NCBI GenBank assembly: GCA_949291555.1
Contig: CASEWE010000006.1
Coordinates: 1-64,000, forward strand
From: an uncultured Bacteroidales bacterium
GTDB taxonomy: Bacteria; Bacteroidota; Bacteroidia; Bacteroidales; P3
Reading direction: 5' to 3'
Length of the DNA: 64,000 nt
The notes under the pieces are model-generated. The model was not told where the DNA came from, ran no database searches, and saw only the letters and a list, made by a program, of their open reading frames with translations. A program made the position numbers and the translations under genes. This document shows, piece by piece, positions 1-64,000 of this stretch (positions are counted from its first letter, which is position 1; every line of letters starts with the position of its first letter).

Positions 1-1833
1 GATGTAGACGCCCTGGGACGGCAGCGGGATGCGGCTTCCCGGCCCGGCGTACAGCCGGCGGCCTTGCAGGTTGAAGACTTCCACCAAGCCGCGGGCGTTT
101 TCCACGTGCAGGACGCCGCTCTCCGCATGGGCCCGGAAGGGTTGCGAGGCCGTGGCGGCGCTTTCCGGCATGCCGGGCTCGTTGCCCAGGCCCGGGACGG
201 CCTTAAGGGTGAACGCGATCTTGCGTTCCTCCCCGCCCAAGCGGGTATCGTATTCGTAGCGGACGGTCTCGGTGCTGAAGCGGAGCAGGCTGCCTTCGAT
301 TTCCGTACCCGGCCCCCAGGTTACCCGCGAGAGGTCGAAGCCCGGAATCCGGCTCAGGTCGTAGGTGCCGCCCACCTCGGCGTTGACCGGATGGACGTTG
401 CCTTGCAGCTTCACCGTCTGCAAGGCCGGGTTCTGGCTCAGGTCGATATGGCTGAGCTTGGCCTGGTTGGCGTTAAGCTCCTCCAAAGCCGGATTCCCGC
501 TTACGTCCAGACTCGTCAACTCGGTAAAGTAGCACCGCAAGACTTTCAAAGCCGGGTTCTGGCTCACGTCCAAGCTCGTCAGGCCGGTATTATAACAGTA
601 CAACTCTTCCAAGGCCGGATTCCGGCTCACGTCCAAACTCGTCAACTCGGTAAAGAAGCAGGATAAGACTTTCAGGGCCGAGATCTGGCTCACGTCCAAG
701 CTCGTCAGGCCGGTATTGTAACAGTACAAATATTCCAAGGCCGGATTCCGGCTCACGTCCAAACTTGTTATCCCGGTATTGTTGCAGGCCAATTTTATCA
801 AGGCCGGGTTCTGGCTCACGTCCAAGCTCGCCAGACCGGTATAGCCGCAGCTCAACTCTTGCAAGGCCGGGTTCCGGCTCACGTCCAAGCTCGTCAGCCC
901 GGTATTGTCGCACCACAAGAGTTCCAAAGCCAGATTTTGACTCACGTCCAGACTCGTCAGACCGGTATTGTAACAGTACAAAATTTCCAAGGCCGGGTTC
1001 CGGCTCACGTCCAGGCTTGTCAGCCCGGTATTGAGGCAACTCAACTCTTGCAAGGCCGGGTTCTGGCTCACGTCCAAATTCGTTATCCCGGTCTCCCAGC
1101 AGTACAAAGATTTCAAGGCCGGGTTCTGGCTCACGTCCAAACTCGTCAGACCGGTGCCACCGCAGTTCAAATCTACCAAGGCCGGGTTCTGGCTCACGTC
1201 TAAGCTCGTCAAGCCGGTACTGGGGCAGCTCAAAATCTTCAAGGCCGGGTTCCGGCTCACGTCTAAGCTCGTCAGACCCGTACCCTGACAGTTCAAAAGT
1301 TCCAAGGCCGGGTTCCGGCTCACGTCCAAACTCGTTATCCCGGTATTATAACAGTACAAATATTCCAAAGCCGGGTTCTGGCGCACGTCCAAACTCGTTA
1401 TGCCGGTATTGATACAGGCCAAATATTCCAAAGACAGGTTCTGGCTCACGTCAAGACTTGTCAGGCCGGTATAGTAGCAGTCCAGGTATCTCAAGGCAGG
1501 GTTCCCGCTCACGTCCAAACTCGTCAAGCCGGTATAGCCGCAGAACAAACTATCCAGATTCGGGAAATGTTCGATGCCGGAAAGGTCGGAAAGGGGACTC
1601 GGCGAATCATATTCGCCGGACACATCGATGCTCCTCACCGCTTCGCGCTCGGCATCGCTCAGGCTTCCGTCCTGGTCCGTGTCGAAGTTTTCCTGCACGT
1701 AGGCCCGGAAAACCGAATCGGGAAAGTTGGTCTCGTCGATGGCCACCTGGGCGTTGCCCGCAAGCGGCAGCAAGGCGAACAGCCCGGCCGCGGCGGCGAG
1801 GACTGCTTTCGTAAAAAGTCGGTTTCTTTTCAT
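1..1833 (-). CDS. Secreted leucine-rich-repeat protein with probable T9SS sorting domain (C-terminus cut by window edge)
   Basis: An open frame of 611 codons starts at the ATG at 1833 and runs off the left edge without a stop. Residues 1-28 form a signal peptide ending near AGNA-QV. An EF-hand-like acidic loop (DTDQDGSLSDAE) lies around residues 50-62. About seventeen near-identical 21-residue leucine-rich repeats of the form TGLTSLDVSQNPALxxLxC follow, then one degenerate copy. The last visible part (VEVFNLQGRRLYAG...SQGVYI) looks like the start of a type A T9SS C-terminal sorting domain. It is probably exported by Sec and delivered to the surface by T9SS as a binding or adhesion protein. 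The ligand cannot be inferred. Confidence 0.85.
   Translation of the reverse strand, partial: MKRNRLFTKAVLAAAAGLFALLPLAGNAQVAIDETNFPDSVFRAYVQENFDTDQDGSLSDAEREAVRSIDVSGEYDSPSPLSDLSGIEHFPNLDSLFCGYTGLTSLDVSGNPALRYLDCYYTGLTSLDVSQNLSLEYLACINTGITSLDVRQNPALEYLYCYNTGITSLDVSRNPALELLNCQGTGLTSLDVSRNPALKILSCPSTGLTSLDVSQNPALVDLNCGGTGLTSLDVSQNPALKSLYCWETGITNLDVSQNPALQELSCLNTGLTSLDVSRNPALEILYCYNTGLTSLDVSQNLALELLWCDNTGLTSLDVSRNPALQELSCGYTGLASLDVSQNPALIKLACNNTGITSLDVSRNPALEYLYCYNTGLTSLDVSQISALKVLSCFFTELTSLDVSRNPALEELYCYNTGLTSLDVSQNPALKVLRCYFTELTSLDVSGNPALEELNANQAKLSHIDLSQNPALQTVKLQGNVHPVNAEVGGTYDLSRIPGFDLSRVTWGPGTEIEGSLLRFSTETVRYEYDTRLGGEERKIAFTLKAVPGLGNEPGMPESAATASQPFRAHAESGVLHVENARGLVEVFNLQGRRLYAGPGSRIPLPSQGVYI
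441..1550 (-). repeat. 63-bp coding tandem repeats (leucine-rich repeats)
   Basis: The motif cacgtcc recurs every 63 bp from about 504 to about 1512, which gives 17 units plus a diverged unit at about 441. The units encode the 21-residue leucine-rich repeats of the surface protein. Several adjacent units are almost identical in DNA, which suggests recent expansion or unequal recombination. Confidence 0.9.
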
Positions 1834-2034
1834 GTTTCTGCTATTTGATTTTCGTATTTAATCTTTCGAACTCCGTTTGCCGGAAATCCGTTTGCCGGGA
1901 AACAGCACCGGCCGCCAGGCAAACAAGGCCGCCTTCGCGGAGACGGCTCGCGGTATCGACCCCGAGAACGAACACGAGGCCCGTTCCTTCCCTTCCTGTA
2001 TTAAAGCGTTAATTGTTAGAATGTTAAACTTATC

Positions 2035-2070
2035 GCTTATCGGTTTAGTATCTCTTGGCGAGAGATACTA
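2035..2070 (+). promoter_or_regulatory. Palindromic operator, copy 1
   Basis: A perfect palindrome with 10-bp arms (TAGTATCTCT and AGAGATACTA) around the 5-nt centre TGGCG occupies 2046-2070. It is preceded by GCTTATCGG. Copy 2 at 2202-2236 matches it, including the upstream GCTTATCG, but with the centre reversed. The symmetry suggests a dimeric repressor site. A weak -7-like TAAACTTA lies just upstream at 2025-2032. Confidence 0.6.
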
Positions 2071-2076
2071 TGATTC

Positions 2077-2136
2077 ATGCAAACAATTGAAAATCAATTA
2101 AAAGAAAAATCTTCGAGAAAGAAAATTTTCGGCTGA
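2077..2136 (+). pseudogene. Possible relic of a regulator gene: 19-codon ORF after operator copy 1
   Basis: An ATG seven bases after operator copy 1 opens a lysine-rich 19-residue frame (MQTIENQLKEKSSRKKIFG) that stops at 2136. The setting, with its own operator and the same orientation as the pump gene, is where an autoregulated repressor gene would sit. Only a stub remains, so this may be the 5' end of a deleted regulator. It could equally be chance or an upstream peptide. The 1834-2384 stretch holds nothing else recognisable. Confidence 0.2.
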
Positions 2137-2173
2137 CGGGGTTCAAAAAAGAAAAAAATAAAACAAGAACGGA

Positions 2174-2201
2174 TTGATTGTCAAATATTTTTGTACCTTT
2201 G
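2174..2201 (+). promoter_or_regulatory. Promoter of sotB-like gene (TTG ... TACCTTTG)
   Basis: A perfect Bacteroidota -7 box TACCTTTG lies at 2194-2201, with TTG triplets at 2174 and 2178 in the -33 region. The expected start of transcription falls at or just before operator copy 2, so a bound repressor would block it. Confidence 0.6.
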
Positions 2202-2236
2202 GCTTATCGCTTCAGTATCTCTCGCCAAGAGATATT
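2202..2236 (+). promoter_or_regulatory. Palindromic operator, copy 2, at the sotB promoter
   Basis: TATCTCT and AGAGATA arms flank the centre CGCCA at 2216-2234. This 19-bp core is the exact reverse complement of the copy 1 core at 2049-2067. It sits directly downstream of the -7 box of the efflux gene, the usual place for a repressor site. Confidence 0.6.
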
Positions 2237-2384
2237 CCACAACTCTATATCTAATTCACAATCATCTAATTAATCAAATCTGCAACATCCCTGCCGGATG
2301 AAACGATGCCATACCGGCGATGCGCCATTCCCCCGCGCGCAAAGAATGCTTATCTTCGCGCCCGTTTTTCCAAACAGCAAGGGC

Positions 2385-3566
2385 ATGGCAAGCGGAACTG
2401 ACAGCAAGCGCGGGCACCGGAACTGGCTACCGGTCATCTGCCTCACCTTCTCCGCCTTCATTTTCAATACATCGGAATTCATCCCCATCGGGCTCCTGTC
2501 CGACATCGCCAGCGATTTCGGCATCAGCGAATCGGGTGCCGGGCTTCTCGTCACCGTGTACGCCTGGGTCGTGGCGCTCGCCTCCCTGCCGCTGATGCTC
2601 GTCTTTGCAAAGACCGAAAACAAGAAACTGCTGCTGTCCATCACGGCGCTATTCATTGCAAGCCACCTATTGTCCGGGATTTCCAAAGACTTCCACATGC
2701 TGATGATTTCGCGGATAGGCGTGGCTTGCGCCCATGCCATTTTCTGGTCCATGGTCACGCCTTTTGCCGTCCGAATCGCACCGGAAGGAAAAGGGGCGAC
2801 CGCGCTCAGCCTGATTGTATGCGGTTCATCCATTGCCATGATTGCAGGGCTTCCGCTCGGCAGGGCCATCGGGCTTTGCATGGGATGGAGGTTTACTTTC
2901 CTCCTGATCGGGGCCGTAGCGGCGGTCATTCTCGGCGTTCTTGCCGTAGCCTTGCCCCGGACGCCAAGCAACGGTTCCGTCTCCTTGAAGAAACTGCCCG
3001 AACTCATCAAGACGCCCGCCCTGACAGGCATCTACCTCGTTACCGTCATCGCCATCACCGGGCATTTCACGGGATATAGCTACATCGAGCCTTTCCTTGG
3101 CCAGGTGGCAGGGATCAGCAGCGCGGCAATCACGCTGATCCTTTCCGCTTTCGGCATCGTCGGCCTCGTCGGCAGCATCATCTTCTCAAAATGTTACGGC
3201 AAGCACCCGGGCCGGTTCATCCGTTTCGCGACAGGCGGCATCTGCCTCTCGCTGCTATTGCTTGGAGCCTCTGCGAACTGGCCTGTCGCCGTCATCATCC
3301 TGTGCATGTTCTGGGGCGTCGCGATCAGTTTCTACAACCTGTCGTTCCAGGCCGAAATCATCCGGAACGCCCCGCAAGGCACATCGGTCGCCATGTCGAT
3401 CTATTCCGGCATCTACAACATCGGCATCGGAAGCGGCGCCCTCATCGGAGGATACGCCTGCTCCGGCCTGTCCGTCGCCGCCATCGGCTACGTCGGAGGC
3501 GCCATCGCCCTCCTTGCCGCCTTCATCTGCTTCAGGAAGCTGATTCCCGCCCTGCATTACCGTTAA
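2385..3566 (+). CDS. sotB: MFS sugar/drug efflux transporter, SotB-like
   Basis: A 393-residue inner-membrane transporter with about 12 hydrophobic segments, in the DHA12/SotB branch of the major facilitator superfamily. It contains FIFNTSEFIPIGLLSDIA, YAWVVALASLP, SRIGVACAHAIFWS and a GIYNIGIGSGALIG segment, all close to E. coli SotB, which exports arabinose and related sugars. The ATG at 2385 was preferred over 2298 because it gives the family length (396 in E. coli) and starts just before the first membrane segment. It stands alone behind a promoter with a palindromic operator, so substrate-induced derepression is likely. The real substrate is unknown. Confidence 0.85.
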   Translation: MASGTDSKRGHRNWLPVICLTFSAFIFNTSEFIPIGLLSDIASDFGISESGAGLLVTVYAWVVALASLPLMLVFAKTENKKLLLSITALFIASHLLSGISKDFHMLMISRIGVACAHAIFWSMVTPFAVRIAPEGKGATALSLIVCGSSIAMIAGLPLGRAIGLCMGWRFTFLLIGAVAAVILGVLAVALPRTPSNGSVSLKKLPELIKTPALTGIYLVTVIAITGHFTGYSYIEPFLGQVAGISSAAITLILSAFGIVGLVGSIIFSKCYGKHPGRFIRFATGGICLSLLLLGASANWPVAVIILCMFWGVAISFYNLSFQAEIIRNAPQGTSVAMSIYSGIYNIGIGSGALIGGYACSGLSVAAIGYVGGAIALLAAFICFRKLIPALHYR

Positions 3567-3702
3567 TGTCCTAATCGCCCCGAGGCCCCTCCCGGCCGCA
3601 GGACAGCGCGCTCGAGTCCAAGCCAGGCCGGGCGCGAAGCCCGGCGCAAGGCCGCAAGAGGCCCGGCGCGACCCGGGCATAGGAACGCCGGGAAGTTTTG
3701 CG

Positions 3703-3710
3703 TACTTTTG
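3703..3710 (+). promoter_or_regulatory. -7 box TACTTTTG for the ABC-F gene
   Basis: A perfect TAnnTTTG match lies 65 bases before the ABC-F start. No clear -33 TTTG is visible. Confidence 0.5.
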
Positions 3711-3774
3711 CAAGCCCATCGAACCGGGCCGACCGGACGCATCCGGCAAGCCGGACGGACTTATAACAAGACCC

Positions 3775-5769
3775 ATGATTTCCATCAACAAGCTCTCGGT
3801 CTCTTTTACCGGAAAGACCCTCTTCGACAACGTTTCGTTCATTATCCGGGACAAAGACCGCATCGGCCTGACCGGCAAGAACGGGGCGGGAAAGTCCACC
3901 TTGCTGAAAATCCTTTCCGGCAAGCAGGAACCCGACTCGGGCTCCATCGTGCTGACATCCGGCCACGAAATCGGCTACCTGCCGCAGGAAATGATACCGG
4001 ATTCCACCAAGACCATCCTGGACGAGACCCTCACGGCCTTTGAAAAAACCAACCAGCTCGAAAAGGAAATCGAACACCTCTCGGCCCAGCTTTCCGAGCG
4101 ATCCGACTACGATTCCCCCGACTACCACAAGCTCATCGCGAAACTTTCCGAAGCCAACGAGCGCTTCCACCTCGTCGGCGGAAACGACCGCATGGGGTCG
4201 GCCGAAAAAGTGCTGCTCGGCCTCGGCTTCAAACGCAGCGATTTCGAACGCAGCATCACCGAATTCAGTTCCGGCTGGCAAATGCGGGTGGAATTGGCCA
4301 AAATCCTGCTCAAAAGGCCCGAAGTCATGCTGCTCGACGAGCCCACCAACCACTTGGACATCGAGTCGATCGGCTGGCTGGAGGAATTCCTGCAAACCTA
4401 CCCGGGCGCCGTGGTCTTGGTCAGCCACGACCGCAAGTTCCTGGACCACGTAACCACCCGGACAATCGAAATCACGCTGGGCCGGATCGAAGACTACAAC
4501 GTGCCGTATTCCGAATACGTGCTCCAGCGGGCCGAACGCCGCCAAGTGCAGCAGGCCGCCTACGACAACCAGCAAAAGGAAATCGAGCATATCGAGCGCT
4601 TCATCGAACGCTTCCGCTACAAGGCCACCAAAGCCCGGCAGGCCCAGTCGCGCCTCAAGCTGCTCGAAAAGATGGAACGCATCGAGGTGGACGAGACCGA
4701 CAAGTCGGCCATTTCCTTCCGCTTCCCGCCCGCCCCGCATTGCGGGAAAATCGTGATCCGCGCCCACGACATCGGCAAATGCTACGGCGAAAAACGGGTA
4801 TTCTCCCATTTCGACTTCACGCTCGAAAAGGGAGAAAAAGTGGCCTTGGTGGGGCGCAACGGCGAAGGGAAGTCCACCTTCTCCAAAATCGTCATGGGCG
4901 AAATCCCCGAGCACGAAGGGACGCTGGAAATCGGCGCTGGCGTCAAGACCGGCTACTTCGCCCAGAACCAAGCCGCGCTCCTGGACGGAAACAAGACCGT
5001 CTTCCAGACCATCGACGACATTGCCGTGGGCGAAGTCCGGACCCGCATCCGCAACATACTCGGCTGCTTCCTTTTTTCGGGAGAAGACATCGAAAAGAAA
5101 GTCAAAGTCCTTTCCGGAGGCGAAAAAGGACGCTTGGCTTTGGCCAAACTGCTCCTGGAACCGGTCAATCTCCTTGTCTTGGACGAACCGACCAACCATC
5201 TGGACATGCGTTCGAAAGACATCCTCAAAATGGCCCTGCTGCAATACGACGGCAGCCTGATCGTGGTCTCGCACGACCGCGATTTCCTGGAAGGCCTCAC
5301 CACCAAGACCTACGAATTCCGAGACGGCCGCGTGAAGCCGCATATCGGGGATGTATCGGCTTTCCTGGACGACCGCAAGATGGAACGCTTGCAGGAACTG
5401 GAACGCAAGGCAACCCCTCCCGATGCCAAAGCCGGGAAACCGGACGGGAAAACGCTTCCCGGACAAGGAACGCCGCAAAAAGCCAATGCCCTTCCCCGCC
5501 CCGGTTCGGCCGAAGAAAGGGAAATGCAGAAAAAAAAGGAACGGGAGACCCGCAAGGTCAAGTCTGCCATCGAAAAGCTCGAATCCGAAATCGAGGCGCT
5601 CGAAAGCCGCTTGGCGGAAATGGACAAGGCTTTCATTGCCGACCCGGCCCAATGCACGGTCGAAAACTGCAACAACTACGAGGAACTCAAGCGCCAAGCC
5701 GCGCACAAGACCGATGAATGGGCGGCCTTGCAGGAACAGATGGAACGCCTGCTGCAAGACTCGGACTGA
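3775..5769 (+). CDS. ABC-F family ATPase (ribosome-associated type)
   Basis: This 664-residue soluble protein has two ABC ATPase domains and no membrane segments, the mark of ABC-F proteins, which act on the ribosome E site. Domain 1 has Walker A GKNGAGKST (residues 34-42), a degenerate signature FSSGWQMR and Walker B LLLDEPTNHLD. Domain 2 has GRNGEGKST near residue 361, the canonical signature LSGGEKGR and LLVLDEPTNHLD. A charged linker rich in R and Q joins the domains, and a coiled-coil tail (about residues 570-660) follows. It resembles the YheS/Uup group. A translation-factor role is more likely than antibiotic protection, but neither can be proven from sequence. Confidence 0.9.
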   Translation: MISINKLSVSFTGKTLFDNVSFIIRDKDRIGLTGKNGAGKSTLLKILSGKQEPDSGSIVLTSGHEIGYLPQEMIPDSTKTILDETLTAFEKTNQLEKEIEHLSAQLSERSDYDSPDYHKLIAKLSEANERFHLVGGNDRMGSAEKVLLGLGFKRSDFERSITEFSSGWQMRVELAKILLKRPEVMLLDEPTNHLDIESIGWLEEFLQTYPGAVVLVSHDRKFLDHVTTRTIEITLGRIEDYNVPYSEYVLQRAERRQVQQAAYDNQQKEIEHIERFIERFRYKATKARQAQSRLKLLEKMERIEVDETDKSAISFRFPPAPHCGKIVIRAHDIGKCYGEKRVFSHFDFTLEKGEKVALVGRNGEGKSTFSKIVMGEIPEHEGTLEIGAGVKTGYFAQNQAALLDGNKTVFQTIDDIAVGEVRTRIRNILGCFLFSGEDIEKKVKVLSGGEKGRLALAKLLLEPVNLLVLDEPTNHLDMRSKDILKMALLQYDGSLIVVSHDRDFLEGLTTKTYEFRDGRVKPHIGDVSAFLDDRKMERLQELERKATPPDAKAGKPDGKTLPGQGTPQKANALPRPGSAEEREMQKKKERETRKVKSAIEKLESEIEALESRLAEMDKAFIADPAQCTVENCNNYEELKRQAAHKTDEWAALQEQMERLLQDSD

Positions 5770-5857
5770 AAACGCCGCAATACCGGCGGAAAACGGCCGG
5801 CCGCCGCCCGAAAGACGCGCTTTCCCGAGCCGCGGAACCGGAACCGCCTTGCCGCCG

Positions 5858-6106
5858 TCAATCGTCAAAATCCTTGAAAAATTCCTGCAAGGAAATCTGG
5901 TGGATATCCAAGATGCGCAGCAAGGAACTCAACGTCATATTGCAGCCTTTCTCCATCCTCCAATAACTGACACGGTTCAAATCATGCTCGTAGGCGAATA
6001 TCTCCGCGCTGGTGTAACCTTTTTCCATACGGAGCGCCTTGATCCGCTGCCCTATTTCAACCATTCTCGAATCCAAGGAGATGCCGTCTGACTCTTTTTT
6101 CATCAT
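5858..6106 (-). CDS. Small XRE/Cro-type helix-turn-helix regulator
   Basis: An 82-residue protein that is almost entirely a Cro/C1-type DNA-binding domain: IGQRIKALRMEKGYTSAEIFAYEHDLNRVSYWRMEKG...LLRILDIHQISLQEFF. The start is the ATG pair at 6106, preceded by AGGAAAGGG, which is better than the longer frame to 6232. It is convergent with the ABC-F gene and divergent from the lipoprotein gene at 6337, so it could regulate either itself or the envelope cluster. No target site was identified. Confidence 0.75.
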   Translation of the reverse strand: MMKKESDGISLDSRMVEIGQRIKALRMEKGYTSAEIFAYEHDLNRVSYWRMEKGCNMTLSSLLRILDIHQISLQEFFKDFDD

Positions 6107-6290
6107 AGAACCCTTTCCTGAAAGCGCCATCAGCGGCCCTGCAACCCCGTGCAACGCGCTTTTCCGCCTTCTTCTGCCTGCCTTGCTTTTGTTTTGTAAA
6201 AATAAAACATTCCTTATCCTTAGAAACAGCATATTTATATACTTATTTTAATATGTTTCATATTTTATAACCGCATATATTATATTTTAC

Positions 6291-6298
6291 TATCTTTG
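6291..6298 (+). promoter_or_regulatory. -7 box TATCTTTG for the lipoprotein at 6337
   Basis: A perfect TAnnTTTG box sits in a strongly AT-rich stretch (about 6185-6300), with 38 bases to the ATG. It may serve the whole 6337-11715 cluster. Confidence 0.55.
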
Positions 6299-6336
6299 CA
6301 CCCGATTCCATCTTCATACGAAAACTCAGAAACAGG

Positions 6337-6951
6337 ATGAAAAAAATCAAACTCTTTGCCGCCGGCATAGCGGTCCTTCTGCTCGCTTCCTGCGGGAACC
6401 GGCAGATGGTTGCCAGCCAGGACCAAGCCTCCAACCCTGAAAGCAATCCCTTGGGCACGAAAATCGAAGTGCCTTGCGTGGATGCCTCCATGGACGATGA
6501 CGAATATTTCCGGGCGTTGGGCACTTCCCGCGCAATCAACATGCAAAGCGCCCGCGAAAGCGCTTTGTCGGCAGCCCAGCAAATGGTCCGCCTGCGTCTG
6601 GGCGGCTTTGTCCAAGGCTTTGTAAATGGTTACGGCGGTACGACAGCCGGGCAGACGGCAACCGACAAAGTGCAACGCCATTTGCAGAACCAGATGGATG
6701 TGCTTGTCGAAAAGATGGTCAACGATGCCCAGAAAGTCTGCGAAGAGCTGTACCAAGACGAGAGCGACGGCAATTACAACGCTTTCATCGCCATACAGAT
6801 TCCTAAAGGGAAACTGGTCGATGAAATGGCCGGTATCCTTTCGAAAGACGAAGAATTGGAAATCGGATTCAACGAAGCGCAGTTCCGCGAATACGCCCGG
6901 AAACGGATGGAGGAAATGAAAAAGGACGCGGAAGAAAAAGGGTACCGGTAG
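6337..6951 (+). CDS. LPP20-like lipoprotein
   Basis: A 204-residue lipoprotein with a clear lipobox, LLASC (Cys19). The middle (EYFRALGTSRAINMQSARESALSAAQQMVRLRLG) has the pattern of LPP20-type domains, where a short strand is followed by a helix of the form A..A...A....L. The C-terminus is a charged helix (EYARKRMEEMKKDAEEKG). It should be anchored to the periplasmic or outer face of the outer membrane. It is the first gene of the cluster to 11715, and the protein at 8999 has a similar domain. The function is unknown. Confidence 0.7.
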   Translation: MKKIKLFAAGIAVLLLASCGNRQMVASQDQASNPESNPLGTKIEVPCVDASMDDDEYFRALGTSRAINMQSARESALSAAQQMVRLRLGGFVQGFVNGYGGTTAGQTATDKVQRHLQNQMDVLVEKMVNDAQKVCEELYQDESDGNYNAFIAIQIPKGKLVDEMAGILSKDEELEIGFNEAQFREYARKRMEEMKKDAEEKGYR

Positions 6952-7071
6952 CCGACCGCCCGGAGCCCGCCCGGAGCCTGCCCGGAGCCGGTTTGCAGCG
7001 GATAGCGCATGATAGCAAATGCAGCTTTCCGATTCCCCGCCAACCCAAAACCGCCCAACGAGAAAAACCGC

Positions 7072-8994
7072 ATGAAAAAGATGTTTTCCTTTCCCGTGCT
7101 GGCTTTCTGCGCCTGCCTCTCCTGGATCAGCCAGTCCTGCAAGGAACCGGAACTTCCCGGCAGCATCTACGGCACGGTGACCGACAAAGCCACCGGGGAG
7201 CCGATCAATGCCGCCGGCGTGGAATTGCATCCCGACGGATTCAAGACCGTTACCGGCAGCGAGGGCCAATTCGAGTTCGCCGAACTGGAAAGCGGGGACT
7301 ACACGCTGGCCATTACCAAGACCGGGTATATAGATTTAACGGACATCAACGTGGCGGTCAAAGCCGGTATCCAGACCAAAAGCGACATCCAGCTCGAGAA
7401 ACTGCCACCTGCATTGCGGGTCGTGGACGGGGAAGGCAACGACATCGCCGAACTGGATTTCGGCTTGGCCGAAGCCGATGTGGCGCGTTCGTTCAACATC
7501 TTCAACGATGGGAGCAATTCCTTGCAATGGGAAATCACCACGACGGCCGACTGGATCAAATCGGTCAGCAAGTCCTCGGGCGAACTCCGCGCCGGAGCGA
7601 CCCAGTCGCTTATCCTGACCATCGACCGGGAAAAGCTCAAAGGCGGGGAAAACACCACCACGATGCACATCACCTCGAACGATGGCAGCAAGCAAGTCAC
7701 TGTCAAGGCGCAATCCGCCGAGAAATCGCTTCCGGGCATGAACATGCTCCAAGTAAGCGACATCAAGATGAGCACGGCGGTCTTCCATGCGGAAATCACC
7801 CATACCGGCGCGCCTTCCTATACCGAAAGAGGCTTTGTCTATGCCGCTTCCTCGATGCCCACCTTGGACAATACCCTCGCCAAGCTGACAGCCCCTGTCA
7901 ACGAAGAAAGCGCCTACACCGCCACGGCCACCAACCTGCAAACCGAGCAGACGTATTATGTCCGGGCTTACGCCATCAACGACTTAGGGGTCAATTACAG
8001 CACCAATGAAACCAGCTTCAAGACGCAGATGATCCTGCCGGAAGTGAACACGGGAGCAGTCAGCGACAAAAGCATTGCCAACGGGCGGGCTTCCGTGGAA
8101 GGCACGATTGTCGATGCCGGGGAACCGGCGTATACCGAACGAGGGTTCGCCTACGGAGTCAACCACAATCCCACCGTGGAAGACGATGCCAAGAAAGTGG
8201 CGAGCGGTTCGGGAATCGGGGTCTTCTCGGCCAACCTGACCCATCTGGCCGAAGGCAATGTCTATTATATCCGGGCCTACGCCACCAACGCCAAAGGCAC
8301 GGCCTACGGCTCGGAAGCGGTGCTGGACTTCCACGCCGTCTTGCCGGAAGTCAGGACGGATGCCGTCTCGGACATTTCCCCTACTTCGGCCACCTTGAAC
8401 GGGACAATCATCTCGGTCGGAGACCCGGCCTATACCGAAAGGGGCTTCATCTACGGCACGATGCCTGTCCCGACCTTGGACGAGCCGGAAATTATCCGGG
8501 AAGTCGTGTCCGGCACCAGCACCGGGGCCTACACCCGCAGCCTCAGCGGGCTGACAGAGCAGGAAGCCTATTACGCCCGGGCTTACGCCCAGAGCGGGGA
8601 AAACACGGCCTACGGGGATATTGTCCGCTTCGTGGTTTCCAGCCCCGATTACATCATCCTGGAAGATGCCGGGATCATGGTGCAATCGGAGAATTCAGGC
8701 CGTGCCGACTGGTACGATGCCAACATGATGTGCGAAAATTCCACCGTGGCCGGATACACCGACTGGAGGCTGCCCACCATAGACGAGCTGATGGCGATTT
8801 ACAACAACAAAGACAAGATACCCAACCTCTGCGATGATGGGACCTCGTACTCCTGCCGCTACTGGTCGTCCACCTCTCTTGGCACCAGCAACCACAAATA
8901 CTTGGATATGAGGAATGGTTCATCAGGAACCCTGGGCAACGATTACGAAGCTTACGTCCGTGCCGTCCGTTCCATAACTCCCTCAAACAAGTAA
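7072..8994 (+). CDS. Multidomain surface lipoprotein: carboxypeptidase-regulatory-like, BACON-like, Fn3-like repeats, DUF1566-like C-terminus
   Basis: A 640-residue predicted lipoprotein. The ATG at 7072 gives a signal ending ISQSC (Cys23), whereas the earlier ATG at 7009 gives none. In order: a carboxypeptidase regulatory-like domain (SIYGTVTDKATGEPINAAGVEL..., residues 30-110), a BACON-like domain (SFNIFNDGSNSLQWEITTTADWIK...), three repeats of about 95 residues with the signature PAYTERGFxYG...YYxRAYAxN, and a C-terminal DUF1566-like domain (DWRLPTIDELMAIYNN...YWSSTSLG). Such combinations are surface-exposed in Bacteroidota. The stop is 4 bases before the next start, so the two are cotranscribed. 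Confidence 0.75.
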   Translation: MKKMFSFPVLAFCACLSWISQSCKEPELPGSIYGTVTDKATGEPINAAGVELHPDGFKTVTGSEGQFEFAELESGDYTLAITKTGYIDLTDINVAVKAGIQTKSDIQLEKLPPALRVVDGEGNDIAELDFGLAEADVARSFNIFNDGSNSLQWEITTTADWIKSVSKSSGELRAGATQSLILTIDREKLKGGENTTTMHITSNDGSKQVTVKAQSAEKSLPGMNMLQVSDIKMSTAVFHAEITHTGAPSYTERGFVYAASSMPTLDNTLAKLTAPVNEESAYTATATNLQTEQTYYVRAYAINDLGVNYSTNETSFKTQMILPEVNTGAVSDKSIANGRASVEGTIVDAGEPAYTERGFAYGVNHNPTVEDDAKKVASGSGIGVFSANLTHLAEGNVYYIRAYATNAKGTAYGSEAVLDFHAVLPEVRTDAVSDISPTSATLNGTIISVGDPAYTERGFIYGTMPVPTLDEPEIIREVVSGTSTGAYTRSLSGLTEQEAYYARAYAQSGENTAYGDIVRFVVSSPDYIILEDAGIMVQSENSGRADWYDANMMCENSTVAGYTDWRLPTIDELMAIYNNKDKIPNLCDDGTSYSCRYWSSTSLGTSNHKYLDMRNGSSGTLGNDYEAYVRAVRSITPSNK

Positions 8995-8998
8995 GCCC

Positions 8999-9790
8999 AT
9001 GAGACGCTTAAGAATCATTGCCAGCCTGCTGCTCTTGCTCATAGGCATCGTCTTTCCCGGGAAAAGCCAGGAACGCCCTCCATGGACGGAAGGCTATTTC
9101 GAGGACCTGCCAAATTCCTACTTGGAAGTGGTTTCCGGGGAAGGCCGCAGCTGGGAAGAAGCCCGCGATGCGGCATCCAAGAGGATAATCCAGCGGAGGA
9201 ACGCCAGCACAGGGCAATCGGCCACGGTCAGCTTCCAAGCAGGCAAGCCCATCGAAGTGGAAAGCGAAGGCCAGCTGGTATCCAAGAACCGGATCATCGA
9301 CGAGTTCCGGGAAAGCCTTCCCGATGGCAGCTGCCGGATTTATCTCCTGGTGCAGACCGCCAAGAAAATCCATGCCGATTTCGAACCCGTCCGGGTCAGC
9401 GACAAATACCCCTTCTCGGCGCGGGTCTTCGTGCCGGGCATGGCGCAGATCCACAAGGGGAACAAAGGCAAAGGCGCCGCTTTCATCGCCGGGGAATGCC
9501 TCTTCCTGGGCGGCATCGTGGCCTCCGAATGCCTGAAAGCCCATTATGAAAGCCGGATGAATGCCACCTACCATGCCGGTTTGCGCGCCTACCACAGCCG
9601 GAACGCCCGGATATGCACGATCTCCCGCAACATCGCCATCGGCGGGGCGGCGGCCCTCTATGTCTGGAATATCATCGACGGCATTGCCGCCAAAGGAAAA
9701 CCCCGGGTCTTCATCGGGAATGCCCGATTGGACATAGCCCCGTTCGCCACGGGGCAGACAGGCGGCATTGCCTTGAACCTCAACTTTTAA
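8999..9790 (+). CDS. Envelope protein with LPP20-like and DUF5683-like regions
   Basis: A 263-residue protein with a signal peptide (MRRLRIIASLLLLLIGIVFPGKS). Residues 35-130 (YLEVVSGEGRSWEEARDAASKRII...) resemble an LPP20-type domain and echo the lipoprotein at 6337. The rest (ARVFVPGMAQIHKGNKGKGAAFIAGECLFLGG...) has the P-G-Q-x-xKG-GxxF pattern and two hydrophobic helices seen in DUF5683-type proteins, so it probably sits in a membrane. It is tightly packed between the 7072 and 9799 genes. No function is assigned. Confidence 0.65.
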   Translation: MRRLRIIASLLLLLIGIVFPGKSQERPPWTEGYFEDLPNSYLEVVSGEGRSWEEARDAASKRIIQRRNASTGQSATVSFQAGKPIEVESEGQLVSKNRIIDEFRESLPDGSCRIYLLVQTAKKIHADFEPVRVSDKYPFSARVFVPGMAQIHKGNKGKGAAFIAGECLFLGGIVASECLKAHYESRMNATYHAGLRAYHSRNARICTISRNIAIGGAAALYVWNIIDGIAAKGKPRVFIGNARLDIAPFATGQTGGIALNLNF

Positions 9791-9798
9791 GCAAACCC

Positions 9799-10140
9799 AT
9801 GAAACGCATTTTCCGTTCCTCCGGATTTTTCTTGCCCTGTCTTGCAGCCCTTTCCTTAGCGTCTTGCAAGCCAACGGAATACGAAAATTTCGGCGACATC
9901 CGCGGCAAAGTGGTCCAGTCCGGCGGCGACACCGGCATCCCGGAAGCCACCGTGAGCCTGAGTCCCGGCGGGAGAACCTGCTTCACCGACAGCACCGGTT
10001 CGTTCGGCTTCGAAGCCTTGGAAATACAGCAATACACGCTCAGCGTGCAAAAAGAGGGCTATGCCTCCAACCGGAAAAGCATCACCCCGATTCCCGGGCA
10101 AGCGGTGGAAGCCATCGTGGCCCTTTCCCCCCGGAACTGA
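9799..10140 (+). CDS. Small carboxypeptidase-regulatory-like lipoprotein
   Basis: A 113-residue lipoprotein with lipobox SLASC (Cys23), followed by a single carboxypeptidase regulatory-like beta-sandwich (DIRGKVVQSGGDTGIPEATVSLSPGG...TDSTGSFGFEALEIQQYTLSVQKEGY). The start at 9799, 8 bases after the preceding stop, was chosen because it gives the signal peptide. The same domain opens the 7072 protein. It is likely an outer-membrane-anchored accessory protein. Confidence 0.7.
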   Translation: MKRIFRSSGFFLPCLAALSLASCKPTEYENFGDIRGKVVQSGGDTGIPEATVSLSPGGRTCFTDSTGSFGFEALEIQQYTLSVQKEGYASNRKSITPIPGQAVEAIVALSPRN

Positions 10141-10194
10141 AAAAAAACGTTCCGCTCGACCAATTGAAACTACTAACAAATCCATTGCACGATC

Positions 10195-11715
10195 ATGAAA
10201 AAAATCCTACTTTTCATCCTGGGGTTCATGGCAGCCTCCGCCCATGCGCAATACTACATCGAAGGCTCCCTCGACGGCCGCTTCAATGAAAGCAAGCAAT
10301 ACGAAGTCAAGCTGCACAACCCGCAAGGCTACGGCATCTATTTCGAACCGCAGGCCATGATCAAAGGCTCTCCGGCCGGCAGCGGCCAATACAGCTTCCG
10401 GTTCCGGAACGCCAGCACCACCTGCCCTTCCGGTTTTTCCCGAGGCTTGAAATTCTACAAGCAGGATTCCGATGGGAACTGGCAGATAGACAGCGAAGTC
10501 CGAAACGGGACAGCCACCTACCGCTCCGACCGCTCCATGGCCATCGTCCTCGTGCTCGACTGCAGCAATTCCTTGGGGGAAGATTTTTCCAAAGTCCAGA
10601 ACAGCGCGATCCAATTCATCCAGACCATCGGGCAGAAAACCGCTTACAGCGGCAACGTCCATATCGGGATCGTCGCCTTCAACTGGAGGAACCACGCCAT
10701 CTTCCCCATGCCGCTTACCCTTGCCAACCAGCAAACGCTCCTGGGCTTCATCAGCAAGCTGCGGACTGATTACAGCACCCGACTCTACAGCGCCATGGAC
10801 GAAGGCATCCGCCTCCTGGAAGACTACACGACCCAAAACAGCCTCAACCTCGACAATTTCGACGGAGCGGCCATGGTAACCTTCACCGACGGCTTGGACA
10901 ATGGTTCCCAAAGCGCCGAAAAGAACATTGTCAACTCGGAACAATATTACGCATACCTGCTTCCTGCCATCAAAAGCAAGCTTATCGGCGGACGGGCCTT
11001 GGAAAGCCACGTGGTGGCTGTCATGGGGAACGACGTGCAAGGGAACGAGACTTCTTTCCGCCAGCAGCTCAGTTCCCTGGCTTCTTCGCCAAGCCATTAC
11101 TACCCCGGGAACATGGCCAGGCTGGAACAGCAGTTCATCAATATCGCCGAAGGGCTGGTGACCCGCTGGCAGGATCTCTTCTGCTATATCCCGACCATCA
11201 CAGGCAACGTCCGGTGGGTGCTGGACTGCAACGAACCGCCCGCCCCGCCCAAGCCGAAACCCGCAGGGCAATACCATGAAGTGGGCGCCGTTGTCGGGAA
11301 CCTGATCGGGTTCTCGTACAAGCGGATCGGCCGGAAGCATTTCAGTTTCCAGCTGGATGCAGGCGTAAAGCTACGGTCGTATTACGAATATTATTCCAGT
11401 TCCTATGGTTCTTACTCGGAAACCTATATCGGAGCCGCGCTCGAACTGAACACCAATTTCATGTACCAGAACATCATAAAAGACACCCGGGCCTGCTCTA
11501 TCCAATGGTTCGCCGGCGGAGGCGCGACCGGCGGCTACGACTTCGAAAACGGGCTTTGCTGCGGGCTCAACAGCATCGGCGGGATCGAGTTCCTCTTCAG
11601 CAAGGTTCCTTTCTCCCTGCAAATAGACGCCCGTCCGGGCGTAGGGCTCTCGGTAGACTACGGTTTCTACTTCGACTATGCCATCGAGGTCGGCCTGCGG
11701 TACTTTTTCCGGTAA
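10195..11715 (+). CDS. Exported vWA-domain protein with C-terminal beta-barrel-like region
   Basis: A 506-residue protein with signal peptide MKKILLFILGFMAASAHA. Residues about 115-310 form a von Willebrand A domain with a MIDAS motif DCSNS (residues about 122-126) and the later FTDGLDNGS, so metal-dependent ligand binding is possible. After a proline-rich hinge (EPPAPPKPKP), residues about 365-506 have alternating aromatic strands ending in YFF-R, like a small outer-membrane barrel. It is the last gene of the cluster, 54 bases after the 9799 gene, and is followed by a bidirectional terminator. A vWA domain joined to a barrel would display the binding domain at the surface or in the periplasm. 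Confidence 0.7.
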   Translation: MKKILLFILGFMAASAHAQYYIEGSLDGRFNESKQYEVKLHNPQGYGIYFEPQAMIKGSPAGSGQYSFRFRNASTTCPSGFSRGLKFYKQDSDGNWQIDSEVRNGTATYRSDRSMAIVLVLDCSNSLGEDFSKVQNSAIQFIQTIGQKTAYSGNVHIGIVAFNWRNHAIFPMPLTLANQQTLLGFISKLRTDYSTRLYSAMDEGIRLLEDYTTQNSLNLDNFDGAAMVTFTDGLDNGSQSAEKNIVNSEQYYAYLLPAIKSKLIGGRALESHVVAVMGNDVQGNETSFRQQLSSLASSPSHYYPGNMARLEQQFINIAEGLVTRWQDLFCYIPTITGNVRWVLDCNEPPAPPKPKPAGQYHEVGAVVGNLIGFSYKRIGRKHFSFQLDAGVKLRSYYEYYSSSYGSYSETYIGAALELNTNFMYQNIIKDTRACSIQWFAGGGATGGYDFENGLCCGLNSIGGIEFLFSKVPFSLQIDARPGVGLSVDYGFYFDYAIEVGLRYFFR

Positions 11716-11759
11716 GGGGAAACCGGGACTCGCGGCCGTTTGGCCTGCCATGTAACGGA

Positions 11760-11801
11760 AAGGGGTATCATGACGCGAAAAAATCCGCCATGATACCCCT
11801 T
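11760..11801. terminator. Bidirectional terminator hairpin
   Basis: Perfect inverted repeat: AGGGGTATCATG at 11761-11772 and CATGATACCCCT at 11789-11800, extendable by one A-T pair, with a 16-nt loop containing AAAAAA. It lies between the convergent vWA and prenyl-synthase genes. Confidence 0.75.
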
Positions 11802-11836
11802 CTTGTTTTCCTTTGCTTTGCCTTGGCCCGCCTGCG

Positions 11837-12835
11837 CTACGCTTCCCGGCCGAGGAGCTCCGAGCCGAAAGCCCGCAAGGCCGACAAGGCGTCCGCATCG
11901 ACCGCTGGGGACGCCGCCAATTCATCCAAGGCCCCTTCGGCTTCGGAAAAAAGCTTGCCGATTGCTTTCCCGCAATGCTCCTTCACCTTTACCTTTTCGT
12001 ACAAATCCTTGACTTTTTTAATTTTAGCCATATCCCCGAAAGGCAGGGTCGGCGAAGCGAACTCTTGTTCGAGCGCAATCGCATCCACTTCGTCCAAAAG
12101 TTCCAAGGCCTTGATATACAGGTACGTCTTTTTGTTTTCCCGAATATCGTTACCCAGTTTCTTGCCGAACTTGGCCTCATCCCCGTAGAGGTCCAGCAAG
12201 TCGTCCTGCAATTGGAACGCCAGCCCGATCTTGATGCCGTATTCGTACAACGGCGCCCATTCCTTCTCCGATGCCCCGGCCAGCAAGGCGCCTATCTTCA
12301 AGCCCCCGGCCATCAGCACGGCGGTCTTGAGGCGGATCATCTCCATGTATTCCGGCATCGAGACCTTTTCCTGCGTCTCGAAATCCATATCGTACTGCTG
12401 GCCCTCGCAAACCCCGATCGCCAGATCGTTGAAAGCATCGAGCACCGCTTCTTTCCTTCCGGCCGGAGCCTGGCAAACCAGCCGGCAGGCCAAGGCGAAC
12501 ATGGCATCGCCCGACAAAATCGCCACATTGGCATTCCACTTGGCGTGCACGGAGGGTTTTCCCCGGCGCATGTCGGCCTTGTCCATCACATCGTCGTGCA
12601 GGAGGGTGAAATTATGGAATACTTCCAGACCCAAAGCCGGCAACAAGGCCTCTTGGATATTGCCCTTGAATAGCTGGCAAGCCATCAGAGCCAAGACCGG
12701 GCGCACCCTTTTCCCGCCCAAGCTCAAGATATACCGGATCGGTTCATACAGATTGACCGGCTTGCCTTGGAACATGCTTTGCTGTTCCATGACTCTGGCC
12801 AATTCCTGGCGTAATTCTTTGCTATCCTTTGCCAT
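11837..12835 (-). CDS. Trans-polyprenyl diphosphate synthase
   Basis: A 332-residue cytosolic enzyme of the trans-isoprenyl diphosphate synthase family, which adds isopentenyl diphosphate to an allylic primer to make the tail of menaquinone or a related prenyl chain. It has the GGKRVRP entry motif (residues 40-46), the first aspartate-rich motif DDVMD (81-85) followed by RRG, a KT pair at 170-171, the second aspartate-rich motif DDLLD (211-215), and the NDIRENKKTY segment common in Bacteroidota homologues. Product chain length cannot be read from the sequence. Confidence 0.9.
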   Translation of the reverse strand: MAKDSKELRQELARVMEQQSMFQGKPVNLYEPIRYILSLGGKRVRPVLALMACQLFKGNIQEALLPALGLEVFHNFTLLHDDVMDKADMRRGKPSVHAKWNANVAILSGDAMFALACRLVCQAPAGRKEAVLDAFNDLAIGVCEGQQYDMDFETQEKVSMPEYMEMIRLKTAVLMAGGLKIGALLAGASEKEWAPLYEYGIKIGLAFQLQDDLLDLYGDEAKFGKKLGNDIRENKKTYLYIKALELLDEVDAIALEQEFASPTLPFGDMAKIKKVKDLYEKVKVKEHCGKAIGKLFSEAEGALDELAASPAVDADALSALRAFGSELLGREA

Positions 12836-12953
12836 CTTCTTATGTTTTTACTTCCGGTCCGCGTCCGCCCTTCGATTCCGCCTCTCCCGGCTCCGCCGCC
12901 TCCTGCCCCGAGGCAAAAACTCGAAACCGGGTTCCCCGAAAAAGCGTCCGGAA

Positions 12954-13820
12954 TCAGTTCTTTTCCAACAATTCCAACAGGTACTGGCCGTAACCGCTCT
13001 TCATCAGCGGCTGGGCGATTGCTCTGAGCTGGCCGGCATCGATGAATTTCATCCGGTAGGCAACCTCCTCGATGCACCCTATTTTCAGCCCCTGCCGCTG
13101 CTCGATCGTCCCCACGAACTGGCTGGCCTGCAAAAGGGATTCGAAAGTGCCGGTATCGAGCCAGGCGGTGCCCCGGCTCAACATCCCCACTTTCAACTTG
13201 CCTGCCGACAAATAATGCTTGTTCACATCGGTTATCTCGTATTCGCCCCGCGCGCTGGGCTTGAGCGACTTGGCTACCTCCACCACCGAATTGTCATAAA
13301 AATACAGGCCGGGAACCGCGTAGTTCGACTTGGGATCGGCCGGCTTCTCCTCGATCGAGATCGCCCGCATTTCCTTGTCGAATTCCACCACGCCGTACCG
13401 CTGAGGGTCGGAGACATGATAGGCGAACACCACGCCGCCATCGGGATCGTTGTTAGCCTGCAGAAGGGCTTGCATGCCCGTCCCGTAAAAGATATTGTCG
13501 CCCAAGACCAAGGCGACTTTGTCCTTGCCGATGAATTCCTCTCCCAAGACGAAAGCCTGGGCCAAGCCGTTGGGCACTTCCTGCACCTTGTAGCTGAACT
13601 TGCAGCCGATCCGGCTGCCATCGCCCAAAAGGCGTTCGAATCCGGGCAAGTCCTGCGGCGTGGAAATGACAAGGATCTCGCGGATGCCGGCCATCATCAG
13701 GATGGACAAGGGGTAATAAACCATGGGCTTGTCGTAAACCGGCATCATCTGCTTGCTCATGGCAAGCGTCAGTGGGTGAAGGCGGGTTCCGGCCCCGCCG
13801 GCCAAGATTATACCTTTCAT
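12954..13820 (-). CDS. rfbA: Glucose-1-phosphate thymidylyltransferase
   Basis: A 288-residue enzyme converting glucose-1-phosphate and dTTP to dTDP-glucose, the first step towards dTDP-rhamnose and related sugars. It has the nucleotidyltransferase signature [17 protein letters not shown] at the N-terminus, [27 protein letters not shown], and the C-terminal [18 protein letters not shown]. The ATG at 13820 gives the family length; the longer frame to 14099 crosses intergenic repeats. The rfbB, C and D partners are not in the window. Transcription may start in the repeat-borne -7 boxes at 14131 and 14217. Confidence 0.93.
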
Positions 13821-14070
13821 GCGTGCATGTTCTTTTTCAATTCTGCTATTCCGGAAAAAGGCCGTTTCCTGCGGCCCTTCTCCGGCATACCGGCGCAAAA
13901 ACTTCTTCCCCGCTGCATTCCCGTCAAAGCGGATTGCTTTGTCCCCTTGGCCGCGCCGGCGCAACGCTTCCTTCAGGGCTTTCCGCCAAAAAACAGCGAT
14001 TTTCCCGAAAGCAGAGCGGGGAATACCGCTTCGACAGTCTCCGGCTTCAACCGCAGGCAGGCTCGGCCAT

Positions 14071-14225
14071 GCGCCATCGAGCCCCGCTCGAATGGCCATG
14101 GCCGAGCCGCATCCTATCTTCGACTTTTGTCAAAGATAGTAAAAGGCGAGCGCCGTGCGCCATCGAGCCCCGCTCGAATGGCCACGGCCGAGCCGCATCC
14201 TATCTTCGACCTCTGTCAAAGATAG
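14071..14225. repeat. Two direct 69-bp palindromic intergenic repeats with leftward -7 boxes
   Basis: Units at 14071-14139 and 14157-14225 are nearly identical. Each contains GCCGAGCCGCATCC followed by a hairpin, CTATCTTCGAC ... GTCAAAGATAG. On the minus strand each hairpin arm supplies TATCTTTG (14131-14138 and 14217-14224), a perfect -7 box facing rfbA. A related element lies at 27937-28054. The rest of 13821-14291 shows nothing recognisable. Confidence 0.75.
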
Positions 14226-14291
14226 GAATTTTTAAGACACCTTCCCGCCCCGTGACGCCGGGCAGGCATATTCCCGGAACCGGCCGCCTGT

Positions 14292-14981
14292 TCATTGATC
14301 GGCCTTGAACTGGAACCCGAGCCGCTTGCCGGTCGTAAGCCGCTTGTAAGCCAGCTCGTCCTGGACGTCGCCCACGGTGATTTCCTTCACCTGGTCGTAG
14401 GGCGGGGTCAGCAAATCGAACTTGGCAGTGTATTCCACCGAAGCCCTTATCAACCTGCCCGCTGCTTCCAAATCGAATACCGAATGGCCGAAATTACTGT
14501 AAATCAACCCTAACTCCTGCTTCCCTTCAATAAAATAATGATTGTCCTTGTTCACGAAGACCCGGCCGATAAGGTAGCCCAAGTCGTTTTCCCGCCGGTA
14601 TTTCAAAGAGTCGGCCAGGAAATTGTAGATATGGATCAGCCCGCAAAACGAGCGTTCGGAATCTTCGCGCACGTAAGGGAGCTTCATCACCTCGTGCAGG
14701 CGGGAAAACTCGAACACGTTGGTGTGCATGCTGAAAAGAAGCACATCGCTCGAAAAACGCAAGGAAAACTCCATGCTTCCCCTGTCTGCGTATTCCAGTT
14801 CCAGGGCCGAACCCCGCTGCTCGACATCACGCAATCCTTGGAATTGTTCAAGGAAGTCCTTCCCTTCCTCCCGCAGAAGGCGGAAAGCCTCCAAGGTGTT
14901 TTCCGAAACCCGGCGCTTGAGCGCGTCTTTTTTCATCACATACCGGAAAAGTTCCTTTGCGTCCTGTTCCATAGCTTCCAA
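14292..14981 (-). CDS. Conserved hypothetical protein, not recognised
   Basis: A 229-residue soluble protein without signal peptide or membrane segments. The N-terminal third is helical and charged (MEAMEQDAKELFRYVMKKDALKRRVSENTLEAFRLLREEG), followed by a mixed region (SMEFSLRFSSDVLLFSMHTNVFEFS, then SFCGLIHIYNFLADSLKYRRENDLGYLIGRVFVNKDNHYFIEGKQELG). Coding quality is good, with strongly biased codons like its neighbours. The ATG at 14972 is an equally good start. It lies between the FAD oxidoreductase and rfbA on the same strand. I assign no function. Confidence 0.6.
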   Translation of the reverse strand: MEAMEQDAKELFRYVMKKDALKRRVSENTLEAFRLLREEGKDFLEQFQGLRDVEQRGSALELEYADRGSMEFSLRFSSDVLLFSMHTNVFEFSRLHEVMKLPYVREDSERSFCGLIHIYNFLADSLKYRRENDLGYLIGRVFVNKDNHYFIEGKQELGLIYSNFGHSVFDLEAAGRLIRASVEYTAKFDLLTPPYDQVKEITVGDVQDELAYKRLTTGKRLGFQFKADQ

Positions 14982-15126
14982 AATCGAGAAACTGTTTTAA
15001 AAATTCTTTTCCTCAGGCACGAAAACCGGGATTCACGGGCCCTCCGGAAACTTTCCAGGCAAAACTGCCGGCACCGTGCCGAAGCCGGAAGGATATCCGG
15101 CTTCGGCAACCGCCTCGGTCCCTGCC

Positions 15127-16728
15127 TTACACCTCCTTGCCGAAGGTGCAATCCCGCCCCATGGAGGCCAGGACCCGCTCGGCGCAATTGAGCCCGTCGA
15201 TAGCCGAAGAAGTAATGCCGCCCGCATAGCCGGCGCCCTCCCCGCAAGGATACAGGCCGGGAACCTGCGGATGCTGCCAGCTCTCCGGATCCCGGGGAAT
15301 CCTCACCGGCGAAGAGGTGCGCGACTCCAATCCCAGAAGAACGGCCTCCCGGCTCAGAAAACCTTTCTTCTTGCGCTCCACCTCGCAAAACGCCTGTTTC
15401 AAGGCCTGTGCCGCATAACCCGGCAGCAATTCTTCCATCGGCGCGGGGAAAACGCCCCGGCTGTAGGAAGTAGCCGGCAAGGAAGATGAAGTCCTTCCTG
15501 CCACGAAATCGGTCATACGCTGGGCCGGAGCCCGGAATCCGCCTCCTGCAGCATGAAAATCCCTTTCAAGGCCGCGCCGGAAATCCAGCAAAGCCAAAGG
15601 CCCTTTGCCCAAGGCATGGCCCCGGGCCTCTAAAATCTCCCGGCCGATTCCCGCCACCCAGCCGGAATTGGCCCAAGGGGAATTGCGGCCCGAATCCGAC
15701 ATGCCGTTCACCACCAAGCCGTCCGGATGCGTGGAAGCCGGCACCACCACCCCGCCCGGGCACATGCAAAAGGAAAAGACGCCGAGACCGGCAACCTGCA
15801 CGGCGAAAGCGTATTCGGCCGGCGGCAAGTCGAGCCGGCTTTCCGCCCCTTTATACTGAAGATGATCGATAAGCGCCTGCGGGTGTTCCACCCTCACCCC
15901 GAGGGCAAAAGCCTTTTCCTCCAAAAGGAAGCCTTGGCTGTCCATCCAGCGGTAAAAGCCCTCGGCCGAATTTCCCGTGGCCAGGATCAAGGCTTTCCCG
16001 GGGTATTCCCGTCCATGCTGGTCGGTAACCGATACGAAACGGCCGCTCCGATCCCGCTGGAAAGTTTCCGCCCGAACGCCGAAATGGATCTCGGCGCCGG
16101 CTTGCAGCAGGCTCTCGCGCATCCGTTCCACCATGCCCGGCATGCGGTCGCTCCCCAAATGAGGATGCGCCAGATAAAGAATTTCCGGGTCGGCCCCGTA
16201 ACGGACAAAGGTGCGGAGAACCCTGCCCGTATCGCCCCGCTTGTTCGAGCGCGTATAGAGCTTGCCATCCGAAAAGCACCCGGCCCCGCCTTCCCCGAAA
16301 GCGTAATTGGAATCCTCGTCCAGAATCCCCTCCCGTCCAAGACGGGCCACATCGCGCTTGCGTTCGCGCACAGGCTTCCCCCTTTCGAGGATTACCGGGC
16401 GGACGCCGGCCTGGAGCAATGCCAAGGCGGCAAACAAGCCGGCCGGCCCCATCCCGACCACCACCACGCGCGGGACACGGGCCGAAACGGGCAAGGGCGG
16501 CAGTTCGAAATTGCATGCCGGCTCGCGGTAGGTTTCCGGAGATAGGAATACCTCCACCTCGGCCTGGTAACGCGGCAGTTTCGGACGGGCATCGAGTGAA
16601 AGACGCACAAGGCGCACATGGCTTATGCGCGAAAGGGGAAGCGACAGCTTCCGGGCGCAAGCCTCGGATAGAATCCCGTCCGAAATGGCCCGGCCGGCTT
16701 CCAGTTCGAGGTGGAGGCTTCTTACCAT
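15127..16728 (-). CDS. FAD-dependent oxidoreductase (dehydrogenase family)
   Basis: A 533-residue cytosolic flavoprotein. An N-terminal domain of about 80 residues precedes the dinucleotide-binding motif VVVVGMGPAGLFAALALLQAG (GMGPAG at 92-97) and an acidic strand end, VILERG. Further family features are NYAFGEGGAGCFSDGKLYTR, ALILATGNSAEGFYRWM and the C-terminal GLYPCGEGAGYAGGITSSAIDGLNCA, which closes the FAD site. This pattern is that of the widespread FAD-dependent dehydrogenase family whose substrate is still undefined. It ends 145 bases before the 14981 gene, and porT follows 12 bases upstream. Confidence 0.85.
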   Translation of the reverse strand: MVRSLHLELEAGRAISDGILSEACARKLSLPLSRISHVRLVRLSLDARPKLPRYQAEVEVFLSPETYREPACNFELPPLPVSARVPRVVVVGMGPAGLFAALALLQAGVRPVILERGKPVRERKRDVARLGREGILDEDSNYAFGEGGAGCFSDGKLYTRSNKRGDTGRVLRTFVRYGADPEILYLAHPHLGSDRMPGMVERMRESLLQAGAEIHFGVRAETFQRDRSGRFVSVTDQHGREYPGKALILATGNSAEGFYRWMDSQGFLLEEKAFALGVRVEHPQALIDHLQYKGAESRLDLPPAEYAFAVQVAGLGVFSFCMCPGGVVVPASTHPDGLVVNGMSDSGRNSPWANSGWVAGIGREILEARGHALGKGPLALLDFRRGLERDFHAAGGGFRAPAQRMTDFVAGRTSSSLPATSYSRGVFPAPMEELLPGYAAQALKQAFCEVERKKKGFLSREAVLLGLESRTSSPVRIPRDPESWQHPQVPGLYPCGEGAGYAGGITSSAIDGLNCAERVLASMGRDCTFGKEV

Positions 16729-16740
16729 GAGACGATGGAA

Positions 16741-17487
16741 TTATTCAAAGGTTATGTTCAGCTGGAGCATGCGGCTGCCCAGATGCTGGATGCGGTCGGT
16801 ATAGATGTTGTTCTCGCGCAAAAGCAGGTCGCGCAGGCCGAAAAAGGCCTTCAGTTCCACGGCCAGCTTGTTGTTGTAGGGCAGGAAGAAATCCCAGCCC
16901 ACGCCCACGGTAAACCCGAAATCATGACGGTTGAGCTTGAGCCGGTAGGCCTCTTCTTCCCCGTCCTGCCCCCCCTTGGCCTTCCGGGAAGCCATGTCGA
17001 GCGTGTATTGGAAACCGGCCGTGACATAAGGCCGGTAATTGGTCATGCGGGCCGCCTTCCACTTTACTTCCAACGGCAGGAAGAGCATGATGCTTTCCAC
17101 CGTCTTCTTTTCCTCGATCCTCGCCTGGCCGGGGCGGGCAATCGTGTAATCCAAATCGCGCTGCCCCATGCTGAAGGTGGGGATGAAGCGGAGGTTGAAC
17201 CATTTTCCCATGCGCAAGTCGGTCACCACCCCTACCGAGAAGCCCGGCTTGAAAGCATGCCGGATGCCCAAAAGCGTATCGCCCTCCAAGCCCAAATCCG
17301 AATCGGTTTTCAGGGAAAAATCCATGAAATTCAATCCGATGCTGAACCCGAAATGGAACAGCCTGCTGTCGTACATGGGGGTATTGGGCACTTTCGAACC
17401 CCTGAAGCCGATCGCCTTGCCCGGCTGGACCACGGCAAGCAAAGCCCAAACCGCAATCAATATCCTTACACAAAATATCTTTTTCAT
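16741..17487 (-). CDS. porT: T9SS outer-membrane protein PorT
   Basis: A 248-residue outer-membrane beta-barrel protein with signal peptide MKKIFCVRILIAVWALLAVVQPGKA. Strand-like segments with aromatic girdles follow (FHFGFSIGLNFMDFSLKTD, FKPGFSVGVVTDLRMGKWFNLRFIPTFSMGQRDLDY, LPLEVKWKA, RPYVTAGFQYTLDM, FGFTVGVGWDFFLPY), ending NITFE. This matches the PorT family, a core type IX secretion component required for cargo export in Porphyromonas. The ATG at 17487 was chosen because it starts the signal peptide. It is separated from the other por gene here (porE, 49126), as is usual for T9SS genes. Confidence 0.85.
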   Translation of the reverse strand: MKKIFCVRILIAVWALLAVVQPGKAIGFRGSKVPNTPMYDSRLFHFGFSIGLNFMDFSLKTDSDLGLEGDTLLGIRHAFKPGFSVGVVTDLRMGKWFNLRFIPTFSMGQRDLDYTIARPGQARIEEKKTVESIMLFLPLEVKWKAARMTNYRPYVTAGFQYTLDMASRKAKGGQDGEEEAYRLKLNRHDFGFTVGVGWDFFLPYNNKLAVELKAFFGLRDLLLRENNIYTDRIQHLGSRMLQLNITFE

Positions 17488-17658
17488 AAAGCGTAACATC
17501 GGGAACCGCTTCCCTGCACGAGCCCGCAAGGGCTATCTGCCGTTCCCGACGAGGGGCTTTGGCATAGGCAATCTTTTATTTTCGAATCCGTTCCATGCGT
17601 CTTCCCGGCTTCTTTCCTTTCGTTTTCCTGTTCGAATCGTTTTCCCGTTCGAATCCCG

Positions 17659-18246
17659 TCATTCGCGCACCACGCGGAACATGCCGTCTTCTTCCAGCTT
17701 GATGATGCGCGAAGGGCGCGCTTCCCCGAAAGAATGCTCTTCCACGATGGCCACGTGATCGACATCTTCGAAGATGGATTCGGCAATGTCGCCGAGCCTG
17801 AGCGGGGATGGAAAGCCGGAAATATTGGCGGAAGTGGAGACAATCGGTTTCCCGAATCCGGAAATGACGCGGGCGCAGAACCGGTTGCTCACGATCCGGA
17901 TCGCGATGCTTCCGTCCACACCCAAGACATTGGCGGGCAGATTCTTCCCCTTGGGATAGATAATGGTCAGCGGCGTGCTTTCCATGGCCTGAAGCAAGTC
18001 GTAGGCCACAGCCGGCACGTCTTGCACGTAATCCTCCATCATTTCCACCGAATCGGCCAGGATGATGAAACTCTTGTCTTCTTCCCGGTTCTTGATGCGG
18101 TAAATCCTCGAAACCGCTTCGGCGCAGGTGGCATCGCAGCCCAACCCCCAGATGGTATCGGTGGGATAGAGCAGGACTTCGCCTTTCTGCAAGACCTTGA
18201 CGCAATTGCGCACTTCCAGATCTTCCATGGTTTTTTCTTCCGGCAT
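17659..18246 (-). CDS. L-threonylcarbamoyladenylate synthase (Sua5/YciO/YrdC)
   Basis: Makes threonylcarbamoyl-AMP from threonine, bicarbonate and ATP for the t6A37 modification of tRNAs. It has the YrdC fold, with VLLYPTDTIWGLGCDATCAEAVSRIYRIKNRE, KSFIILADS, PLTIIYPKG, IAIRIVSNRFCARVISGFGKPIVSTSANISG and the closing FRVVRE. At 195 residues (189 from the alternative ATG at 18228) it is the short form without the C-terminal Sua5 domain. The long frame to 18354 has no family support. Confidence 0.9.
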   Translation of the reverse strand: MPEEKTMEDLEVRNCVKVLQKGEVLLYPTDTIWGLGCDATCAEAVSRIYRIKNREEDKSFIILADSVEMMEDYVQDVPAVAYDLLQAMESTPLTIIYPKGKNLPANVLGVDGSIAIRIVSNRFCARVISGFGKPIVSTSANISGFPSPLRLGDIAESIFEDVDHVAIVEEHSFGEARPSRIIKLEEDGMFRVVRE

Positions 18247-18526
18247 GGCTTGCGTTTTTTTGGAAAAGGCTTGAAACTCCCTCCGCCTTGCCCGGCAGGA
18301 GAATCCCCCTCTTCCCATGGGCTGCCGTCTTCTTTCCTCCGGGCAGCGTTTCAACGGGCTTTAAATAGCAAATTTCGGCATTTTCCCAAAAACTCCCAAA
18401 AGAAAAATCCCCTGCACGCACATTAGGCGCGCCTATGCGAACAGGTTCCTTCGAAAAAGAATCCTCCCGGCTTTCGCCTTCCGGAGAAGGCCTTCCGGAA
18501 CCGGCCTCCGGGTTTCCCCATGCGTC

Positions 18527-18718
18527 CTATCTCCGGATCCGCCGTTTCCACCTGCGGCCGATCCATTCGCCCGCCATGCCGGCAAAAGTCCCGCAAAGGC
18601 TGATCCACAGGGATTCCATTTTTTCCAAGCCGAAACCGTAAACAAGCAGGAGATAGAAAAGCGCGGCCACGATCAGGAACGCGCCCCCGTAAGCCATGAG
18701 AAACCTCAACCCTTTCAT
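18527..18718 (-). CDS. Small two-helix membrane protein
   Basis: A 63-residue protein from the ATG at 18718, preceded by a perfect -7 box at 18741-18748. It has two hydrophobic segments (FLMAYGGAFLIVAALFYLLLV and LWISLCGTFAGMAGEWIG) and ends in a basic tail (RRWKRRIRR). Longer frames through this region are not convincing. It is probably an inner-membrane protein. Its function is unknown. Confidence 0.6.
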   Translation of the reverse strand: MKGLRFLMAYGGAFLIVAALFYLLLVYGFGLEKMESLWISLCGTFAGMAGEWIGRRWKRRIRR

Positions 18719-18740
18719 AGCACCGTTTTTTTGCTTCTTC

Positions 18741-18748
18741 CAAAAGTA
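18741..18748 (-). promoter_or_regulatory. -7 box TACTTTTG for the small membrane protein
   Basis: Reverse complement CAAAAGTA at 18741-18748, 22 bases upstream of the ATG at 18718. Confidence 0.5.
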
Positions 18749-18871
18749 ATTATTTTTCAAGCATCTGCGACACGCAACCCTATCAAAAAAATATCGTATT
18801 ATTGCTTTTTGCGCCAGCCAAGCAGCGCTTCGGCTATCCAAGGCCGCATGCCCAAGGGGAAGAACCGGCAT

Positions 18872-18935
18872 CCGGACATGCCCCTCCCCGTCCGGCACAC
18901 GGAAAGGCGGCCAGCCTTTTCCGTGTGCCGGACGG
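18872..18935 (+). promoter_or_regulatory. Leader hairpin with competing arm before the alkA-ogt pair
   Basis: Left arm 18888-18907 (CCGTCCGGCACACGGAAAGG) pairs with 18915-18935 with one bulged base, closing a 7-nt loop. GTCCGG at 18890-18895 can also pair with CCGGAC at 18872-18877, so two folds exclude each other. The element ends 30 bases before the glycosylase ATG. No uridine run follows, so it is not a classical terminator in this direction. Confidence 0.5.
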
Positions 18936-18965
18936 AAATCAAACAGGGGAAAAAAATACCAGCGC

Positions 18966-19745
18966 ATGGAACCTTGCTTCCAATACGGGGAAACGGAAAT
19001 CGCCTATCTCAAAAGCCGCGACAAACGCCTGTCGGAAATCATCGACAGCGTGGGGCTTGTGCAAAGGCGAGCCATTCCCGATCTATTCGCCGCGCTGGTG
19101 CATTCGATCGTAGGCCAGCAAATCTCCACCAAGGCCCACGAGACTCTTTGGAACCGGCTGATCGCGGCCTTTGGCGAAGCCAGCCCCGAACGCATGGATA
19201 GCCTGAGCATAGAAACCCTGCAAAGCATCGGCATTTCCTTCCGGAAAGCGGATTACATAAAGCAAGCCGCGGTGAAAGTGCTGTCCGGGCAATTCGACAT
19301 CGCGGCGCTGTCCTCCTTGGACGATGCCGAAGTCTGCCGGCGATTGTCGAGCTTGAACGGAATAGGCCGCTGGAGCGCGGAAATGCTGATGCTCTTTTCC
19401 ATGCAGCGGCCCGACATCCTCAGTTACGACGACCTGGCCATACGGCGCGGCTTGCGGATGGTGTACCGCCACCGCGAAATCGACCGGAAACTGTTCGAGA
19501 AGTACCGCCGCCGCTATTCCCCCTGCGGAAGCGTGGCCAGCCTTTACCTTTGGGCGGTGGCCGGCGGAGCCATCGAGGGGCTGACCGATCCGGCCGGGGG
19601 AAAGCAGAACAGGAAGCCGGCGGTTCCGGGAACCGGCCGGAACCGGCAAGGAAAGGAAGCCGGGCAAAAGGGGAAAACCACCGGAACTATCAACAAGCCG
19701 CATGCCGGAAAAGGAAGCGCGCAACCGGAACCGGATCGCATTTGA
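18966..19745 (+). CDS. DNA-3-methyladenine glycosylase II-like (HhH-GPD)
   Basis: A 259-residue base-excision glycosylase of the AlkA type that removes alkylated bases. It has FAALVHSIVGQQIS near the N-terminus, the helix-hairpin-helix SLNGIGRWSAEMLML and the GPD loop with acidic residues (ILSYDDLAIRRGL). Residues about 210-259 are an odd low-complexity basic tail (many G, K, Q, T and P) not expected in the family. The gene sits 16 bases before ogt, forming a repair pair like the adaptive-response genes of other bacteria. Confidence 0.85.
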   Translation: MEPCFQYGETEIAYLKSRDKRLSEIIDSVGLVQRRAIPDLFAALVHSIVGQQISTKAHETLWNRLIAAFGEASPERMDSLSIETLQSIGISFRKADYIKQAAVKVLSGQFDIAALSSLDDAEVCRRLSSLNGIGRWSAEMLMLFSMQRPDILSYDDLAIRRGLRMVYRHREIDRKLFEKYRRRYSPCGSVASLYLWAVAGGAIEGLTDPAGGKQNRKPAVPGTGRNRQGKEAGQKGKTTGTINKPHAGKGSAQPEPDRI

Positions 19746-19761
19746 AACCAAACAGAATACC

Positions 19762-20292
19762 ATGTCCGAACGCATTTTCGTGCAAACTTACGCTTCCCCT
19801 TGCGGAAACCTGCTCTTAGGCACCTTCCAGGACAAGCTCTGCCTCTGCAACTGGACGGAGGCGCTGCACCCGGGCCGCGTGGAAAAACGGCTGCAAGCCA
19901 TCCTGAACTCCGTCTTCACGCCCGGCGAAACGGAACTTGCCCGGGAAGCGGCCCGGCAATTGGATGCCTATTTCAAGAAAGAGCAAACAACCTTCGACCT
20001 TCCGTTGCTCCTTGCCGGAACCGTTTTCCAGGAAAGGATATGGCGGCTCCTGCAAGAAATCCCCTACGGGGAAACGCGCTCTTACGGGGAACTGGCCGAA
20101 CGGGCCGGATGCCCGCAAGCGGCACGGGCGGTAGCCAATGCCGTCGGGGCAAACCCGATCTCGATCCTCGTGCCTTGCCACCGGGTTGTCGGGGCCGACC
20201 GCGCCCTTACCGGCTTCGGCGGCGGCTTGCCGGCAAAAAAATTCCTCTTGGACTTGGAGTCCGGCATCCTGCCGCTCCGTTGCCCGGACTGA
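19762..20292 (+). CDS. ogt: Methylated-DNA--protein-cysteine methyltransferase
   Basis: A 176-residue suicide enzyme that transfers the alkyl group from O6-alkylguanine to its own cysteine. The active-site motif PCHR places the acceptor Cys at residue 139, preceded by ANPISILVPCHRVVG and followed by LTGFGGGLPAKKFLLDLE. The DNA-binding helix QERIWRLLQEIPYGETRSYGELA is present. The start at 19762 (MSERIFVQ) avoids the 60-base overlap implied by the ATG at 19702. It follows the AlkA-like gene directly and is likely cotranscribed with it. Confidence 0.92.
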   Translation: MSERIFVQTYASPCGNLLLGTFQDKLCLCNWTEALHPGRVEKRLQAILNSVFTPGETELAREAARQLDAYFKKEQTTFDLPLLLAGTVFQERIWRLLQEIPYGETRSYGELAERAGCPQAARAVANAVGANPISILVPCHRVVGADRALTGFGGGLPAKKFLLDLESGILPLRCPD

Positions 20293-20478
20293 CGAAAACC
20301 CGGCGCCTGCCCGGGCGGATCATCCGGAATCCGGCATGCGCGGATTTCCCTCCATGAACCCCATCCTCCCCCTCCTCCTTTTCCAGTTCCAAGAACGGCG
20401 GGGGAAGTTGCACGTCCAGTTAATCCGTATCCGGCTTGCAATGCCTCCTGTTCCAGCCTTGCAAGCCGTTTTTTTTCG

Positions 20479-20486
20479 TAAGTTTG
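20479..20486 (+). promoter_or_regulatory. -7 box TAAGTTTG for the DUF4254 gene
   Basis: A perfect TAnnTTTG match with a TTG at 20460-20462 upstream, about 90 bases before the ATG at 20577. The remainder of 20293-20576 holds nothing recognisable. Confidence 0.5.
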
Positions 20487-20576
20487 CCGTCCGTTCCGCC
20501 AAAGGCCGGAGCGGCCTCCAGGAAACAGGAAGGAGGTGCCCGCTTTTGAATCACGCAAGACAAACTTGACCCTGAC

Positions 20577-21182
20577 ATGGAATTTACCGAACTCTGCAAC
20601 CGGATTTTCGAACAATCGGTTTTGAATTACCACAAGGCCGATTTCGTGGATCAACCGCTCTGCAACCCCTATCCGGAAAGGAGCATCGAATCGCTCCTTT
20701 ACCTCAAGAACTGGATCGACACCGTGCAATGGCATCTCGAAGATATTATCCGCGACCCGGAAATCGATCCGGCAAAGGCATTGGAAATCAAGCGCCGCAT
20801 CGACAAGTCGAACCAAGACCGCACCGACCTGGTAGAACGCATCGACAGTTACTTTTTGGATGCTTACAAGAACGTGGAAGTGCGTCCCGATGCCAAATTC
20901 AATACCGAAAGCCCCGCCTGGGCCATCGACCGGCTTTCCATCCTGCACCTGAAAATCTACCACATGCGGCAAGAGACGCTCCGTGCCGACGGGAACGAAA
21001 GCCATAAGGCCGCCTGCCAGGAAAAGCTGCGCATCCTGATCGAGCAGGAAAAAGACCTCGGCACCGCCATTTCGGAACTCCTGCAAGACATTGCCCAGGG
21101 CCGGAAGTACATGAAGGTCTACAAGCAGATGAAAATGTACAACGATCCGGAACTCAATCCAGTGTTGTACGCCAAGAAATAA
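20577..21182 (+). CDS. DUF4254 family protein
   Basis: A 201-residue, largely helical soluble protein. It matches the DUF4254 family by overall pattern: FVDQPLCNPYPERSIESLLYLKNWIDTVQWHLEDIIRDP, RIDKSNQDRTDLVERIDSYF, NTESPAWAIDRLSILHLKIYHM. No catalytic motif is evident. It is followed after 14 bases by a GT9 glycosyltransferase, a pairing I recall as common in Bacteroidota, so a role in cell-surface glycan assembly is plausible but unproven. Confidence 0.8.
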   Translation: MEFTELCNRIFEQSVLNYHKADFVDQPLCNPYPERSIESLLYLKNWIDTVQWHLEDIIRDPEIDPAKALEIKRRIDKSNQDRTDLVERIDSYFLDAYKNVEVRPDAKFNTESPAWAIDRLSILHLKIYHMRQETLRADGNESHKAACQEKLRILIEQEKDLGTAISELLQDIAQGRKYMKVYKQMKMYNDPELNPVLYAKK

Positions 21183-21196
21183 CCCGCCGGGAAAGC

Positions 21197-22282
21197 ATGC
21201 GCGGAAAAAGGAAAAAAATCCTGGTCTTGCGGTTTTCGGCCATGGGCGATGTGGCCATGTGCGTCCCCGTAGTGGAATCCCTTTGCAGATCCTGCCCGGA
21301 ACTCGAAATCGTGTTTGCCAGCAAGAACGCGTGGGAAGGGATTTTTGCTTTCTCGCACCCCCGGATCCGCTTTTCGGGCAAGGAACTTTCCCATTATAAA
21401 GGCCTTTGGGGCCTTTTCCGCCTGTACCGGGAACTGCGCAAGGAAAATGTCGATGCGGTGGCCGACTTGCACGACGTGCTCCGTACCAAAATCCTCCGGT
21501 TTTTCTTTTTCCTCGGACGAACCCCCTGCGCGCATATCCGCAAAGGACGGCGGCAAAAGCGGCAGCTTGCCCGGTTCCGAAGGAAAAAATTCCACCCCCT
21601 GAAAAGCACTTTCGAACGCTACCGGGATGTTTTCCGGGCCTTGGGCTTCGACTTCGAATGGAATTTCACATCCTTTTTCCCGGCCCCTCCCGATTCCCGC
21701 CCGGTAGAAAAAATCCTGCAGGTGGATTTTTCCGAAAAGGCGGCATTCATCGGCATCGCGCCTTTTGCCAAGCACAAAGGCAAAATCTACCCGATTGGAA
21801 AAATGGAAAAAGTCCTGTCCTTGCTCACGGCAAGGCCGCGCACCCGTGTTTTCCTTTTTGGCGGAGGCGAAGCCGAAAAAGCCCGGCTGGAAACCTGGCA
21901 ATCGGAATACCCCGGAACCGTTTCCTGCGCCGGGAAACTCCGCATGCAGGAAGAACTCGTGCTGATAAACCGCTTGGAGGTGATGCTCTCGATGGATTCG
22001 GCCAACATGCACATGGCTTCCTTGGCCGGGACTCCGGTCGTTTCCCTCTGGGGAGCCACCCATCCCTACGCCGGTTTCCTCGGCTGGGGGCAATCCTGCG
22101 GGAACGCCGTCCAGATAGATCTCCCCTGCCGTCCTTGCTCGGTTTTCGGGAACAAGCCCTGCCGCTTCGGCACCTATGCCTGCCTGCAAGGCATCGAGCC
22201 GGAAGAAATCGTATCGCGCATCGACCGGGTGCTCTCCGAAAAGAAGGGGGAAGGCAAAATTCTCCCCGTTGCCGGGGCTTGA
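21197..22282 (+). CDS. Glycosyltransferase family 9 (heptosyltransferase-like)
   Basis: A 361-residue GT-B enzyme of the ADP-heptose:LPS heptosyltransferase group. The N-terminus, KILVLRFSAMGDVAMCVPVVESL, is the usual first strand and loop. The C-terminal nucleotide-sugar half has IGIAPFAKHKGKIYPIGKMEKVL, VFLFGGGEAEK, LINRLEVMLSMDSANMHMASLAGTPVVSLWGATHP and a cysteine-rich PCRPCSVFGNKPCRFGTYACLQGI. It probably adds a core sugar to lipopolysaccharide at the inner face of the inner membrane. The natural sugar is not determinable. Confidence 0.87.
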   Translation: MRGKRKKILVLRFSAMGDVAMCVPVVESLCRSCPELEIVFASKNAWEGIFAFSHPRIRFSGKELSHYKGLWGLFRLYRELRKENVDAVADLHDVLRTKILRFFFFLGRTPCAHIRKGRRQKRQLARFRRKKFHPLKSTFERYRDVFRALGFDFEWNFTSFFPAPPDSRPVEKILQVDFSEKAAFIGIAPFAKHKGKIYPIGKMEKVLSLLTARPRTRVFLFGGGEAEKARLETWQSEYPGTVSCAGKLRMQEELVLINRLEVMLSMDSANMHMASLAGTPVVSLWGATHPYAGFLGWGQSCGNAVQIDLPCRPCSVFGNKPCRFGTYACLQGIEPEEIVSRIDRVLSEKKGEGKILPVAGA

Positions 22283-22306
22283 TTCCCGAAAAGGCAAACG
22301 AAGACC

Positions 22307-23092
22307 TCAGCCAACGGGAATCCGATCGCCGGCCCAGGGATAAAAATCCTTCACCAAATCCAAATAAGCCGCCTCGTAAACACCCTCCCGGGACAGGATC
22401 CGCAAGGATTCCTCCCTCGCTTCGCCTTCCCCGCCCTTTACCCACTGGGCCAGCACCCGCCCGCAAGGCTTCCCCTCTTTGGGAAAGACACGCAAAAGAC
22501 GGGACAAACGCAAGCCAGGCGCATGGAGGGAACCGGTGCGCATGACTTCTTCGGACACGTCTGCCGGGAAAACCATGGCCAAGCTTCCCCCTTCGCGCAG
22601 AAGGCGCTGGCTTTGCGAAAACAAGCCGGAAAACGGCAGACTGTCGTTATGCCGGGCCAGATTCCGCTCTGCCGAATCCGACTTGAGCGATTGCAGGAAA
22701 AAAGGCGGGTTGGAAACCATCAGATCGAAAGCGCCGTCCGGGCATTGCCGGGAAAAAATCCTGAAATCGGCCTCGATGGCACACAGGCACGCGTTCCACG
22801 GCGAATCCCGGAAATTTTCCCGGGCGTCCTGCACGGATCCGGCGTGAATATCGACCGCATCGATCCGGAGGCCTTCCCCTTGCCCGCAGGCAAACATCCG
22901 CTGGGCCAGCATCAAGGCGATAAGGCCGCAGCCGCAGCCTATGTCCAGGAACGTCCTGTTTCCCGAAACAGCACCCCCCTGCGCCGGAACCGGCAAAGCC
23001 GCCCACGCCCCGAGCAGAACCCCGTCCGTTCCCACTTTCATGGCCGAACGCTGATGGGCAACCGAAAACTGCTTGAAGAAAAAACGAGACAT
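22307..23092 (-). CDS. trmN6: tRNA1(Val) (adenine(37)-N6)-methyltransferase
   Basis: A 261-residue SAM-dependent methyltransferase of the YfiC/TrmN6 type, which methylates A37 of tRNA-Val. It has FSVAHQRSAMKVGTDGVLLGAW at the N-terminus, a SAM-binding LDIGCGCGLIALMLAQR, DAVDIH at the end of strand 2 and the N6-methylase motif NPPFF, followed by ERNLARHNDSLPF. It lies 6 bases downstream of rimM on the same strand, so translation genes are grouped here. Confidence 0.88.
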   Translation of the reverse strand: MSRFFFKQFSVAHQRSAMKVGTDGVLLGAWAALPVPAQGGAVSGNRTFLDIGCGCGLIALMLAQRMFACGQGEGLRIDAVDIHAGSVQDARENFRDSPWNACLCAIEADFRIFSRQCPDGAFDLMVSNPPFFLQSLKSDSAERNLARHNDSLPFSGLFSQSQRLLREGGSLAMVFPADVSEEVMRTGSLHAPGLRLSRLLRVFPKEGKPCGRVLAQWVKGGEGEAREESLRILSREGVYEAAYLDLVKDFYPWAGDRIPVG

Positions 23093-23098
23093 GCCCGC

Positions 23099-23635
23099 TT
23101 ACAGCGCCAAATAAAAATCCACCAACCCTTCCGGCGCCCGGACATGGAGGCGGCCGTTCTCCCGGTCTACCGATTCCAGGAACGCATCGACCAAAGGCAT
23201 CAGGATTTCCTTGCCGCACGGATGGTCGATGCAAAGTACCGGCTGGGAAGTGTTGTCCACGATTTCCCGCAATCTCCCAAGGCTTCCGGCTTGGGCATCG
23301 ACCACTTCATAGCCAAGCACTTCATGGTAATAGAACCGGTTCCCGGAAAGGGGCGGCAGCATCTCCAAAGGCAAATAGAGTTCGTTCCCCTGCATGTTCC
23401 GGGCTTCGTCCAAACCCATGCCCTCGAAATGCAGGACCACTTGGTCGCCGCGCACCTGCCAACGATCCAGGAAGAAAGGCACCAAAGCCCCTCGCACTTC
23501 GACGAGAATCGAATCCAGCGCCCGGTACGGGCCCAAATCGTCCACATCGGGCTTGGCCAGCAAATCGCCCTTCAGGCCTGTCGCCCGCACAATCCTCCCG
23601 AAATAAAAGCAATTGCTTGTCGTATAACTTTCCAT
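23099..23635 (-). CDS. rimM: Ribosome maturation factor RimM
   Basis: A 178-residue two-domain protein that binds S19 and helps 30S head maturation. The RimM domain opens with FYFGRIVRATGLKGDLLAK, and the PRC-barrel-like C-terminal half has LGYEVVDAQAGSLGRLREIVDNTSQPVLCI, KEILMPLVDAFL and PEGLVDFYLAL. The start is the ATG at 23635 (MESYTTSNC), rather than the longer frame that overlaps the next gene. Its usual partner rpsP is on the same strand about 2.2 kb upstream with mscS and a thioesterase in between. Confidence 0.92.
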   Translation of the reverse strand: MESYTTSNCFYFGRIVRATGLKGDLLAKPDVDDLGPYRALDSILVEVRGALVPFFLDRWQVRGDQVVLHFEGMGLDEARNMQGNELYLPLEMLPPLSGNRFYYHEVLGYEVVDAQAGSLGRLREIVDNTSQPVLCIDHPCGKEILMPLVDAFLESVDRENGRLHVRAPEGLVDFYLAL

Positions 23636-23649
23636 AGCCGGGAACACGA

Positions 23650-24045
23650 TTAAAATTCCATAGCCCCTTCCAAAAGCGTCTTCCATTCGGCAGGAAGCGG
23701 GAACGACTCCTGCTTCGAGGCATCGTAGGTTGAAAGAATCCCGTAGGAATCCGCATGCACATGGCCGGTCTTTTCATTGACAATCCGCTGGGTTATCCCG
23801 GCGCTCCGGCTTCCCACCTTCTCTACGCGGGTTTCGATCCGGATCCGGTCGTCGAAGAGTATCTGCTTGCGGAAATTGGTTTCCAGATGCACCATAACCA
23901 TGCACTTCCCTTGCGGGTCGAGCCCGGGTATCAACGATTTGATGAACGTGAACCGGGCCGTATCGAACCATTCCGCATAAATGGCATTGTTCACATGCCC
24001 GAAAATATCAATGTCCGTAAAACGGATCTGCAACGGCATTTTCAT
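23650..24045 (-). CDS. Hotdog-fold acyl-CoA thioesterase (4-hydroxybenzoyl-CoA type)
   Basis: A 131-residue single-domain hotdog protein. The N-terminal IRFTDIDIFGHVNNAIYAEWFDTARF carries the catalytic Asp and the HVNN motif of the 4HBT family; ETRVEKVGSRSAGITQRIVNEKTG forms the central strands. It hydrolyses acyl-CoA thioesters, with an unknown acyl chain. It lies 14 bases upstream of rimM on the same strand. Confidence 0.85.
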   Translation of the reverse strand: MKMPLQIRFTDIDIFGHVNNAIYAEWFDTARFTFIKSLIPGLDPQGKCMVMVHLETNFRKQILFDDRIRIETRVEKVGSRSAGITQRIVNEKTGHVHADSYGILSTYDASKQESFPLPAEWKTLLEGAMEF

Positions 24046-24138
24046 ATCCTTGTCTTATCATTTTCTTTTTCAAAGCCGAACGAGGCCCGGAACCAGCGGA
24101 GACTTTTCCTCCCGCCCGAGGGAACCCGGCCCGAGCCT

Positions 24139-25416
24139 TCAGGCCTCCTTCCCGGCTTCTTTCGGGTACCCTTGGCCCTGACGCTGGTAGATTCCCAAGC
24201 CGAAAAGCGGCAAAACCGCCACTACGTGGTTCATGATGCTCGTCACGATAGCCTCATGGGCAACCCATTGCGAAGTATCGGTATAGCAATAAATCTCTAC
24301 TGTCATCCCCACCTCCTCGAAGGGCAATTGACGCACAAGCAGCGTGAAATCCTTTTTCTTCCGGATACGGGGATGATTGCGAAGGTACAATTCCACATAT
24401 TTCATCCAGACCTCCGCATTGGTCGGGCAATACGCATTGGCCCCGTCCCATTCTTCCGCTCCCTTTTCCTGGGCATCGGCTTTCACCTTGGATTCTTCCG
24501 CCTGCAAATAGGGCTGGAGAATGCGCATCCGCTTGAAATCTTCGAACATCCCGGCCGTGCAGAACCGGATCGTGGTCAGGTCCAAATGGATTTCCCGTTT
24601 CATGCGCCGGCTGTCCGCAAGCTGTATGCCGCGCCAGTTCTGCACCGGCTGCGATATGAGGGAATAGGTGGGAATCGTGAGTATGGTAAGGTCGAAGTTC
24701 TGCACCTTGACCGTGGTGAGGGATATGTCCATGACGTTTCCATCGACCCCTTGGGCCGGCATGGTAATCCAATCGCCGATGCGCACCATGTCGTTGCGCT
24801 GTATCTGCACGCCGGCCACCAAGCCGGTAATGCTGTCTTTGAACACCAGCATCAGCACGGCCGAAGCCGCGCTCAATCCGCCGATGAACACCAACGGGTT
24901 CTTGTCCACGATGATTGAAACGGCAACGATGCCGGACAGGAAATACACAAGGATGCCTACGAACTGGATCAAGCCCTTCATGGCCACCGTCCGTTCGAAC
25001 GAAACCGCTTTGCGCAAATCGTAAATCGTCCAAAGGACGCTGATCAGCATGCGCATGGCGAAATAAAGGGCCAGCAAGGAAAAGACCTTGTCCATGAAAG
25101 GAATCCACGAGGACAATTCATCGAAAATGAAAGGGATGGCCTTCTTGTAGACGAGCACCAGGACAAAATAGCAAACCAGGCTCAAAGTCTTGCGCTTGAG
25201 CAGCACTTCGGCCCACAAGCCGCCGCCATGGCGCCGGACCCTGACAAGGAGGAACCAGAAAACCCAACGCACCAGCCAATAGATGCCAATGGCTGCCGCC
25301 ACCAGAACCAGCAATACCGAAAGGCCCGAAAGCCCCTTCACCAAGGCCGGGTTCCACCCGTTGCTTTCCAGCAATCCTCCAAGATGATAAATCCAATCGA
25401 AAAGAAAATGCAGCAT
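24139..25416 (-). CDS. Mechanosensitive ion channel, MscS family (YbdG-like)
   Basis: A 425-residue inner-membrane channel that opens under membrane tension. The first 190 residues hold four to five hydrophobic segments. The pore-lining helix and beta domain are AVSIIVDKNPLVFIGGLSAASAVLMLVFKDSITGLVAGVQIQRNDMVRIGDWITMP, then VDGNVMDISLTTVKVQNFDLTILTIPTYSLIS. A long cytoplasmic C-terminus makes it similar in length to E. coli YbdG (415). The ATG at 25416 was chosen over 25734; a perfect -7 box lies at 25494-25501. Confidence 0.9.
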   Translation of the reverse strand: MLHFLFDWIYHLGGLLESNGWNPALVKGLSGLSVLLVLVAAAIGIYWLVRWVFWFLLVRVRRHGGGLWAEVLLKRKTLSLVCYFVLVLVYKKAIPFIFDELSSWIPFMDKVFSLLALYFAMRMLISVLWTIYDLRKAVSFERTVAMKGLIQFVGILVYFLSGIVAVSIIVDKNPLVFIGGLSAASAVLMLVFKDSITGLVAGVQIQRNDMVRIGDWITMPAQGVDGNVMDISLTTVKVQNFDLTILTIPTYSLISQPVQNWRGIQLADSRRMKREIHLDLTTIRFCTAGMFEDFKRMRILQPYLQAEESKVKADAQEKGAEEWDGANAYCPTNAEVWMKYVELYLRNHPRIRKKKDFTLLVRQLPFEEVGMTVEIYCYTDTSQWVAHEAIVTSIMNHVVAVLPLFGLGIYQRQGQGYPKEAGKEA

Positions 25417-25493
25417 ACGTAAAGGGATTCCGTTTTGAAGACCTTCCTCCCGAGGCAGGCTGTTCCCGCGGTTTTTGAAGGAAAATCCTGGGG

Positions 25494-25501
25494 CAAAGAT
25501 A
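25494..25501 (-). promoter_or_regulatory. -7 box TATCTTTG for mscS
   Basis: CAAAGATA on the plus strand, 78 bases upstream of the ATG at 25416. Confidence 0.5.
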
Positions 25502-25708
25502 CGGAAGCGGACGCAAAATCCGGCGAAAGGCGCAAAAAAGCGCAGCGGCTTCCCTTGCAGGTCTTCGAACTTCGGCCAAACGGATCGCCCCGCTGCCCGC
25601 GGCCTGCTTGTCCATTTCAAAGAAGCGCCGCGAAAATGCAGGCCGGACACCGGCCACAGTTCCGCTTGCCTGCCGGAAGACCGGGCTCGAACCGGGGCCC
25701 AAAATGAA

Positions 25709-25745
25709 AATCGACCGTTTCGCTTCTTCCGCAAAACGGTCGATT
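25709..25745. terminator. Terminator hairpin after rpsP
   Basis: AATCGACCGTTT at 25709-25720 pairs perfectly with AAACGGTCGATT at 25734-25745 across a 13-nt loop. On the minus strand it is followed by TTCATTTT, as expected for termination of rpsP. Confidence 0.7.
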
Positions 25746-25799
25746 CCGCACCGCATCGCAGGCAGCCCGACGGGAACTGCCGGCTTGCTTCTTCGATGA

Positions 25800-26378
25800 T
25801 TAAGCCTCGGCTGCAGGTTCGGCGGCTTGGGGAGCCTCCGACGCCGCTTCCGCGGAAGCGGTCTCAGCAGCCTGCTCGGCAGCGGCAGCGGCTTCCGCCG
25901 CCTGCTTGGCAGCCAGAGCGGCAGCCTGCTTTTCAGCCACCTTGGCGGCAATAGCTTCGCGTACTTTCTTCTCTTCTTCAAGACGGGTCTTGCGACCGGC
26001 TTCCACCTTGCTTTTCCGTTCTTCCATCGCCTTGGCCACCTTGGCTTCTTTCTCGGCTACCCAGGCTTGGAAACGCTTTTCGGCTTCTTCCACGGAAAAA
26101 GCCCCCTTGTCCACCCCGCGCAGGAGGTGATGCTTCAGCATGACGCCTTTTGCCGAAAGCAACGAACGGACGGTATCGGAAGGCTGGGCGCCTTTGCGCA
26201 GCCAGTCTACCGCCTTGTCTACGTTGACTTCGATAATGGAAGGTTCCTTCATAGGGTTGTACGTGCCTATTTCCTCGATAAATTTCCCATCACGAGGTGC
26301 ACGACCATCCGCTACTACAATGTGGTAGAAAGGAGATGCTTTCTTACCGAATCTTTGCAGTCTGATTCTTACAGCCAT
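25800..26378 (-). CDS. rpsP: 30S ribosomal protein S16 with alanine-rich tail
   Basis: Residues 1-80 are a standard S16 ([42 protein letters not shown]...[19 protein letters not shown]). The protein is 192 residues long, because a charged helix ([25 protein letters not shown]) and an Ala/Glu-rich tail of about 60 residues follow. Extended S16 proteins are usual in Bacteroidota. The promoter at 26413-26443 is one of the best in the window. Confidence 0.95.
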
Positions 26379-26412
26379 CTTTTTACTTTTATCGGGTTAA
26401 CAAAAAGGAGTG

Positions 26413-26443
26413 CAAAGGTACGGTTTTCTATCGAGAATGCAAA
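26413..26443 (-). promoter_or_regulatory. rpsP promoter (TTTG, 19 nt, TACCTTTG)
   Basis: On the minus strand TTTG (26440-26443) and TACCTTTG (26413-26420) are separated by 19 bases, matching the Bacteroidota -33/-7 consensus. Confidence 0.7.
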
Positions 26444-26522
26444 GCCGATCCGGACGAGGCCAGCACCCGGACAGCATCGTTTCCCTTTGCGGCCGGACGC
26501 GAAAAGCGACCCGGCCGAAGGT

Positions 26523-27824
26523 TCATTCGTTGCGGCCCGCCGCCTTGCCATCCCCCCGCTTCTCCCCTTCCTCCTGCTGCTTGCCGGAAAAGAAGGCCCG
26601 TGCCCGTCCGGCCGCCTTTCCCAGGCTTGCCGCTACGGATTTTGCAGCCCGGCATTCACGCCCGGATTGGAAAAGGGAAAGGAGGTATCCGGTAGGACAG
26701 GCGTAACGGCACCACGGGCGCTTCACGAAAACCGAAAGCAGCAGGAAGAAGCCCGACAACGCCAGCACCCAGGCCGAAGCCGAACGGAAACGGAAAGCCG
26801 CAAAGACTTCGACCCCGGAAAAATCCGCCGCCAAGCCCGTCAATGCGGCAACGGCGCATGCCGCCAGCAGTATTTTCGGCAAAAACCTCAAGCAAGCAGC
26901 CGCTTTGGCCGGCAAAAGGCATTTCCGTTTCAGAAGCCGGCCCGCCAATTCCTGCGCCGCGCCGTAAGGGCAGAGGAAGGCGCAATAGTAAGGCCGGCCG
27001 GAAAGCAAGGGCAGCAGCACAGCCAAGAGGAAAACCCCAAAGACGATCCAAGCCGAAGGAGGAATACCGTAGGCAAGCCAGCCGTAGAAACGATCCAAGG
27101 ATAGCATCTGGCCGTTCCAAAACCCCAGCACTATAATGGAAGCCGCGTACAAAACCGTCTTGCCGGAACGCATCTTTTCCGGGCGGAAAAAACAGTACAA
27201 GGAAAAAAGCACCACGATGCAGGAAAGGAACAGCCGGAGCCCCTGCCATTGCCTCCAGACCGGCACAGGCTCTTTTCCACGTTGCGCATACGCGTCCAGC
27301 ACATAGCCGACATTGGCTATGACCGCCTTGGACGATGCCGTGGCCCCGCTCACGGCATCGGGTTCCACGGCCGAGGCCTCTTGCACCGTCTTTCCGTTCC
27401 ATGCCTCCAGCAGCCGGCTCCGCTCCATCCGGCGCAGATAAATCGGGGTCTCGTGGTTCGAGCAAAGGCATACTCCTTGAACGCGTTCCTGCATATCCAG
27501 GACGACCAATAGCGGCAAGGGGCCTCCGTACCCATGAGACGCATGGGGCAAATCGCCCGAATAAAGCACTTTCCCCGCCGGAAAACCGTCCCGGTCGAAG
27601 AGCAAGCCGGACAAGGAATCGCGCATTTCCAAAGAAACCGCCCAAGGCTGTATGCCAGACAAGTCCGCCCCGAGAAAAGGAAGATCGCTTTTCTCTCCTC
27701 CCGATCCCCGGGAAGGGGCGTGCGCGAAGGGCTGCAACAGGATGACCGCCGCCACAAGCACCGCGGCCGCCATTCCCCAGCCCTTTTCCCGGGCTTCCCG
27801 CATGAACTGTCCCCATTTTTTCAT
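26523..27824 (-). CDS. NosR/RnfG-like FMN-binding membrane protein with CxxxCP motifs
   Basis: A 433-residue inner-membrane protein. After one N-terminal membrane segment comes an extracytoplasmic FMN-binding domain with the flavinylation motif VSGATASS (Thr162), the sequence to which ApbE attaches FMN covalently in RnfG, NqrC and NosR proteins. About five membrane helices follow, with CAFLCPYGAAQE and CRYACPTGYLLSLF, the CxxxCP motifs of NosR/NapH-type proteins. It likely carries electrons across or along the inner membrane. The tail is basic and low-complexity. No ApbE gene or ferredoxin partner is in the window. The start is at 27824 (27803 is possible). Confidence 0.75.
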   Translation of the reverse strand: MKKWGQFMREAREKGWGMAAAVLVAAVILLQPFAHAPSRGSGGEKSDLPFLGADLSGIQPWAVSLEMRDSLSGLLFDRDGFPAGKVLYSGDLPHASHGYGGPLPLLVVLDMQERVQGVCLCSNHETPIYLRRMERSRLLEAWNGKTVQEASAVEPDAVSGATASSKAVIANVGYVLDAYAQRGKEPVPVWRQWQGLRLFLSCIVVLFSLYCFFRPEKMRSGKTVLYAASIIVLGFWNGQMLSLDRFYGWLAYGIPPSAWIVFGVFLLAVLLPLLSGRPYYCAFLCPYGAAQELAGRLLKRKCLLPAKAAACLRFLPKILLAACAVAALTGLAADFSGVEVFAAFRFRSASAWVLALSGFFLLLSVFVKRPWCRYACPTGYLLSLFQSGRECRAAKSVAASLGKAAGRARAFFSGKQQEEGEKRGDGKAAGRNE

Positions 27825-27844
27825 CTTGGCAAGAAAAAACGGGG

Positions 27845-27852
27845 CGAAGATA
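27845..27852 (-). promoter_or_regulatory. -7-like box TATCTTCG for the FMN-binding protein
   Basis: Seven of eight bases match TAnnTTTG. A minus-strand TTG at 27873-27875 gives about 20 bases of spacing. Confidence 0.4.
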
Positions 27853-27903
27853 CGCCTTTGCGGGCTTTTCCCCAATTCCCGGCAACGGGCAAGACAGGCT
27901 TTG

Positions 27904-27938
27904 CGCCTGTTTTCATGCGTGCGGCATGAAAACAGGCG
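27904..27938. repeat. Perfect 15-bp hairpin between divergent genes
   Basis: CGCCTGTTTTCATGC at 27904-27918 pairs perfectly with GCATGAAAACAGGCG at 27924-27938 across a 5-nt loop. It abuts the promoter-bearing repeat at 27937-28054. Confidence 0.75.
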
Positions 27939-28054
27939 GCGCCTCGGCAATGTTCGAATTCCGCTTTTCCACTGCGCTCGGCTTGCACTATCTTTGACGC
28001 GACTCCGCGAAGATAGGCGGCGCCTCGGCAATGAGCAAGCTTGCACTATCTTTG
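27937..28054 (+). repeat. Dispersed intergenic repeat carrying two rightward -7 boxes
   Basis: GGCGGCGCCTCGGCAATG occurs twice (27937 and 28015 onward), and GCTTGCACTATCTTTG also occurs twice. The TATCTTTG boxes at 27989-27996 and 28047-28054 point at the alkaline phosphatase gene. CTATCTT...AAGATAG forms a hairpin at 27988-28013. Reverse-complemented, the element aligns with the repeats at 14071-14225. Confidence 0.7.
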
Positions 28055-28108
28055 CATCCCTGCCGGAGGATTCCCTTGCAGGGCTCCGGTAACGCAAACC
28101 CCAGTACC

Positions 28109-29851
28109 ATGAAAAGAAGAACCGCGCTTCCCGCTTTCGTCGCTTTCCTGTCTGCATTCCTTGCCGGAACGCCGGCCAGGCAAAGCCAGCCATCCGCCCA
28201 AGGCCGGATGCAAGACTCCGCCATACGGAATGTGATTCTCATGATTCCCGATGGCTGCAGTACCGAACTGCTCAGCATCGGCCGCTGGATGAACCACGGC
28301 GTGCCGCTGAACCTCGATTCCCGCATCCGGGGATTGGTAAAAACCTATTGCTCCGACAGCCCTATCGGAGACTCGGCGCCTACCGGTTCGGCCTATGCTT
28401 CCGGGCACCGGTCGCAAGACGGCTTCATCAGCACCTACCCCGCCCGCAGCATGAACCCGGACGGGACGCGCTTCCAGACCGACAGCCAGCTCGCGTTCAC
28501 GCCCATGGCAACCCTCATGGAAGCAGCCATGCGCAAAGGAATGGCAACCGGCTTGGTGTTCACCTGCTATTTTCCCCATGCCACCCCGGCCAGTTTCCTG
28601 GCCCATACGCCCGACCGCGACCAGTATTTCCGGATCGCCAAGCAAATGACCGCCCAGCCTTGCGACCTCCTCTTCGGCGGAGGCGCGTTCTTTGCCGACT
28701 CGTCTTCGGCGCGCTACGGGTTCGATGCCAAAGAACGGCTCGAAAAGAACGGCATCGCTTTCGTACGCGACTTTTCCCGAGCCCGGCAAGAAATCTCGAA
28801 CGGGCAAGAGCGCATCTGGGGGCTTTTCGCCCCCATGGCAATGGAATTCGAAATCGACCGGCCGCAAAGCGGGCAACCCTCCTTGGAAGAAATGACCCGC
28901 TTGGCCATTTCCGCGCTTTCCCGGAATCCCGAAGGCTTTTTCCTCATGGTAGAGGGAAGCCGGATAGACTGGGGCGCGCACAACAACGACTTGCCCGGCG
29001 CCTTGCACGACTTCATAGCTTTCGACAAAGCGGTAGGCGCCGCTATGGATTTCGCCCGGAAAGACGGGAAAACCTTGGTCGTGGTCGTTCCGGACCATCA
29101 ATGCGGCGGCCCGACCCTTGGAAACTACGCCCACAACAACGATTACGCCACGCTGAGCGTGCAGGACATCTTCCAAGACCTGCGCAACTACCGGAAAAGC
29201 GCGGAAAAAGCCGTTTCCGACATCCTTGCTCCCTTCCGCGCGGCAGACAGCCTCCCGGTTTCCCGTATCGAAGAACGCCTCCGCCAAAGCCTGCGGGCCG
29301 ATTTCGGCATCGACCGGCCGGACTCTGCCGAAACGGCCCGCTGCGCGGCCGCCTTGGCCAAAAAAAAGGAATCCAGCCAGAGCGTGCGCGCGCTTTGCCG
29401 GATAATCAACCAGCACAATGCCATCGGCTGGACTTCGCACGGGCATCACGGCGGCGATGTGTTCTACGCCTCTTACCATCCGCAAGGACGGGAACTCAGC
29501 GGCGTCATAGACAACCAAGCCCTTGCCCCGTACATTGCCCGGGAAGCAGGGCTCGGCAACTTGGACTCCCTGAGCCGGCAGCTCTATGCGCCGGCGTCCG
29601 AAGTTTTTGCCGGGAAAAAGATGAAAGTTTTCTGGAACGATGCAGCCGAGTCCGGACCCGGCTCGGGAAAAGACCCGCTTTATCTTGAAGTATACGGAAT
29701 GGAAGGCAAGACCTGGCGGATTTATCCCAATTCGAAAGAAGCCCGCATCGGCAGGAAAACAATCCATCTCCCGGGTGTCTGCATCTACAACGGGATGGGG
29801 TTCTATTTGCCGCTTTCCTGCCGGGATTTGCAAGGGAAGGATTCCCGATAA
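28109..29851 (+). CDS. Alkaline phosphatase family protein
   Basis: A 580-residue exported metallophosphatase with a signal peptide (MKRRTALPAFVAFLSAFLAGTPA). It keeps the metal ligand Asp in VILMIPDGCS (Asp48), the nucleophile Ser in GDSAPTGSA (Ser89), EGSRIDWGAHNND, VVVPDHQCGG and TSHGHHGGDV, matching the two-zinc plus magnesium site of the PhoA superfamily. The usual DHETGG is DHQCGG here. A C-terminal extension with strand-like content follows the last histidine motif. It probably releases phosphate in the periplasm. The ATG at 28109 was preferred over 28031 because the latter lies at the -7 box. Confidence 0.88.
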   Translation: MKRRTALPAFVAFLSAFLAGTPARQSQPSAQGRMQDSAIRNVILMIPDGCSTELLSIGRWMNHGVPLNLDSRIRGLVKTYCSDSPIGDSAPTGSAYASGHRSQDGFISTYPARSMNPDGTRFQTDSQLAFTPMATLMEAAMRKGMATGLVFTCYFPHATPASFLAHTPDRDQYFRIAKQMTAQPCDLLFGGGAFFADSSSARYGFDAKERLEKNGIAFVRDFSRARQEISNGQERIWGLFAPMAMEFEIDRPQSGQPSLEEMTRLAISALSRNPEGFFLMVEGSRIDWGAHNNDLPGALHDFIAFDKAVGAAMDFARKDGKTLVVVVPDHQCGGPTLGNYAHNNDYATLSVQDIFQDLRNYRKSAEKAVSDILAPFRAADSLPVSRIEERLRQSLRADFGIDRPDSAETARCAAALAKKKESSQSVRALCRIINQHNAIGWTSHGHHGGDVFYASYHPQGRELSGVIDNQALAPYIAREAGLGNLDSLSRQLYAPASEVFAGKKMKVFWNDAAESGPGSGKDPLYLEVYGMEGKTWRIYPNSKEARIGRKTIHLPGVCIYNGMGFYLPLSCRDLQGKDSR

Positions 29852-30013
29852 AGCGCTGCAGGCCTGTTCGGCATTGTGCGGCACGCTTGGCGCTTAGCGC
29901 TTGCGCCGCCGCCAAGGTCTGGAAACCGGCTCTCCACAAAAAAGACCTTCCGGAAACGCCCAGACCGGCGCGAACCTGACCGGCCCTGCCGGAGCCGGCC
30001 CGCGCCGCCCGTC

Positions 30014-31243
30014 TCAGCGCAAGCGCTGCACCGCCGCCCACCAACGCGGCGGGATCTCATTCTGCAAGGCGGTTTTGTAGTCGGCATAGCTGCAAGGCAG
30101 GAAGCGATGCCGGCCGTATTGCTGCTGCTTTTCCGGGCTGCAGGGAAGTTCCATCCACCAGCGGTCTGTCTGCTTGCACTTGTAGAACACCAAGTCTTTC
30201 TCCACCCCTTCCAAAGGCACGGTATATTGGGTGTAATCCACTTTCGAGGAGGAAAACGGGTGATCGTCTATCCGATGCTGCATGGCATCGAGGAAACACC
30301 AAAGCATCTCGGAGATCAGGCTGGCGCTAAGCCCTTCCTTGTCCAAGTCCGGGTAGTATTCGAAAACGCCCGCCACATCGGTTCCTTTGCTCAAACCCGC
30401 GTACCGGAAAATCTGGCAAGCCTCCTCCGCGTCCAAGCCGGTCGGCCGGGCCCAAGGGTTGCCCGGGCTTTGGCTCCGCTTCAACGAACACAGGTCGAAA
30501 CTCAGGCAGTCGGCATCCCGCACATACGGCTCGGTTTCCTGGATATTGCCCTGCACAAGCCCCAAGCGGCAGGCATCGAAAGACAGCCGGGACATAAGGC
30601 TCAAGGCTTCGCTGTCTACCAGATAGGTCTGATAGCCCACGTTCATGTAATTGAACAAATAATTATCGGGCTCGACCACGATGCGCGACATATAGGAGTC
30701 GTGCGAAACGGGCGCCGTGCGGAAATCCACATCGGGCCCTAACCCTTCGGCGATATTCAGCCGGGAATCGACCGAAAGCAGGCTGGCCATCCGGCGCAAG
30801 CGGGCATAAGCCTTGTAAACGGCAAACGTAAGGTCTTGCGTGCCGCCCACGAGAATGGCAACGGTATGCTGGGCAAGCAAGCAGGCCAGCACTTCATGCA
30901 AGGCGAAATACGTATCCTCCACGGTCTTCCCGTTCCTGAGGTTCCCTAAATCCACCATTTTCCCCGGCAACGAAGGCGGATAAAGGTTGTAGAGGTCTTT
31001 CCGGACCGCATCGGCGCCGTTGCAGGACCGCTCCGGCGAAAGGACTCCGCCGCAGGAAACGCCGCCGCGGCTTTCGGACAGGCCGATAAACGCCACCGCG
31101 GCTCCTTCCACGGAAGGGAAACGGCCTTGCACGGTATATTTTTCCACGACCCGGCCCAGACGAAGGGTGTCGTCCTGATAAAAGGCGCCGGCCTCCATGA
31201 ACGGGCAAGGTTCGAAATACAGGCTCAAATCGATTTCTTTCAT
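30014..31243 (-). CDS. Arginase-fold protein with degenerate metal site
   Basis: A 409-residue cytosolic protein with the layout of the ureohydrolase family (arginase, agmatinase, formimidoylglutamase). The three metal-ligand motifs are present in position but altered: GGTQD (133-137) for GG-x-H-D/S, VDSRLN (158-163) for DAHxD, and SFDLC (248-252) for SxDxD. Thus both histidines and two of four aspartates are replaced. It is therefore unlikely to hydrolyse guanidino or formimino groups by the usual dimanganese mechanism. The fold assignment is firm; its present role is unknown. It is convergent with the phosphatase gene. Confidence 0.75.
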   Translation of the reverse strand: MKEIDLSLYFEPCPFMEAGAFYQDDTLRLGRVVEKYTVQGRFPSVEGAAVAFIGLSESRGGVSCGGVLSPERSCNGADAVRKDLYNLYPPSLPGKMVDLGNLRNGKTVEDTYFALHEVLACLLAQHTVAILVGGTQDLTFAVYKAYARLRRMASLLSVDSRLNIAEGLGPDVDFRTAPVSHDSYMSRIVVEPDNYLFNYMNVGYQTYLVDSEALSLMSRLSFDACRLGLVQGNIQETEPYVRDADCLSFDLCSLKRSQSPGNPWARPTGLDAEEACQIFRYAGLSKGTDVAGVFEYYPDLDKEGLSASLISEMLWCFLDAMQHRIDDHPFSSSKVDYTQYTVPLEGVEKDLVFYKCKQTDRWWMELPCSPEKQQQYGRHRFLPCSYADYKTALQNEIPPRWWAAVQRLR

Positions 31244-31277
31244 GCTGGCAATGCGGGCGCTTTTTCTCCCGGCTTGG

Positions 31278-31285
31278 CAAAGATA
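31278..31285 (-). promoter_or_regulatory. -7 box TATCTTTG for the arginase-fold gene
   Basis: CAAAGATA on the plus strand, 35 bases upstream of the ATG at 31243. Confidence 0.5.
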
Positions 31286-31520
31286 CGCCGCCGGGGAACG
31301 CCGCGAAGGCCCTCCCTTGGAAAAGCATCCACATGGAAAAGTTAATTTCCCGGAACGGCCGTTTCGATGAGTTGCCCTCATGGGCTCCCAAGCTCCCGGA
31401 ACGGGTCATCGCTACCGGAAAAGCCTTTCCCCGGAACCGCCCCGCCCGGAACCGATTCCGTGCAAAGGCCGATTCCCGGCCCGGATTTCCTGACCCGGAT
31501 TCCCTGACCCGGCAACGAAA

Positions 31521-31548
31521 CGGGGCGTCCCCTCCCGGAAACGCCCCG
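31521..31548. terminator. Terminator hairpin after the 1947-residue repeat protein
   Basis: CGGGGCGT at 31521-31528 pairs with ACGCCCCG at 31541-31548 across a 12-nt loop; the minus strand continues with TTTCGTTG. The rest of the 31286-31613 gap shows only a short imperfect 14-15 bp duplication (ccctgacccggat) and no gene. Confidence 0.5.
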
Positions 31549-31613
31549 CAAGTAAAACCAAAAGCCTTAACCGAAAATCAAGGCAAGGTGTCGTCAACGT
31601 TTGCAGCCAACGC

Positions 31614-34600
31614 TCAAAGCTTCACCAATTTGCCGCGTCTCGCTTTCCCGTCGGAAAGCCCTAACTCGTAAATGAAACATCCTTTCAAATGCGAAGGCAG
31701 GTTCAATTTCGCCTCCTGCACCCCTTGGTCGGAAACCTGCACGTAATACATGTGACGGCCGCTGACCGAGAAAATCCGCACATACCGCAGCACTGGTTCT
31801 TCCATCTCGATGAACAGCACCCCGTCCGGAGCTATGGGGTTGGGATATACCCGGAACTGCTTTTCTTCCTCCCCGCCCGGTCCCGGCTCCGGTCCGGGTC
31901 CCGGGCCGATCGAATCGCTCCCGTCGCCGCCACCGCTTCCCTCACCGTCTCCGTCTCCGTCTCCATCGCCATCGCCGTTCCCGCCGCCGTTCCCGGAAAG
32001 GTTCGCGGTAAACATTTCCGCCCGCGTCAAGACCGGATAGAAGACTTCTTCCAGGCTTACTTGCTCGAACGCGGCATTGAGCCAGTTATCGAATTCGTAG
32101 CCCGCATAGGGAGTAATGCCCACCCGGATCGTATCGCCCCAGTAATAAGTACCCGAACCGTAAACCAAGCCGCCTTCTTCCGGATAAGCGGAGGCACGCA
32201 CTTTCACCTGCTTGGGTTCGAACATGGCCACGTAACAAGCGTTCCCTTCCACCTCCGCTTCCAGAAGCGCATCGTTCCCCACCCAGCGCCCGTCCTTGGT
32301 CCAGCCAAGGAAGACATGGTTGGCATCGGCTGCGGCCTGGAAAGAAACCCGGCTGCCGAAATCGAACACGCCTCCTGCCGTCGCCGTTCCGCAACCCACC
32401 GGCGAAACCCGGGTCGACACCTCGAATTTCTCCGGCGTGAAAACGGCCTCGAAAGCCAGATCCCGGGTCGCGTCCACGCACAAATAAGGCACGCGGGCCT
32501 GCAAAGAGGAGAGTTCCATGCCTTGCGCCCTCCATGCCTCGAAACGGTAGCCCGAATCGGCTTGGGCAAAGAGTTCCACCGTGTTCCCGTAACCGTATTC
32601 CCCGCCGCCCGAGACCGCGCCGCCCGTATTGGCAGCCGCCTGCACGTTCACCCGGCTGCTTGCGAACAAAGCCTTGTACGTATTTTCTTCTTCGGCGCTA
32701 AAGACATAGGGGTTCTCTTCCGAAACCTGCCGGCCCTGCATGTCCTGCCAGCCTGCGAAATCAAAACCCGGATAAGGCACCGCTTCCAGCTCCACTTGCG
32801 CGGAACGCTCGAACAATCCGCCCCCGCCCGCCGTTCCGCCTGCCCCGGCGCGCACATCCACCCGCACGGAATCCACCTCGAAAACGGCCACCAGCAAGGT
32901 GTCCTTGTCCAGAGCGATCGGCAAGCGGGCCGAGTCGGATATCCAGCCCTCCGAGGAACGCCAGCCCACGAACCGGTAACGCTGGCCCGGAACGGCTTCC
33001 GCCTCCGCCATTTCCCCATAGGCAAAAGCCCCTTGCCCGGAAACCGTTCCGAAAGAAACCGGTTCGACTTCCAACGACAACTGGTAGGTCATCGGCTCGA
33101 ATACCGCCTCGATATGGCTATCGGAATCCACCTCCGTTTCCAGAAGCGGCTCTTCGCCCAACGTGATGCCGTCTTCCACCCAGGCCGAGAACGCGTAATG
33201 CGGGGCGGGAACGGCCTCAAGCAAGAGTTTCTCCCCGTAAACGGCCTCGGCATAGGTTCCCGTCCTCAGCGTATCGCCCGCAAGCAGCTTCCCGAAACGG
33301 GCTTCGCCGCCGGCTTGGGGCCGCACCGACAGGTTCGCCTGGTAAAGCGCCGGCTTGAACAACGCGCTCAAGGCCGAATCGCCCGTCATCCGGAGTTCCA
33401 GGCGCGAAGAACGCGATACTTCCACGGCCGTATCGGAAGCCGAGACCCATTTTTCGAAAACATAGCCCGGCATCGGCTTGGCCTCCACCACCACCTTGCT
33501 CCCGAACGGGATCCGGTTCTGATACGCATCCACATAGCCTTGCAACGGATCGAGCGCCCGGGCCTCGAGCCGGACATCGCCGGGTTCGAAACGGGCGTAC
33601 AGCAAGGTGTCGCTGAAAAGTCCTATTACCAGACTTTCTTCTTCGGAAACCTTGTTCCCCGCTGCATCCACCCATGCGGAAAAGACATGATGCCCCTCGC
33701 CCACGGCCTGGAAAACCAGCCTGCTCCCATAAGCCGTATCGCCCTTCAGCACCCCTTTCACCTCGCCTTGGCCGCTTCCTTCGGCATCGACCTCCCAATG
33801 GCATCGAACGGGAACGAAACAAGCTGTGATCTTCTCTTCTTTCGTCACTTTCAACCGAAGCAGCGGCTCCTTCATCGTATCGGGCTCGCCACCGTTGTCC
33901 ACGATCCAGGCCGAGAAAGCGAAACCTTCGGCCGGAAGCGCTTCCAACAAGGCGTAGCTTCCGTAAGCATAGGTCGAAGCCGAAAGCACTTCGCCGGCAT
34001 TCTCCGGCTCGGCCACGGCTTGCAAACCGAAACGGGCCGGCACGAACAGGGCCGACAGGGATAGGTCGGCATCGGCCTCGAACACATAATCGGAACGGGT
34101 TTCCAAACATTCTTCCCATGCCGTGTCGGACAAAGCGTACCAGCCCCCGAACACGTACCCGTACCCGGCTTCCGCATGCAAGCGTACTTCCGAGCCGTAT
34201 TCATAAAGCCCTCCTCCCGAAACCGAGCCCATGGCGGGAGCACCCGCCACCGTGGCTTCGATGGCTACCGTGTCTCGCACGAACCGGGCGCAAACCAGCG
34301 TGTCGTCTATTACCGGGACAAAGCAGGAATGCCCCGTCCCCGCCCTTTGGCCGGTACGGCAGTCTTCCCAGCCCTGGAATGCATACCCGCGCCGGGCTAC
34401 CGCCCGCAATTCCACCCAGTCGCCCGTCCGGTAGTTGCCTTGGTTTTCCACTTTTCCCCAAGAAGCATCGGGATAGACCGCAGCCGCCACTTCCTTGGCA
34501 TCATAGAGGAAAGCGGCAGTCAAGACCGCGTCTCCCGCCACCTTGAAAACCACTTGTTCCTGACGGGAATACACCGAATCATACGCGCCGGCAGCCCCCT

Positions 34601-37457
34601 GTCCCTGCACGCGCCAATGCGAAAACCGGTAACCCGCCTTTTCGGCCTTGGCGCAAAGAAGCAATTCCTGCCCGTAAAGGGCTTCTGTCTGTATCCGGGA
34701 TTGGAGCGGCAGGCTGTCGATGCCCACTTTCCCTTCATCTCCCGCATTTTCGGTCATCACGGTCAGCGCGCAAAGGTTCGGTTCGAACAAAGCCCTGAAG
34801 ACGGTGTCCCGGCTGACGAGATGCTGCAAGTTCCGGTCGTAATGCAATTTGCGCCCCGAAGCGTCCACCCAGCTGTCGAAATGGTAGCCATAGGCTTCTT
34901 CAGCCTGCAAACGGGCATAATCGCCGGCTTGGTAATAACCCGCACCGGAAACGCGTCCTCCTTCTTCCGGCACGCAAACCGCTTGCACCCACTTCGGCTT
35001 AGGCCCGAAAACCGCTACCAGCGCTTTCGCGGAAAGGATCGGGAACAGATACGGATTGTCGGAAGAAAGGCTGTCGAGCGTCAACCCCCTGCGTTCGGCC
35101 CAGTAACGGAACTCGTATTCCGCTCCCGGCAAGGCTTCTATCGCGGCCGTATCACCGTGGGGATAAAGGCCTGCACCTGCCACGCTCCCGCCGCCGGCAG
35201 GCTCGGCATCCAAGGCCAGCGCATATTGCCGCAAAGCGAAAACCGCTTCCATACGGACATCTTGCCGGATAGCGAACGAATAAGGATTCTCGTGCGAAAC
35301 CGTGTCGATGCTCCCATCCTGCAAGCGGACCCAAGCCACGAAATCGTAGCCTTCGGCCGGGAATGCCTCGACCGTTGCCGTCTGCCGGTAGGAATATTCG
35401 CCCGCCCCGGAAAGCGTGCCTGCCCCGGAAAGATTGGCAGACAGGTCGAGCCGGCAACGGACGGCTTCGAAATAAGCCGTGAAAGAAAGGTCTTGCGTAA
35501 GCCGTCCCTGCTCCATGTACGCATAGGGATTGTCGGCGACCCGCTCCCCGCTCCCGTCCGCTTCCCAATACAGGAAACGGTAGCCCTCGTTGGGCGTGGC
35601 ATGAAGCACGATATCGGTATTGTCCCGCGCCGCGCTGAACCGGCCCGCCCCGCTCAAGACTCCGGCCCCCGCCGGGGATGCCTGCAAGGCCACCGTATGG
35701 AATTCCTCGGAAAATACCGCCGTGAGGTTCCGCGGCGCATCGGCGGCAAAGACTATGACCGGCTCCCTGCCCACCGTATCGGCTCCCTCGACCCAAGCCA
35801 CGAAATTGCAGAAAGGCATCGGGACGGCCGTAAGGGTAACCTCGCTTCCCATTTCATAAAGGCCGGCGCCCCGGACCGAGCCTAATCCCGAAGGAGCGGC
35901 ATGGGCCGCAATCTGGATCTTTCCCGGTTCGAAAACCGCCGTAATGGAACGCGAAGAGGTCATGTTGAACGAATAGACCGGATTGGAAGAAAGCAAAACC
36001 CCCGCTTGATAAAAACCCGCAAGCTCGTACCCCGCGCCCGGGGTGGCCGTGAGCGTGACGCGGTCGTTATGCTGGTAACGGTAATGGCCCGCCGGAGGAT
36101 CCAATTCCCCCACGCCTTCTACCGCCAATTCCAAATCGTAAGTATTCACTTCGAAAACCGCCGTCAGATCGCGGTCGCGATCCACTTCGAAAGAATAAGT
36201 CTCGCCCGCGCCGGGCACTTCCTGCCCGTTTTCTTCCCAGCGCACGAAATGGTAGCCGATATTGGCCTCGGCTTTCACCGTAGCCATGCTGCCTTCCCGA
36301 TAGGCCCCCGCGCCGCTCACCGTCCCGAAATCGCCGTTCTTGGCCAGATTTACCGTAAAGCCGCGCATGAGAACGATATCTTGCCCGTTGTCGGGCGTGA
36401 GCAAAGGATAATTGGTAGACCGCAAGCGGAGCCGGTAATGGTCTCCCAAAGGAATATCCGCCGGGAAGGTCACCGTCAGGCTCCCGCTTACATCCGAAAC
36501 CGCCTTTCCTACCTGCCGGGGAGAGGCGAACGACCCGGACGCGTCCGACAATTCGGCAATCACCTCGTTCGGGTTGGCCGGATGGGTATTCGGGCTCATG
36601 GTCCCTGTTATGGCATAAGACAATTCGAACTCCTGCGCCCCGTCCCGCATGTTGAAACTCAGCATGGGCAGGCTTCCCATGGAAAGGGTCGGATTGTAGA
36701 TGAAAAGGATATCGTCGACCCACATCGTCGCCCCGCCGCCTCCAGGGACTTTGTTGGTGGTTATCGAAACCAGCACGTAACGAGGATTGCTGCTCCCGCA
36801 TCCCGAACGGCTGAACGGCATGCTGTAACGGATCCAGCCCCCGTTTCCTTTGGCAGGGTTGATCGTCGATATGGCCACCGCGCGGTTCATGTCGGTGCCG
36901 GGATCTTTCATGTCGCAATCATCGTGGATGATCGCTTTGATCTGCCCCTGGTCGGAGGCGCTGTTCGGCGAATATTTCACCCATACCACCATCGAGTCGG
37001 GAACTGCCGTGAACGGGAAGTTGAAACCGGCTGAAGCCCGGTCGGTGAAGTTATGGTTCGAAGCATCGGTTGCCGTGGTGCTCCCCATGTTGATGCGGCC
37101 GGTCGTTACATTCCCGTTGGCATTGATACCCAATATCGAAGTGGAATAGACTTTCAGGCAATAGGTACCGGCCGAACTCGGCCGGCCGCCGGCTTCCCTG
37201 TCCAGACGCTGATCCTTTCCCATGTCCACCAGCCCGCCGCTGGTACGGGCCGTCATGAACGAATTCCAGCCCACCGGCTCCACATTCTTGCTGCCCAGAT
37301 TGTCGTATTGCTCGAAGCCCCGGTTAAGCAGCTGCTGCGTGCCGTTCACTTCCTGCCCTTGCGCGCCGGTGAACGCGGCAAACGAAAAGGAAAACGCTAT
37401 CAGCGCCGCTTTGAAGCCACTTTTTATATAACGCATACAGGTGTTCATAATCGCCAT
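31614..37457 (-). CDS. Giant secreted InlB-type B-repeat protein with PCMD-like N-terminus and T9SS sorting domain
   Basis: A 1947-residue protein with a signal peptide (MRYIKSGFKAALIAFSFSFAAFTGAQGQ; starts at 37457, 37448 and 37436 are possible). Residues about 35-345 resemble the putative carbohydrate metabolism domain (PCMD) found before such repeats: LLNRGFEQYDN...PVGWNSF, VDDILFIYNP, ITGTMSPN. About 18-19 repeats of roughly 75 residues follow (GxVSGxGxYxYGxxVxLxAxPxxGYxFxxW...LxAVFEP), of the InlB B-repeat type. A GDGDGDG/PGPGP linker then leads to a type A T9SS domain from residue 1868 (FRVYPNPIAPDG...KLVKL). It is most likely a surface adhesin or glycan-binding rod. The next gene encodes a paralogue. 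Confidence 0.85.
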   Translation of the reverse strand: MAIMNTCMRYIKSGFKAALIAFSFSFAAFTGAQGQEVNGTQQLLNRGFEQYDNLGSKNVEPVGWNSFMTARTSGGLVDMGKDQRLDREAGGRPSSAGTYCLKVYSTSILGINANGNVTTGRINMGSTTATDASNHNFTDRASAGFNFPFTAVPDSMVVWVKYSPNSASDQGQIKAIIHDDCDMKDPGTDMNRAVAISTINPAKGNGGWIRYSMPFSRSGCGSSNPRYVLVSITTNKVPGGGGATMWVDDILFIYNPTLSMGSLPMLSFNMRDGAQEFELSYAITGTMSPNTHPANPNEVIAELSDASGSFASPRQVGKAVSDVSGSLTVTFPADIPLGDHYRLRLRSTNYPLLTPDNGQDIVLMRGFTVNLAKNGDFGTVSGAGAYREGSMATVKAEANIGYHFVRWEENGQEVPGAGETYSFEVDRDRDLTAVFEVNTYDLELAVEGVGELDPPAGHYRYQHNDRVTLTATPGAGYELAGFYQAGVLLSSNPVYSFNMTSSRSITAVFEPGKIQIAAHAAPSGLGSVRGAGLYEMGSEVTLTAVPMPFCNFVAWVEGADTVGREPVIVFAADAPRNLTAVFSEEFHTVALQASPAGAGVLSGAGRFSAARDNTDIVLHATPNEGYRFLYWEADGSGERVADNPYAYMEQGRLTQDLSFTAYFEAVRCRLDLSANLSGAGTLSGAGEYSYRQTATVEAFPAEGYDFVAWVRLQDGSIDTVSHENPYSFAIRQDVRMEAVFALRQYALALDAEPAGGGSVAGAGLYPHGDTAAIEALPGAEYEFRYWAERRGLTLDSLSSDNPYLFPILSAKALVAVFGPKPKWVQAVCVPEEGGRVSGAGYYQAGDYARLQAEEAYGYHFDSWVDASGRKLHYDRNLQHLVSRDTVFRALFEPNLCALTVMTENAGDEGKVGIDSLPLQSRIQTEALYGQELLLCAKAEKAGYRFSHWRVQGQGAAGAYDSVYSRQEQVVFKVAGDAVLTAAFLYDAKEVAAAVYPDASWGKVENQGNYRTGDWVELRAVARRGYAFQGWEDCRTGQRAGTGHSCFVPVIDDTLVCARFVRDTVAIEATVAGAPAMGSVSGGGLYEYGSEVRLHAEAGYGYVFGGWYALSDTAWEECLETRSDYVFEADADLSLSALFVPARFGLQAVAEPENAGEVLSASTYAYGSYALLEALPAEGFAFSAWIVDNGGEPDTMKEPLLRLKVTKEEKITACFVPVRCHWEVDAEGSGQGEVKGVLKGDTAYGSRLVFQAVGEGHHVFSAWVDAAGNKVSEEESLVIGLFSDTLLYARFEPGDVRLEARALDPLQGYVDAYQNRIPFGSKVVVEAKPMPGYVFEKWVSASDTAVEVSRSSRLELRMTGDSALSALFKPALYQANLSVRPQAGGEARFGKLLAGDTLRTGTYAEAVYGEKLLLEAVPAPHYAFSAWVEDGITLGEEPLLETEVDSDSHIEAVFEPMTYQLSLEVEPVSFGTVSGQGAFAYGEMAEAEAVPGQRYRFVGWRSSEGWISDSARLPIALDKDTLLVAVFEVDSVRVDVRAGAGGTAGGGGLFERSAQVELEAVPYPGFDFAGWQDMQGRQVSEENPYVFSAEEENTYKALFASSRVNVQAAANTGGAVSGGGEYGYGNTVELFAQADSGYRFEAWRAQGMELSSLQARVPYLCVDATRDLAFEAVFTPEKFEVSTRVSPVGCGTATAGGVFDFGSRVSFQAAADANHVFLGWTKDGRWVGNDALLEAEVEGNACYVAMFEPKQVKVRASAYPEEGGLVYGSGTYYWGDTIRVGITPYAGYEFDNWLNAAFEQVSLEEVFYPVLTRAEMFTANLSGNGGGNGDGDGDGDGDGEGSGGGDGSDSIGPGPGPEPGPGGEEEKQFRVYPNPIAPDGVLFIEMEEPVLRYVRIFSVSGRHMYYVQVSDQGVQEAKLNLPSHLKGCFIYELGLSDGKARRGKLVKL

Positions 37458-37668
37458 CTGTTAGGTTCAAGTCCTTTTTCCCCGCTTCCTCTGTTCTCCA
37501 CGCCTTTACCCGTGGTTCCACCTCTTCCCTTAAACGCATTCCACCTTCCCGTTTCGTCCCCCGGTCCGCCCTTCTTCCCCATGCTATCCGCTTTTCCTGC
37601 GCGATCGGTCCCCCTCCCCTGCATCCGCGCGTTTCCGCCCGCGCAGGAAAGACGATCCGCCGGATGGG

Positions 37669-40600
37669 CTATTCCTTGGAGACCTTGGCTTCCACCACCA
37701 TGCCCGAACGAAGGGTTATCGCCGCTTCCTGCTCTTCGGAAAGCAACTCGGCTCCTGCGGCCGACATCTGGTACCAGCCCTCGAACACATAGCCCGCTTT
37801 CAGGGTAATGGACAACTGCGCTTCCTGCCCGTAACGGTACGAACCGGCCCCTTGCATGGATACCACTCCTTGCGGATCGGAGGCCTGCAGCCGCACCTGG
37901 CAAGACAGTTGATGGAAATGCGCCAGAAGTTTCCCCGCCCTCGCCGCCGCGACTTCATAGCGCGAACGGGAGGAAACAACCGTATCGCCCTCTGTCCAGT
38001 ACAAGAACCGGTAGCCCGGAGCCGGCAAAGCCTCGATACGGGCCGTGCCGGAAACCGGCAAACGTCCCGGAGACAAGACCGTTCCGCCGTCCTGCGTGTT
38101 CAGCCCCGGATCGGCAAGCACTTCGTCCGGCACGAAAACCGCCTCCAAGACCAAATCCCCGTGCACCGGAAGCATCAAGCTGTCGCCTTCGCAATAGAAC
38201 CGTTCTTCCAACATCCAGGCATGCAGGATCCAGCCCTCCCCGGCATGGGCCGTCAGCAGCAGGCTGTCGCCTTGGCGGCACGTCCCGGCCCCCTCCACTT
38301 TCCCTTCCCCGGAAACGATCGCCTCCACCTTGCATGACTTCGGCGCGAAAACAGCCGTCAAGCTTTGCTCCTTCGACACGCGCAAGCCGAAACCGCGTTC
38401 CTCGGAAAGCACGTTTTCCGCCTCATCCCTCCAAGCCTGGAATTCATAACCCACAGGAGCTTTCCCGGCCATGAGCCAAGCCGTATCCCCGTAGGCATAA
38501 CGGCCTTCGCCGTAAAGCGCAATCTCCTCCGGCCCTTCCAGTCTCAGCTGCAAAGCGAACGTATCAGGTTCGAAAGCGGCTTGCAAGCTTCTGCCGCGCA
38601 GCAATTCCACCTCCATCCGGGCCGAATCCGAAACCGGGAAGCCGTTTTCCTCCCAGCAAACGAAATGATACCCTTCCTTGGCCCGGGCCTGTACCGCGAC
38701 CCGGCTCCCGTAAGGGTAAAAGCCCGAACCTTCCGCCACGCCACGCCCGGCATCCGCCTGGACATCGAGCAAGACCTGTTTCAACGCGAAACAAGCAAAC
38801 AACGTATCTTCCCCGTCCGCCTCGCAGGCCCACACGGCTTGCCGGCTCAAGGTATCCCGCCCGTCGGGACGGGAAGACCAATGCGAAAAAACGATTCCTT
38901 CTTCCATGCTCCAAGCCGAAAGCAGGGCCGTATCTCCTTCCGCATACAAGCCCGAGCCGGACACCGCCCCGCTCCCGGGCCGGGATGAAAAGACCTGCAA
39001 GGCTTCCTTGCGCTTGCCGAATACCGCAACAAGGCCCATGGAAGAATCGGGCCGGAAAGCATAACGCGGATCCAGGCAGACTTCCTCGCCCGTGGATTCA
39101 TCGCGATAGGCCTCGAACACATAACCCTCGATGGCTTCCGCCTGCAAGAGAACCGACTGCCCGTGCAAGTACTCCCCGCCGCCTGAAACCGTCCCGGCGC
39201 CTTGCGGCTGGATGGAGACCTCCACGCGGTAGCGGGCCGTATCGAACACGGCCGTAAGGGTTTCCCCTTCTTCCGGAGTCCATTCCATTTGCGCGTTCCT
39301 GCTCTCCACGGTCAAGTCTCCCTCCGCTTTTTCCACTTTCCAGAAGGCAAACCGGAACCCTTCTCCCGCGCAAGCCTCCACCGGCAAAGCCGAGCGGTAA
39401 GGAAGGATTACCTGCGAAGGCAGACGTACCCCTCCTTCCAGGATGAATCCCGCCCCGGCGGGAGATACCGCCAGGTTGGCCGCAATACCGGCTTCCTTGA
39501 AACGGGCCTCCACCTGCAGCGGGCCTTCCACTTCGACTTCCCATACCGGGTTCATCCCCACGATCAGGCCTTCCGGATCGTACCAGCCGTCAAAAAGGTA
39601 ATGCTCGTTGGCAAAAGCTTTCAACTCGCACACTTGCCCGTAGCGGTAAGTCCCGGCGCCTTCCACCCGTCCGGCCTCCGCATCCGCCTTTGCCGACACC
39701 TCGAAAGGAAGCGGTTCGAAAACCGCCACTACCAGCGTGTCGCTGCAACTTGCAAACGTCCATTCCGGCAAGGAGGCAAGGACATTCCCCTGCCTGTCGG
39801 CCCAATGGGAGAAGCCGAAGCCGTAGGCGGCCTGCGCCTCGATCCTTACCGGCTGGCCCCAACGGCATTCGCCCGCACGGGCTGTTCCCGCCCCGGCAGG
39901 GCTTACCTGCAACGTCAACGACAACAAGGCCGGACGCAGCAACGCTGTCACTTCTCCGCCCTCGTCCACGCGGTACAGGAAAGGATTGGAACGGCCCACG
40001 GTATCGCCTTCCGTATCGATCCACGCGGCAACTTCCTGCCCTTCGGCCGGGAAAGCGCGGAGCATGGCATGGTAAGCATGCTTGTACGTTCCCGCGCCTT
40101 CCAAGGCTTCGGCCGCCGAAGGAGGAAAAGCAGCTACGCTCACCTCGTGAGACAGTTCGGAAAAACGCGCGGTAAAAAACACATCGCCCGTATCGATGGA
40201 GAAAAGGAAATCAGGCGCCGTCTGGAAAATTTCCCCGTCGAGGAACCAGCCTTCAAAAACGTAACCCGAAGCCGCTACAGCCGAAACCGCCACTTCTTCC
40301 CCTTCCCGGTAACGGCCCGCCCCCTGCAGAACGCCCGCTCCGGCAGGCAAGCATCCCAATTCGAGATTGTAACGCTTTTCCACGAAAACGGCCCGCAAGA
40401 CCGTGTCGCGCATAGCCCGGAAACTTTCTTCCAGCCGCATGCTCGAAAGGTTTCCATTCGAATCGTGCCAACCGGAAAACTCGTAACCCGAATCGGGCGC
40501 GGCCTGCAAGAAAACTTCTTCAAGGTAAGGGTATCGGGCCTGCGTCAAACCTGCGCCGGCATCGCCCAAGCCCGCTTTCCCGCCCGCCGACGCCTCCACC

Positions 40601-43326
40601 CGAACCTGGAACATTTTCGGGGAAAACACCGCTTCAAGCGCCGTATCGGCCACGATGGAATCGAACACGAGAGGATTCTCCAAGACAAGCTCGGCCGAAA
40701 AGCCCTTCCATCCATCGAACACATACCCCTCGAAAGCTTCCGCTTTCAATTCCGCTTTCGACCCCCATTCGTAAATCCCGCCTCCGGAAACCTGCCCGTA
40801 AAGCGGGTTGTTCGAAGAAAGTTCCACCGTGCAACGCCGGTAACTGAAAACCGCCAGAATTTCCATCGGCCCCTTCACAAGCTGACGGTGAACAACTTCC
40901 GTGCTTACCGTATCGCCATCCACCACCCAGTAGCGCAATTCGCCCAAAGAAGAAGGAAGGGCTTCGAGCACCAAAGTGTCGAAATGGGCATAAAGGCCCG
41001 GAGCGGGACGCACATTCCCCAACAACGTGTCGGAAACCCGGATGTCCACGGCGTAACGGTTCAATTCGAAAAGGGCGCGGACCAGCGTGTCGGAAACCAC
41101 TTCGAGATGCAGGCTGTCGGACAAGGAAAGGATTTTTCCCCCGCTCTCCCAGCCGCAGAAATGGTAGCCCTCATCGGCGACTGCTGTCAAAAGCGCTGTC
41201 CGCCCGTACTTGTACTGGCCTCCGCCCGAAACCGTCCCGTGCTCCGCCACCAACGCCACTTCGTGTTCGGAAGTATCGAAAACAGCGGTGAACACATAGT
41301 CGGAAGCCAGATGACCGCCGTCTATCAAGCGGTAATCCGCCTGGTTCACCGGCGCTTGCCCCACCCCGTCTTTCGTGATTTCCCAATACTGGAACGCATA
41401 ACCCTTCTTGGCCACGGCTGCGAGGACCACCGTATTGGTATCGACGGCCGAATAAACCTTCACCGCCGCTTCCTGCCCGTTCTGGAAGGCTTTTCCCCGG
41501 GCCGTATCGCTGACACGAAGCGTCAGGCTATGTTTTTCTTCTTCAAAAACCGCCACGTAGCTTCCCGGCCCTTGAATATTTCCCAGCACCAGCACCGTAT
41601 CGCCGGCAACTCCTGCCTGATTCCCGAGGGTATCGGTCCAATACAGGAAGTGGCTGTACGGGTTTACCGGGCGAGCCACGGCCCGAACCGTCCCGAAATG
41701 CTTGTAAATGCCGCTCCCGCTCACCGTCCCGAGTTTTTCCAAAGGCTCCACGCGGAAATCGTAGCGGTAGGGAATGCTGTCGACCAAAGGCGTGATCGCG
41801 CCTCCGGAAAAAACCTCCAAGTCGTATTCGGTGGAACCGTCTTCCGCCCGCAACGTATCGCCCTGGAAAAGGAAACCGTAAAAAGCGTAGCCGAAATCCA
41901 GCTGCAAGCGGATACGGGCCGTATCGCCGGGAAGCATGGTGCAACGGTCGCTATTGTTGTCGGCAAAGAACACATTGGCCCCCGTTACCGGCTCCAGATG
42001 CAGGGTGTAAGTGGTATCGAACAAAGCCGTCAGGTTCCTGTCCGAACACATGGTGAAACTGTAGGCAGGCGCGCTTTCCACGATTTTCCCGTCCTCTTCC
42101 CAGCCTAAGAAAACGCAATCCGCGCCCGGCTCGGCCACCAATGTCTGTTTGGAACCGTGCCGGCACCGAGCCTTGTCCTTCTCGTCCACTTTCCCGTAGG
42201 CATTGGAGGATTTCACGCTCAAATACCACTCCCGGTAGATGCGCAAATCCACCACATTGCTTTCCAAGGGATAATTGGTCGAAACCAGCTTGAGCCGGTA
42301 ATTGTCCGAGTCGGGAAAATCGACCGGCAGATTCACCTTGAGCGTGCCGGAACTGTTGGTGGTCATCCGCGCCACTTCCCAGGCATGGGAAAAATCGCCC
42401 GCCGAATCCCAAAGGTAGGCTATCACCTCGTTGTCGGGCAAGCGGTTGAAAGGGCTCATCGTGCCGGTAAGCTCGAAAGGAATATCGAAAGCCAAAGGCT
42501 CGCTTCCATGACGGGCCACCTCCGCCGGCATGGAAGCGGCTATCGAAAGCGAAGGCTTGTAAACCAGCATCACATCGTCCACATACAGCACATCGCCCAC
42601 CTGTACCGAGCGGAAATTGTTCCCGGCCGTGAAACTCAGCAGCAAGTAGGACGGATTCCCGCTGGCATGGTAAACTATCGGCACGCTGTAGCGCACCCAT
42701 TGGTCATGAGTGGAAGGGATCTTCGCATTGGCCGAGCCTATCACGGTGGCATTGGCCGTCCCGTTGGGATTGCGGTCTTCCAATTGCCCGTTGGAATGGA
42801 GGTAAAGGGTCATATCCGAGACGCGGCCGCCGTTTGCCGGGGATTTCACCCAAAAGACAATGGAATCGGGCCGGCCCGAAAACGCCCAATGCTTGGAAGC
42901 ATCGCCGGTTTTGGTGTAAATGCAGGACTGGGTATTGGTCTTGCTGTCGTAGTAGTACAAGGTGCCGGTCGTAAGGGTCCCCATGGCTTCGTAGCTGCGG
43001 GTGCCGAACGGGAACTTGTAATGGTACCAGTCCGACTGCGTCACCTGTATCTTCGCGCTGTACTTCCCTTTGCTGCCCGGACGAGGCTCGGCGGCTTTCC
43101 AAACGGATTGTTTCCGGTTGTAGGACGATGCGGCATTGCCCGCCTCGAAACACGAACTCGAGTTCCAGCCCCACGGTTCGGGATTGTCCCATGCCTCGAA
43201 ATCGAAATTGGGAGCCTGCTGGGTATTGTTATAAGTCTGAACCTGAGCCTGTAATTTCCCGCAGAAGCCAGAAAGCAACGGCAAAGGCAAAAAGCATGAA
43301 AGCAAAAAACGGAAAAACCTTTCCAT
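37669..43326 (-). CDS. Giant secreted InlB-type B-repeat protein, no sorting domain
   Basis: An 1885-residue paralogue of the 31614 protein. Signal peptide MERFFRFLLSCFLPLPLLSGFCGKLQA, then a PCMD-like N-terminal domain (NFDFEAWDNPEPWGWNSSS, DVLYVDDVMLVYKPS, LTGTMSPFNRLPDNEVIAYLWDSAGDF), then about 20 B-repeats. It stops right after the last repeat (...SGMVVEAKVSKE), and no T9SS domain is found in the 211 bases before the next gene in any frame I read. It may be released, retained in another way, or be a truncated gene. A weak -7 box (TAACTTCG) lies at 43367-43374. Confidence 0.82.
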   Translation of the reverse strand: MERFFRFLLSCFLPLPLLSGFCGKLQAQVQTYNNTQQAPNFDFEAWDNPEPWGWNSSSCFEAGNAASSYNRKQSVWKAAEPRPGSKGKYSAKIQVTQSDWYHYKFPFGTRSYEAMGTLTTGTLYYYDSKTNTQSCIYTKTGDASKHWAFSGRPDSIVFWVKSPANGGRVSDMTLYLHSNGQLEDRNPNGTANATVIGSANAKIPSTHDQWVRYSVPIVYHASGNPSYLLLSFTAGNNFRSVQVGDVLYVDDVMLVYKPSLSIAASMPAEVARHGSEPLAFDIPFELTGTMSPFNRLPDNEVIAYLWDSAGDFSHAWEVARMTTNSSGTLKVNLPVDFPDSDNYRLKLVSTNYPLESNVVDLRIYREWYLSVKSSNAYGKVDEKDKARCRHGSKQTLVAEPGADCVFLGWEEDGKIVESAPAYSFTMCSDRNLTALFDTTYTLHLEPVTGANVFFADNNSDRCTMLPGDTARIRLQLDFGYAFYGFLFQGDTLRAEDGSTEYDLEVFSGGAITPLVDSIPYRYDFRVEPLEKLGTVSGSGIYKHFGTVRAVARPVNPYSHFLYWTDTLGNQAGVAGDTVLVLGNIQGPGSYVAVFEEEKHSLTLRVSDTARGKAFQNGQEAAVKVYSAVDTNTVVLAAVAKKGYAFQYWEITKDGVGQAPVNQADYRLIDGGHLASDYVFTAVFDTSEHEVALVAEHGTVSGGGQYKYGRTALLTAVADEGYHFCGWESGGKILSLSDSLHLEVVSDTLVRALFELNRYAVDIRVSDTLLGNVRPAPGLYAHFDTLVLEALPSSLGELRYWVVDGDTVSTEVVHRQLVKGPMEILAVFSYRRCTVELSSNNPLYGQVSGGGIYEWGSKAELKAEAFEGYVFDGWKGFSAELVLENPLVFDSIVADTALEAVFSPKMFQVRVEASAGGKAGLGDAGAGLTQARYPYLEEVFLQAAPDSGYEFSGWHDSNGNLSSMRLEESFRAMRDTVLRAVFVEKRYNLELGCLPAGAGVLQGAGRYREGEEVAVSAVAASGYVFEGWFLDGEIFQTAPDFLFSIDTGDVFFTARFSELSHEVSVAAFPPSAAEALEGAGTYKHAYHAMLRAFPAEGQEVAAWIDTEGDTVGRSNPFLYRVDEGGEVTALLRPALLSLTLQVSPAGAGTARAGECRWGQPVRIEAQAAYGFGFSHWADRQGNVLASLPEWTFASCSDTLVVAVFEPLPFEVSAKADAEAGRVEGAGTYRYGQVCELKAFANEHYLFDGWYDPEGLIVGMNPVWEVEVEGPLQVEARFKEAGIAANLAVSPAGAGFILEGGVRLPSQVILPYRSALPVEACAGEGFRFAFWKVEKAEGDLTVESRNAQMEWTPEEGETLTAVFDTARYRVEVSIQPQGAGTVSGGGEYLHGQSVLLQAEAIEGYVFEAYRDESTGEEVCLDPRYAFRPDSSMGLVAVFGKRKEALQVFSSRPGSGAVSGSGLYAEGDTALLSAWSMEEGIVFSHWSSRPDGRDTLSRQAVWACEADGEDTLFACFALKQVLLDVQADAGRGVAEGSGFYPYGSRVAVQARAKEGYHFVCWEENGFPVSDSARMEVELLRGRSLQAAFEPDTFALQLRLEGPEEIALYGEGRYAYGDTAWLMAGKAPVGYEFQAWRDEAENVLSEERGFGLRVSKEQSLTAVFAPKSCKVEAIVSGEGKVEGAGTCRQGDSLLLTAHAGEGWILHAWMLEERFYCEGDSLMLPVHGDLVLEAVFVPDEVLADPGLNTQDGGTVLSPGRLPVSGTARIEALPAPGYRFLYWTEGDTVVSSRSRYEVAAARAGKLLAHFHQLSCQVRLQASDPQGVVSMQGAGSYRYGQEAQLSITLKAGYVFEGWYQMSAAGAELLSEEQEAAITLRSGMVVEAKVSKE

Positions 43327-43366
43327 AATTGCGGGGATTCGTTTCTATTCCGGTCTCAAAACGAAG

Positions 43367-43374
43367 CGAAGTTA
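43367..43374 (-). promoter_or_regulatory. -7-like box TAACTTCG for the 1885-residue protein
   Basis: Seven of eight bases match TAnnTTTG, 41 bases upstream of the ATG at 43326. No -33 element is visible. Confidence 0.35.
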
Positions 43375-43606
43375 CGCAAGCCGGCCCATGCCGCCCGCCC
43401 GCCCGCTACCGAAGTTCATCGCCATTCTTCCTTGGAATAGCAGACAATCACATACAATACAAATAATCAATTAATTAACTATATTCATCCAACAAAAGCC
43501 GGAAAAATGGAATTTTACCGAACCCGGAACGCCGACCCCGAAGCTCCCCGCAAGGCCCGGAACGCCAACCAATAATCGGAATTTCAAGCAATAAGAAGCA
43601 ATAAAA

Positions 43607-43632
43607 AAAGTCCGGGGTTCGACCCGGACTTT
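43607..43632 (-). terminator. Rho-independent terminator after the PCMD/T9SS gene
   Basis: AAAGTCCGGG (43607-43616) and CCCGGACTTT (43623-43632) form a perfect 10-bp stem with a 6-nt loop. On the minus strand seven T follow in a row, giving a classical terminator for the gene ending at 43790. Confidence 0.85.
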
Positions 43633-43638
43633 CAATAT

Positions 43639-43672
43639 TATCCTGCTTGCGCGGGGCTGCGCAAGCAGGATA
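43639..43672. repeat. Perfect 14-bp hairpin next to the terminator
   Basis: TATCCTGCTTGCGC (43639-43652) pairs with GCGCAAGCAGGATA (43659-43672) across the 6-nt loop GGGGCT. It lies 6 bases from the terminator hairpin, so leftward transcripts meet two strong hairpins in tandem. Confidence 0.8.
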
Positions 43673-43722
43673 GGAAAATGCCTTGGAGGCAAGACAAGAA
43701 ACAGGCCGCGCATCCGGTTTCG

Positions 43723-43768
43723 AGAGCATCGAACTTCGAAAGCATCGAGCCACGAAAGCATCGAGCGC
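43723..43768. repeat. Three short direct repeats (cgaaagcatcga)
   Basis: The motif cgaaagcatcga, once with g for the second a, recurs three times at 15-17 bp spacing just downstream of the PCMD/T9SS gene. No function is evident. Confidence 0.5.
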
Positions 43769-43789
43769 GCTAACCCGTCAGGCCGTCTC

Positions 43790-44752
43790 CTAACGGCGAA
43801 CCGCTTTCAACACGGCCGCGCCGTCTTCATTGTTCAAGCGGACCAAGTACACGCCTTGGGGCAAACGGGAAAGATCCAAGGCATAGGTTCCCTCCGCGGG
43901 ATAGCTGTACGAAGCCACCACCGCGCCCGAAAGCGACACCACTTCGGCCCGGCACGCTGCCGGTATCTGGATGTTGAACTGGCCGGTAGCGGAAGGATTC
44001 GGATAGATCCGGGAAGATTCCAGTTCCGCTGCCGGACCGTTGGAAGCCTGCCCGTAGACGAATTCCACATCGTCTACCCAGAGGGTGCTTCCCACCTGGC
44101 CCTGGCACGCGAACAAATTATCGAAATCATACCCGGCGCTCGAAACGAAAAGAACCGTTACCGAATCGGGAGTCTGCTGGCTGTTGTAGGGAATGGACAA
44201 GTTGAATTCCGTCCATCCGGGCACCGCTTCCTTGTATTTCTGTTCCACGCGGCCAATCACCAAGCGGCCGAAATCGGGATCGTAATGCGACAATTCCACG
44301 ATGATGCTGGCCGAATCCCCGTTGACAGGCTCGTACTTCATATACCCCTTGATAGCCGAAGGCCGGCTGGTGAACGGGCGGCCGAACTGGGCCGTCTGGT
44401 CGTCGATAATCACCGAAATGGCTCCTACCACGCCCGGCAGGAACAAATTGCTCCCGTCCTCGCCGAAAACCATGGTGTTCGAAACCAGCTTGGGCGCGTA
44501 ATCCTCGGCCGCGCCCGAACGTCCCCCGTCGCGGAACATGGTGACCGGAGCCGTGAACATTTCAGGCGGCAAGGTGGCCAGCATGTTCAACGACTGCCAG
44601 AACGGATTGCTCAATTCGTAGTAAGTGTCCCCGTTGTAGGCCTGGTTCTCGGTCCAGTAAGCGAATTGCCCGTCGGGGATCTGTTCTTCCTGAGCGAAGA
44701 GGCTGCCCGCGCACAAGGGCAAGGCGGCCAAAAGGAAAATCGTCTTTTTCAT
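43790..44752 (-). CDS. Secreted PCMD-like protein with T9SS sorting domain
   Basis: A 320-residue exported protein with signal peptide MKKTIFLLAALPLCAGSLFA. The body (IPDGQFAYWTENQAYNGDTYYELSNPFWQSLNML...STLWVDDVEFVYG) resembles the N-terminal domains of the two giant repeat proteins upstream in sequence order and is of the PCMD type. Residues about 245-320 are a type A T9SS domain: SRIYPNPSATGQFNIQI...LPQGVYLVRL...KAVRR. It follows the TonB-dependent receptor gene by 75 bases on the same strand, so the two may form a surface-capture and uptake unit. Confidence 0.82.
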   Translation of the reverse strand: MKKTIFLLAALPLCAGSLFAQEEQIPDGQFAYWTENQAYNGDTYYELSNPFWQSLNMLATLPPEMFTAPVTMFRDGGRSGAAEDYAPKLVSNTMVFGEDGSNLFLPGVVGAISVIIDDQTAQFGRPFTSRPSAIKGYMKYEPVNGDSASIIVELSHYDPDFGRLVIGRVEQKYKEAVPGWTEFNLSIPYNSQQTPDSVTVLFVSSAGYDFDNLFACQGQVGSTLWVDDVEFVYGQASNGPAAELESSRIYPNPSATGQFNIQIPAACRAEVVSLSGAVVASYSYPAEGTYALDLSRLPQGVYLVRLNNEDGAAVLKAVRR

Positions 44753-44776
44753 TTTCTCGGTACTTTAAAGTTTTGT

Positions 44777-44784
44777 CAAAGATC
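44777..44784 (-). promoter_or_regulatory. Weak -7-like box GATCTTTG before the PCMD/T9SS gene
   Basis: The minus strand reads TTGATCTTTGACA 25 bases upstream of the ATG. The first base of the box does not match the consensus, so readthrough from the receptor gene may dominate. Confidence 0.3.
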
Positions 44785-44827
44785 AAGTTTCATCCTGCAG
44801 CGCGGCTTTTCCGCCCCTATCCCATCC

Positions 44828-47473
44828 CTACAAGCGGGCCACATCGGCCTTGCTCCGCTTGAACCAGGTCAAGGGATTGATGTCCTGGAAACGGTAAACC
44901 AGCTGCAAGGTATAATTCAAAGGCGCCTCGATGTACAAGGGGCGCAAGGAGTATTCGGCATTGAGCAGATTGTTGACCACGAAAGAAATCGTGAACTTGT
45001 TGATGTCCACGCTCGCCCGAAGGTCCAAGACGAGCGAGCCCCAGGCGTGCTGCCGCATGAACTCGGCAATCCCGTAAAACGGCAAGTCCATGTCCATGCT
45101 CGCTAACCAACTGGCATATCCCGGCTCGTTCTTGTCCATCTCCACGAAAACCTTGTCCACATTCTTCATGGCGCTCATGTACTGCACGCCCAAGCCCAGC
45201 GAGAAGTTGCGCCAGAGGCGGAAGTCCACGTCGAACTTGGCCATGTGCTGGATGCGGTACTTGAGGATGTTCCCCTCCGTATTGGACGAGGAATTGCTAT
45301 ACATGTAATCCTTGGATGCGGTGGACTTGTAGATTTTCCCGGGTTCCCGGCACACCGGCAAGGAATAGGTGTAGTTGGCCTGCAACTGGATCTGGAAATT
45401 TTCCGCAATATCCAGCTGCGTGGCAAAACTGGCCTCCACGCCCGAAATCGTGGCTCGGCCCGTATTGAAGAACTCGAACCCGAAACGTCTTCCGAACAAT
45501 TCCGTCTCGTCGGGATTCCACGGCCCCATGAAGAACTCGATGTAATTCCAGTACAACTGGTGGAAGCCCGCCACGTCGAAATACCCGCTGGCAATGCCGC
45601 TCTTGAACAACTGCCGCATGCCCAGCTCGAAGTTCAGGCTATGCTCGGACTCCAAGTCGGGATTGGGATAAAAGCCGTACATGCCTACCCGGGTAGTGAT
45701 GAACTTCTCGCCGATGGTGGCCGCCCGGTAGCCCTGTCCGGCCGAAAACCGGAAAATGCTCCCCGTCTTGGGCAGTTCGTAATTCAAGCCTAACTGGAAA
45801 ACCGGGCTGGCTTCGCTCCAGTCATCCACGAAACAGGCTTCCAAGCGCGCGCCGAATTCCAGCTTCAGGTTCTCCTCCTTCAGGAAAGGCTTGTCTATCT
45901 TGGCGAACACGGAAAGGTTGTCGGCCTGGTGGGAAGCGCGCGAGCCGATGTCGTAGGCATTGCCCGAAAACACCTCGCCCCCCGAATAGATGTACTGGTT
46001 GGCCACCCCGGCCGTCAGGGCCAGATTGCCGGCCCGCTTGAAGGTTTTCCGGTAACGGTAGGTGTTGTAGAGCGAATGGGAGAACGCGTCCTGCCCCGAT
46101 ATATTGACCACGTTGTTGTTGGAAAACATGTAGCGGTTGTCCAGCTCGTGCACCCCGCCCTTGGGCGAAACGTATTTCAGATGGGGATCGACCAGGACTA
46201 CCACGTCCTTGAATTCGCTCAAGGTCGTGGCCCATACGCGGGTCGGCTTCCCATCCACTTCCACGGTCTCGTAATGCCCGAACGGACGGTATTTCCCATC
46301 GAGGGCGTTGGCCCAGAAATTATACATGAAATTGTGGGAATACAGGAAATTCCCGTTCAAAGCCAAGGTCCAACGGTCGTTGAGGTGGAAACGGTTCCCG
46401 ATGCTGCCCCGCACGCGGCTTTCGGCATGTTCCACTTTATCGCCCGGGTCGGGATTGCCGCCCAGACGGTATCCATCGTCGTAGGCGTAATCCACGCTGG
46501 CCGAAAAATCCCACCACTTGGCCAGCTTGCGCGAATGCGACAGGCTCGCCCCCGCCTTCACCGGCAAACCCGATGTCCAGGACTGGTCGTACACCTCGCG
46601 CGTCTCGTTCACCCGGTTGTAGGGAGGATTGGGGTTCTGGTAGGAAAAATTCTCCGTGAGCGGCTCGTAATCGGGCTTGGCATACGAACCGTAATACAAT
46701 TTGATCGTGCTGACCGGGTTGGTGGAGGCGAACTTGGTATGCACGTTGATGGCCCCGTTGATGGCGGCCGAGCCGTACAAGACCGATGCGGCTCCTTTCA
46801 AGATGTCGATTTGTTCCACATCCTCCATCGAAACCAGGTTCCAAGCCGGACGGCCGGCATCGGCCCGCAGCATGGGCATGTTGTCCAGCAGCAGCATCAC
46901 CCGGCTGCCCATGCCCGAACTGAAGCCGCTCCCGCCCCGCATCTGCGGCTCGTTGTCCACGATTGCCAAACCGGCGACCCCTTTCAAGGCCCGATCCAAT
47001 GTGGTCACGTTGTTCTTGGCTATCTGCCGGATGTCGACCACTTCCATGGTCTGGATGGAATTCTTCCCGTCACGCTTTATCCGGGAGCCTTTCACCTGCA
47101 CGGCCTCCAGCTCCTCGTAGCGGGTTCCCATTCCCACGTTCAAGACTTTGACCTCTTCGCCTGCGGAAAATTTCACTTTCACCCGCTTGTCCTCATAGCC
47201 CAAGTAGCGGAAATTCAATTCGAACTCCGGGCGGTCTACCGCCAAGGTATAATTGCCGTCTATGTCGGCCACGGCCCCTAATCCCGAAGAGCCTATCACC
47301 GCCACTTGCGCTTGGGGCAACGTCAGCTTGTCCTTCAAGTCGTAAATCTGCCCCTTCACCACGTAATATTTCTGGGCTTGCCCCGCAAGCGGGGAAAGAA
47401 AGAAAAGGGAAAAACAGATTCCCAGCCACAACACAGACGAAAAACAAAACTTGCCCTGTACCGCTCTTCTCAT
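44828..47473 (-). CDS. TonB-dependent outer-membrane receptor
   Basis: An 881-residue receptor. After the signal peptide (ending AGQAQ) comes a carboxypeptidase regulatory-like domain (YVVKGQIYDLKDKLTLPQAQVAVIG..., residues 35-120), then the plug (SIQTMEVVDIRQIAKNNVTTLDRALKGVAGLAIVDN, QIDILKGAASVLYGSAAINGAINVHTK) and a 22-strand-type barrel ending in LVYRFQDINPLTWFKRSKADVARL. No SusD partner is adjacent, so it is not a typical Sus pair. It should import a ligand using TonB/ExbB/ExbD energy. The ligand is unknown; the T9SS protein downstream is the best candidate partner. Confidence 0.9.
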   Translation of the reverse strand: MRRAVQGKFCFSSVLWLGICFSLFFLSPLAGQAQKYYVVKGQIYDLKDKLTLPQAQVAVIGSSGLGAVADIDGNYTLAVDRPEFELNFRYLGYEDKRVKVKFSAGEEVKVLNVGMGTRYEELEAVQVKGSRIKRDGKNSIQTMEVVDIRQIAKNNVTTLDRALKGVAGLAIVDNEPQMRGGSGFSSGMGSRVMLLLDNMPMLRADAGRPAWNLVSMEDVEQIDILKGAASVLYGSAAINGAINVHTKFASTNPVSTIKLYYGSYAKPDYEPLTENFSYQNPNPPYNRVNETREVYDQSWTSGLPVKAGASLSHSRKLAKWWDFSASVDYAYDDGYRLGGNPDPGDKVEHAESRVRGSIGNRFHLNDRWTLALNGNFLYSHNFMYNFWANALDGKYRPFGHYETVEVDGKPTRVWATTLSEFKDVVVLVDPHLKYVSPKGGVHELDNRYMFSNNNVVNISGQDAFSHSLYNTYRYRKTFKRAGNLALTAGVANQYIYSGGEVFSGNAYDIGSRASHQADNLSVFAKIDKPFLKEENLKLEFGARLEACFVDDWSEASPVFQLGLNYELPKTGSIFRFSAGQGYRAATIGEKFITTRVGMYGFYPNPDLESEHSLNFELGMRQLFKSGIASGYFDVAGFHQLYWNYIEFFMGPWNPDETELFGRRFGFEFFNTGRATISGVEASFATQLDIAENFQIQLQANYTYSLPVCREPGKIYKSTASKDYMYSNSSSNTEGNILKYRIQHMAKFDVDFRLWRNFSLGLGVQYMSAMKNVDKVFVEMDKNEPGYASWLASMDMDLPFYGIAEFMRQHAWGSLVLDLRASVDINKFTISFVVNNLLNAEYSLRPLYIEAPLNYTLQLVYRFQDINPLTWFKRSKADVARL

Positions 47474-47496
47474 TCAGACCTTTTTGAAAACGAGCG

Positions 47497-47504
47497 CGAA
47501 AGTA
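47497..47504 (-). promoter_or_regulatory. -7-like box TACTTTCG for the TonB receptor
   Basis: Seven of eight bases match TAnnTTTG, 24 bases upstream of the ATG at 47473. Confidence 0.4.
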
Positions 47505-47575
47505 GGCTTTGGCAAACGATCCCGGAAGAGCCGCCTGCACCGAAACCTTCAACATGCCGCTGTTAACAGAAAAAT

Positions 47576-47627
47576 AAAAAGCGGTATTTCAACAAGTTAA
47601 AACTTAACTTGCCCAATACCGCTTTTT
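47576..47627. terminator. Terminator after purM, with nested hairpin
   Basis: AAAAAGCGGTATT (47576-47588) pairs with AATACCGCTTTTT (47615-47627). Inside, AAGTTAA (47594-47600) pairs with TTAACTT (47604-47610). A-rich and T-rich ends make it usable on both strands. The remainder of 47505-47798 holds nothing else recognisable. Confidence 0.8.
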
Positions 47628-47798
47628 AACCGAAATCCCCTGCCGGGAAGCAATCCAAGCAAACCGGGCCGCTCTTCCCGCTTCCCGCAGGAACGCCCTC
47701 CGGAAAAGAAGGTTTCCGAGGAAATTTCCCGGACAAGGACTTCCGCACGCCCGGTACGCGCCCGCTCCCGACAGGCAACCTCAACCCGACAGGCAGTC

Positions 47799-48986
47799 TC
47801 AATAAGTAAACGAACCGTGTTCGCTATCGATGGTCAGCATGTTCTTGTTGGTGTTCTCGCAATAGCCTATCACTTTGGCTTCCAAGTTGAAGTAGCGGGC
47901 TATCTTGATGACCTCGGCCGCGATGTTCTCTTTCACGTAGAGTTCCATCCGATGCCCCATGTTGAACACCTGGAACATCTCCTGCCAAGGCGTATTGCTC
48001 TCGGACTGGATCATGGAGAACACGGGCGGAGTTGCAAAAAGGCTGTTCTTGACAACATGCAGGTTCTTGACGAAGTTCATGACCTTGGTCTGGGCGCCGC
48101 CTGTGCAATGGATGATGCCATGGATGCTGGGCCGGTAATTTTCCAGAATGGCCTTGATGACCGGAGCATAGGTACGGGTCGGGGAAAGGAGCAGCTGACC
48201 CACGTTCATGCCTTCCACGCCGGTAGGGTCGGTCAGCGACTTGCTGCCCGTATAGACCAGGTTGGCCGGCATGGCATTGTCGTAAGACTCGGGGTATTTT
48301 TCCGCATATTCGTGCTTGAGGACATCGTGGCGGGCGCTGGTCAGGCCGTTGCTGCCGATTCCGCTGTTGTAGGCATCCTCATAGGAGGTTTTCCCGAACG
48401 AAGCCAGGCCGATGATCACATCCCCGTCCTGGATCCGGTTGCAAGAAATCACCTCGTTGCGCTTCATGCGGGCCCCCACCGTGGAATCCACCACCACCGT
48501 GCGGATGGAATCGCCCAAGTCGGCTGTTTCCCCGCCCGCGAAAGTGATATTGATATGCTCCTTGGCCATCCGGTCGCAAAATTCCTGCGTCCCTTCCACA
48601 ATGGCCTTCACCACTTCCCCGGGAACCATGAAACGGTTCCGCCCGATCGTGGAAGTAAGCATGAGGTTGGTACTCGCACCAACGCACAGCAAATCATCGA
48701 CATTCATCACGATGGCATCTTGCGCTATGCCTTTCCAGACAGACAAGTCGCCCGTCTCTTTCCAATACAAGTAAGCCAGAACCGATTTCGTGCCGGCCCC
48801 GTCGGCATGCATGACATTGCAATACGACGGCCCGAACAACGGTTTCTTGTTCTCGCCCATCACATCGGGGACGATTTTGCAAAATGAATTGGAAACGATT
48901 CCCTTGTCCAAATTGCTAACGGCGTTCTTCACATCGGTCTTGGATGCTGAAACCCCTCTCTGCTCGTAGCGTGTACCTGTCTCCAT
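47799..48986 (-). CDS. purM: Phosphoribosylformylglycinamidine cyclo-ligase (AIR synthase)
   Basis: A 395-residue cytosolic enzyme that closes the imidazole ring to make aminoimidazole ribotide in purine synthesis, using ATP. It has RYEQRGVSASKTDVKNAV at the N-terminus, HADGAGTKSVLAYLYWKETGD, DAIVMNVDDLLCVGA, FAGGETADLGDSIRTVVVDSTV, DGDVIIGLASFGKTSYEDAYNSGIGSNGLTSARH and HCTGGAQTKVMNFV. It is the longer form typical of Bacteroidota. It is monocistronic, with a promoter at 49073 and a strong terminator downstream. Confidence 0.93.
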   Translation of the reverse strand: METGTRYEQRGVSASKTDVKNAVSNLDKGIVSNSFCKIVPDVMGENKKPLFGPSYCNVMHADGAGTKSVLAYLYWKETGDLSVWKGIAQDAIVMNVDDLLCVGASTNLMLTSTIGRNRFMVPGEVVKAIVEGTQEFCDRMAKEHINITFAGGETADLGDSIRTVVVDSTVGARMKRNEVISCNRIQDGDVIIGLASFGKTSYEDAYNSGIGSNGLTSARHDVLKHEYAEKYPESYDNAMPANLVYTGSKSLTDPTGVEGMNVGQLLLSPTRTYAPVIKAILENYRPSIHGIIHCTGGAQTKVMNFVKNLHVVKNSLFATPPVFSMIQSESNTPWQEMFQVFNMGHRMELYVKENIAAEVIKIARYFNLEAKVIGYCENTNKNMLTIDSEHGSFTY

Positions 48987-49072
48987 ATCAATTGATTTTT
49001 AGTTGTAACTATGAAAAATCCTTTCTGTCTTTTCCGCACGGGGCTCGCCGGGATTCCCGTCCGGAGCCGTCT

Positions 49073-49080
49073 CAAAGGTA
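49073..49080 (-). promoter_or_regulatory. -7 box TACCTTTG for purM
   Basis: CAAAGGTA on the plus strand, 87 bases upstream of the ATG at 48986. No purine riboswitch-like fold was recognised in the leader. Confidence 0.5.
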
Positions 49081-49125
49081 CTTCCGGAAAAGGATTCCCT
49101 CCTCGATGCCCGTGCCGCTCTCCGG

Positions 49126-51684
49126 TTACTCCGTTTCTATCACGATCTGGTTATGCTCGCTATCGATCGTGTAACGGCCCGCACGCGAAAGCCCGTCCTT
49201 GTTGAGGATGATTTCCGCCGGGATTTCCTCGGCCGTCACCATTTCGATTCGCTCTATGTAAAAAGCCCCCAAACGGATTTCCTTCAACTGCAACCGCTGG
49301 TTGGGCAATACCTCGCCCTCGCTGTTGAAAGCCTTTTCCCGGTTCCGGAAACTGTTCTTGCCCAGATTCCCGGCCTGCAGCAAGCGCATGGCCGCATCGA
49401 TGCCGAGCAGATTGTACCGGGAACGCTCGTCAATTACCGCACGCATGCCCAACCCATTGGCAATCACCCGGATTTCAGGCTTGTCGTCAGGATTGAGGGT
49501 GAAAGGTATCTTGTTGGCGTTTTCCATGTCGGCCATGCCCACCAAGGCGCTCAGGCTCCGGTTCCCGGAAGGAATGAAGTCTTCGCGCAGCACGCTGAAT
49601 TCGGTGCGGCGGTTGAGCTGGTGGGCCGCTTCCTGCCAGTTGCGGTCCGGCAAGGTGTCGATGTAAGCATCGGTAAGCACCACCCCGGAATCGAACGCGT
49701 AAGGCACCCCGGCATAGACCGAAACCATGTCCTTGGTCAAAGTGCGCGGCTGGTGCGACCCGTAGCCCTTGGCCACCAGGCGTTCCCCGTCTATTCCCCG
49801 TTTGATAAGGTAATCGACCACGGCCTGAGCCCTGTATTGGGACAAGGAATCGTTGGTCATGGCGATCGGGCGCGAATCGGTATGGGAAGCCAGCTCGATG
49901 ACCAAGCGGGGGTTCTTCTCTAACATCACGATCAGATCCATCAGCGAATCCTGGTATTGCTCTTTCAAATCCCATTTGCCCAAATCGTACAGGATTTCGG
50001 GCAGCACCACCGGCCCGCGGGGAACCGGTTCCAAAACGAAATCATGCACAAAGTCCTGGCTCGCCACCAAGCCCACGGTAGTCTCCGAGCCTTCCGCCCC
50101 CAGATAATTCTTCTTCTCCACCAGAAGCTTGTAGGTGGTATTCTCGTTCACTTGCCCGGTGCCGAATTTGTAAAAGCCCTTGGAATTGGTCGTAGTGCTG
50201 ATCAGCATGCCGTCGCTGCCTGCCAGCGATACCTCGGCATCCGGCACCGGCTGCAGGGTGGCTTCGCTGGTGACCGTGCCGGAAATGGTGAAAAGGATGT
50301 CGGGAAGATAAAACGAATAAATGTCGTCGCTGCCCCGCCCGCCGCCGCGGTTGGAGCTGAAGAGCCCCTTGTTCTGCCCGGGAAGGAAACAGATGCCGAA
50401 GTCGTCGGCATTGGTATTGAGCGGATAGCCCAGATTCTCCACTTCCCGGAAAATGCCATCGCGCAAAGTGGCTTTGTAGATGTCGAACCCGCCCATGGAT
50501 CCATGGCCGGTGGAAGAAAAGTAAAACAACGTGTCGTTGCGCAAGTAAGGATAAGCCTCCTTGTATTCGGTATTGACGCAACCGGCCACCGCCGGCTTTT
50601 CCATCCGGCCTTCAATGTCTTCTTCCGTGTCGGTCTTTTCCCAATTCATGTTGACCGGGGTCCCGAACGTGCTCCCGCTCCCCTCTGCATACCAGATATC
50701 GAGATCGCCGTAGCCGCCAGCCATGTTCGAGGCGAAATACAAGCGCGACCCGTCTTCGGTAATGAACGGATGGATGAAGTCCGACACCGTGTCGGTTCCG
50801 ATGACCACATCGACCGGGTCGCTCCAAGCCTGCCCATCGAAAGTGGAGGTGCGGATGACGCAGCGGTTCCTCTTCTTGTCCTCGTTCCCGCAATAAGTGT
50901 AATACATCGTGGTGCCGTCATTGCAGAAAGAAGCATCGCTTTCATTCGACGAAGTGCTGGTCTTCCCGTTCTGATCCAATTTTTCAGGCTGGCTCCACGT
51001 GCCTTTGGCATCCTGCCTCGATACGAAAATATCGGAAAAGCGCTGCCCCGTCCAGGCATCGGTCTTCTTGCCCGTCACCCCTTCCCGGGTGGAAGAAAAA
51101 GCCACAATATTGCCCTCCGGCGTGTAATAGCGAGGATTCCAGTCGCCCGAATTCCCATTCAGCTTGCGCACGTTCTCTATCTGGTAGCGGGAAGCCTGGG
51201 ATGCAGCCTCCTTGGCCAGCAGGCTGGCCTTAAGCCCTTGTATTCCCGCGCTGTCATCGGGAATGTAGTCCAAATAAATCTCGAAATTGCGCGTGGCTTC
51301 CTCGAAATCACCCTCCCCCAGCTGAAGATTGGCCAGGTTGAAATAAATCTTCGGCTCCACTTTATAGTATCCGGCCCGGATGCAACGCTGGTATTGCCGC
51401 GCTGCCAGCCGTATCTGCCCGCTATAACGGTACGACTCGGCTATCTGGAAAAGAAGGCGGTTCTTCAAATCCGGGTCGTTCGTCTTCTTCCGCTTCCCCA
51501 GCTTGGCAAAAGCCTTCTGATACTGCGTTACGGCCACATCGTACATGTGGTAGCGGAAAGCCGTGTCCGCCTTTTTGATCTGGCGGGTCTGGGCTTCTAT
51601 CCCGCCCGGGATACACAATGCCAGCAGCAAGCAACCAAACCCGAAAATCTTCCGTACGTCCATACCGTTCTTGAATAATTCCAT
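49126..51684 (-). CDS. porE: T9SS protein PorE-like: TPR, beta-propeller, regulatory-like domain, OmpA C-terminal domain, degenerate retropepsin-like tail
   Basis: An 852-residue periplasmic or outer-membrane-associated protein. In order: signal peptide (start 51684 or 51663; the latter gives MDVRKIFGFGCLLLALCIPGG), TPR-like helices (residues 35-165), PD40/WD40-like propeller blades (SDASFCNDGTTMYYTY, DGSRLYFASNMAGGYGDLDIWYAE, RGSDDIYSFYLP), a carboxypeptidase regulatory-like domain, and an OmpA peptidoglycan-binding domain (ILYDLGKWDLKEQYQDSL...ASHTDSR...QYRAQAVVDYLIKRGI...NRRTEFSVL). This is the domain order of PorE (PG1058), a T9SS component. Residues 738-852 are extra and align with retropepsin-like domains. 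Confidence 0.82.
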   Translation of the reverse strand: MELFKNGMDVRKIFGFGCLLLALCIPGGIEAQTRQIKKADTAFRYHMYDVAVTQYQKAFAKLGKRKKTNDPDLKNRLLFQIAESYRYSGQIRLAARQYQRCIRAGYYKVEPKIYFNLANLQLGEGDFEEATRNFEIYLDYIPDDSAGIQGLKASLLAKEAASQASRYQIENVRKLNGNSGDWNPRYYTPEGNIVAFSSTREGVTGKKTDAWTGQRFSDIFVSRQDAKGTWSQPEKLDQNGKTSTSSNESDASFCNDGTTMYYTYCGNEDKKRNRCVIRTSTFDGQAWSDPVDVVIGTDTVSDFIHPFITEDGSRLYFASNMAGGYGDLDIWYAEGSGSTFGTPVNMNWEKTDTEEDIEGRMEKPAVAGCVNTEYKEAYPYLRNDTLFYFSSTGHGSMGGFDIYKATLRDGIFREVENLGYPLNTNADDFGICFLPGQNKGLFSSNRGGGRGSDDIYSFYLPDILFTISGTVTSEATLQPVPDAEVSLAGSDGMLISTTTNSKGFYKFGTGQVNENTTYKLLVEKKNYLGAEGSETTVGLVASQDFVHDFVLEPVPRGPVVLPEILYDLGKWDLKEQYQDSLMDLIVMLEKNPRLVIELASHTDSRPIAMTNDSLSQYRAQAVVDYLIKRGIDGERLVAKGYGSHQPRTLTKDMVSVYAGVPYAFDSGVVLTDAYIDTLPDRNWQEAAHQLNRRTEFSVLREDFIPSGNRSLSALVGMADMENANKIPFTLNPDDKPEIRVIANGLGMRAVIDERSRYNLLGIDAAMRLLQAGNLGKNSFRNREKAFNSEGEVLPNQRLQLKEIRLGAFYIERIEMVTAEEIPAEIILNKDGLSRAGRYTIDSEHNQIVIETE

Positions 51685-51761
51685 CCCGGGTTTCTTGCGG
51701 ATATCCGCAAAACCCGCGTTGCAAAGCCTGGCACTGCCGGCCCTGATTTAAGGAGACCTTG

Positions 51762-51793
51762 CGAATATACGAAGAAGCCCAGAGCAATGCAAA
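51762..51793 (-). promoter_or_regulatory. porE promoter (TTTG, 20 nt, TATATTCG)
   Basis: Minus-strand TTTG (51790-51793) and TATATTCG (51762-51769) are 20 bases apart, matching the Bacteroidota spacing, with one mismatch in the -7 box. Confidence 0.5.
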
Positions 51794-51872
51794 CGAACTT
51801 GTCCCATCCGCCCGCCGAGGCTCTTCCGGTTCGTGGCCACAGGTCAAATTTACGCAAAATCCCCCTTTAAAA

Positions 51873-51967
51873 AAAATCCGTTCGAATCCCGCCTGAATCT
51901 GTTTGAATCTGTTTGAAACCCGCTTGGAATCCTCTCGAAATCCGCCCGGAACCCGACCGGAATCCCG
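51873..51967. repeat. Degenerate 10-11 bp tandem repeat upstream of porE
   Basis: About eight units of the form gaatcc(c/t)gNNN occur in a row at 10-11 bp spacing, close to one DNA helical turn. The array lies about 80-175 bp upstream of the porE -33 element. It is not coding in any convincing frame. Confidence 0.55.
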
Positions 51968-52058
51968 CAAAACCGGAAAGCCGGCCGGAGGGCTCCCTTT
52001 TCCGCGCCCTCGCTCGAAGAAGACCGCGCCAAGCCCGCCCGCGCAACACGCCTTCCAT

Positions 52059-52199
52059 ACCCGCTTCTCCGAAAAAAGACGCAGGAATGCCGGTGCCCAG
52101 CAAGACGGCCGAATACAGCCCTTCGTCAGCACCCGCTTCCAAAAAAAAGACGCAAGGATACCGGCGTCCAGCAAGAAAGTCGAATACAGCCTTCCGTCA
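52059..52199. repeat. Two imperfect direct repeats of about 70 bp
   Basis: Units 52059-52130 and 52131-52199 share acccgcttc, aaaaaagacgca, ccagcaaga and cgaatacagcc in the same order. They lie between porE and secDF. No reading frame is convincing. Together with the 11-bp array they account for much of 51794-52220. Confidence 0.6.
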
Positions 52200-52220
52200 C
52201 CACACCTGCCCTGAAAAAGG

Positions 52221-52256
52221 GACGCCCCGGCTGCAAGGATTTGCAGCCGGGGCGTC
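52221..52256 (-). terminator. Terminator after secDF
   Basis: GACGCCCCGGCTGCAA (52221-52236) pairs perfectly with TTGCAGCCGGGGCGTC (52241-52256) across a GGAT loop; on the minus strand CCTTTTTC follows. It is one of the strongest hairpins in the window. Confidence 0.85.
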
Positions 52257-52321
52257 TTTCCCCGCTTTACGGGATCACGGAAACATCCGTCTTTTTCGGA
52301 AAAACCTCGCACGCCAAGCGG

Positions 52322-55300
52322 TTACTGGAGCGCCGGCTTGCCGGTGTAGATACCCTTTTCCTTGGCTTCCTGCTCGGCTTTCCGCTGTTTGCGCATCAGC
52401 AAGCGGTAGGCAATGGGCGAAGCCACGAAAATGGACGAATACGTACCGATCGCGATACCGCAGAGGAGGCAGAAAGTGAAACCCCGGATCACTTCCCCGC
52501 CGAAGATGAAGATCATCAAAACCGTAACCAAAGTGGTTCCAGAAGCATTGATGGTTCGCGGCAAGGTACTGTTGATCGCCGCGTTCATGTTATCCTTCAA
52601 GGAGTGCTTGGGATAGAGGCCCAGGTTTTCGCGGATGCGGTCGAACACGATAACCGTATCGTTGATCGTATAACCGATAATCGTCAAGATGGCCGCGATG
52701 AACGCCTGGTCGATGTCGAGCGAGAACGGCAGTATCCCGTAGAACAAGGAGAACAGGCCGATGGTAATCAACGCATTGTGCATCAGACCAATCAACGCGC
52801 TCAAACCGAACTGCCAACGTTTGAACCGGATAGCAATGTAAATGAAGATGGCCAGCAAGGCCAGCGCCACCGCGATGAAAGCCGAACGGGTGATATCGGT
52901 AGCTACCGCCGCGCCCACGATTTCGGAACTGATCTGCCCGATGGTCTTGTCTTCATTGAAAAGCTTGAAGTCGATCGGGTTGACGAAAAAGCCCTTGCAT
53001 CCTTCGTACAGACGGCGTTCCACATCGGCATCCACTTCCGTCCCGGTCTCGGTAATGCGGTACTTGGTCGTCACCTTCACCTGGTTCGAAGGCCCGTAGG
53101 TCTTCACTTCGGGCGCATCGCCCTCGAAAGCGGCCGTAAGGCTTTCCCGGACATCGTTGGCATGCACCACCTGGTCGAAGCGGACCACGTAGGTACGGCC
53201 GCCGGTAAAGTCGATACCCAGGCTCAAGCCCCGAATCCCGAGGGAAGCGACGCAAATCACGATAGCAAGGGAAGAAGCGATGAAAGAGTACTTGCTCTTG
53301 CCGATGAAATCGAACTTGGCCTTGGCCAGGAAGTTTTCCGAGAACTTGTGGCTGAAGGTGATTTTCTTGTCGTGGTTCAGCTGGCGGTTGAAAATCAAGC
53401 GGGGAATGAACAAGGCCGTGAACAGCGAGGTGCAGATACCGATGCAAAGCGTGGTAGCGAAACCTTTGATGGGCCCTGTCCCGAAATACAGGAGAATGAT
53501 ACCGGTAATCAAAGTCGTTACCTGCCCGTCGATGATGGCCGAATACCCGTTGCGGTAGCCTTCGCTGATCGCCGTCCGGAGGGTCTTCCCGATACGGAGC
53601 TCTTCCTTGATACGCTCGTAGATGATAACGTTGGCATCGACCGCCATACCCAAAGTGAGCACGATACCGGCAATACCGGAAAGGGTCAGTACCGCCCCGA
53701 TGGAAGTCAGCACCCCGAACAGGAAGAACACGTTCACCAGCAAGGCCACATTGGCGATCAAGCCGCCCTTGTTATAGAATATGAACATGTATATGAGCAC
53801 CATCAAGAAGGCCAGAATGAAAGAAATCATGCTGCTGGTGATGGATTCCTGTCCCAAGGAAGGTCCTACGACCGCCTCTTGGACTATCTTGGCCGGAGCA
53901 GGCAATTTCCCTGCCTTCAAGACATTGGCCAAGTCCTGTCCTTCTTCCACCGTGAACCCGCCGGTAATGGACGAGCGCCCGCCGGCAATCTCCCCGTTGA
54001 CCGTAGGCCAGGAATAAGCCACATTGTCGAGCACGATCGCGATCGAACGGCCCACGTTGTTCCCTGTGAGGTTCTTCCAGATCCGGGCTCCTTCGGTATT
54101 CATGCTCATGCTGATTTCCACCCCTCCGTTCTGACCGAAATCCTGGCGGGCATCGGTAACCACCTCGCCTCCGAGGGGCGCCTGCCCGTCGCGGGTATTC
54201 ACCTTGAGGGCGATCAGCGAATAAATATCGGTATTGGCCTGGATCGGCTTCACCGACCAGACGAACTTCACATTGCGGGGAAACTTGCTCCGGGCCTGGG
54301 CCAGCATTTCATCGACCTTGGCCATGTCCCGTTCCCGTGCGTACCCGACAACAGGACCCATCCGTTGCTCATCGCCTTGGTAAAGGGTCGGCATCAGCAC
54401 CGCGAACAACGGGTTGCGCGCTTGCCACTGGGCAGCATCCAGGTTTTCAGTCCCCGTGCTTTCGCCCGACTGGGCCAGCTGGGCCAAAAGGTCGGAAGCG
54501 CTATCGGAACCGGCTTGCGCCGCCTCGGTCGATGCAGGAGACTCCGTTTCGGCCGAAACCGTTCCGGAAGCAGTATCCTGCAAGTTCCGGACGGAAAGCA
54601 AGTACGTATTGGCTTCCTCCAAATAAGGAACCAGCTCGGAGAACTCGTAAGTTTCCCAGAATTCCAGCTGCGCGGTACCCTGCAGCAGCTTGCGTACGCG
54701 GGCCGGGTCTTTCACGCCCGGGAGTTCCACCAGGATGCGGTCGGTCTGGGCCAGTTTCTGCACATTGGGCTGGGCCACCCCGAATTTATCGATACGGGTA
54801 CGGAGAATCTGGTAAGTACGGTCGAACGCGCTGCCGGTTTCGCTCTTGATGGCCCGGAGCACTTCCTCGTTGGTGGAATTGGCATTGACGTCCTTCATCT
54901 CGAAGCTGAAGATGGCTGCCATGCGGGCCTCGGGATCCCGTTCGTTCCAAACCCTCCCGAACACGTCCACGAAGTTGGTATTGGCTTCGACCTTGTTGCG
55001 CTGGATGGCTTCCTCCATCACGCTATTGAAAAACGTATCGGCGCTATAGCCCGCCAAGGCCCGCACCACATCGGCCGTGGAAACCTCCATCATGACGTTC
55101 ATCCCCCCGCGCAAGTCCAAGCCGAGGTTCAATTCCCGCGACTTGCATTCCTTGTAGGTGTATTTCCGAATCAGGATGTTATAAATCACATCGTTGCCGA
55201 CCGAATCGAGGAAATACTGATGCTTGGCATTGTAGAGCGAATCGTAAATCGTCCGCTCCAGGACTTCGTTCCCGCCGGCCAGCACGCTGGCTTCGGCCGC

Positions 55301-55429
55301 CGTGTCGTGTTCGGCGAACTGCGCGGCCTTGTTGTCGACCCGCCGCGCAAAAAACGTGAACGATAGCTGGAACAAGCAGATTATAGCAAAAGCTATGGCG
55401 AAAAACTTTATAACACCCTTGTTTTGCAT
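52322..55429 (-). CDS. secDF: Fused protein translocase subunit SecDF
   Basis: A 1035-residue inner-membrane protein that uses proton flow to help pull preproteins through SecYEG. The SecD half has the D1 motif LNLGLDLRGGMNVMMEV, the P1 periplasmic region and membrane helices with GIVLTLGMAVDANVIIYERIKEELR. The SecF half begins near residue 710 with FIGKSKYSFIASSLAIVICVASLGIRGLSLGIDFTGGRTYVVRF and has IGYTINDTVIVFDRIREN. Fusion of the two subunits is usual in Bacteroidota. It feeds the envelope and T9SS cargo found elsewhere in the window. Confidence 0.96.
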   Translation of the reverse strand: MQNKGVIKFFAIAFAIICLFQLSFTFFARRVDNKAAQFAEHDTAAEASVLAGGNEVLERTIYDSLYNAKHQYFLDSVGNDVIYNILIRKYTYKECKSRELNLGLDLRGGMNVMMEVSTADVVRALAGYSADTFFNSVMEEAIQRNKVEANTNFVDVFGRVWNERDPEARMAAIFSFEMKDVNANSTNEEVLRAIKSETGSAFDRTYQILRTRIDKFGVAQPNVQKLAQTDRILVELPGVKDPARVRKLLQGTAQLEFWETYEFSELVPYLEEANTYLLSVRNLQDTASGTVSAETESPASTEAAQAGSDSASDLLAQLAQSGESTGTENLDAAQWQARNPLFAVLMPTLYQGDEQRMGPVVGYARERDMAKVDEMLAQARSKFPRNVKFVWSVKPIQANTDIYSLIALKVNTRDGQAPLGGEVVTDARQDFGQNGGVEISMSMNTEGARIWKNLTGNNVGRSIAIVLDNVAYSWPTVNGEIAGGRSSITGGFTVEEGQDLANVLKAGKLPAPAKIVQEAVVGPSLGQESITSSMISFILAFLMVLIYMFIFYNKGGLIANVALLVNVFFLFGVLTSIGAVLTLSGIAGIVLTLGMAVDANVIIYERIKEELRIGKTLRTAISEGYRNGYSAIIDGQVTTLITGIILLYFGTGPIKGFATTLCIGICTSLFTALFIPRLIFNRQLNHDKKITFSHKFSENFLAKAKFDFIGKSKYSFIASSLAIVICVASLGIRGLSLGIDFTGGRTYVVRFDQVVHANDVRESLTAAFEGDAPEVKTYGPSNQVKVTTKYRITETGTEVDADVERRLYEGCKGFFVNPIDFKLFNEDKTIGQISSEIVGAAVATDITRSAFIAVALALLAIFIYIAIRFKRWQFGLSALIGLMHNALITIGLFSLFYGILPFSLDIDQAFIAAILTIIGYTINDTVIVFDRIRENLGLYPKHSLKDNMNAAINSTLPRTINASGTTLVTVLMIFIFGGEVIRGFTFCLLCGIAIGTYSSIFVASPIAYRLLMRKQRKAEQEAKEKGIYTGKPALQ

Positions 55430-55463
55430 GGTTAAGATTTAATTTGTGTTTCAAAAATGGGCA

Positions 55464-55493
55464 CAAAGATAGCATTATTTTCTTTAGGTACAA
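55464..55493 (-). promoter_or_regulatory. secDF promoter (TTG, 19 nt, TATCTTTG)
   Basis: Minus-strand TTG (55491-55493) and TATCTTTG (55464-55471) are 19 bases apart; 34 bases separate the -7 box from the ATG at 55429. Confidence 0.65.
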
Positions 55494-56563
55494 GCCATCT
55501 CCCCGCGCAACGGCCGCCCCAGCAGGCGGCAGCTTTCCCTGTACCCCAAGCCCTTGGCCAGGACGTACATCATCTTGGCGACCGCGGCCTCGGTAGTCAT
55601 GTCGCGCCCGTTGACCACGCCGTATTCCTGCAGGAGGGTACTGGCGGCGTATTTCCCCATCTCCACCGAACCTTCGGCGCACTGGGTCACGTTCAGAACC
55701 GGAATCCTGTGGCGGCGCATCACCTGGAGCCACTGCTCGAACTCCGGGCAGGACGGCGCGTTGCCCGAGCCGTAGCTTTCCAGCACGACCCCCTTGAAGC
55801 GGGCCAGGAAAGGAACCGCCTCCTTGCCTGTTCCCACCATGCCCAGGTTAAGGCTGATCGGGCAGCCCGGATAAAGCTTGAAAATGAAGATGCGGTGTTC
55901 CAGCTCCGTCTGCAGCCGGAACCCCGTCTCCCCGGGCTGCCGCTTTATCCGGTTCAGCTCCTCCGACCAGCGCACATGCACGCCGGCTTTGGCCAAAGCC
56001 GGGAAATTGGGGGAAAGGAAAGCCTTGAAGCTTTCCGCGCTGTATTTGGTAATCCGGTTGCCCCGGTACAGGCTGTCCCCGAAACAAACGCATACCTCCC
56101 GCACCTTGGGCTGCCCTTTTTCGTCCACGGCGGCCGCCATCTCGATCGAATTGACCAGATTGGCCTTTCCATCGCTGCGCAAGACCCCAACAGGCAGCTG
56201 CGACCCGGTAAGCACCACCGGCTTCTGCAAGTTTTCCAAAGTAAAGCTCAAGGCCGAAGCCGTATAGGCCATGGTATCGGTGCCATGCAGGACAACGAAG
56301 CCATCGTACGCCTGGTAATGGTCGCGGATCACGCCCCCGATGGCGCTCCAGCCTTCCGGCCCCATGTCCGAGGAATCGATGAGGCGGGGAAAGCTGTAGG
56401 TGGAAATCTCCACATTAAGGTTTTTCAGATCGGGCACCGCCTCTTGCAAGCGTTCGAACCTGAAGGGGGAAAGCGCGCCTGTGCGCGGATCCTGGATCAT
56501 CCCGATCGTGCCTCCCGTGTATATAAGAAGAACCCTGCGCTTTTTCCCGGTCGTCTTTTCCAT
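55484..56563 (-). CDS. ansA: L-asparaginase, type I
   Basis: A 359-residue enzyme hydrolysing asparagine to aspartate and ammonia. It carries both catalytic threonine motifs, YTGGTIGM (TGGTI at 16-20) and VLHGTDTMAYTASALSF (HGTDT at 93-97), plus VVLTGSQLPVG, SDGKANLVNSIEMA and GVVLESYGSGNAP. No signal peptide follows the ATG at 56563, so it is the cytoplasmic form; the longer frame to 56701 lacks support. Its promoter faces away from that of tnaA. Confidence 0.93.
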   Translation of the reverse strand: MEKTTGKKRRVLLIYTGGTIGMIQDPRTGALSPFRFERLQEAVPDLKNLNVEISTYSFPRLIDSSDMGPEGWSAIGGVIRDHYQAYDGFVVLHGTDTMAYTASALSFTLENLQKPVVLTGSQLPVGVLRSDGKANLVNSIEMAAAVDEKGQPKVREVCVCFGDSLYRGNRITKYSAESFKAFLSPNFPALAKAGVHVRWSEELNRIKRQPGETGFRLQTELEHRIFIFKLYPGCPISLNLGMVGTGKEAVPFLARFKGVVLESYGSGNAPSCPEFEQWLQVMRRHRIPVLNVTQCAEGSVEMGKYAASTLLQEYGVVNGRDMTTEAAVAKMMYVLAKGLGYRESCRLLGRPLRGEMACT

Positions 56564-56702
56564 ATCGCCTTTCCGTTTTTGCGTTTCCCCTTCCCCGGCA
56601 ACGCCGTGCGTTGCCTTGCCATGCGCCAGCCGGCAGCCCCGCGCTTGCAGATGCGGTGCAAGCCATGGGGGCAAGCATCCTGCATGGGACAAAGAAGGCA
56701 AG

Positions 56703-56710
56703 CAAAGTTA
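56703..56710 (-). promoter_or_regulatory. -7 box TAACTTTG for ansA
   Basis: CAAAGTTA on the plus strand, 139 bases upstream of the ATG at 56563, in the shared divergent region with tnaA. Confidence 0.5.
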
Positions 56711-56770
56711 GGAAAATGCCTCCACATGGGAATCTTCCGGGAAAACGCCTGCAGGAATCGCCAAATTATG

Positions 56771-56778
56771 TAATTTTG
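56771..56778 (+). promoter_or_regulatory. -7 box TAATTTTG for tnaA
   Basis: A perfect TAnnTTTG match with a leader of about 100 bases to the ATG at 56886. No TnaC-like leader peptide with a Trp codon was found. The 56564-56885 stretch holds only these two promoters. Confidence 0.5.
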
Positions 56779-56885
56779 CCTGTTAGGCTTTTCCAGACCG
56801 GGCATTCCGTTTGCGACCGCTCGTCCTTGCGCCTCGATTTGATTCGACAATTTGCTTATAATAAACTTATTAAAATTTTAAAAAC

Positions 56886-58259
56886 ATGGAATTACCATTT
56901 GCAGAATCCTACCGCATCAAGATGGTGGAACACATCCGCCGGAGCACCCGCGAAGAACGCGAACAGTGGATCAAGGAAGCCAAGTACAACTTGTTCAAGC
57001 TGCCGTCGAGCCAGGTGTACATCGATCTTCTGACCGACTCCGGAACCGGAGCGATGAGCGACAAGCAATGGGCCGCCATCATGCTGGGCGATGAAAGCTA
57101 TGCCGGCGCCAGCTCTTTCTTCAACATGAAGAACATGATCGAGAAAATCACGGGGTTCCAATACGTGCTGCCGACCCATCAAGGCCGTGCCGCCGAAAAC
57201 GTGTTCTTCTCGGCAACCGTGAAAGAAGGCAGCGTGATCCCGGGCAACTCCCATTTCGACACCACCAAGGGCCACATCGAATACCGCAAAGCCATTGCCT
57301 TGGACTGCACCATCGATGAGGCTTCCAACACCCAGCTGGAAATCCCGTTCAAAGGGAACGTGGACCCGGCCAAATTGGAAAAAGCCTTGGCCGAACACAA
57401 AGGCAACGTGCCTTTCGTCATCGTGACCGTGACCAACAACACCGCCGGCGGCCAGCCCGTTTCGATGCAGAACCTGCGCGAAGTCCGCGAAATCTGCAAC
57501 AAGCACGGCATTCCTGTCATCCTCGACTCCGCCCGCTTCGCCGAAAACGCCTATTTCATCAAGACCCGCGAAAAAGGTTACGAGGACAAGACCATCAAGG
57601 AAATCGCCCGCGAAATGTTCTCGTATGCCGATGGCATGACGATGAGCTCCAAGAAGGATGCCATCGTGAACATGGGAGGTTTCTTCGCCACCAACAAGAA
57701 GGAATGGTACGATGCCGCCACGATGTTCTGCGTCATGTACGAAGGCTACCTGACCTACGGCGGCATGGCCGGCCGCGACATGAACGCCTTGGCGCAGGGC
57801 TTGGACGAAGGCACCGAGTTCTCGGTTCTGGAAAGCCGCATCAAACAGGTTCAATACCTTGGCCAGCGCTTGGACGAATACGGGATTCCTTACCAGCGTC
57901 CTGCCGGCGGCCATGCCATTTTCGTGGATGCCAAGAAAATCCTGCCCAACGTGCCCAAAGAACAGTTCAAGGCGCAAACGCTGGGCATCGAACTGTATTT
58001 GGAAGCCGGCATCCGGGGCGTTGAAATCGGCGCTTTGCTGGCCGACCGCGACCCGGTAACCCGCGAGAACCGCTACCCGGAACTGGAACTGCTCCGCCTG
58101 GCCATTCCTCGCCGGACTTACACCAACAACCACATGGACGTCATCGCCGTGGCGCTGAAAAACATCTACGACCGCCGCGAATCCATCGTTTCCGGCTACC
58201 GGATCGTGAAGGAGCTTCCCATCATGCGCCACTTCACCATCGAACTCGAAAAATGCTAA
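56886..58259 (+). CDS. tnaA: Tryptophanase
   Basis: A 457-residue PLP enzyme that splits tryptophan into indole, pyruvate and ammonia. It matches the Bacteroides tryptophanase pattern throughout: MELPFAESYRIKMVEHIRRSTREEREQWIKEAKYN, FIDLLTDSGTGAMSDKQWA-type segment, PTHQGRAAENV, NSHFDTTKGHIE, NNTAGGQPVSM, DSARFAENAYFIKTRE, and the PLP-lysine region MTMSSKKDAIVNMGGFFA (Lys near residue 256). The closely related tyrosine phenol-lyase is the main alternative; the GVEIGALLADRDPVTRENR segment favours tryptophanase. It predicts an indole-positive organism. Confidence 0.93.
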   Translation: MELPFAESYRIKMVEHIRRSTREEREQWIKEAKYNLFKLPSSQVYIDLLTDSGTGAMSDKQWAAIMLGDESYAGASSFFNMKNMIEKITGFQYVLPTHQGRAAENVFFSATVKEGSVIPGNSHFDTTKGHIEYRKAIALDCTIDEASNTQLEIPFKGNVDPAKLEKALAEHKGNVPFVIVTVTNNTAGGQPVSMQNLREVREICNKHGIPVILDSARFAENAYFIKTREKGYEDKTIKEIAREMFSYADGMTMSSKKDAIVNMGGFFATNKKEWYDAATMFCVMYEGYLTYGGMAGRDMNALAQGLDEGTEFSVLESRIKQVQYLGQRLDEYGIPYQRPAGGHAIFVDAKKILPNVPKEQFKAQTLGIELYLEAGIRGVEIGALLADRDPVTRENRYPELELLRLAIPRRTYTNNHMDVIAVALKNIYDRRESIVSGYRIVKELPIMRHFTIELEKC

Positions 58260-58270
58260 GGAACGCTTGA

Positions 58271-58396
58271 CCGATCCGCCATCGGGACGGGTTCTGCTGC
58301 AGACGGGAATATTTCCATCATCAAGGAAATACGCCGATCTTCCGATGCGAAAAAGCAAGGAAGGAAGCAGAACCCGCCCGGGCAGGCGGATACCGG
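58271..58396 (+). ncRNA. Candidate structured RNA or long imperfect hairpin after tnaA
   Basis: Nested pairings: CCG/CGG (58271-58273, 58394-58396), ATCCGCC/GGCGGAT (58274-58280, 58385-58391), and CGGGTTCTGCT/AGCAGAACCCG (58288-58298, 58366-58376). Inside lies a stem AGACGG...CCGATCT extended by TATTTCC/GGAAATA (58310-58316, 58325-58331), and a weak TCC/GGA hairpin. It sits between the tnaA stop and tamL. It matches no riboswitch class I recognise, and either strand could be the functional one. Confidence 0.4.
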
Positions 58397-58628
58397 CCTC
58401 CGGGCTCTCCGGTTCCTGCCTTTTGCCGCAAGGGTTGCCGAAGCCGGCAGCCGGCGCGGAAATCCTCAAGCAAGCCCGGACCTTGATTCATAGCCGTGCA
58501 CGCCTTGCCGGCAAGTCCGGACAGGGTGTCCGGGAAAACAGCCATGGCAATTTCCCCGGGCGTCCTTTTCTTTTCATCTTTCCCGATTCCCTTGCACGGA
58601 TTCCCGTGATTGCCCAACAAGTTTTTGC

Positions 58629-61040
58629 ATGCCTGTGCCTTTGACCCGTTTCCGTCCCTCGCTGTCGCTCGGCCTCGTGGCGGGCTTTTTCTTGCTATGG
58701 GCCTGCGGGTGCAACAGCATGAAGAAGGTCCCCGAAGGCGAAAGCCTGCTGGTGGCCAATAAAGTAAAGGTCAAAGGGAAAGGCATTGTCTCCAATTCCG
58801 ACATGCTGAACATGATGGCCCAGGAGCCGAACAGCCGCTTCTTCGGAGCCCGCCTCAAACTCAGCCTGTACAACTGGGCCGACGACCAGAAACAGAACTG
58901 GTGGAACAACAAGCTCCGGGAAATCGGGGAGCCTCCGGCCATTTTCGATTCCTCGGCCGTTTCGGCTTCCCAGGAAAGAATCCTCTCGTATGCAAGCAGC
59001 AAAGGGTATTTCCATCCCATGCTCATTACCGAAATCCGGCGGAAAGGGAAAGAAAACCGCAAAGTGAGCGTCCACTACGTGCTGCAACTCGACCAGCCTT
59101 ACCACATCCGCAACATAAGCTTGCACGTGCTCGACGACAGCTTGCGCGACGAGCTTTCGGGCTGGAAAGAGGAAACGCTTCTCAAAACGGGCATGCAGTA
59201 CCAAGTAAGCCTGCTCGACAACGAACGCAAACGCATTGCCGAAAAACTGCAGAACCACGGCTACTGGACCTTCAACAAGGACCACATCACCTACATTGTC
59301 GATAGCGCGCTCCAAAGCAAACAGATGGATGTGTCGCTGTACGTGCGGAAAATGGGGTCGAACGTCATGGACAGCCTCACCGGAAGGCCCCTGCTCTTCA
59401 GCCACAAACGCTACAAGATAGGCGACGTCTACATCCAGCCCCAAAGCCGTTCGCAAGTCGCCCAGCCCTCCTCGGGCTTCGACACCATCCTCGTCGAGAA
59501 CATAACCCGGCGCGAAAAGCGCAAAGGCATCTCCGGCCCGGTCTATTCCTTCATCCTCAACCAAGGGAAGCCCATCATTAAATACAAACCCATCATCCAG
59601 AAGACTTTCCTGAAAAGCGGGGATTACTATTCGGCAATGAATGTCCGGAAAACCTACGACAACCTCGGCGACCTGAGGGCCTTCCAATACACCAATATCA
59701 GCCTTTCCGAAAGGGCGTACGACTCCTCCTTGTCGTTTTACGAAAACAACTTGCTCGACTGCCACATACAAATGATCCAAGGCAGCCGGTTCGGGTTCAG
59801 CATCGAAGGCCAGCTCACCACCAGCTCGGGAATCCAGGGCATCGCGGCCAATGTCGTTTTCCAAAACCGCAATACTTTCGGAGGCGGGGAAATCTTCAAC
59901 TTGAAGGTGCGCGGCATGTACGAGCTGCAGGCCACCCTCGACAACAACCGCAACCGGACTTTCCTCAACACATTCGAAACCAAGGTGGAAGCCAGCCTCG
60001 AATTTCCCCGCTTCCTCCTGCCCGTAAGCCTGGATCGTTTTTCGCAGTATTTCCGGCCCACCAGCATCCTTTCGGCAAGCTACAGCTACCAGCACAAGAA
60101 AGACTATTCGCGCGGCATTTTCAACGCCACTTTCGGCTACCATTGGAGACAGGGGACCATGGAGCACATCCTCAACCCTATCGAGGCCAGTACTATCCAG
60201 ATGATACAAACCTCGGGCTCTTTCCAAGCCATCCTGGACGAATACCGGCAGAATCAAAACTACCGGCTCTACTACCAGTATACCGACCACTTCATCCTCT
60301 CCCCGCGTTACCAGTTCACGCTCAACGACCAGAAAACCGGGGAAGTGAAAGACTTCAACCACCTCCGCCTGGAAGTCGAAGCGGCTGGGAACCTGCTCTA
60401 CGCCATTGCATACGCCATTCACGGGCAACGGCCGGGAGCCGCCGGCTATGAAATTTTCGGGCTGCCGTTTTCCCAGTACATCCGGGCCGAAGCCGACTAC
60501 CGCCACCACTTCGTCTTCGGGGAAAAGACGGAACTGGTTTTCCGTTCCGCGTTCGGAATCGGCTACAGCTACGGGAACGCCACCTCCATGCCCTATGAAA
60601 AGAGCATGTTCATCGGCGGGAACAGCACGCTGCGGGCCTGGCCGCTTTACCAGCTCGGACCGGGTTCGTACCGGCACCCGGAAGGCAAAAGCGACTTCGA
60701 ACGCCTGGGCGACCTGATGATGGTCTTCAACCTCGAACAACGCTTCCCGATCATCAGCGGGCTTCGCGGGGCCGTATTCCTCGACTTGGGCAATATCTGG
60801 ATCCTGCGTCCCAACGAAGCATTTCCGGGAGGGGAATTCCGCTTCGACAAATTTTACAGGGACTTCGCCTTCGGCACCGGTTTCGGGCTCCGGTACGACT
60901 TCAAGTTCTTCCTCATCCGGGTCGACATAGGAATACCGCTCCGGGATCCCTCCTTGCTGGAAACCGGCGACACCTGGGTCGTCAAACGGCTGAAATGGAA
61001 CGACCTCTTGTTCAATTTCGGCATCGGGTACCCGTTCTGA
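58629..61040 (+). CDS. tamL: BamA/TamA-family outer-membrane lipoprotein (TamL)
   Basis: An 803-residue Omp85-type protein. The N-terminus LVAGFFLLWACGC has a lipobox-like cysteine at 26, as in the lipidated TamA relatives of Bacteroidota. POTRA-like domains follow (SMKKVPEGESLLVANKVKVKG..., SYASSKGYFHPMLITEIRRKG, YSAMNVRKTYDNLGDLRAFQYTNISL), then a 16-strand-type barrel with the family motif region SMFIGGNSTLRAWP and AVFLDLGNIW, ending FNFGIGYPF. It works in outer-membrane protein or lipid transport with TamB. The downstream acyltransferase starts 30 bases later. Confidence 0.88.
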   Translation: MPVPLTRFRPSLSLGLVAGFFLLWACGCNSMKKVPEGESLLVANKVKVKGKGIVSNSDMLNMMAQEPNSRFFGARLKLSLYNWADDQKQNWWNNKLREIGEPPAIFDSSAVSASQERILSYASSKGYFHPMLITEIRRKGKENRKVSVHYVLQLDQPYHIRNISLHVLDDSLRDELSGWKEETLLKTGMQYQVSLLDNERKRIAEKLQNHGYWTFNKDHITYIVDSALQSKQMDVSLYVRKMGSNVMDSLTGRPLLFSHKRYKIGDVYIQPQSRSQVAQPSSGFDTILVENITRREKRKGISGPVYSFILNQGKPIIKYKPIIQKTFLKSGDYYSAMNVRKTYDNLGDLRAFQYTNISLSERAYDSSLSFYENNLLDCHIQMIQGSRFGFSIEGQLTTSSGIQGIAANVVFQNRNTFGGGEIFNLKVRGMYELQATLDNNRNRTFLNTFETKVEASLEFPRFLLPVSLDRFSQYFRPTSILSASYSYQHKKDYSRGIFNATFGYHWRQGTMEHILNPIEASTIQMIQTSGSFQAILDEYRQNQNYRLYYQYTDHFILSPRYQFTLNDQKTGEVKDFNHLRLEVEAAGNLLYAIAYAIHGQRPGAAGYEIFGLPFSQYIRAEADYRHHFVFGEKTELVFRSAFGIGYSYGNATSMPYEKSMFIGGNSTLRAWPLYQLGPGSYRHPEGKSDFERLGDLMMVFNLEQRFPIISGLRGAVFLDLGNIWILRPNEAFPGGEFRFDKFYRDFAFGTGFGLRYDFKFFLIRVDIGIPLRDPSLLETGDTWVVKRLKWNDLLFNFGIGYPF

Positions 61041-61070
61041 CGAATACGGGAAACTTTTCACATCGATAGC

Positions 61071-61673
61071 ATGGGAAATTTTTCAGAAAAAATCCTCGGA
61101 GCCCTCGGCTGGAAAGTGGGCCCGTTCACGCCAAAGGAAGACAAGTACATCCTTATCGTAGCTCCACACACCAGCTGGATGGATTTCGCTATCGGGAAAC
61201 TGGCATTCAATACCAAAGGCATCCCGGCTGTTTTCTTTATCAAAAAGGAATTTTTCGTCTTCCCCCTCGGCTTGCTGCTGAAAAAACTGGGCGGCATGCC
61301 TATCGACCGGAAACACGCGTCTTCCGTGGTGGAACACACGGCCTCCATTGTGGAAAAAAGCCGGCGCATCGCGGTCATCATCACCCCGGAAGGGACACGC
61401 AAGCGGAATCCCGACTGGAAAAAGGGCTTTTACTACTTGGCCAAACGAACCGGCATCCCGGTGTACGCCGGCAAAATAGACTACGGGAAGAAAAGCTGCG
61501 ACATCCTTCCCGGACCGGTCGATACCAGCAAGCCGTTCGTGCAGGTAATGCAGGAACTGGAAGCCCGCTACCAAGGGACCCGGGGCCGGCATCCGGAAAA
61601 CTTCAACTTCTACCACGGACCGGAAGACCGAACGCGATTCCCTGCATCGGGCCGATCGTCATGCGGCGAATAA
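61071..61673 (+). CDS. 1-acyl-sn-glycerol-3-phosphate acyltransferase-like (PlsC family)
   Basis: A 200-residue lipid acyltransferase. The catalytic HX4D motif is HTSWMD, the substrate-binding block is TPEGTRKRNPDWKKGFYYLAKRTGIPVYAG, and FFIKKEFFVFPLGLLLKKLGGMPIDRK holds the third block. There is no obvious transmembrane anchor, only amphipathic hydrophobic stretches. The acceptor may be lysophosphatidate or another lysolipid. It is probably cotranscribed with tamL. The 249 bases to the tRNA hold only short inverted repeats. Confidence 0.82.
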   Translation: MGNFSEKILGALGWKVGPFTPKEDKYILIVAPHTSWMDFAIGKLAFNTKGIPAVFFIKKEFFVFPLGLLLKKLGGMPIDRKHASSVVEHTASIVEKSRRIAVIITPEGTRKRNPDWKKGFYYLAKRTGIPVYAGKIDYGKKSCDILPGPVDTSKPFVQVMQELEARYQGTRGRHPENFNFYHGPEDRTRFPASGRSSCGE

Positions 61674-61922
61674 TGCCGCCTAATACGCGACCGGACCAAG
61701 ACGGAACGCGATCCCAATCAATCGGGCGCGATCCCGCCAAGCAACCTCCTTCGCGCGCTGCCGGCCACGCATCCGGCGGAATGCCGCCAGCCCGGGCCGC
61801 CTGCCGGCTATCGAAGAAGGCCGATTTATTTGTTGTTTTAAAATTATTTGTAAATTAGCGGCCGCTTAAGAAGGCGGAGGAACTATCGATAGTTCCGCAA
61901 GCATCGAAAAGACAAATCTTTA

Positions 61923-62010
61923 GGAGAGGTGGCCGAGTGGTCGAAGGCGCACGCCTGGAAAGTGTGTAAGCGCCAAAAGCGCTTCCAGGGTTCGAATCCC
62001 TGTCTCTCCG
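61923..62010 (+). tRNA. tRNA-Ser (anticodon GGA)
   Basis: An 88-nt tRNA with a long variable arm. Acceptor GGAGAGG pairs with TCTCTCC (one G-U), discriminator G at 62010. The anticodon loop is CTGGAAA, giving GGA, which reads UCC/UCU. The T arm is CAGGGTTCGAATCCCTG. CCA is not encoded. Confidence 0.95.
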
Positions 62011-62092
62011 CAAGGATCACAGCGAATCAAAGCGGTTCGTAAGGTTCACTATCAATAAAAGGAATAAAAAAAAGTAAAAAGTACTGAACACC

Positions 62093-62914
62093 ATGAAAAA
62101 ACTGATTGCATCCCTTTTGTTAGGAGCTTCGTTTGTCCTTGGCCCCGCCCTGATGGCGCAAGACGCGGCCCCCGCTGCCGAAGCTGCCCAAACCGACACC
62201 ACCGCTGTTGCCGAAGCAGCCGCTGAACCTCAAGACGATGCTGCCACCATGACCGTGGCGGAAGAACAAACCGTGAAAAAATCCTTTCACCAGGCCCTGA
62301 AAGAAAAGTTCATCGAAGGGGGTGCCGGCTGGATGGCGCCTATCCTGCTCTGCTTCATCCTCGGCCTTGCCTTGGTTTTCGAAAGGATCGTGTACCTGAA
62401 CCTGGCCACCACCAATACCGAGAAATTGTTGAAAAACGTGGAAGACGCCTTGCAGAAAGGCGGGATACCGGCTGCCAAGGAAGTTTGCCGCAACACCCGC
62501 GGCCCTGTAGCCAGCATCTTCTACCAAGGCTTGGAAAGGGCCGATGACGGCATCGACATGATTGAAAAGTCCGTTACTTCCTACGGCGGGGTTCAAATCG
62601 GCCGTCTGGAAAAGAATATTTCCTGGATCGCGTTCGTTATCGCCGTTGCGCCCATGTTGGGATTCTTGGGAACAGTAGTCGGCATGGTGCAGGCTTTCGA
62701 TGACATCGAAGCTGCCGGCGATATCTCCCCGACCGTTGTTGCCGGCGGTATGAAAGTGGCCTTGTTGACCACCGTATTCGGTCTTATCGTGGCCATCATC
62801 ATCCAAACGTTCTATAACTACCTCAGCTCCAAAATCGATGCCATCGTGAACAAGATGGAAGATGCTTCCATCTCTTTCATGGACTTGATCGTCAAATACA
62901 ACCACGGGAAATAA
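62093..62914 (+). CDS. exbB: MotA/TolQ/ExbB proton channel protein
   Basis: A 273-residue inner-membrane protein that, with ExbD, forms the proton-driven motor for TonB. An N-terminal signal-like segment (MKKLIASLLLGASFVLGPALMAQ) and an Ala/Glu-rich linker precede three membrane helices: MAPILLCFILGLALVFERIVYL, then IAFVIAVAPMLGFLGTVVGMVQAFDDI and GGMKVALLTTVFGLIVAIIIQTFYNYL. The GLLGTV-type motif is GFLGTVVGM. It begins the operon with the 62936, 63280 and 63864 genes. Confidence 0.93.
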   Translation: MKKLIASLLLGASFVLGPALMAQDAAPAAEAAQTDTTAVAEAAAEPQDDAATMTVAEEQTVKKSFHQALKEKFIEGGAGWMAPILLCFILGLALVFERIVYLNLATTNTEKLLKNVEDALQKGGIPAAKEVCRNTRGPVASIFYQGLERADDGIDMIEKSVTSYGGVQIGRLEKNISWIAFVIAVAPMLGFLGTVVGMVQAFDDIEAAGDISPTVVAGGMKVALLTTVFGLIVAIIIQTFYNYLSSKIDAIVNKMEDASISFMDLIVKYNHGK

Positions 62915-62935
62915 TTCGAAAGGAGACATAGCATC

Positions 62936-63274
62936 ATGATAGATACATTGATCGATATTGGGATGTATATAGTCTACGTCCTTGCCATCGTTGCGGTGGT
63001 GGCGGCGATAGGCTTCTCCATCTACCAATTCGCAGGAAATATCAAACAAAGCAAGACGACGCTGTTCGGTATCATCGGTCTGGTAGTGATCTTCGCCATT
63101 TCCTACCTCACTGCTTCCGGTACCGATGTAAGCGAAGCTCTCTTTGAGAAAGTAGGCACCAGTTACGGTTCGTCCAAAATCATCGGTGCAGGCATGAATG
63201 CGTTCTACATCCTTTTTGCCATCACCCTGATCACCTTGATTGCAACCGAAATCGCCAGACCGTTTAAAAAGTAA
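62936..63274 (+). CDS. Small membrane protein of the exb operon
   Basis: A 112-residue protein with three hydrophobic segments (MYIVYVLAIVAVVAAIGFSIYQF, LFGIIGLVVIFAISYLT, AFYILFAITLITLIATEIA) and short charged loops, ending in RPFKK. It sits 21 bases after exbB and 5 bases before exbD. A small membrane protein at this place recurs in Bacteroidota exb operons as far as I recall. It may be a motor subunit or assembly factor; no function is established here. Confidence 0.8.
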   Translation: MIDTLIDIGMYIVYVLAIVAVVAAIGFSIYQFAGNIKQSKTTLFGIIGLVVIFAISYLTASGTDVSEALFEKVGTSYGSSKIIGAGMNAFYILFAITLITLIATEIARPFKK

Positions 63275-63279
63275 AATCC

Positions 63280-63864
63280 ATGGCCAAGAAATCGCCCACC
63301 ATCAACGGAGGGTCCATGTCCGATATTTCGTTCCTGTTGTTGACATTCTTCTTGTTGACATCCTCGATCGATACGGACTTGGGTATCGCGCGGAAATTGC
63401 CGCCACCCCTTCCCCCTGATGCGCCCAAACCTGAAATCCACGACCGCAACGTATTCAAGGTGGCTGTCAATTTCAGGGACGAGCTGCAAGTGCAGGGAAA
63501 GTTGGCAGACATTGCCGACTTGAGGGAAATGGCCAAGGAATTTCTGGCAAACCCGATGAACGACCCCAAAAAATCCGAGAAGGAGATTAAGGAAATCGGT
63601 CTTCTCGGCCCTACTCCGGTATCGAAAGGCGTGGTTTCGTTGCGGAACGACCGCGGTACATCGTACGAGATGTACATCCGGGTCCAAAACGAGCTGACCG
63701 CGGCTTTCCGCGAACTGCGCGATGAATTGTCCGAAGAACGCTTCGGCGTGAAGTTTAACGACCTGAGCCGCGACGCGGAGATCGAAGCCATCCAGAAAGC
63801 CATCCCTTTGACGATCTCGGAAGCCGAACCCACCGCTGCCGGAACAACTACAGGAGGTAACTAA
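63280..63864 (+). CDS. exbD: ExbD/TolR-type biopolymer transport protein, first copy
   Basis: A 194-residue protein with a short cytoplasmic N-terminus, one membrane helix and a periplasmic domain. The helix SMSDISFLLLTFFLLTSSIDTDLGI carries the conserved membrane Asp in MSDISF, which handles protons together with ExbB. The periplasmic part is longer than in E. coli ExbD (141 residues), with an inserted helix (LREMAKEFLANPMNDPKKSEKEIKEIG). Its stop overlaps the start of the next exbD by one base (TAATG). Confidence 0.9.
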   Translation: MAKKSPTINGGSMSDISFLLLTFFLLTSSIDTDLGIARKLPPPLPPDAPKPEIHDRNVFKVAVNFRDELQVQGKLADIADLREMAKEFLANPMNDPKKSEKEIKEIGLLGPTPVSKGVVSLRNDRGTSYEMYIRVQNELTAAFRELRDELSEERFGVKFNDLSRDAEIEAIQKAIPLTISEAEPTAAGTTTGGN

Positions 63865-64000
63865 TGGGAAAGTTTAATAAAAACACGAAGAAAGAGGCTC
63901 CGGAAATCAATACCGGAAGTATGAGCGATATCGTTTTCATGCTCCTGTTCTTCTTCATGGTGATTACCACCATGCGCGAAAGCACCTTGTTCGTGCGCAT
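63864..64000 (+). CDS. exbD: ExbD/TolR-type protein, second copy (partial)
   Basis: The first 45 codons of a second ExbD. The membrane helix again has the conserved Asp (GSMSDIVFMLLFFFMVITTMRE). It is translationally coupled to the preceding exbD by the TAATG overlap. It is cut by the right edge of the window. Two different ExbD subunits per operon is a common arrangement in Bacteroidota. Confidence 0.88.
   Translation, partial: MGKFNKNTKKEAPEINTGSMSDIVFMLLFFFMVITTMRESTLFVR

Follow-up and report, generated by a model that had tools for sequence, protein, structure and literature searches.

The last ~130 residues of a PorE-type protein encoded in the window (the whole stretch of 64,000 nucleotides analysed here, from an uncultured gut Bacteroidales bacterium) are almost certainly homologous to the clan AA retropepsin-like proteases of Bacteroidota, and by every sequence criterion this C-terminal domain appears to be an inactive protease fold, as the preliminary description of this DNA had proposed. 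A pseudo-retropepsin as the fifth domain of a type IX secretion system (T9SS) scaffold, widespread in Bacteroidales, is apparently undescribed in the open-access literature, in which our searches found no report of a retropepsin-like domain on PorE or of an inactive retropepsin in a bacterial secretion system, and no papers on retropepsins in Bacteroidetes. The use of dead enzymes as binding modules is a known theme. As the tail is present in about one third of the PorE-bearing Bacteroidales genomes sampled, the four-domain description of PorE based on Porphyromonas gingivalis misses a large part of the order. The contrast between tailed and tail-less PorE, together with the discrete and tethered nature of the domain, makes its function directly testable by truncation.

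Domain organization of the PorE-type protein

The PorE-type protein (852 amino acids; 49126–51684, minus strand; identified by its open reading frame, NCBIfam and Pfam) comprises a signal peptide, a TPR region, a PD40 beta-propeller, a carboxypeptidase-regulatory-like domain (residues 466–551; 50032–50289, minus strand; Pfam PF13620, E = 8.8e-9), an OmpA-like domain (49732–49989, minus strand; Pfam PF00691, E = 2.7e-13), a linker and the degenerate retropepsin. The order TPR, propeller, carboxypeptidase-regulatory-like domain and OmpA-like domain, which typifies PorE, is thus present (Pfam; NF052230), and the top PDB sequence match of the OmpA-like domain is that of P. gingivalis PorE itself (6top, E = 6e-20). 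The T9SS_PorE model (NCBIfam NF052230) aligns end to end with residues 32–700 (E = 7.9e-154) at 513.4 bits, a score lower than the NCBI curated cut-off of 600 bits. Three other PorE-like proteins scanned in the window genome reach 312, 280 and 206 bits, far below 513, so that the window protein is the best PorE candidate of its genome.

The linker (residues 707–718; 49531–49566, minus strand) is predicted with low confidence (pLDDT <50) and is probably flexible. It again falls below 50 in a model of the OmpA-like domain plus tail, where the pTM of only 0.49 would be expected for two domains that are independent of each other and flexibly tethered. The catalytically degenerate retropepsin-like domain that follows (residues 723–852; 49129–49518, minus strand) is delimited by HMM, hhalign, AlphaFold and Foldseek.

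P. gingivalis PorE is a lipoprotein of 672 amino acids with four described domains (PMC7192894). No lipobox is recognisable in the N-terminus of the window protein, and a simple lipobox pattern is absent in 94 of the 98 PorE-type proteins compared; with this near-universal lack, the PorE-type proteins of the order may for the most part be soluble in the periplasm, unlike that of P. gingivalis. Loss of the lipoprotein anchor was rejected as a correlate of the tail, as tailed and tail-less PorEs of the order are alike without a lipobox.

Retropepsin fold and homology of the tail

The tail had been placed at residues 738–852 (49129–49473) in the preliminary description, on the basis of four motifs which are all found in the protein (IRVIANGLGMRAVIDERSRY, NLLGIDAAMRLL, IRLGAFYIERIEMV and ILNKDGLSRAGRYTID). 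The domain is real, but it starts ~15 residues earlier, at residue 723 (window position 49518). The retropepsin-like fold suggested for it, to be checked by structure prediction and fold search, is borne out by AlphaFold, Foldseek, hhalign and HMM comparison, which all agree.

An HMM built from intact DTG/DSG retropepsins of Bacteroidota, with no PorE tail included, matches residues 725–850 of the window protein with an E-value of 2.5e-13 (Z = 20,000); these proteases were gathered with the tail profile or PF13650 but count as members by virtue of their own D[TS]G. Alignment of 34 PorE tails with 21 DTG/DSG retropepsins by hhalign gives a probability of 99.92% over 125 columns, as against at most 1.3% (1.26%) for 40 column-shuffled profiles and 0.22% for the reversed profile, while three catalytically intact Bacteroidales retropepsins align with the tails at 99.75% (E = 2.7e-27, 127 columns). 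Pairwise BLAST of tails against DTG retropepsins reaches E = 2e-17 (database size 2e8). Moreover, the tails and the Bacteroidota retropepsins share an extra segment, GxIxxxDxxG, between the helix and the flap.

The window tail alone has no aspartic-protease match in Pfam or NCBIfam and no sequence match in the PDB; the link is visible only through its relatives, so that the preliminary description saw what family libraries do not recognise in this sequence. Among 22 tails from 41 related genomes, PF13975 is found in 12, PF13650 in 7 and TIGR02281 in 10, and among 34 diverse tails TIGR02281 (clan AA aspartic protease) is found in 20 and PF13975 in 19, with any other family in at most 2 members. 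These results would also correct automatic annotation, which labels the nearest relatives aspartyl proteases and scores some of the tails likewise.

AlphaFold2 without templates predicts the retropepsin-like domain with a pLDDT of ~97–98. Foldseek against the PDB places APRc of Rickettsia in the first position (5c9f, E = 1.2e-6, probability 1.00), followed by the retroviral-protease domains of Ddi1, so that a single-lobe retropepsin fold is indicated by both the model (pLDDT ~97) and its matches (probability 1.00 to APRc and Ddi1). Other PDB matches below E = 0.001 include soybean 7S globulin, which has the aspartic-protease fold, and a putative endopeptidase of Bacteroides fragilis. TM-scores are 0.6–0.7 when normalised by the target and ~0.5 when normalised by the query, the latter because the query holds ~30 disordered residues. 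A viral library again returns retroviral and pararetroviral proteases and nothing more specific. At the level of sequence profiles, APRc in the PDB is reached with E = 0.28 by the A1 profile and weakly, with E = 0.0089, by the broader A2 profile.

Loss of the active site

A retropepsin-like aspartic protease carries a catalytic D-T/S-G and a hydrophobic-hydrophobic-Gly motif, and the window tail has neither. As aligned with DTG retropepsins, the catalytic position is occupied by D752-E753-R754 (GAC GAG CGT; 49423–49431, minus strand), where the aspartate is kept in register, the threonine or serine is replaced by E753 and the glycine by R754. The preliminary description had correctly recognised the retained aspartate and the lost glycine of the loop; the threonine or serine is lost as well, and so is the glycine of the second motif, where the alignment column places N828 (49201–49203, minus strand; ILG/LLG changed to ILN, residues 826–828). 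That glycine is present in all 22 non-PorE relatives, while the 132 distinct PorE tails have 76 G, 36 N and 14 D.

The preliminary description had also raised the matter of which homologues carry the tail and whether any keeps DTG or DSG: many PorE homologues are tailed, and an intact D[TS]G is found in none of the 132 distinct tails, as against 21 of the 22 non-PorE relatives retrieved with the same profile (DTG in 18, DSG in 3 and DTL in 1). The position of the aspartate is occupied by D in 77 of the 132 tails, including that of the window, and mainly by E, G, S or N in the other 55. The information in the D-T-G-A-S columns amounts to 3.7, 3.0, 3.0, 2.7 and 2.5 bits in the proteases versus 1.5, 1.1, 1.1, 0.7 and 0.8 bits in the PorE tails. 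The absence of the motif across 132 tails makes the catalytic loss a property of the whole tail family rather than an accident of the window genome, and judged by these motifs the tail is very probably without proteolytic activity.

Selection and conserved positions

In ten within-genus pairs with unsaturated synonymous change, the dN/dS of the tail is 0.04–0.15, about equal to that of the core, which indicates that the domain is kept by purifying selection and is not decaying. Fold columns conserved in both PorE tails and proteases are N743, F749, S761, D778, G790, G806, G836 and D841, and the N- and C-terminal strands, which form the dimer platform, also remain conserved in the tails. F779 is invariant in PorE tails, and Y838, F849 and I792 are more conserved there than in the proteases. 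The substitution pattern and the new conserved positions together point to selection for a different job rather than to decay.

Type IX secretion setting

The genome of the window encodes the PorP-family proteins and sorting-domain cargo expected beside a PorE, with four PorP-family proteins (TIGR03519) above the cut-off, 51 type A sorting domains (TIGR04183, E ≤ 0.001) and 5 type B sorting domains (TIGR04131). A PCMD-domain protein near the porE gene (43790–44752, minus strand) has a type A sorting domain (PF18962, E = 1.2e-9) and is a probable T9SS cargo. Irrespective of the PorE tail, type B sorting domains are present in 231 of the 247 genomes of the order, and they were rejected as a correlate of the tail, as near-universal domains give no co-occurrence signal.

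In P. gingivalis, PorE binds peptidoglycan via its OmpA-like domain (PMC7192894) and complexes with PorP of the outer membrane; PorP in turn binds PG1035, a type B cargo protein (PMC9143113). The published data for this species thus set PorE against PorP and peptidoglycan and not against C-terminal sorting domains (CTDs) directly (PMC9143113, PMC7192894).

Distribution and history

Of 247 genomes drawn evenly from the order of the window, 212 match PorE at E ≤ 1e-80. In 69 genomes, belonging to 36 of 120 families, a PorE-type gene ends in a match to the tail profile, which amounts to about one third of the PorE-bearing Bacteroidales sampled; the count of 69 was tallied by hand from two tables (PorE matches and tail-profile matches), with one such gene confirmed. 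Apart from the window itself, the tail profile finds no tailed PorE in 296 genomes across the phylum; most of its matches there are retropepsins that are free or fused in another way. The tail thus seems confined to the order Bacteroidales. Two of the 78 named loci are labelled Chlorobiota (L153 and L154); as one of the two falls within the clade of Bacteroidales tails, these labels may be wrong.

On a tree of 98 PorE cores, from which the tail was left out, tail presence requires 4 changes, as against 29.5 with shuffled labels. In a tree of the domain based on only 128 columns, PorE tails and proteases form the two sides of one branch with an SH-aLRT support of 100. A single acquisition of the tail, in one Bacteroidales lineage, is probable. 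One gain followed by a few losses fits this distribution, while several transfers may be compatible as well with 4 changes, as both trees are unrooted.

Two genomes of one family (f47) encode a second, fast-evolving PorE-type paralogue, also tailed, beside the main one (L196 and L211). A record titled Ruminococcus flavefaciens, a Firmicute (JAMPAI010000005.1; L083), contains the Bacteroidales PorE described here, with 69% identity in the tail, and is probably a mislabelled genome.

Other ends of PorE and other fused retropepsins

L222 and L250, two PorE-type proteins that lack the tail but lie close to the tailed clade, have a C-terminal SPOR-like segment instead (PF05036; E = 0.04 and 0.0012, neither reaching the gathering cut-off). 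The window genome itself encodes, on contig C7 (L258; 716–3814, plus strand), a PorE-like paralogue beside a PorP-like gene; the end of this paralogue looks SPOR-like by eye, though without a Pfam match. Other tail-less PorEs have proline- or charge-rich ends. The position behind the OmpA-like domain seems to be a slot where lineages attach different add-ons.

Retropepsins have also been joined to other proteins. A 319-residue frame in a genome of the same class (L160) encodes a different exported protein that begins with a second, independent degenerate retropepsin, in which DTLNY replaces DTGAS. In several Bacteroidota (L199, L202, L209, L033, L161 and L204), long proteins end in an intact DTG retropepsin of the same subfamily as the tail; by eye, the partner is a TPR protein in L033 and an FKBP/cyclophilin-type isomerase in L161.

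Possible role of the tail

The tail is probably a non-catalytic protein-interaction module of some kind, with dimerisation accounting for about half of that probability. On a flexible linker, the degenerate retropepsin would follow the OmpA-like domain that binds peptidoglycan, and there it is predicted either to pair with the tail of another PorE molecule through the platform of terminal strands or, about equally likely, to dock a periplasmic partner; pairing or docking would stabilise the PorE–PorP anchor of the T9SS. Retropepsins are obligate dimers, and the platform strands are still conserved, which is why pairing is predicted at all. The threonine or serine of D-T/S-G, however, also helps to hold the protease dimer (the fireman's grip), and its loss in the tails weakens the dimer reading. 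As P. gingivalis PorE works without a tail, the tail would be dispensable for the basic function. It is conceivable, though unlikely, that the groove of a dead retropepsin dimer grips a periplasmic T9SS peptide (a segment of PorP, PorK or cargo), so that PorE would both anchor the machine to the wall and gate or cluster translocons.

A narrower proposal, made in the preliminary description, is that the tail serves as a cargo receptor, with the dead groove binding the C-terminal sorting domains of T9SS substrates. It is suggested by the PorE-type nature of the protein, by the dozens of type A CTD proteins in the genome, one of them at 43790–44752, and by the conservation of the flap glycine and strand (G790 and I792), but the groove and loop positions are less conserved than a binding site would be, type B CTDs are near-universal in the order with or without a tail (231 of 247 genomes), and the P. 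gingivalis CTD protein PG1035 is bound by PorP, not PorE, without any tail; we therefore regard the receptor as quite improbable. Slightly less so, and still doubtful, is a second anchor to the wall or envelope, in which the tail would add affinity for peptidoglycan or a wall-bound protein beside the OmpA-like domain. The SPOR-like segments in the same place in L222 and L250 speak for it, as the slot seems to be used for wall-binding add-ons, whereas the SPOR matches are weak, one of the two proteins is a paralogue whose genome encodes a tailed PorE as well, and we know of no retropepsin fold that binds peptidoglycan.

Readings that keep the tail close to proteolysis fare worse. That it cleaves with a non-standard site is very unlikely: the aspartate that 77 of the 132 tails, that of the window among them, keep in register would allow it, yet the threonine or serine and the glycine are gone in all tails, the aspartate is replaced in the other 55, and no acid is newly invariant, the strongest PorE-specific column being a phenylalanine. 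Pairing with an active enzyme is a general mode of action of pseudoenzymes, and DTG relatives are present in some genomes of the order, so that the tail could in principle regulate an active retropepsin within mixed dimers; such a partnership is more unlikely still, as neither PF13650 nor, beyond this tail, the tail profile has a match in the window genome, and a protease of this subfamily accompanies the tailed PorE in only a handful of the 69 genomes. Finally, although the catalytic residues are gone, there is next to no chance that the tail is a decaying, functionless relic of a fused protease, given its dN/dS of 0.04–0.15, its open frame across 36 families and its PorE-specific conserved positions; the pairs tested already refute this reading by their pattern of substitutions. 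A non-catalytic module for protein interaction is thus the reading preferred here.

Comparison with known systems

The window protein shares with P. gingivalis PorE (NF052230; 6top) the order of TPR, beta-propeller, carboxypeptidase-regulatory-like and OmpA-like domains, but the latter ends after the OmpA-like domain, while the window protein adds the retropepsin domain and has no recognisable lipobox. With the Bacteroidota retropepsin-like proteases (TIGR02281, PF13975 and PF13650; e.g. L032, L158, L194 and L205) the tail shares full-length homology over ~127 columns; those proteases keep D[TS]G in 21 of 22 cases and are separate proteins or part of other fusions, whereas PorE tails never keep the motif.

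The closest solved fold is APRc (RC1339) of Rickettsia conorii (5c9b, 5c9d and 5c9f), described as a retropepsin-like protease (PMC4140852), which itself is active with DTG. The bacterial retropepsins RloA and RimB of Pseudomonas are likewise active DTG enzymes and are unfused to any secretion component, unlike the PorE tail; RloA proteins are exported and dimeric, with a non-interdigitated platform (PMC12239564). Comparable in fate are Bla g 2, described as an inactive aspartic protease (PMC9541408), and soybean basic 7S globulin, which have the clan AA fold, have lost catalysis and serve other uses; these two are free eukaryotic proteins of the two-lobed pepsin type, whereas the PorE tail is a single-lobe domain joined to a bacterial secretion scaffold.
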